Made by a program: the position numbers and the translations under genes | DNA from: Acanthamoeba castellanii str. Neff | Taxonomy: Eukaryota; Discosea; Longamoebia; Acanthamoebidae | Assembly (NCBI RefSeq): GCF_000313135.1 | Contig: NW_004457702.1 | Coordinates: 186,001-250,000 of the forward strand | Reading direction: 5' to 3' | DNA length: 64,000 nt | The notes under the pieces: model-generated | What the model saw: the letters and a program-made list of their open reading frames with translations, nothing else | What the model was told of the DNA's origin: nothing | Database searches by the model: none | Shown here: positions 1 through 64,000 of the stretch, in pieces | Position numbering within the stretch: position 1 is the stretch's first letter | Layout: each line of letters starts with the position of its first letter

Positions 1-80
1 AGGACCAATGACGCTGTGTATTATTTAATTTTAATTGTTCTCTCATACTAAATAAAATGAATATTAGGGAGGGTGGGTAC

Positions 81-392
81 CTGAGCATGGTCGAGGTGAA
101 GCCCTTCTCGGCTTCGCGGAGTTGTGCCTCCAGGCGGGGAAACATGGAGGCCAGGCCGTGCAGGTCCTCCTCCCCCGCAAAGCTGCTCATCGATGCCAGC
201 GACATCCTTCAAGTTCTTCTTTGCCTCCTTCCGCACAACCAACTCGTGGGTCTTCGCGACAAAGAAAGGGCGCCTGTGTTGTTGTGTTGTCTCGCGAAGG
301 CCTTGTCTTCTTGCTTGCGCACGCGAGCAACCTTTCCACTGATTTTTTAGTTCCGCCCGAATTTCGGTTAGAGCGCTCCTTCGCCTCCTAAA
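81..392 (-). CDS. 5' end of a minus-strand gene, truncated by window edge
   Basis: Read on the minus strand, 205-81 encodes a clean exon starting MSLASMSSFAGEEDLHGLA and ending in a good donor (AG|GTACCC) at 80. The gene would continue beyond the left edge. A second possible start lies at 392 (MFRRRRSALTEIRAELK) in another frame, which would need an intron between about 330 and 210. I could not find a join that keeps both parts in frame, because an in-frame TGA sits just before the ATG at 205. No family is recognised. It would share a short divergent promoter with the WDR81-like gene starting at 486. Confidence 0.3.
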
Positions 393-485
393 CATTTCCG
401 AAACAACGAAACGAAAAGAAATAGAAAAGGCTACGAAGAAAATGAATTTGAAAAGAAAGAAACAGAAACAGAAAAGGTGGTGGAG

Positions 486-7277
<6,792 letters not shown>

Positions 7278-7686
7278 CCTGGGTACTCATATGTGTGTTT
7301 GAACTTCCCTGGCAACATCCTGAGTGTAAACACAATTGACATCTTAACACTACGACCGCAACATTATGACCACCGCTCGCTCTCGAAAAGGTGGCGCGCA
7401 CAGAACGCTTGCCAATCGGAGGCTCCACGGCCACTTTCTTTAATTGGCCCAATCAGGGCGCAGGAAAGTTCTAGGCGTTTCTCAGGTGTCCCGTACATCT
7501 GGCCAAGATCTGAGCTGGTCGATGGAACCACTTGTCAAACCCTCATCACGGCTTGGGCGCCTCGCGTGCTTTGGGTATCTGGCACACGCTATGATTCTAT
7601 TCTCTTCTCTTCTCAGCCCAACTCCATCTTCTGTTGTTGTCCTCCTCAACACGCAACGCGCGGCACCACCATAACACACGTGAGCC

Positions 7687-10600
7687 ATGAGTTTGGCTTC
7701 AGCATCAGCTCCGTTCCCGCCTTCTTCACCACCATCTTCGAGTTCCCCTTCATTAGCCACCATCTCTACTACTTCAACAAGAACTCCTCGATCTCGAGAA
7801 GAGGGCAACGAACATGTTGTCGAGGAAGAGGAGTTGGTGAAGTGGTCCATCGGAACCTGCCTCATCGGCTCCCTGGCCCTTCTCAGCTTCACCCTCTTCG
7901 ACTCCGCAACCTATTTCGCGTCCTCTACCACGATTTCAATCTTCTTCGCCCTCTTCGGCTTCATCTTCTTCAGACTTTTCTTTCTCCACCCCGCCAGATG
8001 GGCGAGCATGCCCCTCGGCGTGGGAGTCCTCGACCTCCTGCTGACTCTCGTGGTCCTGACCGACCGCAACCCGCGCGACCTCTACTACTGGTTCATGTGC
8101 ATACCACCGCTCATGCTCCACGCCCGAGGCCTGGGCAGCTGCGCTGCGGCCCTCGTCCTGGTGCTCCTCCAGACTTCGGCCCTCCGCTACATCGTTTCTT
8201 CTTCCACCGTCTCCTTGAACGGATTTCGACACACGCTACTCGGTACGTGGTGAAGAGGAAAGAGAAGAAGAAGAAGAAGACGAAGTTCTTTTGATGCTAA
8301 CAAGCTGTGTGGGTTGGGTATGGCTCAGGTGCGTCGATGTCGGACGGCTGGCTGCTGGTCGTGGTGACGGTGTGCGCGGTGGGCACCCGCTACTCGCGCG
8401 ATGCGGTGCTTCGGGGACAGCTGCGCAAGGCCCTCGACGAAGCGGCCCGGGCCAAGAGCGACTTCCTCGCCAACATCAGCCATGGTACAACAATATCAAT
8501 ATCAACACCATCAACATCATGTCGATCAATCGCCCTTCTTCCTCATCAACTGTCGGTAAACGGAGACTGACCGGTTGGTGTCGCGACATGTTCAGAACTG
8601 CGCACGCCGATGCACGGTATCATTGCAATGAGCAGCGAGCTGCAATCAACCCTGGCACCGAACACTAAGGCGAGCCAAGCCGTGGCGATCATCGCAGGTA
8701 CCCCCACACACGTTGTGCGACCGCACACGCTCGCTCACGCACGCCTGACGCACGATTGTATCTCTCTTTGCGGCGCCAGACTGTGCGGACCACTTGCTGT
8801 CGATGGTCAACGACCTGCTCGACGTGGCGCGCATCGAGGCGCATCAGCTGGAGCTCGCGCACATCCCGTTCTCGGTCGTCAGCGAGACGCACAAGGTCAT
8901 CGACATGCTGCGCTCTCCCGCAGGTACGTGTGGAAACATGTTTCACCACGACAAGCACACACGACCGTAGACCAACACTTTCGCTAACATTTCGTTTGGG
9001 GCGCCGTGGTACAGACAAGAAACATTTAGAAATGACTGCGATGGTCGACGTGGCCAGCCCGCAGCACGTCGGCGACCCCGTCAGGTACAGCTGATACCAG
9101 AACCCTTCCTCGTTGCTCTTGGTCCCCCATCTGACCGACCTAGGAGATTTCTGCGAGCATATTTATGATTGGCCGTGATTATTGTGTTATCTCCAAACTC
9201 CGTGATAAAATTTTATTTTTAATTTCCATTTTTTTCTCTCCTTCCCTGACAGTGGTTGGTGTGTTGTTATGGCCTCCCCAGGTTCAGGCAGATCGTGTAC
9301 AGCCTCCTCTCGAATGCCATCAAGTTCACACCGGAGAAGGGCGCTGTCTCGGTCACACTGACTAGTCGCAGCGACTCGGGTCTCATTGAGCTGACCGTAC
9401 GCGACACCGGCATTGGCATCTCCGAGGACCACATTGCCAACCTCTTCTCGGTACACACACACACAAACCACACACCTCTTCTTCTTCGCCATCACCGTCG
9501 TGCTGACGCTTGATTAAATTTGTCATCACAGTGCTTCACGCAGGTGGATGCGTCGGTCAGCCGCCGATACGGCGGATCGGGCCTGGGCCTGGCCATCAGC
9601 AAGCGCCTGTGCGACGCCATGGGTGGGACCATCGGAGTCACCAGCCAGCCGAGCCAGGGCTCGACCTTCACCGTGATCCTCCCGCTGCCCTGCGCAGCCG
9701 CAGAACCCGAGGCCGACACCGCCACCACCGGCGCCGCGGCGAGCGAGGAGTCTGTTTTTGGTGCCGACCACAACCGCAAGCAGGAGAGGGAGATGAAGGA
9801 GGAGCAGGACGAGGACGTGGGCGGCGCTGCGGGAGGGGCGTTCGCGGGACTCGAGGTGCTGCTGGTTGAAGACAACCCCATCAACCAGCTGGTGGGCAAG
9901 CGCATGCTCCACAGCCTCGGTTGCAATGTGACCGTACGTGCTGCGCTCCACAACTCTGACCATTCGATGGCCCAAGGCTGACCACTCCATGTACTTGTGT
10001 CGCGGTGCGGGTGGGTGCAGGTGGTGGCGAATGGCCTGGAGTGTGTGCAGATGCTGGCGCGGGGTAGTGATGAGGTGGAGGGAGAGAAGGCGTCGACGAT
10101 GTACGACATCATTCTCATGGACTGCCAGATGCCGGTCATGGACGGCTTCAAGGCCACCCAACACATCCGCGCGCTCGAGATGAAAGCTGAAGGAGCGGCT
10201 CGCCACGGTTCGCCCTCTCTGCCCATCATCGCCCTCACCGCCTCCGCCACCAAGGTACACTTTCTTCTTGCAGACCTTGAGCAAGACCACGTTGATGATG
10301 GTGATGGTGATGATGGTGATGCGGTGACTCACCGAGCCTTGTTTCCCGACTCACAGGAATACAGCCGAAAGTGCGTGGAGGTGGGCATGTCGGACGTGCT
10401 GTTCAAGCCTCTGCGAAGGGAAATGCTGGCCGCCGCGCTCGCAAAGTGGGCGCCGACTGCTGGCGAGGCCCGGGGAAGGACTTCCACTACATCATCAACC
10501 ACAACGCTGGCCTGTTCCTCATCATCTTCGCCATCTCCCTCTTCAACCACCACCGCGACAGCCACCACCGCACAGCACATCTCCCGGAGCAAGTCTCACA

Positions 10601-10857
10601 ACTCGTCGTTCCCGATCGTTCATTCCTCTCCCCTGCCTCTCCACGACTCTTCAACTTCTCCCTCTTCATCATCGTCGTCGACGGCCGCTGGTGGTAGCTC
10701 GCGGAATCGGTCGCGAAGCCTCCCGATGCCCGTTCCACCACCCCGACCGTCCCTGGCGTCCTCCTCGTCGGCCTCTGCCGTCAAGAGCCTGCGCGATACC
10801 ATCGGTAACCCCACCACACGGCGCGCGCTCCTCTTCACTCGCAAGGAGAGCACATGA
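7687..10857 (+). CDS. Membrane-bound hybrid sensor histidine kinase with receiver domain
   Basis: The first exon (7687-8242) gives a Ser/Thr-rich N-terminus, then about five or six hydrophobic helices and no recognisable extracellular sensor. The HisKA H-box is [14 protein letters not shown], interrupted by the intron 8485-8595 right after the phospho-acceptor His codon. The HATPase follows from about 9290 with N box [10 protein letters not shown]1 box DTGIGI and G2 box [10 protein letters not shown] receiver domain from about 9850 keeps the acidic pair (VEDN), the acceptor Asp in [12 protein letters not shown], the Thr in ALTAS and the Lys in FKP, so both modules look active. A C-terminal tail of about 140 residues is Ser/Thr/Pro-rich and ends RKEST-stop. 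It should autophosphorylate and pass phosphate on to a separate HPt protein; none is encoded nearby. The signal sensed is unknown. Confidence 0.93.
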
Positions 10858-11025
10858 ACCACACCACCTCCACCACCACAATGACGATGACGTCGATTCT
10901 CATCGATCTTCATCGCCGTCGTTGCATCGTCGTCGCCATCGTCGTCTTCACCAAATGTACATACTTTACTTATCGTAAAGCGCTGGCTTGGTGCTGCGGG
11001 GGAGGGGGAGGGGGTGGCACTCGCC

Positions 11026-13243
11026 TCACTGGTCGACGTCGAAGACGAGCTTGACGAGCTGGTAGCGGATGCCGAAGGCGATGAGGGTGCAGAGGACCTG
11101 GAGGAGGAGCATGATCACGGTCAGGTTCCTCTCGTGGGTGGGTCCGACCAGCATCAGCACAAAGTTGATGATCGTCAGGTTGTTCATTTCGATCACCCCG
11201 TCCTTGCCTACATCACCCAACGCACGTAGCACCACATGATGGTGAGGAATGCGAGGAATGCAGCGTTAAATAATGATTGGGGGGGGGCTGGCGGGTGTGG
11301 TGTGTACCGATCTTGACGTGGGCGAGGCGGAACTTGGTGAGGAGGTTGTAGAAGACCTTGCCCAGGGTGGAGAGCTCTTCGTACTTGAACACCGTGCGGG
11401 ACATCTCCAGCTTGTCGGTCTTGCGGTTGTACCTGTTTGGCCCGAGCAGTCGCCAGCATCATCACCATTCACCACGTCAGCATCAATGACCAGACGCCCA
11501 ACAAGTACAAGGAGAGATCAGCAGCAGTTGGTTGGCACGCACTTGGGCAAGCGGTGGCGAGGGCAGGGAATGAAGTGGAAGAGCTGCGGCACCGAGTAGA
11601 GGAAGTTCAAGACCTGACCGAAGCCACCACCACCACGCGAGAGATTGGTCAGCTTTGGGCCTGGGGCCAAACAGTCGCTCCCATGAAAGTGAACATCATC
11701 ATCACCATCACCATCACCATCGCTAAAGGGTACCTGCGGGATGAAGAAGAGGAGCATGGTCTTGCTGAAGTGGCCCAGGATGCCGACCACGGCAAAGGTC
11801 ATGCCGGCAAAGTAGCAGAAGGTGTCGCCCACGAAGACGCGCGACGGGTACCAGTTGTGCTTGAGCAAGGCGGCGGTCACGGCGATGAAGGGGATGATCA
11901 AGTACAGCGAAAAGTAGTGGGCATCGGCTGTAGAAAAATAAAATAAAATGTAAAGCATGTAAATAACAATACAATACAATAAAATACAATAATCGTTAAA
12001 ATGGTTCAGCGCGACGTGGTGTGAGCCGTACGGTTGCCTTCGCCGAGGTGAAGCTGGAGGAGGTTGTGCGCGAGGATCGACACGCCAATCACCAACGACT
12101 GGCCGGCCTGTAATCGAATAAATAATAAATAATAAATAACATAATTAAATAAAAACAAATAATAACAATAAATAATACGAGGTTAGCGGGCGGGTGTGTG
12201 AGACGAAGGCGGCCAGAAGAGATTCGCGTACCTCGATGCCGTTGATGCCCGCCAGGATGTTGATGGCGTTGGTGCAGAACACGGCCAACATGCCCATGTA
12301 GATGTAGTACAGCACGCCTGGCAATAAGACGCCGTCAATGCGCGCGACGTGTGCGGTGTTAAGAAGAAGAAGGAGGAGGCTTTGGTACCAAGGTCGATGA
12401 CCTTGCCGATGAAGGGCCTCAGCTGGATGGGCACCAGAATGAAGGTGGAGTTCAGATTGGCCATGTACACCATCAACAGGGGCAGCGTGGCCTATGGTCA
12501 TCCCAGATAGCGCGCAGGGTCCAGTCTTGAGTTAGTGAGGAAGGAGCGTGTGTGGTGTGGTGTGTGTGGTGTGTGTGGTGTGTTGGAGGGGAAGATGCAG
12601 GAGGGGCACCATGGTGGGCAGGATGAGCTTGTGGCGCCAGCGGAGGTTGAGGACGTCGTCGGCGAAGCCCAGGAAGATCATGCAGCAGATGGACAGCAGC
12701 GCCGACATGAACTCCTCGAACTGGAACCACCATCATCCATTGTCCATCATCATCAACAACAACCCCAAAAGATGAGAAAAGAAGTACAAGATACCTTGTG
12801 ATGAGGGAAGTCGCTGTTGAACCACCAGTGGCGGAAAGGGAATGGGATGAAGAGGAACATCACGCCCATGTACACCGCGCTCACGATCACACCCATGCTC
12901 TCCGCCCTTCGACGTGGCACACACACACACGCCGCACACGACACACACGACACACACCAGAGACGAGTGCGAAGTGAGCGTGCATGGCAAAGGGTGTGCA
13001 TGAAAAAAAAATAAAAAAGAAGAAGTGGCCATACACTTTGACGTCGGTGGTGCTCTTGCTCAGGTCGATGCCGTAGAGGCGCGCGTTGATGAAGAGCTGC
13101 GCGGCGGCAGGGATGAGGAGGTAGGTCAGCAGGCCGGCCACCACCGACATCGCCACGCTCACGTAGACCGGCGGCACGTCATAGTAGTAGGCAGCGCCAG
13201 TCCCTGCCAGGAGGGCCACACACAACAGCTCGCTGCTCCCCAT
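11026..13243 (-). CDS. ALG7: UDP-GlcNAc:dolichyl-phosphate GlcNAc-1-phosphotransferase
   Basis: This enzyme (ALG7/DPAGT1) makes the first dolichol-linked sugar for N-glycosylation in the ER and is the target of tunicamycin. Reading from the ATG at 13243, about ten exons give roughly 420 residues, close to the usual 400-410, almost all transmembrane. Diagnostic stretches are [15 protein letters not shown] (Mg-binding Asp pair), [13 protein letters not shown], and the near-invariant [17 protein letters not shown] followed by [17 protein letters not shown]. The C-terminus ends [18 protein letters not shown]. All catalytic motifs are present. Introns are short; two carry CACACGA or poly-GTGT filler (for example 12915-12960 and 12540-12590). 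It is divergent from the DUF2009 gene with 434 bp between starts. Confidence 0.96.
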
Positions 13244-13514
13244 CTGTGTGGAAGATGAAGAAAAGAGAGAAGAACCTCAATTGTTAACGCACCTTAATGT
13301 TAACGAAAGAGATTGGCATATCAACTCACGTGCCGTGACTTGGCTTGTGACGCACACACGGGTTAAGATTGGAGGGAGCAGAAGAACGAATTCGAAAATA
13401 ATAAATAATCTGAATTTTATGACTCAGATTTTCTTGCGATTGTGAGTGTGGCTTGGAAAACGATCTGCTGAAGAAGGCACGTACGCGAACCGGTGTACAG
13501 CTCAGTGCAGCAGT

Positions 13515-13520
13515 TATAAA
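13515..13520 (+). promoter_or_regulatory. TATA-box-like element before the DUF2009 gene
   Basis: TATAAA in the 434-bp divergent spacer between ALG7 and the B-box/DUF2009 gene, 158 bp before its ATG. It is an isolated match in an otherwise mixed-composition stretch. The call rests only on the motif and its position. Confidence 0.4.
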
Positions 13521-13677
13521 TCAATAAACCCGCAGCAACCCAACAACAACCCAAGCCGTGACGTGTTACGTCTGGCCAGAGAGGCTGGCGAACGCCAGTT
13601 CGAGTCCCACGGCAGCTTGGTATTTAAGGAATTCGGACATAGCAGTCTGCCAGCGACGGGGTTACGGAGGTGAAAAA

Positions 13678-16458
13678 ATGGCGTTCAGCGATGCCTTGGC
13701 AATCATCAAAGGCTCGCGAGAACGAGTAAATCACACATTTGATTCAATGGAGGCTCCATCTGGTGGTAGCGGCCCGAGCAGCGCGCTCTCGAGAATGCTC
13801 GAATCGGACGGCAACTTTGCTGACAAAATGTCGCTCGAGGAGAGAGATGGAGAAGAAGAGGAGACGACCAGTGTCTCTGCGGCCCCGCCGGGCATGTGCA
13901 TTGAATGCGAAGATCAACCACAAGAGGTTCTGTGCGAAGCCTGTGGCGATGTGTTCTGCGAGGTGTGCTTCGGTGCACTCCATCGCCGCGGCAAGCGGAG
14001 ACTGCATGTGCACAAGAAGCTCACCGATGGCACCAAGGCCTCCACTTCGTCTTTGCCACAAGCACCACAGAAGAAAGCCCGATTGGTGCGTCGTCTTCTC
14101 ATCACCTCACTCACAAGATGAGCGGCAATCGCGAAGAACCTCACGGTTCAGGTGGGAGAAATCGCAGCAACGCAATTTTGAATCTACACGTGCTAAGCCT
14201 CTACGTTTTGATTGATCTCAGACCGAAGAGAAGGAAGAAGAGATCGATGGAGATGACGATGGGGACGCTGTGGCGCCAGTGCCCACCACGACCCCGGTTT
14301 CGGTCGAAGCCATGGGCGAGTGGTTCACTGAGAGGTACTACTTCTTTCCAGCTGTTGGCGTAGCGTGACGCAGTGGCTTACATGTACCACTACCGCTGCA
14401 GGGCCAAGTACATCCCGGTGCGGTTGAACCTGAAGGAGCGGAAGCTGCTGAGGCTGCTCGAAGCCGCGCTTCAGGTCTCCGAGTACACCGACAAGGTTGA
14501 TATCATCTCCTTCAAGGGCAAGGTACACCGAAGTCCTCACCACCATCATCCTCCTTCTCAGCCCACGCAGCCTCCGTGCGTGCCGCGGAACCAATGTGCG
14601 GCCTGCCGTGGGCGATGTCACGTTGATGTTGATGTTGATGTTCTTGTTTCTTTAGGCCAAGCGCATCTATGAGCAGCTGCAGGACATCTGTGCCATTTTG
14701 TCGGGTCTCGTCGTCGCCAACGACTACAAGGTAAGCCAACCAACAACATCGTTTCCTTCTCCTGCTTCGTCTCTGTGTGAACGCCATTGTCCAGTTTCCA
14801 GACCTCTGACATGGACACTGTCTTTCTACTTCTTCTTCATCAGGCCGGGCAGCAGCTCATCAAAGACCACAACTTCAAGGACAACGAGAAGTTCTTTCAA
14901 ACAATCTTCGAGGTCGGAAGGCGATACAAGATCATGAACCCTGGTACATGCTCTCTCTATTGGGATCATCCCTTCAACAACACCGATTCTGCCTCCCAGG
15001 TGTACTCACCGCTGCTTCTTCGCCTTCTTCGCCACCGCAACAACCGTAGAGAAGATGCGGTCGACGTACGGCAAACTGGTTTATTTATTGCAAGACAGCG
15101 TCAACTCTGAGATCCAGGAGCTCCTGCAGTTCTCCTGCAAGAAGAGCATCAAGACGGTCTTCACCGGTAACGCTGCGCCGTTGCGCCCGTTTGTTGGTGT
15201 CTCCGGAGTACTGATGTACGCGTGTCGTGTGCGTGTGCGTGTGCGGTGCAGTTCTCACGGAACACGATGCTCTTGCGCTGCTCAAGGATCCGCACATCAT
15301 GACGGCCACGAGAGAGGTCAGCCCCGACGGCAAGTCCCGAGGGCAGATCAGACAGGAGATCAAGGAGAAGGAGAGGGCCGTGAAGTACCTCAGCGAGCGC
15401 TACGCTACCGCCAGCCTCGCCAAGGAAGACATCGAAACCCTGCTCTACTCGATCGGCGACAACAACTCGTACCTCACCTTCAACAGAGATCCAGTACGCG
15501 CTTTCCACTCCACCACCACCACCACACACGACACGATGCTGATGGCGTTTTGCGTCTGTAGGTCGACAAGATGATCGCTTTGCTCAAGCAGTACTTCAGC
15601 CCCACCAACATCGAGGAGGGCTACTCGCTGGCCATCAGCTACGGCCAGAAGGGCGCGCGCCTGACGCACAACCACGAGAGGCAGTACTACTACGCGCTTC
15701 AGTCGCTCACCCTGTGGCGAGAGATCGCCAACGACATGTTCAAGCTGTGGTACCTGAGCGAGGAGGACCTCCTCAGCACGGTCAGCCCCTACAGGCTGCG
15801 CGATACTGGCCAGGGCCTCAACCGCGTCCAGCAGGCCCCGCTCGTCAGGCGAGCCATGCACGCTCTCCTCTTCCACTGCCAGGAGAAGATCGGCCACTGG
15901 TATCCACCACTCGACCTCATGCACACTCACAACACGCACCACTGCACACGCACACGCGCCCCGCACGCACTCACTTTGGCGGTACGTCTGTGATGCAGGG
16001 TGGGTTCGAGCGTGATCCATTTGGGCGATCACAACGTGCCCAACGCGTTGATGTTCATCGACAAGTACACGCAGGTGTCGCGCATCCTCAACCCGATCGT
16101 CATCTGCATCCAGCAGATCGAGGAGCTGGTGCGGGACGACGGCCTGAAGCGGTACATCGATCACACCTTCGGCGGAGTCGACAAGCTCAGGAAGGACATC
16201 TTGCGCGACTTCTTCATGCATGGTATCGTGTCCCTTCTCGCCTGCTGCGTGTCGTGCGTGCGTCGATGTTGACCGGGCGTGTGTGTGTGTGTGTTAGCGT
16301 TCGATGGCAGCGGAGCGGATTTCTTTGACGCGGGAAGCTGCATCGATGGACGCCTGACCTCGGCGTGGAACTGGTGCTCCAAAATCGAGAAGAAGGCGTA
16401 CTACCCCGTCTTCCTCCTTACCGGCTTCATCGGCTTCGACGGCGATTTCCAGAAGTAG
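13678..16458 (+). CDS. B-box-type zinc finger plus DUF2009 (UPF0652) protein
   Basis: Start ATG at 13678 (MAFSDALAIIKGSRER). A Cys/His cluster in the first exon (CIECEDQPQEVLCEACGDVF, then CEVC, H, HVH) has the spacing of a B-box zinc finger. The rest, spread over about nine exons, matches the conserved eukaryotic DUF2009/UPF0652 family as I know it: YKIMNPEKMRSTYGKLVYLL, then SPDGKSRGQIRQEIKEKERA, and VVxL-type helices up to the end GFIGFDGDFQK-stop. The family's function is unknown; it is found in plants, fungi and protists. The B-box suggests protein-protein or ubiquitin-related binding (inference). Convergent with the GCIP-like gene, 125 bp apart. Confidence 0.75.
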
Positions 16459-16583
16459 AGTGAGGACCCACCATGTCTCTCTCTTTCCTGTACTCTCAGT
16501 CTTTGATCTCGCCAAAAAGACGATTGGATCATTTCCTTGCTTTCTTTATCGTCTTCTTCATGAGACGATGGTGGTGGACATGA

Positions 16584-17344
16584 TCAGGCCTGTGCTTGGG
16601 CGGCGGTGACGTCAGCAAGGGCCTTGTCCAGCATGGTCTCGACGAGCCCGCGCAGGCGACCGAACCGCTCACGTCGTAGCACGGCCGGGTTGGCGTCGAG
16701 GCGCCCGATGATGGCGCGCCCGACGTGGCCCAGCTTGTCGGCGTGCTGCCGCACCACGGCAGGGTCCTGCGGCGGGTAGAGCGAAATCACCAGCTCGTCG
16801 GCGAACTCGGACAGCGCGCGCGCCTTCTCGACCAGCTCCTCGAGCCACTCGTGCTCGTCCTCCTCAATCTTCTCATCATCATCGTCCTGCGTTGCGTTGA
16901 AGTAGAGCACACTCAGTGAACACGACACGACACGACACGCACGACACGCACACGATGATAGTTTGAGGGGAGTGCTGACCTGGGGCTGTGCTTGCTTTTC
17001 GAGTTCTCGTTGCTTGTCCTTCCGTCGCTCGTCAAGGTCGAGCAGGGGCAGGCTGCCGTTGAGGAGCCCGAAGAGGGACTTGATGAGCAGCTGGCATCCG
17101 GGCACGACCTTGGCCTCCTCCTCCGACAAGGCCTCATCATCGTCGTCGTCATCCTCATCCCACTCATCTTCGTCCTCATCATCCTCGTCTTCGTCTTTCT
17201 TCTCCTCCTTCTTCTTCGTCTGCTCCTCCTCTCCTTCTTCCTTGGCCTTGGGTTTCTTTGCCGCAAGCTCGCCCAGCTCGGACATGGCGTCTAGATACCG
17301 AGAGAACAGAGAGTTGGTAAGTGGCTCACGTGTGTGTGTGTGTT

Positions 17345-17381
<37 letters not shown>

Positions 17382-18531
17382 GGTACCCTTGATGGCACCC
17401 ATCCAGTTCCGAATGGCGTTGCAGGCGACGGTGTTGTTGTCGAGCGGCACCTTCTCCACCGCCACGCACTTCTCCCACACCTTGGCCGTCAGCTGCGCGC
17501 TCTCGGCGTCCACTGCCCGCAACACCACCGCTAAAGGTCAGTCGTGCGTTGATTTGCGTTGCGGTCAGTCGTCACGTACCCTGGCCCTTCTTCCACTCGT
17601 AGAAGTGAACGAAGAGCGCCTCGACGGCATTCAGCACGCCCGCCACGGCTTCGCGCACGCCCTGCAGCACACGCTGACCCCATTTGTCTGTTCGTCGTGT
17701 GCATGGTGTGTGTGTATGGTGTTGTGTGTGTGTGTGTGTGGGGGGGGGACCCAAGGCAACCGTTGGCTGTTAGCGATCCACGTATGAATGAATGCAGATC
17801 GGCCCTCAAGCGAGTAGACGCACTTTCGTTGAGCGCGATGACGACGTTGGCGGCGACGACCAGGTTCTTGAGGTCCTGCTCGAGGCCCTCGGCGAAGGGC
17901 CTGCCGTCCTCGGCCGCCGACGACGTCTGACCGCCGGCGATGTCCTCCGCGATGTTCTTCCACGCCACCTGGACTGTCGAGAGGGCGATGCGACTGATGT
18001 CAGCCATGCATATGGCTCGTGGTGTGGGCTTGCGCGTTGGCGCGGGCGCGGGCGCTGAGTGTGTGGTGAGTGTAGATGGGGCGGGTACACTTGGTTGTGG
18101 CGTGGGCGACGCTGTGCGCGGTGGAGACGAGCGACTGCCGCAGCTCGGTGGCATTCATGGGCGCGAGCGCCTCCTTGGGCAACTGCTGCCAACGCAACGT
18201 TTTGAAAAAGAATTAAATTCGAGCAGATCCGTGAAATGAAATCTCATCTCTCGTGTGCTGAAGATGAGAGGGAGCGAACCTCGATGGTGAGATTGATGGA
18301 ACCGATTTGTCGGAGGCTGTTGGCAAGCACCTCACGTGCAGGACCCGTGAATGCATAGGCTGTATGATAGATCATGTGGTATATCGTTTAAGTTAAATTA
18401 ATCTCTTACGATTATTCGATTCAACATTTATATTAATGGAGCGAACCCGTTGCAGATTTTGTGACTTTGCCCTTTCCGTTGCTGGCACCAGCGTTCTTGT
18501 TCGATTGGGCACCTCCCTTCTTTCGTGTCAT
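16584..18531 (-). CDS. GCIP / cyclin-D1-binding protein 1-like protein
   Basis: Starts at 18531 with a basic leader (MTRKKGGAQSNKNAGASN) whose exon ends at about 18454. Six or seven further exons give a mostly helical protein. Stretches such as VNAVEALFVHFYEWKKGQG, then VWEKCVAVEKVPLDNNTVA, and the end ETMLDKALADVTAAQAQA fit the GCIP (Grap2 and cyclin-D-interacting) family, to which human CCNDBP1 belongs. An acidic run of Asp/Glu (17230-17130) sits in the middle. Members bind cyclin D or helix-loop-helix proteins in animals; the role here is unknown. One intron (about 17330-17385) is almost pure GT repeat. The gene lies 67 bp downstream of the CDC123-like stop codon, on the same strand. Confidence 0.6.
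17330..17382. repeat. Intronic (GT)n / TGTGTTTG repeat
   Basis: About 50 bp of GT dinucleotide with interspersed GTTT, lying within an intron of the GCIP-like gene. A clear simple repeat with no coding potential. Confidence 0.9.
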
Positions 18532-18598
18532 CTTCGCGCTTGTGTGGAACGAATTTGATTTTTGCAACTCCGTTTCGTAAAAAAGAAACAGAAAGCCT

Positions 18599-20173
18599 TC
18601 AGGCGCCTTTCTCTTCTTTCTTCTTCTTCGTGTCTGTCTTCTCCTTCTTCTCTTTCTTCTTTTCCTTTCTCTTCTTCTTCGTCTCCTTCGTCTTAGTCTT
18701 CTCCTTCGCCTTTGTCTTCTCCGCTGTCTCTCCGTCCTTCTCATGAGGAAGAGCAGCTGCCTGCAGAGCGGCATTGCTCTCGGCGTGAGTGGTGAGGATC
18801 CGCTTCCACCACGTACGCTTGGCCTCGACCGACGGATGGTCCACGATCTTGAAGGTGAACGGCCCCTCATGCAGTGTTCTGTGCGAGACGATGACGTCAG
18901 AGTAGAGCAGAGCAGAGCCAAGCAAAGCGAGCATGCGTGAGTGTGAAGCCCGGAGTGGTACTGTCGATGAAGCTTCCAGTTGAATAGCGCCGAGTCGGTG
19001 TATTCGTCAAACGGATTGAGCTCGACGATGGTCACCGGCAGTAGTTCGCCCTCGGCCAGGTCTCCGCGGTGCGGAAGCACTGTGAAATCGATCACGTAGC
19101 TGTCGTAGGGCGGCTTCCCTTTCACCTGATGAACACAGTTGGCAAGACTGAGACGGAAGGGAGATGTACAATGGAGGGTTCGACACTACGTGCCTCGTTC
19201 TCCCAGTAGTGCTGGACGCTGGCGGCGATGAGGTCCTTCCGCTGGGCCACGACATCAAAGTAGCAGTCGTAGTAGTACTGCGAGAGGGCCGTGAACTGGT
19301 TGTTGCACACGAACCCGCGAAGCTCGTAGGCGATGTCAAAGTCCACCCACTGTCGGATGACGAGCTTGAGCTCCCACAGCTTGTCCTGGTAGTTGAGCCT
19401 GATCTGCACGTCCTCCAGCGTGCGGAAGCTGAGGCGTGCGGTCCAGAAGAACCGTCAGTTGGGGCGCGATGGTGATTGATCAAGCTCTGCTAGCGAGTCA
19501 CTAACCTGATGAGCAGGAGCTTCAGCGCTTCACGACCGCTCTTGACCTTGAGCGAACCCATCATTGCACGGTAAACGGCGGGCAGGCCTACAGCGTTGCT
19601 AGACAGTTCAAGAGCTCCTCCTCCTTTCGCTTCAGGCAGCTCCAGGAACTTGTAGATGCGTCCGCGCTCTGTCGCGGCGTCCTTCGGGCTCCGGTCGGAG
19701 AGCTTCACGAACGCACCACCGCCTTCCTGTGTACATCTGCACTGTTATTGAAGGTTGCTGATGGCTGCAGTCAGTGCTAGCCGGACGGAACCTTCACATA
19801 TTGCTCGATGATGGGGTTCATTCGCTGCTCGAGGCCCATCAGAAGCGGACAATCGTCATAGTCGGGTATATCCTGGCGTCGGGGGCCACCGATGCAGAGA
19901 GCGCGGCATCGTTGACCAGACTGGCCAACAGCCTCTCCTGGTACGCCACACACGCTCTAGCCTCCTCTACGCTTACCCTGGGTTGCGCCACCCAAACCCC
20001 TTCTGCCTGAGCCACAACCCACGCCAGCGGGGCTCGGCCAAGCTGCGGGGGGGGGCGTACGAGAGAAAGCTCGACGGGAAGGTAAGCTCCTGTAGTGGCT
20101 CGTACCACACATGCACGGAGAACGAGTTCCAGTACCGCAGCTCCTCCTCCCTCTTCGCATCCATCACAAACAT
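18599..20173 (-). CDS. CDC123/D123-family ATP-grasp protein
   Basis: Start at 20173 (MFVMDAKREEELRYWNSF) with another Met nine bases on. Matching features are an N-terminal YWNSFSVHVWYEPLQEL segment, the signature FVKLSDRSPKDAA, and AYELRGFVCNNQFTALSQYY followed by CYFD. The C-terminal part has VIDFTVLP and ELNPFDEYTDSALF, where the acidic residues bind Mg-ATP in this fold. CDC123 proteins help assemble translation factor eIF2; this one has the SPKD variant seen in a D123-like branch, so that role is only inferred. It ends in a very Lys/Glu-rich tail. Near 19890-19850 the reading frame changes; a 47-bp intron starting GTCAAC would repair it, but its donor is weak. Confidence 0.72.
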
Positions 20174-20414
20174 AACCAACCAAGCCAGCTTGCTTCAGTG
20201 CACATCTCCATTGTCCAACAGGATTGTCGCTCTGATATCATTCTTTGATTTATAATACCAAAATATAGCGCATGTTTCGCATTCTTCATCATTTCCTTTT
20301 CTGGCATGAATTGCCGGCGCAAGAGCAAGGGGAAATCATTTTCTTTTGACCAGAGACGAGGAAGAGCCGTTTGGCCACGGGCTGAGGGGCAACGCGTAGG
20401 ACAAGGGCACCGCG

Positions 20415-22016
20415 ATGAAGCAGAAGAGGAAATCGCAAGGGAGGGGCGGGGTGGCTGCGAAGGTCCGTGTGGAGGGTGCCTCGTCTTCAACAACAGTAAG
20501 TCGGGCGGCCGAGGCTCTAGGGCGCAAGAGACGAGGCAAAGCGGCCAAGGCGAACAGGAAGACAGGCACGTCGCAGGCTAGCTCCAAGGCAGGCTGCCGC
20601 AAGAAGAAGGTCAAGAAGCAGAGTACGTCAAGCACCGTCCCCGTCTCTGCCGCAACCGAGCCCGCACCGCATGAAGCCGCGAAAGCCAACTCTCAAGCAC
20701 CATGCCCGAGCAAAGCCTCGCCATCACGAGAGAAGCTGAGTTCACAAGCCGCTACGTTCTCTCCCTCGAAAGCCGTTCTTTCCCCATCGCGAGCTGCTCT
20801 CCTCGCCTCGCCTTCGAAGGCAGCCACAAGCTCCCCTCGAACGCCTAGCAGGTCGCCCAGGGCAGTAGAGATGCGAGTAGCGCGAGCAAAGTGGAGCCCC
20901 ATCGTACGTTTGCCTTGCCTCGACTGTTAGCAGCTCGTTCTACGCTAACCGCCTCTTAGGAGGTGGCGGCGCTCAGGCATACGAAAAACGCCACAGAGCC
21001 TACCGACAAGTACTTCTGGTTCGAGGTCGCCAGCAAGGTGAGCCAAGACTGTGGCACCCACCGCACTGCACATGCTTGTGTTGAGAAGTATCATCAGCTC
21101 TGCACAAGTACGTGCTACCTCCTCCACTTCGGAGGTTCGAGTAGCGGCGCTAACAACTCTGCAGAAACCTCTGGCTGCGCAGACAGAAAACCACCTAGCA
21201 CGCAGCGGGAGAAGAAGAAGAGCAAACCCAAGGCCTTATCCTTAAGTCTCGAAGGTACGCGCATATGATATGATCGCTGCTACGGAGAGCTCTTTAACTT
21301 GGTCACGTTTGATTGAGCCCAACACCGTGGACAGACCTCAACTTCGGGACGAACAAACGCAAGAGAGTACTGCGGAGCATGGTGAAGAAGGTACAAGAGA
21401 ACTACGTAGACGATTACTTCGCCGACTCAGGCCCACCCGAAGACGATCTGATGCAGTCGTTCAGTTTCAGCGATGACGACGGTTTCGAGATAGAGGTACG
21501 CGGCATCTGTTCTGCAATCAGGGGGCTATCGCCGCTCTGTGTTCACCCATATGGACAGGGTCCGGTTGTCGAACTTGAATCACCTCCGTCATCAGCGCCC
21601 TCGAGTCCGGAGATCTTGCGACATGTGGACAGGTGCGGTCAGCTTAGTTTAAGACAGGTAGAAGGTCACTCACATGCGGTTACAGGGACGAGATCGATGG
21701 GTATATCACTCAGATCACAAAGAAGATCGCCAGGGGCAGGAGATCGAGGAGGAGCGATAACAAGCATAGTGAGGGCGACGACCTTGCACCGAAGAAGCAG
21801 CGCGCATCAGAGGAAGGTACCATTAACTCTGTCCCTGTCGGTCTCGTTGCTCTTCAGAACTGAGCTTCGCCGCCCCTTTTAGAATCAACAGACGGTGCTA
21901 AGGAGAAGACTGAAGTAGAGGAGTTGCCTTTACCCTGGGCGCTGGACAAGTCCCTGGAACTAGACAGCCAAGACGATGAAGAAGTCTCACTCTCTGAGGA
22001 CGAGAACGACCTCTAG
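20415..22016 (+). CDS. SANT-domain protein, short KNL2/M18BP1-type paralogue
   Basis: Exons as I join them: 20415-20903, 20960-21107, 21165-21254, 21335-21495, 21559-21632, 21686-21816, 21883-22016. The N-terminal 160 residues are basic and Ser/Pro-rich (repeats of SPSKA/SPSRA). A SANT domain follows (KWSPIEVAALRHTK to FWFEVASKVSQ to ACVEKYHQLC). Next comes DLNFGTNKRKRVLRSMVKK, VDDYF, and RDEIDGYISQITKK, and the acidic end LSEDENDL-stop. The same order and wording occurs at the C-terminus of the large KNL2-like gene at 34.1-35.1 kb, including intron positions and phases before and after the SANT domain. No SANTA domain or CENP-C-like motif is present; the gene begins 242 bp after the divergent CDC123-like start, leaving little room for more exons. 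Confidence 0.8.
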
Positions 22017-22087
22017 AGATCATAAGACTTTGTTGTACAGTTTCAGAAGAACATCGATGATCTTCTTGCTCAAGGTAAATGCCCCCT

Positions 22088-25000
22088 TCAGTCCTCTTCA
22101 CTGTCCTCAGCGCGGTCGTCTTCTCCTCCTTCGGCGGCCGCCTCATCCTCGACCAAGCGTCGCAGCCTTCCGAGAATGTCCCACTCGCCCTGGGCCATCT
22201 CGATGTCCAGCGCAGCCTTGATCTGGTCGAGATCCAGAAGGGACGCTCCGTGGTTGCCCTGCGCCAGAGCAAGGCCGAACTCGAGCGCCTTGCGTCGACT
22301 GAGCTTCTCCTTCGCCACCTGCCCATCCCACAAGTGAGCCTCCGCTGCGCGTGCGTGCGTGAGTTGAGAGCTTTTGGTACGTACGCGAAGCAGGGCGACG
22401 TAGTCGGGCGCATACTGGAGTGAGTAGGCGAGCCGGATCACCGCCTGGAAATTGGCCGCCTCCACCAGGCTCACCATCACCTGCGCTCCTTACGTCAGCA
22501 GGAACACAGCACACAACACACGACATGATCCTCAACGGAGAGATCATGGCGGTACCTTGTCGAAGACGTGCGCACGCATGTAGATATCAGCGGCGATGAG
22601 CGGCTGGTTGTACTGTGCAATCAGGTCGCCCAGCTCCTCCGTGCAGGTCAACTGTCATCGATCACCTCGTCACCAGGATCGCTTCGTGGTGTGTGCGTGT
22701 GCGGTCGTGCGTGTGCGTGTGCGTTGTCTATATATACGAACGTACTCTGCCAGTAGCTGCGCTGAAGGCAATGAGGTGGAGATGCTGGGAGCCGAGGGCG
22801 CGAACAATCGCCAGCGTTTCGTGCTCATTGAGTCGCTTCTGGCGCTTGAGCGCGAGCTGCAGGTAGGTCTCGAGCACGCCCGCCTCGCTCCTCCCGCTGA
22901 CCCTTCTCTTCACCTCCTGCGCCCACTTCGCGAGCCCTGTCTTGTTGGCGGTGCCGGCCTTCTCCGCTTCGTCGGCGTCCCAGAACCAGCCCACCACCTC
23001 CGCCGTCCGCACGTCCTCGTCCTGCAGGCGCGTGCGACACATCAACACATGCATCGCACACGTGTGCGCACACATACGACACGCGCACAGGCGGGCAATG
23101 GGGAACGCACGGCAGGGGAGTCCAATGCGGTGGTGATGGCCTCGGAGTACTTGCCCTCGAGGAGCAGCGTGCGAATGCGCTCCTTCCGCTGCTGAGCCCG
23201 TTGCGACGCGCCGATGGTGCCCTCCTTCTGCCGCTGCATCACCTCCCTGCACGCGTGGTTCATGGCTCTCTCAGAGTGTGTCGTGTGTCGTGTGTGTGTC
23301 GTGCGTGTCGTGTGTGTCAGTCGTACAGGAGCTGTCGGCATAGAAGGCTATCATCACTGTCGCCCTCGCGCTCTCGGTGGCGCAGCACGATCGACTTCAG
23401 CTCGTGTAGATCATCTGCACTTGAGGTGGTGTCATCAGCCGCCTCGGGCAGCTGGCGCTCATCATCATCGTCATCATCTTCTACAAAGTCGTCCTCGTCT
23501 TCGTCTTCGCCTTCGTCATCTTCGTCACTGTGCTCGGCAGGGATGTGGGCGGGTTTGGGCGGCGGCTTGCGTGGCTCGGGTGTCGGAGGGTCGATAAGCG
23601 ACTTGTGGAAGCAGGACCGCGAGACCGCGAACCGCACCAGCGCCTCTGACAGCACCGGCTTGTCCAAACCCGCTGTGTTGTGTCCCCCCTCAATCGCATG
23701 AGCAAATGAACCCGACACGACACACGCGGGAGTGGTACCGATGGGGAGGCCGAGAGCGACCACCCGCTGGAGAACGGTGTAGTAAAGATCGTCGTCCGGC
23801 TGCGTCTGGACACGCCCGTACAAGTCCTGCGACCCGCGCCCGCCACAACAATTAGAGGGTCAGTGCACAGCAGGTGGCGGTGTGGGGGGGGGGCGTTTTT
23901 ACGATTCGCAGGAAACCGCCGGCCACGAGCTCCGGCGCCAACTCGAACGTCTGCTCGACTGGCATGCCACCGAACGTGCGCCGTGTGAATGTGACGTCAG
24001 CTTTGCAGCGCGCGACACGGTCAGAAAAGAAGGGTGAGAAATAGAGTAAATGTACCAGCCGAGTTGTCGACGGGATAGACGGGCGAGGTGTAGTGCATGT
24101 CCTCCTTCTCCGGGCCGAAGCCCACCGACACCTGCAGGCTCTGCGGCCCGTACACCGGAATACTACGGCAAACCATGTAAAATCAATGAAAAACACACAC
24201 ACGACACGACACACGACACGCGACACGCGACACACACACACACACGACACGACACGCAGCTGCGATGTGGACGGGACGAACCCTTTCTGGTAGCCGGCAC
24301 GGTAGATGGTGATGCTCACCGAGTGCACGATGCAAATGGGCTGCACCAACCGGTAGACGAGGAATTCGCTGCTCTGATCGTCGGCCGACCCCTTCGACGA
24401 CCAGAACGTCTGCAGGCTCCTGCAGCAGCAGCAGCAGCAGCACCCACAACTCTTCGTGAGTCGCATCCATGACGCGGTGTGGTGCTTCCCTTCTCTGACT
24501 CACAAGTCTTGCGTGTGTCGTGTGTGTCGTGTGTGTCATGCGTGCGTGTGTCGTGTGTGTGTCGTGCGTGGTGTGGTGTGTTGTTAAGAGCGTGTGTGGT
24601 GTGTGTTGTTAAGTGCGCACGGGTTGAGGGTTTGGTGGATGCCCTGGGACGGGTGGTCGCTGGAGGATGCCCGCAGGCCCTGGCGCAGTAGCTTATACTC
24701 GAGGTGCCCCGTGCCCGCTCCCTTCATCGGGAACGTCGCTGCATAACACCGCACACGACACACACGACACACACGCACACGACACACAGGACACGCGGCT
24801 GGGTAAGTGAGCGGGAGGAGGGGAGGAGACTTGAGTGGATGCGCACAGAGTTCGCGGAAGAGGGGCTTCCACAGGGCGTTGTCGGCCGTCTTGAGGTTGC
24901 GCGTGAACAGCCGCGGCGCGTACCTCCTCCCCTTCTTCGTTGATGATGATGAACTCTCCAACGCAGCCTGGACTGCGGGTACCTCCCGGCACTTGGCTCG

Positions 25001-25275
25001 CCACACGCTCCCTGCACACCGCACACACCGCACACGTGTGGTGCACCATCAAACGCACAATAGATGAGGGAAAGAAAAAAAAAATAAGATGCAGGGATCT
25101 GCACGTGGCACAAACCATCGTCGGCAAGGCGAGCCCAGGCGGAGCACACGAGACGCACGCGCGCAAGTTCGTGCGGTGCATCGAGAAATGAAAACACGTG
25201 CACCCACACCCACTCGCCCCACGGCACCTCTCTCATCATCAATTCCTCCTCCATTCTGTCTCGCCTGCGCTCCAT
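22088..25275 (-). CDS. F-box protein of the At4g00755 type with helical C-terminus
   Basis: ATG at 25275 (MERRRDRMEEELMMREVPWG). An F-box lies near residues 20-60 (EWVWVHVFSFLDAPHELARV, then LVCSAWARLADD). The middle exons carry SLQTFWSSKGSADD, FLVYRLVQPICIVHSV and FPVYGPQSLQVSVG, which I recognise from plant F-box protein At4g00755 and relatives. An acidic linker (HSDEDDEGEDEDEDD, 23540-23460) follows, and then a helical-repeat region (LLLEGKYSEAITTALDSPA to LIAADIYMRAHVFDKVMVSL) ending EDDRAEDSEED-stop. F-box proteins select substrates for SCF ubiquitin ligases; the substrate is unknown. Introns at 23275-23325, 24195-24260, 24500-24605 and 24750-24800 are rich in CACACGA/TCGTGTG. Convergent with the SANT gene, 71 bp apart. 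Confidence 0.78.
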
Positions 25276-25438
25276 TTTTTGAACAATTTAACCATTTCTT
25301 ACATCTTTTCCTCTTCGTCTTCTTAGAAAAAGTTGAAGAAATTACCATTCTCGGTTTTTTCTTTCTAGCAATCAGGGAAAAGGGCAGAAAGTCAAAATAA
25401 AATACTGGACCACTAAAATGCACACCAGCCAGCGCAAC

Positions 25439-26549
25439 ATGGACACACTTGTGGCCTCCACGGTACCGCCAGGCCCCATAGCTCCCCCAATCGTGCAGCT
25501 CACATTCTTGGCCGCCGGGGCAGGACTCGGCATCGCGCAAGCGCCGGCTCTTCGAGTCCTACCCGGTCGACGACGCGGTGGTGGCCGCCACCCTCAGTGC
25601 CGGCTGGCCCGGGGCCAAGCTGGGCGCCCGGCTCAAGAGCTCGCAGAACGTGACCTACTCGGGCGAGCTCGCCAACGGCCAGGCACGTGCCCTTGTCGTG
25701 TATGCGGTGTCGTGTGGTCGTGTTAGACTGACGTTGGCTGCTCGCTCTGAGCAGAAGGTGATCGTGCGCGCCACGGCCACGCCGGGCTGTCTGCCGCGCG
25801 TCACGGACGAGCTGGCCTTCCTGCGCTACGTGGCGGCTGCCGGCGTGCGCGCGTGCGGCCCGATCGAGCCCGGCCTGTGCGTGAGCGGCGACGACGGCGC
25901 CGGCGACACGGTGGTAGTGGTGACCCGCTTTGCCGAGGGTGCGCCAGTCAACTTCGTCGCCTGGATCTGGGCCACCGACGCCGCGCTCGTCGCCGAACAG
26001 GGCCGGTGGCTGGGCCAGCTGCACGCCGCCTCGAAGCGCTTCGCGCGCGACCACGCCGACGTCGCCGCGCGCATCCAGATGTGGGACCAGGTCCACGACT
26101 CGATCCTCGCCGGCGCACAGAACAAGCCACCGATCGAGGAGACCGCGGCCGACGGGTTCGGCGTGATCCACGGCGACGTCAACCCGAGCAACTTCTACGT
26201 CGACGACCAGGGCCGGCTCGATGTGTTCGACTTTGACCAGACCCAGCGCGCGTGGTTCCTCTACGACCTGGCCCAGCCGATCTGGGCCGTGCGGATGGCC
26301 TCGCGCGGCGGCGTGCCGGGGCTCACCGGCGACAACGCGCCGCGGCTCGACGAGGCGGCCTTCACCGCGGCCCTGTGCCGGGGCTACGGCGAGCCCGTCG
26401 ACCGCGAGGCCCTCGAGGCCTGCGTGCTGCTGCGGCGCGAGATGTACGAGCGCTTCTGCCGGCGGGCCAAGGCCGAGGGCGACCTGCCGCCCGATATGGC
26501 CGCCTTCATCGAACACGTCGTCTCCGCTTTCGATGCCAACACGCTCTGA
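25439..26549 (+). CDS. APH-fold (phosphotransferase enzyme family) small-molecule kinase
   Basis: Most likely start is ATG 25439 (MDTLVAST); another in-frame ATG is at 25418. Removing 25463-25523 (GTACCG to GGGCAG, 61 bp) joins it in frame to DSASRKRRLFESYPVDDAVV. A 72-bp GC-AG intron (25683-25754) probably separates ANGQ from KVIVRATATPG, but the frame stays open through it. Catalytic motifs of the aminoglycoside/choline/homoserine kinase fold are intact: VIHGDVNPSNFYVD (catalytic Asp, Asn) and VFDFDQTQRAWFLYDLA (Mg-binding Asp). The protein kinase DFG is absent, as expected. Substrate unknown. Very GC-rich, with few introns compared with its neighbours, which could mean bacterial origin. 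Convergent with the F-box-Rho gene, 55 bp apart. Confidence 0.8.
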
Positions 26550-26604
26550 TGATGTCGATGATGGCGACGACGACATAAAGTATCGTGTTATCGTTGAAGA
26601 TTCA

Positions 26605-28068
26605 TCACTGGAGGAGACAGCTGCGCTGGCCGCGGTCGGCAAGGAGATCGAGGGGCTCGTAGACGGCGAAGTTGGCGGCCAGCGCCATGGTGGCGTCCAC
26701 GTTGTCGAACGTCTTGGCCGAACACTCGATGAAGGCCACGGCGCCCATCTCGAACGCCATCACCTGGGCCTGTTCGTGCGACACCACGCAACCCTGACGT
26801 TGTCGTACGTCGACGTTGTCGACATTGTGCTGCTCTTCTTCGCCGGCCGCTTCTTCGGCTACGGCCGCGCCACTGGCGTTGCTTTCCTCATTGATGACGC
26901 CATCGGAGACCAGGTCCTTCTTGCAGCCCACCAAAATGAACGGCTCGTTGGGGCAGTGGCGGCGCACCTCGGGCAGCCATCGCGACCTGAGATTCTGGAG
27001 GCTCTGCGGGTCTACGACAGAGTAGCACAAGAGAAAGATGTCGGCGCCGCCGTAGCCGAGCGGTCGCAGCTGGTCGTAGTCCGCAGACCCCGCTGATCAT
27101 TCGCAGATTGGGGGTGTTAAGAGTGTCCCTCGGCGCAGACCGTGGTGAGTGGGTGGGTGGACGAACCTGTGTCCCAAGGCACGACCACCACCTTCTTCCC
27201 TTGGTCGATGGCCACATCACGCTGGTTGAAGCTGATGCAGGTCGGCAGGTAGTCTGGCCCGCCGAATGCGCCGTCAATTATACGAACAACACTCAGCATC
27301 ACCACAGGTGCAGACCAGCAGCCTCCTTACCGCCAATGAATGTGTTCCACGACCAGGCGTAGAGCAGCGCTGTCTTGCCCACGCCGCTGTCGCCCACAGC
27401 GACCACCTTCGCCCCTGGCCCAGTGCGCTGGCCGTCGGCCCACACAACACAGACACACCCGGTTAGGCCGTAGCCATAAGAGAGAGAGAGAGAGAGTACA
27501 GAGAGGGAAGAGAGTGTAGTACTCGGAACCGAGGGCGGGCGGTGGTGGAGAGGCGTATTCGATTCTCCGCTGTGTAGCGCTCCCGGGCCTTGTTGAGCTT
27601 GTCGACCCTGTCCCGCTCCCACTCCAACGTGATCTTGATGGCCTCGATCACCTCCGCCCTGCACCATCCATGTGTGTGGTGTGCGTGGTGGTGTGTGCGT
27701 GGTCAACAATTGGGCGGTGTGGGTGCAGGAGCGTCCTTACCGAAGATCGATTGAGTTGATGGTGTCGGGCGGCCACACTTCGCAGCACGTCTCACGGTAG
27801 AACCCCTGCCAGAGCCTTGCAGGTCTGTTTAGTCCACGAATGCAAAAAATCAGATGCACAGATGATGGAAAGAGTACAAAGGATCGCTGGAAATGGCACG
27901 CCAGCTGCGGCAAACGCCACCTACGCGGCACAGATCGGCTGCATCAAGGTAGGCGAAGATGCGCCACCCCAGCTCGGGCGGCATAAGGTCCACAACCTCC
28001 TCTCGCTCTCGCTCTGCCGCAGTTTCTCCCTTTCCCTTCACTTCATCTCTCATGCTCTCCTTTTCCAT
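26605..28068 (-). CDS. F-box domain fused to a Rho-like small GTPase
   Basis: ATG at 28068. Exon 1 and 2 encode an F-box (LMPPELGWRIFAYLDAADL to VCRSWRAISSDPLPARLW). A third exon adds a charged helix (EVIEAIKITLEWERDRVDKL). Then come the GTPase motifs: P-loop GDSGVGKT, switch I DYLPTCIS, switch II WDTAGSADYDQLRPL, LVGCKKDL, and ECSAKT. It ends RSCLLQ-stop, a CaaX-type prenylation box. All joins keep phase (for example DTG|AG across the switch II intron). The total is about 360 residues against about 190 for a plain Rho. The glutamine normally at position 61 is Ser and position 12 is Ser. An acidic insert of about 35 residues lies between CKKD and CSAK. The protein could tie a membrane-anchored Rho module to an SCF ubiquitin ligase (inference). 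Confidence 0.8.
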
Positions 28069-28180
28069 CACTGCTGACTGCCCTACTCGCTACCAAGGTT
28101 GCTCTTGGCTCCTTTTTGTCGTTGAAAGCAGCCTTCAAAGAATACGTTGAAGGAAGGAGCTTCTCTTGTGCACGTCAGCA

Positions 28181-28207
28181 AACGTGGTTACAACACGTTA
28201 CAACGTG
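28181..28207. promoter_or_regulatory. Cluster of AACGTG/CACGTT half-sites in a divergent promoter
   Basis: Three half-sites lie within 27 bp: AACGTG (28181), CACGTT (28194) and AACGTG (28202). The first two form an inverted repeat with 7-bp spacing and the last two one with 2-bp spacing. The cluster is in the 417-bp spacer between the F-box-Rho and KNL2-like genes, which otherwise shows no gene. Function is inferred only from symmetry and place. Confidence 0.3.
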
Positions 28208-28485
28208 CTTATTGGCAGTTGGGGTGAAGAGCCACTTCTGCAGGAGACCTCTATCGCTTGCCGTGCTGCGCGTGCTGGTCCTTGCACCAGCTCTCAGCTC
28301 TTGTGGCCTTGCGTTCTTCGGCTGGCGTCGTTGAAAAACAAATCTAATGAATACGAAAAATGAAATCTAAGAGAAATAGTGAGGTATGTGAACTATGTCG
28401 CCGGTTGCGGCCGTTTGGCGGCAAAAGAAAAAGAGTGCACACAGAAAACAAAATCCAATTCCACAAGATTGAGTGAAGAAGACAG

Positions 28486-31400
28486 ATGATGGCGAGCAAT
28501 GGAGGGGTCCCCGGCGGAGGGGAAGGGCAGGCGCCGAAGAGGCGCTCGCTGCAGCCCTCGAAGGACCCACTGAGGACGGGGGCGATTTTTCGGATTAAAG
28601 ACCCCTCGGCGATGCGATCGCCCGTGCCCATCACGGTATTGCCTTCGCATCTGAAGAGACCGTCACCAGTTCCCTCTCCATCTACTTCGGCAAACGCTGC
28701 TGCCGGTGTCGCATCTTCGCCATACGTCCCCAGATCAACACCGTTCGCCACACCCAGCACGCCCAGCAGCAAATCGGCCATGAGCAGTAACGGCACAGAG
28801 TCTGCGGCTTCTGCATCGCTGGCGACTGCCACAACGCCATCACCTTTGGCCACAATCTCGGATGAGGAATTGGCAAGCCAATTTGATGCCCTTTATCACC
28901 GACAAAGCCCCACGCCAGCTCTCCTTCGCGTACGCTCCAGCTCTCCCCTTTGCGACCGATTATCATCATCCGATTATTGATTATTTTATTTTGTTTTTAT
29001 TTTGTTTTTGTTTGCTGATTTATTGGTATGCACACAGGCTGGGGGACGAGGGAAGACAGTGCGGTACAGCCCGGTGCCCGCGGCGCTGATCCGCCAACGC
29101 ACCACCACGACCGTGGTCGCGGTACAGTCGCCCGCGCGCAAGCAACAGCAGGACGACGAGCGCCAGCAGCGCGAAAGCGAAGAGACCGCCAGGCGCGAAA
29201 GCGAAGCGGCGGCGGACGAGGCACGAAAGACGAGGGAAGCACAAGAGGAGGAAGAGGAGAACAGGAGGAGGCAGGAGCGAGAGCAACAACAGCAACGGGA
29301 GGAGGAGGAGCGACGCGAGCAGCGCGAGGAGAAGGAGCGACGCGAGCGAGAGGAGGAGGAGGAGAAGCAGCAGCAGGAGCTGGCGCGCAAGGAGAAGGAG
29401 AGGCTGGCAGAGCGGGAACGACAGCGGCTGGAGGCCGAGGAGCTGGCGCGCAAGCTGAAAGCACAGAAGAAGGAGAACGCACGACTGGAGAAGGAGGAAA
29501 GAGAGAAGCGCGAAAAAGAGGAAAGAGAGAAGCGCGAAAGGGAAGAACGAGAGAAGCGCGAGAAGGAGGAAAGAGAGAAGCGCGAAAGGGAGGAACGAGA
29601 GGCGGAGGAAAAGAAACAGACGGAGCGGGAGCAGGAGAAGAAGCGACTGGACAGGGAGCGACAGGAAAACGAGGAAAGAGAGAAGCGCGAAAGGGAGAAG
29701 CGCGAAAGGGAGGAACGTGAAGCGGACGAAGAGAGGGAGCGGAAACGGCGGCAGATGGAGGCCGACGAGGAGGCGGCACGACAGCAGCAGCAACTACAGC
29801 TTAAGCTGGAGAACGAACGGAGGGAGAGGGAGCGTCAGGAGAGGGAGCGACAAGAGGAGCTGGAGCGAAGGGAGCGAGCGCAGCGCGAACAGCAGGAGAA
29901 GGAGGAGAAGGAGGAGAAGGAGCGGCAAAAGCGGCGGAAGGAGGAGGAGGAGCGACTGGAGAGAGAAAGACGCGAGGAGAAGGAGCGCAGGGAAAGGGAG
30001 CAACGGGAAAAAGAAGAGGAGAAGGAGAAGGAGCGCAAACGGCAGGCGGCAGAGGAAGAAAAACGATTAGAGAAGGAGCGGCGAGAGAGGGAGGAGCAGC
30101 AAGAGAGGGAGGAGCGACGCCTGCGCGAGGAGGAAGAGGCCCGCGAGAAACGAGAGGCGGAGGAGGCCGAAAGACAACGGGCAGCAAAAGAGGAGGTGAG
30201 GAAGAAGAAGAAGGAAGAAGAAGAAGAAGAAAGAAGAAGAGAGGAAGAAAAGGAAAGGAGCAGCGAACCAAAGGCGAAGGCGCCTGTGGCCGAGAAGGGT
30301 TCGGCGGAGGATCGAGCCAAGGTAGGAGTGTGTCGCACGCACGCACGCACGAACCCCACTCTTTGCCTATTTTGACTCTAACGCATTTGTTTGTGTACAC
30401 GCTCGCCAGCTGGTGCCGGTGGTGACCGCTAAGCCGGCCAGGGTGCCGGTTGTGCTGCAGCGCTGGTATCTCAAGGTACATAGGGAGACAATGTGGGCTT
30501 GTTTTAATTGGCGTGTGCGTGTGCGATCGTGCTGTGTGTGCGGTGTGTGGTCGTGCATGGGCGCTGACTGTTAGCGCGTGTGTTATGTTGTCTTCTTCTC
30601 GTCCACAGCCATCCCGCGTGCGCGAGAATTCGGTCTTGGCAGTCGAAGGAACGCTCTTCAAGCCGGGCGCCGAATCCCACGGCCGAATCTGGCACTCCTC
30701 CAACATCCGCCGGCGCGCCGACGACAACCAGCACCTGCTCGAGGTACCAAACCTGCGCGTTTTCAGTAGACTCAGCACATGGTTTGACACACACCACACA
30801 CACCACACACACCACACACACACCACACACACCACACACACACCACACACACCACACACACCACACACACCACACACACCACACACACCACACACACCAC
30901 ACACACACGGTTGCTTTGTCAGACCTCGAGCGGCAATCTCTACCTGCTCGAGGGTCCGCGGCACCCGAACCCGCCCGTCGACGTCGAACCGTTCGGCTAC
31001 GCGCCGGACATCGTGGCCCAGTTCGCCGATGGCTTCCCCACGAACTGGCGCGAGCTGGTCAAGCAGTCGGGCCTGAACATGGACGCCGACGAGGCGCTCC
31101 ACGCGCGGCTGCAGGGCATGACCTGCGTGCAGCTCCGCAAGGAGCTCGCCCAGCGCAACCGCCGGGACACCGCGCGCAGCAACAAGGCCGAGCTCGTCGC
31201 GCGGCTCAAGCTCGCCATCCAGAAGGAGGAGGGCCGTCGCGCGCGCACCGCCGAGGACGAGCTGCTCGACATGTCGCCCGAGCAGCTCCACGACCAGCTC
31301 GAGGCCCGCGGCCTCACCTCCCAGGTACTGCTCTCCCCCCGTGGTGGTGGCAGGTGGTCATGGTGGCGCACAGCGCAGAGGCGTCTAAAGTGGTGGTGGC

Positions 31401-34400
31401 GGCCTAACAACTGATGATGCGATTGCGATTGTGTGGGATCAGGTCGGGCTCGATCAGCGGGAGGTGGTGGCGGCGATCCTCAAGTACGACGCGGAGAAGC
31501 TCGCCAAGCAGGAGGCCCTCGAGAAGAAGCTGAAGGTTGAGGAGGAGGACGAAGACGAAGAAGACAGCGAAAGCGAGGACGAAGAAGAAAAAGAAAAAGA
31601 AGAAGAGGAGGAGGAAACGAAAGAAAACAACGAAGAGACGATGGACGCCGACGAAACAACCAAAGAGGCAGCAGACAATGAGGAGGAGGAGGAGGAAGCG
31701 CCGGGCGAAGAGGAGGCGGGCGTGACAGTGGACGCCGGAAAGGAAGAGGAAAAGGAGGAAGAAAAGGAGGGGGAGGTAGCGGAAGAAGAACGGGAGCACG
31801 CGCCACTGGAAGCAACGCCCGCGCAGCCGGCTGCCAAGGAGCTCGCGGAAGAAGATGACGCGACTCGACATTTTGATGAGCGTCAAGAAGCAGGCCTAGA
31901 GCAGGAAGCGGAGGAAGAGGAAGCGGCGAAGGGGACGCCGGAGGCGCACGCCACGGAGGAGAACGTAACGGTGGAAGCGTTAGAAAAGGCTGAGGAGGAG
32001 GAGGAGCTCAAGCGTAGGGAGGACGACACGGAGCACGCCAAGCCGAACGGAAGTGTGGACCAGGTCAGCGAGGACCAGGGGCACGAAGGCGAGCAGCCGG
32101 CGGCAGACACCGACGGAACGGCGCAGCTGCACGACGACGACGCCGGAGAAGATGAAGAAGAAGAGGGCGAAGCGGAGGAGGCGAGAACGGAAAAGAAGAG
32201 TGAGAAAGGAAAGGCGACTGTGGTGGAGAACGAGGAGGAAGAGGAGGAGATAGAAGTGGAGGTGCCTCCGAAGTACGCGTACCGCTCGATCACCGACGAC
32301 TCGCTTATATTGGGCGACGTCGCCGAGCAGCACGAAGAAGAAGACGAAGCCAGAGACGAAGAAAAGAACGAAGCGGTGGACGATGACAAAGAGGAAGAGG
32401 AAGAGGACGAAGAAGAAAAAGAAGATGAGGAGTTCAACGAAGAGGAGGAGGAGGAGGAGGACGACAAAAAGAAGAGGAGAGGACCACCAGCAAAGAGTGA
32501 CAAGGGCGGCAGCAGCGGGAAGGGAGCGAGCGGGGCGTCGCGGAAGCGGAAGGCGGACGAGAGCCTGCTCCTGGCCAAGCGCACATCGACCACCCCGGGG
32601 TCATCGTCGGCCAAGCGCGGACGCATGAGCTGGGGCACCGCACTGAGCAACCTCGTCGTGTCCTCCTTCAAGACCCCCTCGCCCGTCTCCCATCCGCTCA
32701 TGTCCCCCAGGTTCGTATTATACCTCACTCGACCCGCAACCGCGCGCACCGTGTGTGTCGCGTGTCGCGTGTCGTGTGTCGTGTGTGCTGACGGCGGCGT
32801 CGCGTCTAGGGTGGCGGAGCATGCGGTGGGCACGACGAGAAGCGGGCGGAAGGTGATCGCGCCGCTGGCCTTCTGGCGTAACCAAGCCCCCGTCCGCGTG
32901 TACGCCTCCGCCCCCCATACATTCCTTTTGGCCACCCCAATGTGTTCACACACCGCACACTGCACACTGCACACGCACACGACACACAGTCACGGGCTGC
33001 TGGTGGACATTGCCGAAGACGCGGCGTCGCTGGTGGCCAACCCCAAGCAGCGGCTGGACCTGCGGCTCTCGCCGGGCTACGAGCAGCCGCTGCTGCGCAA
33101 GCGCCGACAAAGCCGCGGCGAGGAGGAGGAGGAGGAGGGCGAGGAGGGTGGTCTTGAGCCGGCGAAGCGGAGGCGAGTCGCCCAGAGTAAGGGCGAGCAG
33201 GAGTCGACCGACGTGAGCGAGGAGGAGGAGGAGGACGATTCGGACGATGGCGACGGTGGCGACGCGGTGGGCGATGATGGCGACTATAACGACGAAGAAG
33301 AAGAAGAAGAAGGAAGAGAAGACGAGAAGGCGGAAGAGGAGGAAGAGCGAACGACGTTGGTGCGACGGGGCACGCGGAAGCAGGTGACGGCGGCCACCGC
33401 GGCCGCCAAGTTTGCCAAGTTGCGGGCCAACAAGAATGCGGCGGGGGCGGCGGCGGCGAGATCGGCCAAGGCCAAGGCGGCGGCGGCCACGGGCAGGCGC
33501 GGAGGGGGAGGGGCGAAGACCAAGCCAAAGCCCACGGCCAAGGGCAAGGAGAAGGTCCTCACCGAAGACGACTACGACTACGACGACGAGAGGAAGACGA
33601 AGAAGACGAAGAAGAAGACGACGACGACGACGAAGAGAGCGAAAGGCCAAGGCAGAGGTCAATCAGAAGAAGAAGAGGGGCCGACCGCCCAGGCTAGCGC
33701 CAACGCGCGACCCAGAGGAGGACTATGTAGATGACGACGAGGAGGACGAAGAGGAGGAGTTGGAAACGAGGACGAAGATCGGTAAGAGGAAGCAGACGGC
33801 CGGCCGGGGCAGGGGCCGGGGCAGACCGTCCAAGCGGGTGCGATCGTCTTCACCCGAAGAGGAAAGCGACGACGACGAAGAAGAGGAGGAGGAAGAGGAA
33901 GAGGAGGTGAAGGGGAGGGGCGGGAGGAAGAAACCGACGGTGACGGCCAAGAAAAAGCCGACCAAGAAACAAGAGGAAAAGAAGAAGAAGACGACGACGA
34001 AAACAACGAAGAAGACGACGGCGAAGAAAAAGGACGACGAAGAGGTGGACGAAGAGGAGGAAACGAGGCCCGAGGAGGGCGTAGATACGAGCGTGTGGAC
34101 AAAGAAGGTACGCCAGGCTTTGCTTGATGGCTAAGCTCAGCTCAGCTCAGCTCATGACGACTCACTCCTCGCTATCACGACAGCAAATCGAGTCCCTGCG
34201 CGCCGCACAGCGAGCGGTGCCGCCCACCCACCGACTGTTCTGGGAGGAGGTCGCCCGACGGGTAAGCCCCCCCCCCGTCGCGTCACATTCATTTCGTTCT
34301 TTGCTCTTTGTTTTCCCCTGACCTGGTGCGTGGTTGCAGGTGAGCGAGGCCGGCGGAGTAAAGCGGACCAGCGCTGAGTGCCTAGAAAAGTTCCACGAAA

Positions 34401-35715
34401 TCAGCGCACGTATGCTCCGTGTCGCGTCGTGTCATGTCGTGCGTGTCGCGTCGCGTCGTGTGTCGTGTCGTGCGTGTGCATGGTGTGTGTGTGTTGTCTT
34501 CCTTGCGCTAATGTGGACACTCGTGGCTCGCGGTCCAGCCAAAACACGAACGCGAGCGACCGCCGCGGGCAAGGGCAAGAAGGCTGGGAAATCCGCCGAG
34601 GACGACTCTCCCGCGACGCTCGAAGGCTTCAACATGGGCACCAACAAGCGCAGGCGAAAGATGCGCCAGCTTCTCGAGAAGGTGAGTCCACTTGCGCGCG
34701 TGTGTTGTGTGGTGTATCATGCGAGCATCTTCTGACGTTGTATATGCAGGCGGAGACGGGATACACGGACGACGTGTTTCAGGCCAAGGGCAACGATACG
34801 AGCATGAGTTTTATAAACATCAGCGAAGACGAATGGCAGCCCACCAAGACCATCGTACGCTGCTCACCGCTCGTCGTCGTCGTCGTCATCATCATTATGG
34901 CCTCGAGCCCAGGCACTGACCGTGCATCGTTCGTAATTTTTTTGTCGCGCAGGCGACCCCGTCAAAGTCGCCGGTGGGCCAACTGCAAAGCGGGCTGCTG
35001 GAGAAAAGGGAACGAGACAAGTTTGACGCCTACATCGGACGATTCGCACGCAAACAGCGACGGTTCGTGTCCTTCCAACCACACACGCGCCCAACCACCG
35101 CACACGCACAGTTCTTATACTTCGTGTGTCGTGTGTCGTGTCGTGTCCGACATGCCAGACCGAAGAGACGGGGCAAAGCTGGAGGCGCCAGCGCCAGCGA
35201 AGACGAGGACAGCGAGGAGGCCAAGGACAGCGACCAGGATGCGGAGGAGGCAGCAGCGCCGGCGGCGGCGGCTCAGGATGCCGGTACACGCCCCGCCCCC
35301 AAATTCAGTCCAGTCCGACATGACTGCATTTCCACCCCTGTTGTTCACCTCTGTGCGTCGTGTGTCCACAGAGGGCGATGAAGAGGTCGAGTTGAGCGAG
35401 GAGGCCAGGGTCCGGCTCCGCAATCTGCGCAACAAGGTGGTGGTGGACGAGCCCCTCAACAAGCGGCAGAAGCGCATGCACCAGATGCAGGAGGTCGCCG
35501 GAAAGGGTAGACCTACTCCCCCCCCCAAACGCTGTTCTTCTTCGCACGTGTGCGGTCGCTGACTCGCGCGTGCGCGTGCGTGTGCGGTCTGAGCAGTGAA
35601 AGAGCTGTTGACGACCGAGACCCGCAAGGACGACGTCTTCAACGACGACGAGTCGATACTCGTCAACAACAACAGCACCAACAGTCTCGACGCCACCGCC
35701 GACGCCAGCGACTGA
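28486..35715 (+). CDS. KNL2: KNL2/M18BP1 homologue: SANTA, SAP-like, CENP-C-like motif, SANT
   Basis: Main exons: 28486-28929, 29038-30321, 30410-30475, 30609-30743, 30923-31324, 31443-32710, 32810-32899, 32990-about 34107, 34184-34261, 34340-34409, 34539-34681, 34750-34854, 34953-35062, 35159-35283, 35372-35506, 35597-35715. Order: Ser/Pro-rich start; about 400 residues of Glu/Arg/Lys helix; SANTA domain (VVLQRWYLK, LAVEGTLF, GRIWHSSNIRRR, TSSGNLYLLEGP, FADGFPTNWRELV); two SAP-like segments (MTCVQLRKELAQRN to NKAELVARL; SPEQLHDQLEARGL); acidic region; CENP-C-like RSGRKVIAPLAFWRNQ; basic region with AT-hook-like RGRP; SANT (WTKKQIESLRAAQ to FWEEVARR); and FNMGTNKRRRKMRQLLEK. In animals and plants KNL2/M18BP1 helps load CENP-A at centromeres. 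The frame changes between about 33555 and 33660, see findings. Confidence 0.87.
29497..29592 (+). repeat. Four tandem 24-bp coding units in the KNL2-like gene
   Basis: Units 29497-29520, 29521-29544, 29545-29568 and 29569-29592 each encode an eight-residue block of the form E[RK]EKREKE/EREKRERE. Similar partial units recur near 29680-29720. The unit length keeps the frame, and the product is predicted to be a charged single helix. Expansion or contraction by unit slippage is likely. Confidence 0.85.
30787..30908. repeat. Intronic CACACACAC/CACACACC repeat in the SANTA-coding region
   Basis: About 120 bp of CACACAC interrupted every 9-10 bases by an extra C. It fills nearly the whole intron 30744-30922 that splits the SANTA domain. 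No coding frame is needed across it. Confidence 0.9.
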
Positions 35716-35794
35716 CACAACGCGTGTCTGTCACGCCTCACAACAAACAAACAAATTTTGAAGCACGCGCACAATTTTTGATTGCTTTAGGTCT

Positions 35795-38529
35795 CTATTC
35801 TCGCATATCGCGCAGCCGCGAGCGCTGCCGCTTGGCGGGCTGGCCGGCGCCCTCGTCGCCCGGCTCTTCCCCGCGGGTCGCGGCCGCCGCTGCGGCGGCG
35901 TTGGCGCTGGCGCGGGCCTGCTTGCGCATGTGGACGCCGATCTCGCCGAGGAGGCCCAGGGCGCGCTTGCCCAGCTCGTCCTCGCGGCCCGGCCGGTAGG
36001 CCTCCTCCAGGTGCGCGCCGTCCATGAGGAGCCGCTCCTCCATGTGGACCTCTCGCAGCCGTCGCTCGGCGAACAGCGGCGCCTGGTCTCGGAAATGCAA
36101 CGACCTTGATAAAAAAATAAATGACTGAGTGCGTGTCGTGCGTGTCGTGTTGTGTGCGTAGTGCGTGTGTCGTGCGAAGTGGAAGAGAGTACTTGGTGAA
36201 AGTGTTGGCGCCGTAGGGCTGGACGGCTTGCGAGTGCACCTGGCCGTGGGCGTCCCATCGCACGATCTGCACGTAGCCGTCACCCGAGTCGGCCACCACG
36301 CGGGCCTTCTTGATATCGACCGTACCCTGGACTGTTCATTCCCCTGAGTCAGCTCCACAAAGAAAGAGAACTAAAGCGAAAGCGAAAACGAAAACGAAAG
36401 CGAAAGCGGGAGCAAAGCGGCGTACTGGTGTGGAGGACGTCGGGTCCGCCGCTGAGGTCAAACTCCGCACGGCCGCGGATCAGTCGCTGCTGGTGGCTCC
36501 ACTCGGGATCCATTCGCCCCGCGCCCCACTTTAGGTCGCGCCCCGCGTTCTCCACGTCATCGAGGAGGCGGCCGGGCGTGAGGCCCAGTTCATCGAGGGA
36601 GATGGCTTGGCCGTCGCCGTCGCCGTCTTCGCGATCGCCGCGGCGGGTGTAGAAGCGGTGGGCGATGGCGCCAGGCTCGGCCAGGTGGTGGCGGAATGCG
36701 AAGAAGGCGAGCGGGGCGGCGATGGAGTGGCCGCTCATGGCGAGGTCCCACGAACGGAGGAGCGCCATGGCCCGCACCAACATCGGGCGGTCCCTCCGCA
36801 GCTGCTCCTTCCCCACCTCCTCAACTCTTTTCCATTCACACGACACACGACACACGACACACGACACACGACACACGACACACGACACACGACACACGAC
36901 ACACGTGTGAGAAACGACGACCAGCGCGCAAAGCAGAGCAAGGAGTACGAACTGTTGGTCGTAGGCGGCGAGGGAGTGGTTGACGAGGTAGGCCATCAGC
37001 GACCCGCGCGCGTAGGTCTCGTCGAACTTGATCCGCACGAACTGGTCCGCATCCAATCCACCCTTGTCACCGGCACTGTCGACACTGTCGGTGTCGTTGC
37101 TGTTGTTGTCGACGAGGGCGGCGCTGAGCAGTTCGAGGGCGCGCAGGGCGCGGTTGGTCATGCGGCGCTCAATCATGCCCGACACGGCGGGCGCGCGGTC
37201 GGCGTCGAAGTCGGCCGGCGACGGGTTGTTGTCGCGGCCGCCCGACGTGACCCGGAACGGCGACGAGTTGCAGTTCTGTACGAAGCCCGACGACGGGTTG
37301 AGCACGCGGGGCAGCCGGTCCCACGGCACATACGTCGGAGGCCACACCGTACTCGACGTGTTCCCTATTGGACCGATTCTCAGCCTCAGTCAGTGTGTGC
37401 GGTGTGGCGTGTGCGGCGTGTGCGGTGTGGCGTGTGCGGTGTGAGCGGTGTGCGGTGGTGAGTGCAACGTGCCTGGTACGGGGGCGGACCAGTCGTGGTC
37501 GGCGGACGACCGGTTCTGGGGAAGCAGCGCGTTGTAGCCGTAGAAGATGTTGCCTGGCGGTGGTTAAGGTGGCGGGGCTGGTCAGCGTTTGTTGGTTAAG
37601 GTGGCGGGGTTGGTCAGCGTATGTTGGTTAAGTGTGGCAGTGGTGCCTTGGTGGTCGGCGTAGACAGCGTTGAGGAGGGGCATGGTCTGCCGGCCGAGGG
37701 CGGCCGACCACTCCTCGAAGGTGGTGGCCTTGGTCATCGCCAGCCACTGCTCCAGCTGATCGATCCTCTCGCTGCCGCAGTACCGAATCGCGTACGTGCC
37801 CTGGTGGTGTGCGCGGTGTGTGCGATTGTGGTGAGGTTGTGTGCGGTGGTTTGTATGTGATCGTGCGTGTGCGGTGGTGCGTGTGCGGTGGTGCGTGTGC
37901 GGTGGTGCTATGTCGCAGCGTGCGTACCCGAGGGTTCTGAATGACTGGCGCGTTGTGTGACGGCGACCACAGCACCTCGCGTTCCACCTCCCAGCTCCAC
38001 CGCCCGAATATGTTCAACTGAGCCAATCACCAGAGGAGGATTAACCACAACCAATCCAATTCTTTTGCAAAAGATAAATATAAAAGAAATAGGAATTGAA
38101 TTGCGTACCGACATGGGGACGATCTTGCTCTCCAGTGTGTGCCATTCGCCGTCGAAGAGGTAGCGGAGGCGGTGGTCCTTGTCCATCGTCAGTTCGTAGA
38201 CGTCGACCACATCGGGGCTGTTTACCGTGTGCCCCCACCCGAGCTGAACGAACGGCCAAAGAGAGAGGAAGAGTTGTGAGTCATCAATGCAGTGGCGCGC
38301 GCGCATGTGTGTGTGCGTGTGTCGTGTGTGTCGTGTGTAAGTGTGTGTCGTGTTGTGTTGTGTCGTTCGTTACCTGGCGGTTGTGGCCCGACAGCGGAAT
38401 GGGACAGCCCGGAAAGACTCCACCCACAAAATTCCAGCCTTCTTCGCTGTGCAGGTGCGCCTCATACCTAGACACGCACGCATACGCGACACGACACACG
38501 ACACCACACACCACGCACGACACACCACA

Positions 38530-38561
<32 letters not shown>

Positions 38562-40252
38562 AGGAGTGAGTAGATATTGGGAGACGAGGCGTTTGTAGTG
38601 GTGATGCGGTACGTACCAGCTGAAGGGTCCGGCCCATGGCTGGTGTGAGTTGATGGCGAGGAACGTGGACCCGTCCTTCGTCTTCCGCCCCGACACCGCG
38701 AACGCGTTCGACGCAAACGCTCGCTTGGCGAGCGGCGCCTCACCTTCATCGTCACCACCACGTTCCGCGCTCGCGTCGTCGCTGTAGGTCGACTCAACGT
38801 CTGCTGATTGCGCGTCGCCACCGTGTGCCTGGGCGGGTTCACCAGGCACCGCCGCAGCCTGCACGTCACCGACAGCAGTGGCGTTGGCTCCCGTTTGTGT
38901 GTATACGACGCCATCGATCTCCACGCCGCCGCCGCTGCCGCCAGCAGCAGCGGCCTCCTCAGTGACCACCCCAAACGCTTCGGGCTCGTGGTGCGCGTCG
39001 GTGGTGGCTAAGGTAGCGGTGGCAGTTAAGGTGGCTGCGGGCGCTGTGGTTAAGGTGGCGGCGGCCCGAGGCTCGGTCGCGACGACCACGCCGGCCTGCT
39101 CCGTGGGGAGAGAGTCGGCGAGGAGAGGCACGAGCGAGACCACGTAGCGCTGGAGCTGGGTCCACCGCCGCCCGAGCGTCTCGCGCATGTCGCTCTTCTG
39201 GGCCTCGAGGTTCATCAGCCGCTGGGCCTTGGTGTCCTTGCCCTCGCCCGCTAGCTTGCGCACCACCTCGTCGAGCTTGATGAACGAAGGAATCTTATTC
39301 ACGAAGCACGCCACCACGTCTGCCCCAACCGTGATGACACGTCAGAACGTGTGTGCGGTGTGTGTGTGTGTGTGTGCGCGCGCGCGCGCGCGTGTGTGCG
39401 TGTGTGTGCGGTGCGTGTGTGTGCGTGTGTGTGCGTGTGTGTGCGTGTGTGTGCGGTGCGTGCGTGCGTGTGTAGTGTGCGTGCCTTGTGGTGAGATGGG
39501 AAAGAGGTCGGTGGCGATGACCCGGGTGGTGTGCCAGTAGGCGAAGAAGTTGAGTCCGTCGGCGTAGGCGCTGAGCACCTCGCGCATGTGGGGCGACAGC
39601 TGCTTATCGTACTCTGCGTCGACTCTCTCCCGCAATCGGAGCAGGTGCACCAGGTAGTCGTTCATGTACGCGGTCTTGCCTGATGCCGCGATCTCTCTGT
39701 GAACCACCGCACACACGACACACGCACGACACACAGCACACACACGGCACACGACACACGACACACGACACACGACACACGACACACGACACACGACACA
39801 CGACACACGACACACGACACGCACAAGACTAACCTTCGATCGTGGCGAGTTGGCCTCGCGAGGCGAGCAGGGCCTTCTGGATGGTGGCGAAGTCGTCCTG
39901 GGCGTGGGCGTAGGCCAGCCCGAAGGCCACCTCCGCGTCCGTCTTTGCGAAGATGTGCGGAATGCCCCACGAGTCCCTGCAGCACGCGGCGTTGGTGATG
40001 ATGGTGGCAATGATGATCATGATGAAGTGTGTGTTGTTGTGGTGGTTGTTATTGTTGGTGAAGGTGAGGTGTAAACCGTAGGATGCGGGTCGTGGGGTAT
40101 TCGTCGGCGAGGGAGGCCATGTGCGGGTCGAACTGGACGAGCGGAGGGAAGGTGGTGTAGATGACGAGGGCCACCAGCACCACCACACCCACGGCCAGCA
40201 GACGTGCCCACCATGCCAACAGCCCGACCGCCTGCTCACAATGATGAAGCAA
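35795..40252 (-). CDS. Penicillin/acyl-homoserine-lactone acylase-like Ntn hydrolase
   Basis: A dozen or more exons. The N-terminus is one membrane helix (LLAWWARLLAVGVVVLVALV), then the acylase alpha-chain features RDSWGIPHIFAKTDAEVAFG, AHAQDDF and LSPHMREVLSAYADGLN. A likely autocleavage site with Ser nucleophile follows in FASNAFAVSGRKTKDGSTFL, then AINSHQPWAGPFSWYEAHLH, GVFPGCPIPLSGHNRQLGWG and HTVNSPDVVDVYEL. The SHQPW-GP form is typical of bacterial acylases related to acyl-homoserine-lactone and penicillin acylases. The C-terminus is a Lys/Arg-rich tail (RQRSRLRDMRE-stop). The enzyme would cut amide-linked side chains outside the cytosol; the substrate is not known. No in-frame ATG precedes the membrane helix in its own exon; a one-codon first exon at 40358 is possible. 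Several introns carry CACACGA arrays. Confidence 0.85.
36837..36905. repeat. Intronic (CACACGA)n heptamer array
   Basis: About nine tandem copies of CACACGA, nearly perfect, within an intron of the acylase gene. On the coding strand it reads TCGTGTG. The same heptamer recurs in many introns of the window. Confidence 0.95.
39351..39480. repeat. Intronic GT / GTGTGTGCG / CG repeat
   Basis: About 130 bp of GT-rich simple sequence with a short (GC)n centre and repeated GTGTGTGCG units, within an intron of the acylase gene. Confidence 0.9.
39746..39826. repeat. Intronic (CACACGA)n heptamer array, second copy
   Basis: About eleven tandem CACACGA units between acylase exons, in a different intron from the 36.8-kb array but with the same unit and the same strand. 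Confidence 0.95.
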
Positions 40253-40515
40253 AAGAGCAATTAAATCACCTCCGAGATTAAATCATAACTTAATCCTACA
40301 TAAATGCCGTTATTGATGTTTACTCTCGAGCGGCAAAGCAGATAGGCAGGTGTACCATTGGATGCAGTGACGTTTGCAGGTTATCTTTCAATTAATCCTC
40401 GCTGCCGTGGAAAAGTCGGCCTATTAGTATTTTTTTGTATTTTTTACTTATTACGTATTTTTGTATATTTTTTTTTTTACAAATTATTGTCTACGCCCAT
40501 GCGCCACGGCTGAAG

Positions 40516-42357
40516 ATGGACAGGCTCTCGACACATCGAAGCTTGGTCGCGGCAGCGGTGGCCCTTGTGCTGTTCTCTTGCGTGTCTGCTGCCGCCGCAA
40601 CCAGCGGGACGGTCACCTACGGCTGCAGCCCGGTAAACCACAACGACACCTCGGCCTGGCTCTCCGTTTCGCGTGGCCTTTTCCGAGACAGCGTGTACCA
40701 ATACTGGCTCTCCCAGTCCTACGCCTACCTGACCCACGTCCAGTATCCTCCCCCTCTTCGTTTTCGTTCTTTTTGCCTTCGTAACCCCGCCCTTTTTATG
40801 CCTCGGTGCGTGTGCGGTGTGGGCGCGTGCGTGCGGTCGGGCGTGTGCGGTCGGGCGTGTGCGGTCGGGTGCGTGCTGTGGTGTTGTTTGACATGTGCGG
40901 CAACAGACAAGATATTGTTGGTACGACGACGTGGCCACTGCCGCCGACAGTCGCTCCGATCAACGGGCTGGTGCTGTCGGTGAATTGGACCTCCCACGGC
41001 TTCTACGATTCGGTGCGCGTGCTGCTGCAAGACGCGCAGAACTGCGTCTACGACTACGACATCCCCACGCTCAAGCCGTGGGCCTACACCCTGCGGCACA
41101 GGCACTGCTACAACGCGTCGCTGCCGCTGTGGACCAAGATCGTGCCGGACAACATCAACGACGTGGACCAAGTCAAACATATCTACTTGGTCTCGCCCGA
41201 CTACGTCGCCGCCCTCTCCTTCGACACCACCTTGCCCACCACTATCGTGAAGGTATGTGTTTGTGCCAGGCCGCGTGTGTCGTGTCGTGCTCGCCGTGTC
41301 GTGTCGCACGCTAAATCGGCCCTCGATTAGATACCACGCGGAGATGTACCGATGACATCGGTCGTGGGTGCGAGCTACCAGAGCAATGACGGCAACGACG
41401 ACCAGCTCTACGTCATTCGCTCCAACGACTCGCCGAGCAAGCCCTCCGAGATTCTCAACTTCGTTGTCAGGACTGCAGAGCAGGGACCGGACCTGCGCTT
41501 CGGCCATGTGACCTACCTCGAGGGCGAGTCCGACACGCTGTTCACCAACGACAACTCGACGCAGCTTATGTGGACGCAGGTGGTGCCCAACTGGCAGAAC
41601 ACGGGCACGACGCAGGGCGTTCTGTTCGACTACAGCCTGCAGGCCCCGCGCTTCTTCCGCCGCGGCGAGCTCGACTTCAGCGGATCGCCCAACGTAACGA
41701 CTCCCACGAGCTCACACGCACACGGATCACCGCACATGCACCACCGCACTCGCTGCACGCTCACGCGAGAGCTGACTATGGTGATTGAGTGACCGACAGG
41801 CGAAATGGGGGACGCACGCCTTCAGCCGGGTGCCAGGCGTCGAGGCGATGATGATCACCACGGCCAACCAGACCAACTCGGCAGGTGCAGTGGTTTGCTC
41901 AGTCATTTTGTGAGCGAGTGGTGTCTCATCAGCACTGAGTTAAATGTGTCGTTTATCGTGCAATATGCGTGCGCTGTGTTTCGCTTGTCCCAGGGTTCGA
42001 TATACATGTGGTCTACCTCAATGCGGATCTGCCCAGCCTCTCCTTTGTCGATTCGCTCACCGTGACGGACTCCACACTGCCCTCGCTCGGCCAAGCCATC
42101 GGTACGCGTTTTCGTCTCCGTTAAACCACACGACACACACGACAGACGACAAACACGACCCACACCGCACACTCCGCACCGCATCACACGCGGCTGATCT
42201 GGCACTCGCCCGGCTATCAGAGTTCCGCGACAAGTGGGCCGACTTTGCGGCGATGATGGCCACGCACAGCGCCGATGGCTACACGTGCCTGCAGTTGTTC
42301 ATCCACTGCATATCTGACCTGACCCTGTGCTACGGGACCATGCCGCACCCACTGTAG
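40516..42357 (+). CDS. Unknown secreted glycoprotein
   Basis: ATG at 40516 starts a standard signal peptide (hydrophobic VAAAVALVLFSCVSAAA, residues about 10-27). Six exons joined in phase give about 450 residues, including LSVNWTSHGFYDSVRVLL, HIYLVSPDYVAALSF, YLEGESDTLFTNDNSTQL and GELDFSGSPN. The last exon ends MMATHSADGYTCLQLFIHC to YGTMPHPL-stop. Several N-glycosylation sequons (NDT, NWT, NAS, NDS, NST) and a few Cys fit an exported protein. No transmembrane segment after the signal and no family that I recognise. It is divergent from the acylase gene. A polyadenylation signal follows the stop by 20 bp. Confidence 0.75.
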
Positions 42358-42376
42358 AGCTTCCACTTGTACAATT

Positions 42377-42382
42377 AATAAA
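42377..42382 (+). terminator. AATAAA polyadenylation signal
   Basis: AATAAA 20 bp downstream of the stop codon of the secreted glycoprotein gene. The next promoter module begins right after it. Confidence 0.6.
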
Positions 42383-42393
42383 AAGGATTTTGC

Positions 42394-42401
42394 TGACGTC
42401 A
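42394..42401. promoter_or_regulatory. CRE-like palindrome TGACGTCA, copy A
   Basis: Perfect TGACGTCA palindrome 269 bp before the ATG of the first small secreted gene, followed by ACC and then GGTTGCA. The same arrangement is found at 44396 before the paralogue. Confidence 0.5.
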
Positions 42402-42484
42402 CCTACGGTTGCAAACCACGTGATTGGACAGAGCCTGCTCTGCTGGGACGTCCCAGGGCAGCGGAAGAGGATCAACGGCGTATT

Positions 42485-42574
42485 GTGTCGGCAACAAATG
42501 AGGAAAGGATATGGAAGCGACCAACCAGCAGCCTAGTATGTGGGGGCACAGCTCACCGCTCCACCTACTAAAGG
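42485..42574 (+). repeat. 90-bp direct repeat upstream of secreted paralogue A
   Basis: This 90-bp block is identical, base for base, to 44507-44596. It ends 88 bp before the ATG at 42663. Its 3' end holds CTACTAAAGG, a possible TATA variant. The flanks diverge immediately on both sides apart from the shared CRE-like site farther upstream, so it looks like a promoter module. Confidence 0.9.
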
Positions 42575-42662
42575 GCCCCCCCACCACCACCAGGCGTCAT
42601 CTTCACCTTCTCTACCATCGACCACAGTAGTAGCACACTCAACAGCTCAACAACAACAAACG

Positions 42663-43116
42663 ATGAAATCCTTCACCTTCGCCGCTCTCTTCGTGCTCGC
42701 CTGCCTGCTTGTGGCGTCAGCCCTTGCCGACTCAGGCGACAGCGAACGCCGCCCTGGTGGTTCCGGCGCTGGTGGCTCTCGCCCCGGGCCTCCAGGTGAT
42801 GCTCCTGGTGGCGCTCCTGGTGGCACTGGTGGCTCGACCGTGGAGGAGGACGACATGGCCACCTTGTTCAACAGCATCAACGGAGCAAATGGCAGTACGT
42901 CCTTCCACCACGGCCTTATGGCGTGAGTGAATTCCTTCGCTCGCCTCATGCTTAGTGACTGACACACGCTCCTCCGGGTCAGTTCTGGGTCCGGACACGT
43001 TCTCCCAGCTCTCGGCAGCCACCAGCGGCCACAACGGGCTGGAGAAGCTCGAGATCAACCTGAACATCAAGGTCGTCCTCGTGAAGATCGGCGATAAGAC
43101 CGTCAGGCTCTACTAA
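42663..43116 (+). CDS. Small secreted protein, paralogue A
   Basis: Two exons, 42663-42894 and 42983-43116, joined in phase 1. The protein is about 121 residues. Signal peptide MKSFTFAALFVLACLLVASA, then a Gly/Pro/Ser-rich stretch (GGAPGGTGGS), DDMATLFNSINGANG, and a C-terminal strand-like motif LEKLEINLNIKVVLVKIG ending TVRLY-stop. The paralogue at 44693 has the same layout, intron phase and C-terminal motif. No known family. Probably exported; function unknown. An AATAAA is found at 43172. Confidence 0.85.
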
Positions 43117-43171
43117 AATGAACACGCACTGTTTGCCAATGCCAATTCTCTCTCTCTCCTTCAACATCAGC

Positions 43172-43177
43172 AATAAA
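43172..43177 (+). terminator. AATAAA polyadenylation signal
   Basis: AATAAA 56 bp after the stop codon of secreted paralogue A. Confidence 0.5.
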
Positions 43178-43528
43178 AACCACATTTCCACACTACTTAT
43201 CTCTCTGTAATCCAAGTCCTTTGGGTGCTCCGGGCGTTATGGCGCCATACTGCACAATGATACAATGAAACAATTACATTTATGCAAGCTTCTTGCATGT
43301 CTCAGTTCCAGTTTGGAGGTCGTTGCCATGGCTAGTTCACGTGTGCCGGAAAACAATTGGGCGCCACGTAACCACGCACTCTTCGTTCGACTGTTCGCCG
43401 GTCGGCATGCGAGGAATGCCGCAAGAATGGAGGATCAGCGAATGCCCGAGAAAAAGAATGAAAGGGGCTGTCCAAAAGAACGAAAAACGACAGACGCAAG
43501 GTGGGGACGTGGTGGGCGACTTACGTGG

Positions 43529-43536
43529 TATAAAGG
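43529..43536 (+). promoter_or_regulatory. TATA box (TATAAAGG) before the 43.7-kb gene
   Basis: TATAAAGG 185 bp before the ATG at 43721, in a 600-bp stretch (43117-43720) with no convincing gene. A 348-base open frame there overlaps this box, has no recognisable protein features and is not called. Confidence 0.5.
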
Positions 43537-43720
43537 CAACCAGGTGAGGACCAGGCACAACTCACCAAAAGGCCAGAGAAACCAGCAAACTCGCTTTCTC
43601 ACTCTCGGCTGAGCACATCAACACGCACACACACACTCGGTAGCCGGTCAAGCAAGCAAGCAAATCGATTCAGCTCTCCTCTCCGATCATCACTTTGCAT
43701 TTTTGCCGATTTCCGTCAAG

Positions 43721-44140
43721 ATGACGCTCGTTCTTTCGCGGCCCGCTACTCCTTCATCTCCTTCCCCGCTCCGCACTTCCCAATTCGCGGCCCAATTCAA
43801 CCAGCGGCTGACGGCGATGCAGCTCTCCGCTGCGGCCGCGGCCACTGCTGCGGTGGAGGTCGCCTCCCACGGCGACGATGAGACGGCGCTGGTGGACCTG
43901 ACGATGAACAAGATGACGCTCGATGAGGACCTCTCACCGCGCCGGAAGCGCAAGAGGTCCAATGCGGTGCTTGTTCGAGTGGAGCCACCCAAGAAGACGC
44001 CACGAGCGCATCGACGGAATCAGCATCGACCATCATCCCCGGTCATCGACGACGATGAGACGTCGACCGAAGTGGGAGATGAGAGCGCTACCACGACGTC
44101 TACCTCTCCTAGCAGCACCGTCGAGGAGCCGGTCTACTAA
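43721..44140 (+). CDS. Hypothetical protein, 139 residues, intronless
   Basis: A single exon from ATG 43721 (MTLVLSRPATPSSPSPLRTS) to EEPVY-stop. An Ala-rich helix (MQLSAAAAATAAVEVA) is followed by an acidic stretch, a basic cluster PRRKRKRSN that could be a nuclear localisation signal, and a Ser/Thr-rich end. It is preceded by a TATA box. No family recognised. It sits between the two secreted paralogues but is unrelated to them. Confidence 0.6.
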   Translation: MTLVLSRPATPSSPSPLRTSQFAAQFNQRLTAMQLSAAAAATAAVEVASHGDDETALVDLTMNKMTLDEDLSPRRKRKRSNAVLVRVEPPKKTPRAHRRNQHRPSSPVIDDDETSTEVGDESATTTSTSPSSTVEEPVY

Positions 44141-44395
44141 TCGCAAGAGATTTTTGTGTAGAGCTACAAATCACCCCATTCACCATGTACACTACCGCCA
44201 GTGAGTTCCAGTGGGACTCACACTGAACAAATGTAAATACATCACAACCCCCCACCACTCGAGCATAGTGGCCTCTCATTTTGAAACACATCGCATTCCA
44301 TTCAGTCAATCTTTCAACAATTTAAATTCCAGCATACTTTTCTTCGAACTGACTTGGCCATCGCAACGGTTGGTTGTCGGCCAGTGGCGATGCGC

Positions 44396-44403
44396 TGACG
44401 TCA
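44396..44403. promoter_or_regulatory. CRE-like palindrome TGACGTCA, copy B
   Basis: Perfect TGACGTCA 297 bp before the ATG at 44693, again followed by ACC and GGTTGCA. Its position relative to the 90-bp repeat is similar but not identical to copy A (103 against 83 bp between them). Confidence 0.5.
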
Positions 44404-44506
44404 CCAATGGTTGCAGTGCGAACCACAAGAAGGACAGCCACAGAGGCGTACCGGGTGGCAGCGGCTATGGGAAGAGGATCATGCAGCGACGGCGTGGCCT
44501 TGATGA

Positions 44507-44596
44507 GTGTCGGCAACAAATGAGGAAAGGATATGGAAGCGACCAACCAGCAGCCTAGTATGTGGGGGCACAGCTCACCGCTCCACCTACTAAAGG
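44507..44596 (+). repeat. 90-bp direct repeat upstream of secreted paralogue B
   Basis: Identical to 42485-42574 over all 90 bases, ending 96 bp before the ATG at 44693. The regions around it are only loosely similar. Confidence 0.9.
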
Positions 44597-44692
44597 ATCC
44601 CCCACCCACCCCACCACAAGCTTACTATCTCCACCACCCAACAACCAGCATCAACACAGCACTGCTCGCCACAGAACATCACAATCAAGAGA

Positions 44693-45087
44693 ATGAAGAC
44701 TTCGCTCCTCGCCGCCCTGTTCCTCTTCGCCTTCCTCTTCTTCGCTTCGGCACTCGCCCAGCGTGGCCAAGAAGACGAAGGCGCCGCGGAAGTAGACCCT
44801 GAACTTGCCGAGCTCAACGCCTTCTTCAAGAACCTCATTCCCGGGGCCGACACCAGTACGCTGCCCCCTCCCCTGCTTCCCCCTGCCCTGGGAGGTGACT
44901 AAGACCTTTCCTTTCTCCGCTTCCTGTAGCGCTTGATGCAGATCAGTTGTCGCAGATCAACACTGCCCTCGGCCGCAGTGGTCCTCGCGGCGATGGCTCG
45001 AAGATCATCGAGGTCAACATCAACCTCAAGCTCCTCCTCATCAAGCTGGCCCACGGAGGCTTCGGCCTCTACAACAACAAGGACTGA
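44693..45087 (+). CDS. Small secreted protein, paralogue B
   Basis: Exons 44693-44855 and 44930-45087, joined in phase 1. About 106 residues. Signal peptide MKTSLLAALFLFAFLFFASA, an acidic segment (EDEGAAEVDPELAELNAF), then QLSQINTALG and the C-terminal motif KIIEVNINLKLLLIKLAHGG ending YNNKD-stop. It aligns with paralogue A at the signal peptide, at the phase-1 intron and at the C-terminal hydrophobic motif, but lacks the Gly/Pro-rich stretch. If the intron is kept, translation stops at 44902. Confidence 0.85.
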
Positions 45088-45191
45088 GCCAGACGTCTGT
45101 GGACCGCACACGCACCTGACGAAAGTGATGAGTGTACACGTGCGTCCCATCAACAACATTAACAACATTTACATCAACATCAACAACAGCA

Positions 45192-46369
45192 TTACAACGT
45201 CTCGCTTTCCACTCGCTCGGTCCTTCGTGGCCTCTCTATGGCGCTGGCGTGGTCGGCCGGGATGCAGGTAGGCGAACAGGAAAGAGCCAGGAAGGGCTCG
45301 GTCGTCAGTCCCTGCGACCAAGTCGCGTAGACCGTGTCCCAATAGGGCCTGCATGCGTCACATCGTTAGTAGAACCACACGGCGATTGCCAGAAGCACAC
45401 GCACATCCCGCAGGGACACCTACCCGAGGCACACGGAGCACTGCTTTGCCGCGCGCAGGTAGTCGCGAAGCGTAGTGGGCAGGAGGACGTGATCAGCGTC
45501 GCCAGTGGGCAGGTTTCGCCTCAATATCGTTCGTCCAGCCAGCTCTTGCAACGTTGGCGGTCCTGCACACGCACATCGCACACACCGCACACGCCAGAGG
45601 TGAATGGCGATGAGCAAGGCGGGCATAAAGGGAACACGGGATCGGTGGATGCACCTGTTGGGAAGTGGGGCAGCGGAGGCAGCCCCGCGGGGAGCACCAT
45701 CTCCTCGCCGGACGGGACGAGGGAGGTGTGGTGTATCTCGTAGGGAAGCCACCGCTGGCCGCACGGCGCGTACATGAAAGGCTCCAGCGAACGCAGCTTG
45801 CCCAGTCGTCCTATCTTGGGCGACAGACTTCGCAACTGTGTAGAGCGCAACCGTCAACCGTTAGATCGAGTGGTGCGTGTGTCGTGTGGTGTCGTGTGTG
45901 TCGTGTGTCGTGTGTCGTGTGTGGTGAGTGAGGGAAGTGCATGCTTTGGTGGCGTAGCATTCCAGGGAGACGAGGTTGGAGCACTTCCAAATGCCCTCAG
46001 GCAGTAAGGGCAAGTTGTAGTGAAGAAAGCTGGCCTTGACGATGCCGCGTGCGCACTGCCCAGCCCAACGGTTACGCTGTCCTCTTCTTCTCATTCTTGG
46101 GCAGACTCTGTGCGAGGTGGAGGGGAACCTGCTCGCGCTCTTCATCGACCATGGCCTCCGTTGTGTTCAAGAATCGTGCCCGCAGGCGATGCTCCACCTC
46201 TTGCTTGAACACCAGCATCCGACTGTGCCGCACCAGCTGAATCAAAAGAATTCAGATCATCCAGTCCAAAAGGTACGCGCAACAAGACGGTACATACGTC
46301 GAGGCGTTCGTCCTCTGTGAGTGGTGAGGCGGGTCGGTAGGGATTGCCCTCCGTCAGGTCCTCTTCCAT
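45192..46369 (-). CDS. Leucine-rich-repeat protein with CxxC C-terminal module
   Basis: ATG at 46369 (MEEDLTEGNPYRPASPLTED). Five or six exons. Leucine-rich repeats are visible in NLPLLPEGIWKCSNLVSLEC and LRSLSPKIGRLGKLRSLE. The C-terminal region reads PPTLQELAGRTILRRNLP, LLPTTLRDYLRAAKQCSVCL, GPYWDTVYATW, a module I know from fungal and animal LRR proteins where a pair of Cys follows an AK helix. The stop is at 45192-45194. Probably a cytosolic scaffold; function unknown. An intron at 45880-45930 is filled with GTGTCGTG. Confidence 0.7.
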
Positions 46370-46465
46370 GGTGCGATGAGATAAAATAATAATTTTAAAT
46401 AATAATAAATAATAAATAATCAATAAACCAGCGAAATATTTTTTAATTTCTGACCGCGTCCGGGT

Positions 46466-48338
46466 CTAGGCCGTTCGGGCCTTCTTGGGCCGCTGCGAGT
46501 TGCCACCGGCTTGCTTGCCCTTGGGACCGCCACCGCCACCACCGGAGCGCTTGGGCTTGTGCTTGGCACCTCCGCTCTCCATCCGCTTTCGCTTCCGCTC
46601 CACGCGCAGCGCAGCGCCCTGCATGGACTGCATGCCCTGGTACGGCCGGCTGGTGGCTCCACCCTGACCCTGGTGGTAAACACACGCGCGTAAGTGACGA
46701 AAAAGGACGCGTGCGTTGGTGCGTGTGTGTGTGTCGTGGTGTTACCTTGAAATTGCCTTTGGTGGCGGGTCCTTTGAGGGCGCCCTGCTGTTGCTGGTGG
46801 TTGGAGGCCTTGAACACGCGGATCTGCCGACCCTGCAGCTCGCTCTCGTGGAGTGACAGCGCACCCAGCAGGTCGTCCTTGTTCTGTTGTTCGTCACCAG
46901 ACAGACAGACAAACAAAAAACAGTCAATCCCTCTGGCACGACGTGCGACCGCACGCGCGTACGGGTGGCCTGGTGTGTGGTGCGTACCTCAAACTCGACA
47001 AAGCCAAAGCCTTTGCCCATGAAGGTGGCCGAGTCGCGCACGATACGAACGCGCTTGACCGTTCCGGCGGACTCGAAGTGACTTCGCAGCTCCTCGTCCC
47101 TGATCGCTGCACATCCGACACGTGTGAGCCAGTAAGCACCCAAGGCAACGACTGGGGCATGTCTGTCGTACAGAAAGGAAGGTTGCCGACAAAGGCCGCG
47201 CGGGCCATGTTCCACGTGGGCGCGTACGCCAAGTCGACACTGAGGTGAGCCACGCCGTCGCTGAGTTCAATCTAAAGGTGTGGTGCGTGGCGGCGTGAGT
47301 AGACGTAGGTGGAGGAACGCGGTAGCTACAGCGGCGGAGGAAGGAAATCTTGGAAGGAGCACCTTTGTGTTGTTGGCGGCGAGGGCCTTGAGGGCCGAGT
47401 CCTTCTCGGCGAACACGACGTAGACGTTGCACGTGTCGCGGTCGGGATGGAAGTGCTTGCCCAGGAAAGCAGCCTGATCACATCACAAGCATTTCAGTCT
47501 CCACACACGCACACACACGCACACACACGCACACACCTTCTTGTCGCCATTCTTACGCTTGGGGAAGGCGAAGGCGACCGATCGGAATCGGATGGACTGG
47601 ATCTTGCCGTACGGGGCAAAGATTCGGCGCAACTCCTTCTTGGTCACGGTCACGGGCACGTTACCCACGAAGATGGTGCACTCCTTCTTCTTCTCGGCGT
47701 CCATTTCTCCTTCTCCATCCTCCTCCTCGTCTTCGTCTTCTTCGCTATCCTCCTCTGCCTCCACAGGCTCCTCCTTCTTTGTCTCCTCCACTTCTTCCTC
47801 TTTGTCGGTGTCGTCTTTCTTTGGCTTCTTGCTCTTCTTTTTGCTCGACTTGCTGGCCTCTTCTTTCTCCACCTTCTTGTTCTTGTTCTTGTCCTTGTCG
47901 TCTTCGTCCTTCTTTCGCTTACCGCTGGCATCTGCGGGCGAGCGATAAACAAACACAATTAATCAAATGCAGATTAAAGTAGTACAACTTGGACCTCGCT
48001 GGCCGTTCGATATCTGATTTAATTAAACATAATCTTGGGCGATGTGTAAACGATGTGGAGAAATGGGCGTACCAGCAGCGGCAGCAACGCGGGGTGAAGG
48101 AGGAGGCGGGGGCGGCGACTTCTTCTTCGCCGGAAGTGGCGGGGGTGCATTGAAGAGCGCAATGAGGGTCGGATTGACCGTCGATTCCTCCTTGGCGGCC
48201 TTTGTGGGCAGCTTCAGCTTGCTGCATGGTGGCCAAACAAAATTAATCGCGATCTATAAGCCAGATCTGAAGCGATTTTTTCTTGAAAAGAAGGCAAGAA
48301 AGAGAAAAGGCGATGTACCTTGACTTGGTGCTCTCCAT
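46466..48338 (-). CDS. RBM34: RBM34/Nop12-like nucleolar RNA-binding protein
   Basis: ATG at 48338 in a tiny exon (MESTKSK). The next exon is Pro-rich; the following one is Lys/Glu/Asp-rich (KKVEKEEASKSSKKKSKKPK). RRM1 reads TIFVGNVPVTVTKKELRRIF with FGKI-like YGKIQSIRFRSVAFA. RRM2 reads AAFVGNLPF, IRDEELRSHFESAGTVKRVR, and the RNP1 KGFGFVEFE. The C-terminus is Gly/Lys-rich (PKRSGGGGGGPKGKQAGG) and ends KKARTA-stop. The pair of RRMs with the FRSVAF wording is that of RBM34/Nop12, a factor in 60S ribosome assembly. It is 97 bp downstream of the LRR gene start on the same strand and divergent from RIC1, with 153 bp between starts. Confidence 0.9.
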
Positions 48339-48491
48339 TTTGTGTGATCGACGGCGTGCGTGTACGGAAGATGAAAATCTGGTGATTACCGCTTCCGTAA
48401 ATTCCCTTCCTGGCGGAGTTGTAGTGCCACGTCAGCTGAGTTCACCCTTGTTTATTCTTTTTTAATCGATTAAAAAAAATCCAACACACAG

Positions 48492-51400
48492 ATGTACTTC
48501 GCGAGTGGGTGGCCCAAGCGGTATCGCCACAGCCACGACGATGGACCGCTGCTCGCCCTTCAGCACAACGTGACGCGCACCCATTTTGTGGTGCTGTCGC
48601 CCCACTGCCTCTCCCTGTGGTCTGGCGGCCAAGTACGTGCTGCGCGATTCGATTTAATTTGCCTTTATTCGCGTATTTTACAGCACAAGCGATTAAATGG
48701 AGCTGAGATTAAAGAAAGGGCGATTTAAATATTTAACTTTAATCAAATTGTTTTAGGATTCGGTGTTGCTTGCGTCGGTGGCGCTGCCGGCTTCGCTGCG
48801 AACCAAGTACGGACTCAACCGGTCCGTCGAGTGGAGCGCGGACAGCAGCCTGATCGCCGTGCTCGTACATACATCCTCTTGTCACCCACACTTCTACGCA
48901 GGCACAAGGCTCACATCTTTCATCTCTCCCTCTGGCCGTGCAGCTGCAGAGTGGCCATATCTGCATGTATAACGTCGTGCTGGGCGAGCACAGTGTGCAG
49001 CTGCACGCCGACAGTTCGCTGTTGACCATCGGCTGTGCTGCCAGCCTCGGTACTTACCACTCACTCACACACACACCTGTTCATGTTCATCTGGTAAACT
49101 TGCGTTGTGTGTGTGTGTGTGTGTGTGTGGTGTTGTGTGTGTGTGTGTGTCGCGGGTGTGACAGAGTTACGCGCCTTGCTGCTCACACCTCACGGCGGAG
49201 CTGATTGCATGGCGCGCGGCAGTGGCGAGGTGCTCCTTCCCTCACACACGAACACCACCACTGGGCGCTTGTTGCCCCAATGGTTCGCATTCTCACTTTT
49301 GGTTGTCTTACTCCTCTTTGTGCAGAACGCCGGCACGCTGTTTGTGGTGACGAAGCAGGAGCACCTGTTGACCATCACCTGGTCGGGGCAGATCGTCAGC
49401 GACGTGCCCCTCTCCGGAGTCCCGTTCATCGAAGACTGCTCGTTTTCTTCTTCTTCTTCTCCTTCGGGCCACCACCAGCCTTCGCTCTCCTCACCCTTCA
49501 GCACCCCCACCAAGCAGCGCCTCACCTCTTCGTCTTCGTCTTCATCAGCCTTCGTATCTCCGCACTACACGCGATCGTCATACACGAATCTTCTGCTAGC
49601 CTCCTCAACTCCGACATCACCATCACCATCAACTCCAACACAATCACAACCACAATCACAGCCATCACAGCCACCAACGCCAACAGCTCCCGCTGCTGCT
49701 GCTGCGCCATCTTCGTCGGCAGCGACGGAAGCAGACGGACGACCGCACGAGCCGGTGGTGAGACACATTGTTTATAGCGAGGCGATCGGGGTCCTGGGCA
49801 TAGTATTTACCGACGGGCGAGCGGCGCTGGTCTCTACGGAGAAGCAGCAGGGCGAAGGCAGCAAGCAGGTCATGCGCGGTCACTGGTTGCCCGCTGCCGA
49901 GCACGGGCAGGTGTTGCAAGGTAAATGTCATGTTTCACTTCCCAAACGTTGTTTGGTGCTTTGACTCTGTCCACTCACTTGCGCGCGTCGCTGCGCTTCA
50001 GCCGTGACGTTGCGATTCAACTGCTGCAATCGCTTTGCCGCTGTGGCCTACCAAAGGTACACGAGACACCGTTCTTTTATTGGCTCTGATTGGGCGCACA
50101 TGAGCATGACGATGTGGGTAAACTGACCCACTTGGGCACTAATGCAGCGGTGAGGTCCGCCTGTTTGATATCTCGAGCCCGCGCTATCCCCTCTTCCTCC
50201 GAACAATGGCGCCCACGGACTTCGAGGGGTGCAAGCGAGGTATCGCACTCTGCTCCCCTCCTACACCATTATAGGCCGACATGGTGAAGCTTCCCTCACA
50301 CACGTACACCACCGCACACATCAGATTTTGGTCCGGCCAGTGCGCTGGCCTGGACGCCAGACGGTCGTGCGCTCGCTGTGGGGTGGCTCGGTGGCGGGTT
50401 CGCCCTGTGGTCGTCCTACGGCTCGCGCCTCTGCATATCGCCGGCCAGGTACATAGTTGTGTGTCACCGTATCTCAAGTATTCTTGATTTATCGATTTCT
50501 CTTTGCGCAGTGAGAGTGCGCTCTGCGGCAAGGGCATCGCATCGTTGAGCTGGGGCCGAGAAGGCTATCGACTCTTCCTCACGTCTCCGCCCGACGATTC
50601 CACAGCTTCACCTGCCGGGTTCGAACAGATCAATTTTGTGAAGGCCGCTCACTTCGTCGAGATGCAGGCACGCGCGCGAACATGACACACGACACACACA
50701 CACACACACACACACGAACCGACACTCACTTAGCCTTGCGTGCCGCGTCCCAACCCAAGGCCATGGAAGAAGAGCGGCTCGTGTTGTGGGGCGAGGCAGA
50801 GCTTCTGCTATACTGCCCGCACGAGCTCAACGAAACGATGAAGTGGCAACGCATTCAAGTACGTGCTTTTATTGTTGATTACTCCCACACTCCGCACTCT
50901 TTCTTTCTATTCTTGATGCGTGGGCTGGACTGATGTATGTTGTTTCTTCACCAACAGGTCCCGCAAACTTATATGACAGATAACTGGCCCATCATGGTAC
51001 GTCAGGCGCATGTGCACGGTGTCTCCCACCACCGCACCACCGCACACCAAAGGTAATGATGTTGTTGGGTCCCGTAAGCATGTGGCTGTATCGCCCGAGT
51101 CGGGAGACGTAGCCGTCGCAGGCCGTCGAGGCGTGGCCATCTACTCCGCAGCTGTTCATCGCTGGCGCCTCTTTGGTGATCGCAGCGAGGTGCGTAGTGC
51201 CATGTGAAGCGCGCGTCGCCGAAACTTGACTTAACTCATTGCCCATCGACAGGAGCAAGAACTGGAGTGTCTCGGGATGGCCTGGTATCGGTCGTTGCTC
51301 GTGTTGGCCGTCAAGCGACATCCACACGAGTCCTACCAAGTACGGATTTTTTTGCATTTCTTATAACCTCAGGTGGTGTCTGCAGGGCGCCACTCACCAC

Positions 51401-54400
51401 ACGGCACACACACGCACACGCACACGGCACGCACGGCACGCACGACCAGATTTTGTTCTATCCGCGAAGGTATCTTTCCGCGCGTGCGCTCGTGCATCGG
51501 GTGAAGTTGTCTCCCAAGTGCGTGCCGCATCTGCTGGCCGTCAGGAACGACTCGCTCATCGTGCTCACGCGGTACGCTCGGCCTTTGCACACGTTACCGT
51601 CGACCGAGATCGTTCTCACCTCTCTCTCTCTCTCTCTCGTGTGTGTGTGTACGCCATGTATGAATACAGAGACGGCTTTGTACAGTGCTACCACCTCATG
51701 ATCGAAGACGCGGAAACGATCAAGCCCTCGCTTTCGGCCACTCTCACGCAGACCATCGCCATGCCGGGTCTGACCGCCACGGCGCTGCCCTCTGCGCTCA
51801 CCCTCATCCCACCGCCCTTCCTCACCACCCAGGTCTCCCCCTCCCCAAACCTGCACCCGATCTCGTCCGGCCCAACAACAGTCGCTCACCACTCACTACT
51901 GCGCACGACAGACCGGGGCTGCGCCTTCGGGGCCGGAACCGCTCTGGGCGCTGGTCAATTGCAGCGGCACGCTCCTGCTCACCAATCTGGCCTTTGGCAT
52001 TCAGGTGAAGAGCACACCACCCGCACGCGCAACACTAACTTGAATGACACCGCTTTTGTTTTATATTTATTTATATATATATTTATTAATATCTCATTTA
52101 TTCCTGTTGGGGGCAAAATCGACTCTTCTTATATTTTTTGCACTTCTAGTTTCTCACTGGCGAGTGGGCGCAGATTGAGATAGGTCAGCAGATCGAGGCG
52201 TATTGGTGGGTCACCTCACGCCACCTCCTGCCCCACATGGGCGACATGATTTGGACCCTAGGCCCCCATGGTCTTCAGGTGCGTGTCGTTGGTCGTGTGT
52301 CGTGTGTCGTGTGTCGTGTGCTTGCGTGCGTGCGTGCTTCCGTTGATGCGCCTCCTCCGCTCGTCCTGTGCTGCAGTACTCGTTTCCGTACAGCGAGGAG
52401 GGCATCATGCCGATCATCCGGCCGTGGCTTCCTCACAACGCCTCCGGGCCTTTGTCTCCCCGAAAAAACAGCGTCACGGTACTTTTTCTTTGTGATCTTT
52501 TCCCGCCGCGACCAAACGCTCACACACACACCACGCACACGCACCACGCACACGCACACACACACACACACCACGCACACGCACCACGCACACGCACACG
52601 CACACGCACAGGCGACCAAGGAGTACAAGCATGTGACGTTCGTTGGGTGGGAAGACGGAGTGTATCCGATCGCTGTGAGCAGCCACACGATGCTCGTGAC
52701 CGCGCTCTCGCCCCAGTCCGGCTCCTCCTTCCTCAAGCCGTTGCCTTCCTTCAACTTTGAGACCAAGGCACCTACCCACATTCCTCGCTCGCACATTCCT
52801 TTCGCATTCCTTCGCTCAACTTTTCTATGTTCGGTTCAGACCCAGCCGTTCCTGCACAGCGTGGTGGCGTACCTGTTGCAGAGCGACAACTGTTCGCTTT
52901 ACCAGGTCGACGCCAATGACGACGACGATGGCCACCCACCGGTCGACTTCCCCAAGGAGATCGCCGAAAGCAGCGATGATGACGATGACGATGACGACGA
53001 CAACGACGACGACGACAAGGAGCATGATGGCGTTGACGCTGGCGACGTTGCTGGCAACGGCAACGATGTCGCGGCGAAGGCGAACGGAAGCAGCAACATC
53101 AACGGAAGTGGAAAGACGGCGACGATGAAGAGAAGCAGAAGCAGGATGAGGCGGCACGGGACGGAGGACCGGATGGAGCATGCCAAGAAGTACTACGCCC
53201 TCTACACGCTGTCCCGGCCCTACGACCGCCTGCCCCACTACAAGCACTCCCTCGAGCTCCTGCTCCACCAGGCTCTCCAGGTCAGCCCACACGCAACACC
53301 ACAACACACACACACGACGCGCGCGCACACGCACACGCACACGCACACGCACCTTCTTGTCTGCTGATCGCAGGGCGCAGGAGGAGGAAGAGCGGGTCAA
53401 GGCTGAGAAGAAACGTCGGCGCAGGCTGAGCTTCGGCACGGCCGCCGCCAGCGCCACGACGCTGGCCAAGGTGGTGGATTTCCTGCGCGGCCTCGACGTG
53501 TTCCCCGAGGTCGTGGTCGGGTGCGCCCGGAAGATCGACCCGGCGTCGTGGGACCTCCTCTTCACCCACGTGGGCGACCCCGACCAGTTCTTCCACCACT
53601 GCATCGAGGCACGCCGCACCACCACCACCATGATGATGATGATGATGATGATGATGAGGATGATGATGACGACGACGACGACGATGACACACAGAGCGGT
53701 GCGCTGCACACGGCTGGCGGGCTGTTGCCGGTGGTGCGGTACGTGAGGGGGATGACCGCCGCGGCAATGGCCGCGCTGGCCTTGCTCGAGGCCACGCTCG
53801 AGTCGTGCGACATGCACCTCCTTCGCCACGTACGGACTCTATTCATGACACACGACACGCACGACACACATCAGGACGTGTGTTGGTTCTCATTTTTGAT
53901 GGTCGTCCAGGTGGTTCGGTTTCTCAACATGCTGGTGTCGTGCAATCAAGAAGACGACGGGTATGGGGAGAGCAGCAGCGGCAGCGACACCATCAAAAAC
54001 GACACAACTCACCCCAGGGATGACGCCAGCCTGCCGGGTACTCTACCAACCCAGAACCGTACACAAGACGCAACACCGATTGACCGTGTCGTGTGCCGTG
54101 TGTCGTGTGTCGTGTGTCGTGTGTCGTGTGCCGTGTGTCGTGTGGTCGTGTGGTCGTGTGTCGTGTGGTCGTGTGTCGTGTGTGTCGTGTGTGTCGTGTG
54201 TCGTGTCATGCGGACAGGCAAGGATGAGAAGACAGCGATGGAACTGTTGCTGGCCCGCTACGCACGCAAGCTGTTGATGAAGTACCGCATCCACGACCTC
54301 CACTACCTGTCCAAGGTGGTGCTGGGCAAGAAGATCGCCGACATCCTCCGCCGGGGCGTCAAGCGCACCCACTCCTCCGAACTCACCACCACCATCACAA

Positions 54401-55622
54401 CTACCACCACCACGCCCACGGCCGCCCCACCGCCACCACCACCAACGCAGCCTATTGAGTCAACTCCGACAAGCACGCAGATCTCAACTCCGACGCCTTC
54501 GCGTTCGTCTTCGCTCTTTGCCTTCTTGTCGTTTGCCTCGCCGGCCCCTGCGCCGCCAGATCCGCCCGCCACGTCATCGCCACCGCCCGATGACGACGGA
54601 GAGCGAGAAAAGAGCGACGACGACGCCAGCTGCAAAGGCGAAGGCAGTGACGAAGGGGACGATCCAGAGGCCAACGGAAACGCAGAGGCGGCGGCAGCCG
54701 AAGAGGAGCCCCGGCCGGAGCCGCTGCGGAACATCATCAACTCGAACGACTTCAGATCGGCCCTGCTGGCGCTCCACCTGCAGTTCGGGGTGCCCTTCCC
54801 CCAGCGCTTCTCGCCGTCGCGCTACTTCACCCTCCTCTCGTCCCTCCACGCGGGCCTCGGCGAGGGCGGCATCGCCATGGGTACGCCGGCCTTCACCCCC
54901 CCCCTCTCGCTCACACCATCACTGACGCGTGCGCCGTGCGTGTCGTGTCGTGTGTGGCACTGCGTGTGTCGTGTCGTGTCGTGTCGCGTACAGAGCCGGT
55001 GCGGGACAGGGACCACATCGAGGTCCAGGTGGGGTACCAGAACGCCGTGGAAGACGCGATGATGCATCAGGTGCAGGACCTCCAGGCGCTCCTCGCGGTA
55101 CACTGTCTTTTCTTCTCAGCCTTCTCCGACAGCCGACTCCAGCGCACTCACCGCACACGCACCACTGCACACGACACACGACACACACGACACGCGCAGG
55201 ATCTCGAGGAGGCTGGGGTGGTCGAGTGGGCGGTGGTGGTGGCCACGGCGCTCCTCGACCTTCGGGCGGTCACGCGCCTGCTGCGCGAGTACCACGACCT
55301 GTGCCCGGCCTTCCACGCCATGCTCGCCTCGCTCACCTGGTCCGTCCCTACGTCCCCCCCCCTCTCCCCGTGCCCTCTCGTCCCCCCCCCACCCACGAGC
55401 TGGCCTACTCATCTATCGCGTCGCGTGCGTCGTGTGTGCTGTGTTGCGTGTTTTTTGCTGGCAAACTGGACACTATGCAGCAAGGGCTACGCAGAGTTTC
55501 TGAAGTGCGTCGACGCGGAACACGAGCCCATCTGCTCGTCGCTCCCGTCCGCGGACTCCTCACTCCTCTTCTCGCCGCAACCCTCGTCATCATCATCGTC
55601 GTCGTCGTCGTCGGCTTCATGA
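48492..55622 (+). CDS. RIC1: RIC1-like subunit of the Rab6 guanine-nucleotide exchange factor
   Basis: ATG at 48492 begins MYFASGWPKRYRHSH, close to the conserved RIC1 start MYFxSGWPKR. About 20 exons. The N-terminal half forms beta-propeller repeats (LNRSVEWSADSSLIAV, LQSGHICMYNVVLGE, GFALWSSYGSRLCI). The C-terminal Ric1 region begins near 53150 (YYALYTLSRPYDRLPHY) and includes ARKLLMKYRIHDLHYLSKVV and VVVATALLDLRAVTRLLREY. With Rgp1 it activates Rab6/Ypt6 at the Golgi. Lineage-specific inserts include an Asp run (52970-53020) and a Ser/Pro/Thr-rich segment with Glu-rich end (54370-54720). One intron (53609-53694) uses GC-AG ends. The last exon ends in a Ser run. Confidence 0.88.
49106..49152. 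repeat. Intronic (GT)n repeat in RIC1
   Basis: About 45 bp of GT dinucleotide with a small interruption, in an intron of RIC1. Confidence 0.9.
52514..52612. repeat. Intronic CACACA/CACGCA repeat
   Basis: About 100 bp of CACACAC and CACGCACACGCAC units in an intron of the RIC1 gene. Confidence 0.9.
54085..54208. repeat. Intronic (GTGTCGT)n heptamer array
   Basis: About 120 bp built from GTGTCGT with GTGTCGTGTG and GTGGTCGT variants. It lies in a RIC1 intron, on the sense strand. It is the reverse complement of the CACACGA array in the acylase gene, so in both genes the coding strand carries the GT-rich version. Confidence 0.92.
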
Positions 55623-55685
55623 TCGTCATTGCCGTCGTCGCCGTCGTCGGCCTAGTGGTACAGAGTGGCTAGTGGTCGTAGTTGA

Positions 55686-56991
55686 CTAGTTGTCGAGGAG
55701 GGTGGCGCCGAACCGCTTGGCCTGCTCGAGGATGTTGTCGAGGGCCTTGTCCCGGTTGACGAACCCGCGAAACAGGACCACCTCGGTGTCGGACAGGACG
55801 AAGTGGAGCGATTTGCCGCCGCCCTTGCCCAGCTGGAAGATCTTCTCCTTGCGGACGTGCCTGACGTCCTTCAACCTGATGATCGTATCACCATCACCCT
55901 GTTGTTTATATTCATCCACCACCAACATCACATCACATCACAACACAACACAACACAACTTGTCATTACATCGCACACGCACACACAACAATACACGCAC
56001 ACACAACAATCGCACACGCACCACGGCACGTACCAGGATGCGGGAAAAGTGGGTGCCAAAGCAGAGGTAGTTGGGGGAGAGGTAGAGCTTGCCTCCCCGC
56101 ATCTTCGAATCGAAACACGAATAACCTGGCATTGTCGTTCGTCGTCGTCGTCGTTGTCGTTGTTTGCGTGCATAACAAAAAGCGTAGTTGAGTGCCGTCG
56201 TCAGCCGAAGGTTTGTGTGGAGGTGGCGCACTTGCGATCAACGGCTCCGTGTCGGGAAGGCAGAATCGCTTCTGATAGAGCTGAGTGGAGTGGACGACAC
56301 ACGCGCACGTGTGAGACTGGTTGTGTGCACGCGTGTGAGGCGGTGCGTGTGACGGTTGGTCACCTGATCGTTTTCGTTGGCCTGTAGGCTGCGACTTGCT
56401 CGCACTGTGGATTGCTTGAGGTCGTCGACGGCCGAGTCGAGGTACTGGTTGAGCTTGAGCGCCTGCTCCTTCATCTTCTTGTTTTCGATCGACAGCTGTG
56501 GGCACAAGTGGGGTTCCGCTTCATCACGTCAATGCACGACGCCCACCACTGCACTGAACTCCAATGGTGTGTGCATTCACCTCGTTGTTGGATTCCTTGA
56601 GAAGCTCGTTCTCGTGCACGAGCTCCGCGATCTTTTCGTTGGACGCCACCAGCTCCTCGGTCAGCACCCGCCGGTCCTCCTGGATCAGCCCCAGCACTAG
56701 CGACAACAGTTGATTTGATATATTTTTCATTTAAATACTAATAATACTGATAATATCGAAAATGGGAAGCGAAAGCGAAAGCGAGAAAAGAGCGAAGAGT
56801 CAAAGGGGGGGGGGCGCACGTCTGACTTTGGCTTTGAGTTTGGAGAACTCGGCGAGCTGGCTCTGGAGTTGGGTGTGCTCCTCGCGCAGTTTGAGGAACT
56901 CCCGGCGGAGGACCTGCAGCTTCTGTTGGTCGCTCAGCCTCTCGCCTTCTCCCCCACAGGTGCCGCCTCCTCCACCTGCCGTGCCCTCCAT
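55686..56991 (-). CDS. Coiled-coil protein with C-terminal GRAM domain
   Basis: First clear Met at 56991 (MEGTAGGGGG). Exons 1-3 form a coiled coil (LRREFLKLREEHTQLQSQLA, then ELVASNEKIAELVHENELL, then ENKKMKEQALKLNQYLD). Exons 4-6 form a GRAM domain: RFCLPDTEPLIASYSCFDSK, MRGGKLYLSPNYLCFGTHF, RLKDVRHVRKEKIFQLG, LHFVLSDTEVVLFRGFVNRD. The stop is at 55686. GRAM domains bind phosphoinositides or membranes. About 300 residues. An upstream first exon cannot be ruled out. Convergent with RIC1, 63 bp apart. Confidence 0.82.
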
Positions 56992-57181
56992 CACCCCACA
57001 CGAGGTTGGCAGCCTTCTGCAAGCCGTGAGAACACAAGCTTGAGTGGACCTAGCATCTTCGCCATTCGTCCATCTTTATGGCAATTAGGCACAGCCAATC
57101 AGCGTGCACTTCAGGCTCCCCGGCAGGATGTGAGGAATGTAGTGTTGTTGGTTGTTGTTGTGTACAATCGGAGGGGAACGG

Positions 57182-59025
57182 TCACCGTGACTGGCTCGGT
57201 TGACGCTCGCGCTTCCATTTGTTGATGGTGTCCCGCGCGATGTCGGGCGAGTCCGAGAAGATGATCTCCACCCCCATGTCCAAGCACTCTCTGCGCGCCA
57301 TTTGTAAAAGAAGCGACTGAGTTGTGTGCGCGTGTGTGCGTGCGCGTGTGTGTGCGGCGCGTGCGCGTGCGCGTGTGCGGACGAACCTGATCAGGACAGG
57401 GTCGCTCATCTCCACGCCAAAGACGGCAAACATACGACCCGAGTGCCGCACGTCGCGGACCAGTCTGTTGTTTGGGCGCCCACCCACACATGAATACAGT
57501 AACGTTAATGTAATTGGTGAGCACAATTCAAGATGCGACCCATCGAGCCCCGGTGTCCATGGAGGCACGCGCACCGTTCATTGACGAGCCGGCCGCCACC
57601 GCCCAACAGCACGTACTCTGCCAGTCCCAGAAGCTTGCCCTTGATGCCTCTGAACGGAGCGTAGTGAGTGCCAGTTATGTGAGCGCGCGAGTGGCACGGA
57701 ATGTATGGTATGCGTGCGTTGCATGCGTTGTGTGTGTTGTGTGCGGGGGGGGGAAGAGAGAGAGAGAGAGAGTGGCACCGTGGGGGTATGAAGGCGGACA
57801 GGGAGGCGGAGTGGATGATGCCCACAACTTCGTGCTTGTGCGGGTAGAGCCAGAACAGGCGCAGCCTCGACAGAAGGTTCATGAAGAGCACGGACACCAC
57901 GTCCGGCCCCACAGGGATGCCCTCGGGCTTGAGTCGCCGCACCGCTTGATTCGGGCCAGGCGCCACCGACCCAAAAATAATCCTGAAGTGGTCTTGCGGA
58001 TGAGCTCGACACGACACGACACGACACGACATGACCCGACACGAAAGGAAAAAAGGGACCTGTTCTCGAGCTTGCGCTCTTTGATGAGCTCGATCGTCTG
58101 CGCGACGGCGCCGGTGTCCTTCATGTCGAGGAAGAAGGTGACGTCCGCGCAGCCGGCGAATTCGTCAAAGACCTCCTCGAGCGTCGGAATCTGGAACAGT
58201 CGGGCTGCCCGAAGGGGGAAAAAAGAAATACATATACAATCGAAATAATAAATAATAAATATAAATATAATATCAAAACAATAAACGGAGGAGCGGGCAA
58301 CGGTACGATCGTCCATGGAGCCGTCCGTAAGCGGCTGGATGGGAGTGTTGCGCTTGCGGAACTTGGCTCGGGCGTCGAGCTTCTTCAGCTCTTCGAGCGT
58401 GTATTCGCCGACCTACACACGACACGCACCACACACACACACACACAAGAAAGCTCTGTGAGTACGACTGATGTGCATGCGTGTGAGGTGTGGATGTCGG
58501 AGACGAAGACAGAGTTGACGAGAATACCAATCCCTGGCCGTTGGTCGTGCGATCGAGATGGGCGTCGTGCACCAGGACCAGTTGCTTGTCCTGATCCGAG
58601 TTCGGTAAGTGTGGGAGGTGACCAACGTGTAAAGGCGCATAGGCTTTAGATCGAACCTTGGTCAAGCGAACGTCGATCTCGAGTATGTGCGCTCCGCACT
58701 CATACACCGACCGGCGATAGCTGTAAAGCGTGTTCTCGGGTCCAAACGGATAGCCGCCCCTGCTCCACAGATGCCAGCCGTGAGTAATATCGGCGGTTTT
58801 ATGTATTATTTATTGTTTAATTGATGAGAGGAATGAATGAAAACGAAGATTGAGCCTGCCGTACCCCCGGTGTGCAGCGACGACGGGCTTGTGGCGCTCT
58901 ACCATGCTTAGGATACCCTCATTAATGTGCGGGCGCCATCTCCACCATCCATTTCTGGCGAGCAACACCACGACAAGCATCATCAGGCAAATCGCCGCAG
59001 CGACGAGGATGAGCCAGTGGACCAT
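57182..59025 (-). CDS. Membrane-anchored glycerophosphodiester phosphodiesterase
   Basis: ATG at 59025 gives an N-terminal membrane helix (MVHWLILVAAAICLMMLVVV). The catalytic start VVAAHRG is split by a phase-2 intron from GGYPFGPENTLYSYRR, then comes AHILEIDVRLTKDQDK and VLVHDAHLDRTTNGQG, giving the HRG, PENT, ExD and HD catalytic set of the GDPD TIM barrel. Later parts are PTLEEVFDEFAG, VTFFLDMKDTGAVAQTIELI and CLDMGVEIIFSDSPDIARD. It ends QPSQSR-stop. It would hydrolyse glycerophosphodiesters to glycerol-3-phosphate and an alcohol on the lumenal or outer side. About eight exons; length is typical for GDE-type enzymes. Confidence 0.88.
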
Positions 59026-59372
59026 TGTGCGTTGTGTGTTGTACTGTGCTGTGCCTCTGTTTGCAGCTGCACCTTGCACGCGTGTGTTTTGGTGCCGTGC
59101 TGCTTGCGTGGCAGGCGCAATAACGCCCCGAGAAATGGGAAAAAAAGAAAAAAAGAATCAAACAGTACCTGCGTGCACGTGCGGTGGGTGGTGCTGGTGG
59201 CCGGCTCTGTGGGCAGTTGGTGCCGACCATCAGTATGCCAGCCCTGCGACGTCCATACTCACACGCCTCCCGCCTGAGCAGAGGCCACGTAGCCACCTTG
59301 CGTCACGCAACTTTTGCGCATGGCAGATAAAATGCATTTCCTCAACTCGGCGCAAAAGAAATAGAAAAGAAA

Positions 59373-59663
59373 ATGGCCGAGATCCAAAAAATGCACGTGA
59401 AAAAGTCCGGCAACGTGAACCGAAGGAGCGGCTGTTTGTACTGTTGGTGTCGTCCTGGAGATCACGAGGTTGCATTGTTCGAGTTCGAACTTGCTAGCAA
59501 GGTAAATGATTTGAGCCCCTTCGGTTGAGCTTTCGTTTCGCAACGGCATACGGTGGAATGGGAGGGGGGCGAATCCTATCTGGGATCTATCGTAATTACA
59601 CTTCATTTTTCTAATCTTCACACCTGTCCACTAGGTGATTGCCATTGGATCGAACGCGAAGTA
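59373..59663 (+). CDS. Candidate small gene of 52 residues, or upstream exon of the PIP kinase
   Basis: ATG at 59373 is in a good start context (AAAATGGCC). Exon 59373-59501 reads MAEIQKMHVKKSGNVNRRSG then CLYCWC and HEVALFEFELASK, with a good donor (AAG|GTAAAT). An acceptor at 59633 (CCACTAG) would add VIAIGSNAK-stop, giving a 52-residue protein. An acceptor at 59712 (TTTCAG) would instead join it in frame to DKMESSPKD, extending the PIP kinase at its N-terminus. No family recognised. Confidence 0.35.
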
Positions 59664-59720
59664 AGCGAGGAAGCCTCCGAGATTCGATCACATCAGTAGC
59701 GCGGAGAATTTCAGGATAAA

Positions 59721-62700
59721 ATGGAAAGCAGCCCAAAGGATTCGAAGAAGGCGACGCCAACACGCAAGCGCAGCAAGACCAACGATGCTGATTCCGCATC
59801 GCCTCTGAGCGATTCCGAAAAGGAGATCAACATAGCCGAAGATGGCGAAGCGAAGAAAGAAGAGGCGAAGAGTCCTTCCTCTCCCTCGGCCAAGAAAAAG
59901 AAATCATCCAAGAAGAAGGAGAAGACGCCTGCTGCGGCTCCCGTTGTCTTGGAAGACAAGGAAGAGAAGGAGGAGGTGCCAGCCGCGTCTATCGTGTCGC
60001 CTCGCAATGAAGAGAAACCAGCCAAGGAGCCCGCCGAGGCTCTCGTCTCGCCCAGGGGCTTCACGCGCAAGCGATCTGACACAGTGCTCAGCGATTTCGA
60101 GGATGTCTTAGATGTGGCCGACGAAGAAGGCCTCACGGACGACCAGGTACCCTCCTCTCCCCCCCCCCCTCTCCTCTCCACGATGCAACCTCTCGCCTCT
60201 GCAGCGCTTTCTACGAAGGCTGCCCTGCGGCTAAATGACCCACGGTCCTCGTGCACGCACAGGTCTACATCACGAAGGTGATGCGTGGTATCCGCAAGGG
60301 AGCTATGTACGGCGAGACGCTGGGCAAGCTCCAGAGAGATGAGAAGGAGCTCGAGATGATGAAGGACGAGGATCGCGAGCCCATGGGCGTCCTGGGCTTC
60401 ATCCGTCGGGACTACAAGGACAAGGTGCACCTTCTTCCCCTCTTCAGCAGCGGATGACGTCGCTTGCCTGTAGCGTGCGGCTTACGCTCGTCTCTCTGTA
60501 TGCTCCCATTCAGGTGATGTTCAAGTTTAACAGTCCTACGCCTGCCGGTTCGAGGATTCCGCTCATGAAGAAGGACAAGGTCGTCATCATGACCGACTAC
60601 GCACCCAAGATCTTCAACAACATCAGGTTCGTTGAACACATACACTCCCCGCTTCGCTCTTTCCTTCGTGCTTGCTCTGTTTAGTGCGCAACACTGGTGC
60701 TTCCGTCATCTATTCGCTCATCGCGTTACGTTCGTTGCCAATCGAACAACAGAAAGAAGTGCAACGTGCCGACTGAGGACTACCTGAGGGCATGGACCTT
60801 CCCCAAGGACAACCTGCCCTCGCCCAACCTCGGCGCAGGTAGGAGCGGTTCGCTTTTTGTCAGCTCCTCCGACTCCCGCTTTATTTTCAAGGTGACCACC
60901 GACCTCCGCCTCGTCTTCTTGCTTCTCTCTTGTTCTGTATAACTGACGCAATCGTTTCCCTTCTTCAACAACCGACCAGACCATTCCCGAGTTTGAGGTC
61001 GAGACGCTGTTGGAGATTCTGCCCTCGATCCACCAACACTTTGTGGACCACCCCGAATCCAGAATCATCAGGTCAGTGATCTTCTGTCGCTACACTTCTG
61101 ACTCACGCACTCACTCACTCACTCGTACTCTCTCGCTGCATCACAGGTTCCTCGGTCTGCACCACTTCTATGATACGATCACGAAGGAGGAGACCCACTG
61201 CATCGTGATGAACAACCTTTTGCTTCATCCCTCCTATGCCATTGACGAGAAGTGGGATCTCAAAGGCCGAATTCCCAAGCCTGGTACGCACTCGTGCTGG
61301 AAACCTGTGCTGCTGGCTGGCCAGCCGCACGTTTTTAGCTGCAAGTGTGCCTCACGCCGTTGTTGCTTCGCCTTTCAGGCAAGCAAGGCCGTTTTGCGGA
61401 CAAGGTCGACAGATCGAAGAAGGTGCTCAAGGACAACGATCTCCTCGATCGGTACGCTGGACAGATCAAGAGCCCCTGCCATGGAGGATCATTGTACCAC
61501 TTGAGCAACTCGAGCTAACGAGCACCTACTCAGGCGATTTCACCTCTCCGAAGAGGCCAGGGACGAGCTTCTCAGAACGCTGACTGCTGATGTCGAATTT
61601 TTGAAGGAGCACAACTGCATGGACTACAGGTGCGTCGCTCCGCTCCGTTCCTTCTTTTCTTGTAACGATTTCCTAAACAACCTCCCGTTCCTTCCCTGGT
61701 TTGGTGAAATGTCGCAGTTTGCTGGTGGGCGTTCATTTCCTGAGCGAGGCCGAGAATGCCGTTGAGGTGGCGCACGACAGCGCGGAACAAAAGGCCAAAG
61801 AGGAGAAGAAGGCCAAGAAGAGCAAGAAGGGAAAGAAGAAGAGCAAGAAGAACGTTGACGAGCGAGAGGCAGAGGCGGAGGAAGAGGAGCAACCGCAGCC
61901 GCAGAACGACGCACACCCGCTGTTGGAGGGCGTCATGGGACCCATTCACAGCGACCCCGCCTTCGTCAAGGAGATCTACTTTGTGGGCATCATCGATCCA
62001 CTCTCGCGGTACAAGCTCAAGAAGAAGGTCGCCCACTTCCTCAAGGAGATCATCTGGGACGCCGACACCCTTTCTACCGTACGTTCACTTCTTTCTTCTC
62101 TCGCCCGCCCGCCTGCGCGTGTGTGGTGTGTGTGGCGTTGCGTGTGCGGTGCCGCCTGACGTTTTTTTCTTTTCTTTTATTTATTATTTAGGTGCCGGCC
62201 GATTATTACGCCGAGAGGTACACCCGGTACCTGGAGGAGATATTTGTACACCGCCAGCCGGGTGGCGAGGCCGTGGCTCCGGCTGCGGCCGCTGCCCCCG
62301 TGCCTGCCCCCGCCGAAGTCGTCGTCGCCGCCGCCAAGGACGAGAAGGAGGTCACCCCCAAGCCCGAGGCTTCGTCCGAGGAGAAGGAGAAGAAGGGAAC
62401 GCTCAAGAAGAAGAAGGCCAAGAAGGACAAGGAGGACGCCGTCGCCGCGCCGGCCGCGGTGGTGGCCCCCGAGCCCGTCGTGGTGCTGGTCAAGGAGGAC
62501 GCCGAGGAGGCGGCGCCGGCTGCTATCGTGGTCGACCCGACGGCCGCGGAAGTGGAGATCAAGATCGGCGAGGAGCCCTCTTCGCCCATCGTCGCCGCTG
62601 CCGCCAGCAACAAGGACGGCGGCAAGAAGAAGCCAAAGAAGTCGAAGAAGCCCAAGGCTGCTGCCGTCGTAGCGGCAGCGGAGAACGGAGAGAGTGTAAC

Positions 62701-62890
62701 AACACCATCGTCATCGTCTTCACCTTCGTCTTCGAGCACGACGACGCCAACGACTGCGCCGGCGACGAGTAACGGCGGCGCGGGCGCGGAGGTGGAGATC
62801 AAGATTGAGGGTCCGCCCAAGAAGGAGAAGAAGAGCAAGCGGGACGGCACGCTCAAGAGGGAGAAGAAGAGCAAGTCCAAGGACCAGTAA
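59721..62890 (+). CDS. Phosphatidylinositol phosphate kinase
   Basis: ATG at 59721 (MESSPKDSKKATPTRKRSK). About ten exons. A charged N-terminal region of about 140 residues precedes the kinase: GFIRRDYKDKVMFKFNSP, glycine loop GRSGSLFVSS with catalytic Lys in RFIFKTI, HCIVMNNLL, the type-specific KWDLKGRIPKPG, NCMDYSLLVGVHF with catalytic Asp, and FVGIIDPLSRYKLKKKVAHF (metal-binding Asp). The end of the fold is YYAERYTRYLEEIF. A Lys-rich loop (61790-61900) interrupts it. The C-terminal 230 residues are Ala/Pro/Lys-rich with a repeated EVEIKI motif and end KSKSKDQ-stop. It phosphorylates phosphatidylinositol phosphates to PIP2; type I or II cannot be told from this reading. Confidence 0.92.
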
Positions 62891-63273
62891 CGTAACAGAA
62901 AAACAAAAGTGTCTTCTTCTTTTTGCAACCCTTATTCAACACGTCAACACCATCAACATCTACACCAACACCATCATCAACGTGGTCTTAGCACCTCCCA
63001 AAATGGTTTTTGGAAGGATGACGTACAGCACCGTAGGAGCGTCACCTTAAGGTCTGCCAACCATGCTACCAACCAGGCCACAGTGTTTACGTAACAGCGA
63101 GTGAAGAGCATGCAACACTGAGGGGGGGGGGCTCTTGAGGGGCACAGCTACCCCACGACTACAACTAAGATTGCAAACCTCTCTGCCAGCGCTAAATAGA
63201 GTTTTGTCTAAATAGAGTTCTTCATTCGTGATCAATCTGCGGCAAGATTCGTGTAGTGGAGGACGAGGAGGTC
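62891..63273. other. Intergenic region
   Basis: About 380 bp between the PIP kinase and the Rieske gene. It holds CAACAC/ACCATCA-type tracts, a run of nine G at 63123 and a near-tandem CTAAATAGAGTT at 63192 and 63209. I see no gene or clear TATA box. Confidence 0.5.
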
Positions 63274-64000
63274 ATGGAGTGGACTGGCGGCTCCCCGAAG
63301 AAGCGGAAGGACGAGGCGACAGGCCTGGCCGTCGCTGCTGGGGTCATCGACCAGGTCGGTCTGGTCACGCTACACAAGAAGCCCCGGGTCAACGAGGCGC
63401 AGGTAACGACGCGTAAGAAGGTTGAGGAAGAAGGCGATGGCACCGAGAGCGTCACCACCGCCTTGTCGATGCAAGCGAGCACCCGCATCGACGCACCATC
63501 GCCACCTTCGCTGCAGCGACCACCTCGGCCAGAGGACGAAGCAAACGACGGAGGAGGCGCACGGGAAGTGGTGGAGGAGCTGACGACCGTGGCCGAGCTG
63601 GTGAAGAAGGGCGGCAGCGGGATGCTGGTGCGACGACCTGCGCTGGGCCATCGGCTCGCCGTCTTCTGGCGGTGCGACCGTCCCTACGTACTCAACGACG
63701 CCTGCCCGCACCGAGGAGGTACCATCATCGGAGTGTATCGTCGCGTTGATGAGTCTAGTGACGATGTGATGGTGTTGACACACAACAGCTCCGTTGAGCG
63801 AGGGCGATATCGAGGACCTGGTGGTGGACGACGAAGATGAAGATGAAGAAGACGAAGACGAGGACGAGGAGGAAGCGCGGGCGTGCCCGGCCCGACGAGG
63901 AGTTGAAAAGGTGGTGCCCCACGTTGTGTGCCCGCTGCACTACTACAAGTACGACCTTGCCAGCGGACGATGCCACGAAGGGTGCGTTCAGATGACCGGT
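63274..64000 (+). CDS. Rieske [2Fe-2S] domain protein, 3' truncated by window edge
   Basis: First Met at 63274 (MEWTGGSPKKRKDEATG). A Lys-rich nuclear-type signal (PKKRKD) begins the protein. A Rieske domain follows: VLNDACPHRGAPLSEGD gives the first Cys-His pair across the phase-1 intron 63719-63788; VVCPLHYYKYDLASGRC gives the second. Between the pairs is an acidic insert of about 25 residues (Asp/Glu run, 63828-63870). The gene runs off the right edge, so its further domains are unknown. Rieske ferredoxin-like or nitrite-reductase-small-subunit-like proteins carry electrons; the partner cannot be named. Confidence 0.8.

Follow-up and report, generated by a model that had tools for sequence, protein, structure and literature searches.

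Gene model and order of the elements

The window, i.e. the whole 64,000-nucleotide stretch of Acanthamoeba castellanii DNA that was analysed, contains a multi-exon gene whose product is predicted to carry, in order, a charged helix, a SANTA domain, a SAP domain, a CENP-C-like motif, RGRP motifs (presumably AT-hook-like), a SANT domain and a post-SANT block (Table 1). Profile and PDB matches, together with the gene model, place these domains about where the initial annotation had put them.

Table 1. Features of the gene (positions in the window)
Feature	Position	Strand	Residues	Remarks
Whole coding gene	28486..35715	+		17-exon model, 1859 aa, 16 GT-AG introns, one stop, terminal
Long charged single-alpha-helix-like segment	29131..30261	+	180-556	composition, charge pairs, AlphaFold
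SANTA domain	30449..31054	+	590-687	exons 30410-30475, 30609-30743, 30923-31324; PF09133 and Mis18BP1 matches
SAP domain	31109..31216	+	706-741	PF02037 over cut-off; absent from the list of the full-length scan
Second SAP-like segment	31247..31484	+		intron 31325-31442 inside; unsupported as SAP
Strongly acidic linker	31524..32486	+	805-1125	net charge -113
CENP-C-like (CENPC-k) motif	32829..32996	+	1207-1232	intron 32900-32989 inside; PDB matches, shuffles
Uncertain join	33555..33666	+		putative intron low in T, or else coding sequence with indels from assembly
Two RGRP motifs	33676-33687, 33817-33828	+	1422, 1469	
SANT domain	34090..34408	+	1560-1614	two introns inside; Mis18-binding protein 1 match
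Post-SANT GTxKRxxxMRxxLE...DDxF block	34616..34782	+	1641-1673	one intron inside; within the 9f5w_M match
Second C-terminal block resembling Mis18BP1	34840..35060	+	1693-1733	one intron inside
Possible internal repeat of the post-SANT block	35452..35667	+	1803-1844	one intron inside; weak

At the uncertain join, continuity of the frame requires a 112-nt GT-AG intron with 5% T and 72% purine, compared with 10-47% T in the 15 other introns of the gene. Its donor score is 4.7 (1.4 to 11.6 in the others) and its acceptor score 1.4 (-1.5 to 7.3). A CGA triplet array lies inside the join (33563-33633), which makes assembly indels plausible there. The frame shift at 33.55-33.67 kb and the low T content of the bridging intron would also suit two neighbouring genes wrongly fused in the model, one coding for a SANTA-SAP-CENPC protein (28.5-33.6 kb) and the other for a SANT protein (33.6-35.7 kb). 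We consider such a fusion very unlikely: the splice scores fall inside the range of the other introns, open reading frames continue on either side of the join, the triplet array offers indels as a source of the shift, and vertebrates have SANTA and SANT in a single protein (excerpt of PMC13294675).

Domain identities and other candidate centromere genes

The initial annotation had named a search with the SANTA profile as a check. In the Pfam scan PF09133 matched over profile positions 1-91 of 92, at 2e-11 and 44.6 bits, well over the cut-off of 21, and the same region matches Mis18-binding protein 1 (PDB 9r6h_A, 1.2e-7). The published SANTA signatures are VxLxDW and GFxxxxxxxFxxGFPxxW (PMC9210943, in excerpt); the amoeba domain carries both nearly exactly, as VxLxRW and GYxxxxxxxFxxGFPxxW. 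A search of the Pfam SANTA family against the six frames of the genome gave no match, which is not surprising when several exons encode the domain, and its search controls also gave none.

The SANT domain and post-SANT block likewise match Mis18-binding protein 1 (PDB 9f5w_M, 8.9e-6 over 114 residues), and the SANT region matches PDB 1wgx at 0.09. Pfam Myb models, Myb_DNA-bind_4 (1.5e-4) among them, stay under their cut-offs here (22.5 against 27 and 17.3 against 21.7). Further downstream, the second C-terminal block aligns to Mis18BP1 with a score of 34, against a shuffle mean of 18.2 (8 of 5000 shuffles reach 34); a PDB search with this region did not match Mis18BP1. The score of the possible internal repeat was reached by 13 of 2000 shuffles and is suggestive only. 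One viral match (1.4), returned by a PDB search with the post-SANT tail alone, was taken as chance.

The CENP-C-like motif had two PDB matches in all at E<=10, both weak: Mif2 (0.53) and 7y7i_K (1.1), the latter being chicken KNL2 (excerpt of PMC13294675). None of 5000 shuffles reached its alignment score with the 7y7i_K peptide. In total score the motif comes closer to the CENP-C motif of another gene of the same genome (62) than to the chicken KNL2 peptide (52), which is only 18 aa long, or to Mif2 (49). The amoeba motif contains RSGR, where the CENP-C motifs compared read RRTKR, RRSNR, RKSTR and RRSKR; the chicken peptide has TRSGR and the grass delta-KNL2 motif RRLRSGKV/I (excerpt of PMC9210943). 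The motif is reported in KNL2 across a wide range of eukaryotes (excerpt of PMC9210943).

As the initial annotation proposed, the protein is very probably the amoeba KNL2/M18BP1, an adaptor that would help bring new CENP-A to existing centromeres; the SANTA, CENP-C-like, and SANT plus post-SANT matches support this identity well. The motif and its score of 62 against the other CENP-C motif of the genome would also fit an amoeba CENP-C. We give this reading hardly any credence: SANTA and SANT/post-SANT are features of Mis18BP1, a Pfam scan of the whole protein (E<=1) lists no cupin (the other CENP-C-motif gene seems to have none either), and the latter gene, which lies on the same contig and was found at E 0.0032, has the canonical CENP-C motif, which largely refutes the alternative. 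This gene was the single match of the genome search with a CENP-C query, in which the window's own motif was not listed. The CENP-C cupin family searched against the genome found nothing, which does not imply its absence.

A CENP-A-like histone gene is also present in the genome: the two best of 173 PDB sequences (E<=1e-10) are H3/CENP-A chimeras, with CENP-A leading ordinary H3 by just 0.6 to 1.6 bits. The Scm3 family (Scm3/HJURP) and a segment of human MIS18A gave no match in the genome, in searches run without a positive control against genes split by introns, which again does not imply absence. Two Yippee-Mis18 matches were obtained in the genome; the stronger is by eye an ordinary Yippee protein, and the weaker, below the cut-off, showed up just as a fragment. 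In the protein database, queries with residues 1-1269 and 577-805 gave 4738 candidates with none at E<=0.001. Exon 5 gave one entry from 63 candidates, 100% identical to the window's exon, in a search that also lists the window's own proteins, and no relative. Matches to light-harvesting protein were taken as chance, as they came from a short profile that included the query itself.

The charged helix and the SAP segment

The charged segment of 377 residues contains no Gly and one Pro, with 36% K/R and 40% D/E; hydrophobic residues make up just 11% (14 Leu, no Ile, one Val). Opposite-charge pairs at i/i+4 number 172, against 108 +- 7.5 in 1000 shuffles, and those at i/i+3 number 99, against 108.5. 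This i/i+4 excess, the few hydrophobics and the scarcity of Pro and Gly are those of a single alpha-helix (ER/K). AlphaFold, run without an alignment on residues 173-559, modelled them as two helices, 159 and 211 residues long, at a mean pLDDT of 84.8 and a pTM of 0.26, so that both the charge statistics and the model agree with the long charged helix of the initial annotation. Many predicted coiled coils share the length, the near absence of Gly and Pro and the high content of E, K, R and Q, and the segment might accordingly be no monomeric single helix but a dimeric coiled coil through which two KNL2 molecules pair. This is unlikely in view of the low hydrophobic content and the strong i/i+4 excess; moreover the same charge pattern forms a single helix in chicken INCENP, whose domain of 213 residues has been proposed to act as a flexible leash (excerpt of PMC4571873). 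The likeness lies in a centromere protein having a helix that is long and charged; INCENP is a different protein, and we draw an analogy only, without claiming common origin.

Two SAP-like segments had been annotated next to SANTA, and the first of them is supported. Against a PF02037 cut-off of 23.9 bits, a 49-aa cut scored 27.1, a 117-aa segment 25.7 and exon 5 24.6, and SAP was matched in none of seven shuffles of the 117-aa segment. The second segment did not match SAP at E<=10, in a search where HMMER filters discard most weak matches. The SAP consensus has a glycine loop. Judged by eye, the amoeba segment lacks it. At E<=1 the Pfam scan of the whole protein also does not list the segment, perhaps because the composition of the protein is biased. 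A PDB search for relatives of the segment found none, and exon 5 searched against its own genome returned itself and one weak match (0.19). The AlphaFold model of exon 5, made without an alignment, has a mean pLDDT of 67.1, too poor for a SAP fold to show.

There is a considerable chance, though we do not favour it, that the SAP match has no connection with centromere DNA and reflects either a pair of helices that binds protein or a helical match due to chance. The score barely exceeding the cut-off, the absence from the full-length scan, the unsupported second copy, the missing loop, the single-sequence model without a SAP fold and the empty PDB search all point in that direction; the cut-off exceeded in three separate cuts, the shuffles and the net charge of +5 over residues 698-745 argue for a SAP domain that could bind DNA.

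Comparison with known KNL2/M18BP1 and a possible mechanism

In non-mammalian vertebrate M18BP1 the order of SANTA, CENP-C motif and SANT is the same as in the amoeba. The three are present in one protein in non-mammalian vertebrates (PMC13294675, legend of Fig. 1A), as in X. laevis and G. gallus M18BP1 (excerpt of PMC13021935), so that the initial annotation was mistaken in taking their combination as unusual. The excerpts of these two papers mention neither a SAP domain nor a long charged single helix for chicken or Xenopus M18BP1/KNL2. Human Mis18BP1, ordered as SANTA, CENP-C-binding region and SANT (excerpt of PMC9210943), shares with the amoeba SANTA, SANT, the post-SANT GTxKRxxxM block and perhaps the block that follows; mammals are described as lacking the CENP-C motif (excerpts of PMC9210943 and PMC13021935), whereas the amoeba protein has motif, SAP and helix. 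Plant alpha-KNL2 shares SANTA and the CENPC-k motif and has DNA-binding regions close to the latter, but is described as lacking SANT (excerpt of PMC11879092). Because the triad is already described in non-mammalian vertebrates, it looks ancestral rather than new; with SANTA plus motif common to plants as well, the "ancestral form" of the initial annotation is reasonable.

What is apparently new is that a KNL2 has a SAP domain and a helix of ~56 nm, and that an amoebozoan has the triad. We found no report in the open-licence literature searched of KNL2/M18BP1 in Amoebozoa, including Dictyostelium, or of a SAP domain in KNL2/M18BP1. A eukaryote-wide survey of kinetochore genes mentions Acanthamoeba castellanii, and its main text does not contain the words KNL2 or Mis18 (PMC5579357).

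The domain identities and their order, the CENP-A-like histone gene and the separate CENP-C-motif gene were obtained directly; from here we infer every step of binding and loading, as well as the helix acting as a tether. The CENPC-k motif would most likely dock on CENP-A nucleosomes. In plants, CENPC-k together with an unrelated DNA-binding segment targets centromeres (excerpt of PMC11879092). Just as plant alpha-KNL2 requires DNA-binding regions beside the motif, the non-specific DNA binders of the amoeba protein (SAP, RGRP motifs and SANT) may keep KNL2 on chromatin. SANTA, which centromere localisation does not need in mammals and chicken (excerpt of PMC9210943), would contact a protein partner, either CENP-C or another SANTA. 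The N-terminal charged helix could be a monomeric extended tether that holds the extreme N-terminus apart from the nucleosome-bound part. A more speculative reading, which we hold less likely than not, is a KNL2 with a built-in ~56 nm tether and a SAP DNA clamp of its own. The part bound to nucleosomes would anchor on CENP-A chromatin and the N-terminal end would span several nucleosomes, a lineage-specific setting of the distance of new CENP-A from existing CENP-A. That the window alone may show how this amoeba marks its centromeres, as initially suggested, is likewise something we infer.

The amoebozoan triad points to a loss of the motif in mammals and of SANT in plants; alternatively, SANT may have been added ahead of the divergence of animals and amoebae. 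If the reading with tether and SAP clamp is true, the ancestor shared by amoebozoans and animals would already have had the triad in one protein. The helix yields a testable prediction on spacing in CENP-A loading, and one genome with KNL2, a CENP-A-like histone and a CENP-C candidate would allow their joint study. The amoeba version suggests that the centromere-marking toolkit is old.

Gene model and domain content

The KNL2/M18BP1-type gene reads through seventeen exons and sixteen GT-AG introns, with 1859 codons and a single stop at the end. One intron contains 5% T and 72% purine, compared to 10-47% T in the other fifteen; its donor and acceptor scores are inside the range of the remaining introns. 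As this stretch carries a CGA triplet array and its third frame translates as an acidic protein, it may be coding DNA with assembly indels instead of an intron. It is the sole site where the SANTA half could have been wrongly joined to the SANT half, and it overlaps no named domain.

SANTA was recovered by a Pfam scan of the full-length protein (2e-11; 1.8e-13 for the segment alone) and matched Mis18-binding protein 1 of 9r6h, a chain taken as human, in the PDB sequence search (1.2e-7). The two SAP-like segments of the initial annotation fared differently: the first scored 27.1, 25.7 and 24.6 bits in three separate cuts (cut-off 23.9), is missing from the full-length Pfam list at E<=1, and gave no SAP match in 7 composition-matched shuffles; the second had no SAP match in the Pfam search. 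SANT and the block following it jointly match Mis18BP1 in 9f5w (8.9e-6, PDB sequence search), and this match takes in the GTxKR...M...LE...DDxF stretch previously noted after SANT. The 9f5w chain is human, all but one of 53 letters matching a human segment. A further C-terminal block resembles the same chain, at a score reached by 8 of 5000 shuffles; used as a PDB query, it did not find that chain.

Features of the window and of contigs C9, C15 and C79 of the same genome (C15 also carries the KNL2 gene; coordinates without prefix are those of the window)
Feature	Position	Strand	Remarks
KNL2 gene	28486-35715	+	
T-poor intron	33555-33666	+	
Arrays within KNL2 introns	30787-30908; 34418-34492	+	microsatellite-like arrays, ACACACACC and CGTGT types
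Possible C-terminal repeat of post-SANT NKRxxxM...DDVF block	35452-35667		score reached by 13 of 2000 shuffles
Ras-family GTPase and F-box segments	26605-28089	-	upstream of KNL2; perhaps one gene
Penicillin-amidase family segment	36349-37389	-	downstream of KNL2
Canonical CENP-C motif, second gene	C15:962323-962397	-	E 0.0032; 52% identical to 7bxt CENP-C peptide
CENP-C candidate locus	C15:960823-963897	-	read past motif via one likely intron (by eye)
Divergent H3 gene	C79:267404-267836		tryptophan-bearing; long N-terminal tail, RWQAQALLALQE stretch, altered C-terminus
Second divergent H3	C9:1204664-1205064		tryptophan-bearing

CENP-C-like motif and centromeric partners

Compared with 177635 distinct PDB sequences, the proposed CENP-C-like motif gave two matches at E<=10, Mif2 (0.53) and 7y7i_K (1.1), the latter described as the CENPC-like part of chicken KNL2 bound to the CENP-A nucleosome (PMC13294675). 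Each match is weak singly, yet both hits are proteins that such a motif should find, and none of 5000 shuffles reached the alignment scores. By total alignment score it is nearest to the CENP-C of its own genome (62), ahead of the short chicken KNL2 peptide (52) and Mif2 (49). It contains TRSGR, as does chicken KNL2, and RRLRSGKV/I is reported in grass delta-KNL2 (PMC9210943); the CENP-C motifs examined have RRTKR, RRSNR, RKSTR or RRSKR. The motif is labelled KNL2-type because of this RSGR signature and the company of SANTA and SANT.

Genome-wide searches covered 38.4 Mb in 250 contigs. An Acanthamoeba profilin used as query hit this genome in four places, with 95% and 84% identity for the best two; its nearest PDB relatives carry the names profilin IA, I and II, which are Acanthamoeba proteins. 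The genome is accordingly treated as that of Acanthamoeba or a near relation. The CENP-C query listed no place besides the second gene, on the same contig as KNL2; the window motif is hence unlisted. With the intron placed by eye, the candidate stops about 50 codons past its motif, without a cupin domain, and the cupin family profile had no match in the genome; it is possibly a cupin-less CENP-C. The H3 variant on C79 matched 173 PDB sequences at E<=1e-10, and the two best (among the best 60 of 173) are H3/CENP-A chimeras, which outscore ordinary H3 by just 1.6 and 0.6 bits; the stretch aligned in common is the CENP-A part. With so narrow a lead, this variant is classed as CENP-A-like. Neither Mis18 nor Scm3/HJURP turned up in genome searches, run without a positive control and with genes split by introns.

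Charged helix and proposed working

Residues 180-556 contain no glycine, one proline and 11% hydrophobic residues. Opposite-charge pairs at i/i+4 number 172 (108 +- 7.5 in 1000 shuffles), and those at i/i+3 show no excess (99 against 108.5). AlphaFold without alignment modelled residues 173-559 as two helices of 159 and 211 residues (mean pLDDT 84.8, not to be overread on repetitive charged sequence; pTM 0.26). The segment shows the pattern of a single alpha helix, which would be about 56 nm long at the 0.15 nm per residue of PMC4571873, whereas the chicken INCENP helix, proposed there as a flexible leash, has 213 residues and about 32 nm. By analogy, a leash role may be considered for the amoeba helix.

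In plant alpha-KNL2, the motif and neighbouring DNA-binding regions are both described as required, and bacterial DNA-binding segments can replace the latter (PMC11879092). SANTA is reported to bind CENP-C in frog metaphase, and localisation in mammals and chicken not to need SANTA (PMC9210943). In the amoeba protein, the CENP-C-like motif would give specificity, SAP, the RGRP motifs and SANT a non-specific hold on DNA, SANTA would bind a partner, and the charged helix would act as a spacer for the N-terminus.

Novelty of the domain combination

The initial annotation found the union of all elements in one protein surprising. The main reason for this falls, since non-mammalian vertebrate M18BP1/KNL2 shares SANTA, the CENP-C-like motif and SANT within one protein (PMC13294675, Fig. 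1A legend), and the motif is reported for KNL2 across a wide spectrum of eukaryotes (PMC9210943). No report of a SAP domain in KNL2 was found in the open-licence literature, which is weak evidence of absence. SAP remains as an apparent novelty and the long predicted single helix as a candidate one, both known here from one amoebozoan sequence. The triad of SANTA, CENP-C-like motif and SANT itself appears new for an amoebozoan, and its presence there supports an old origin.
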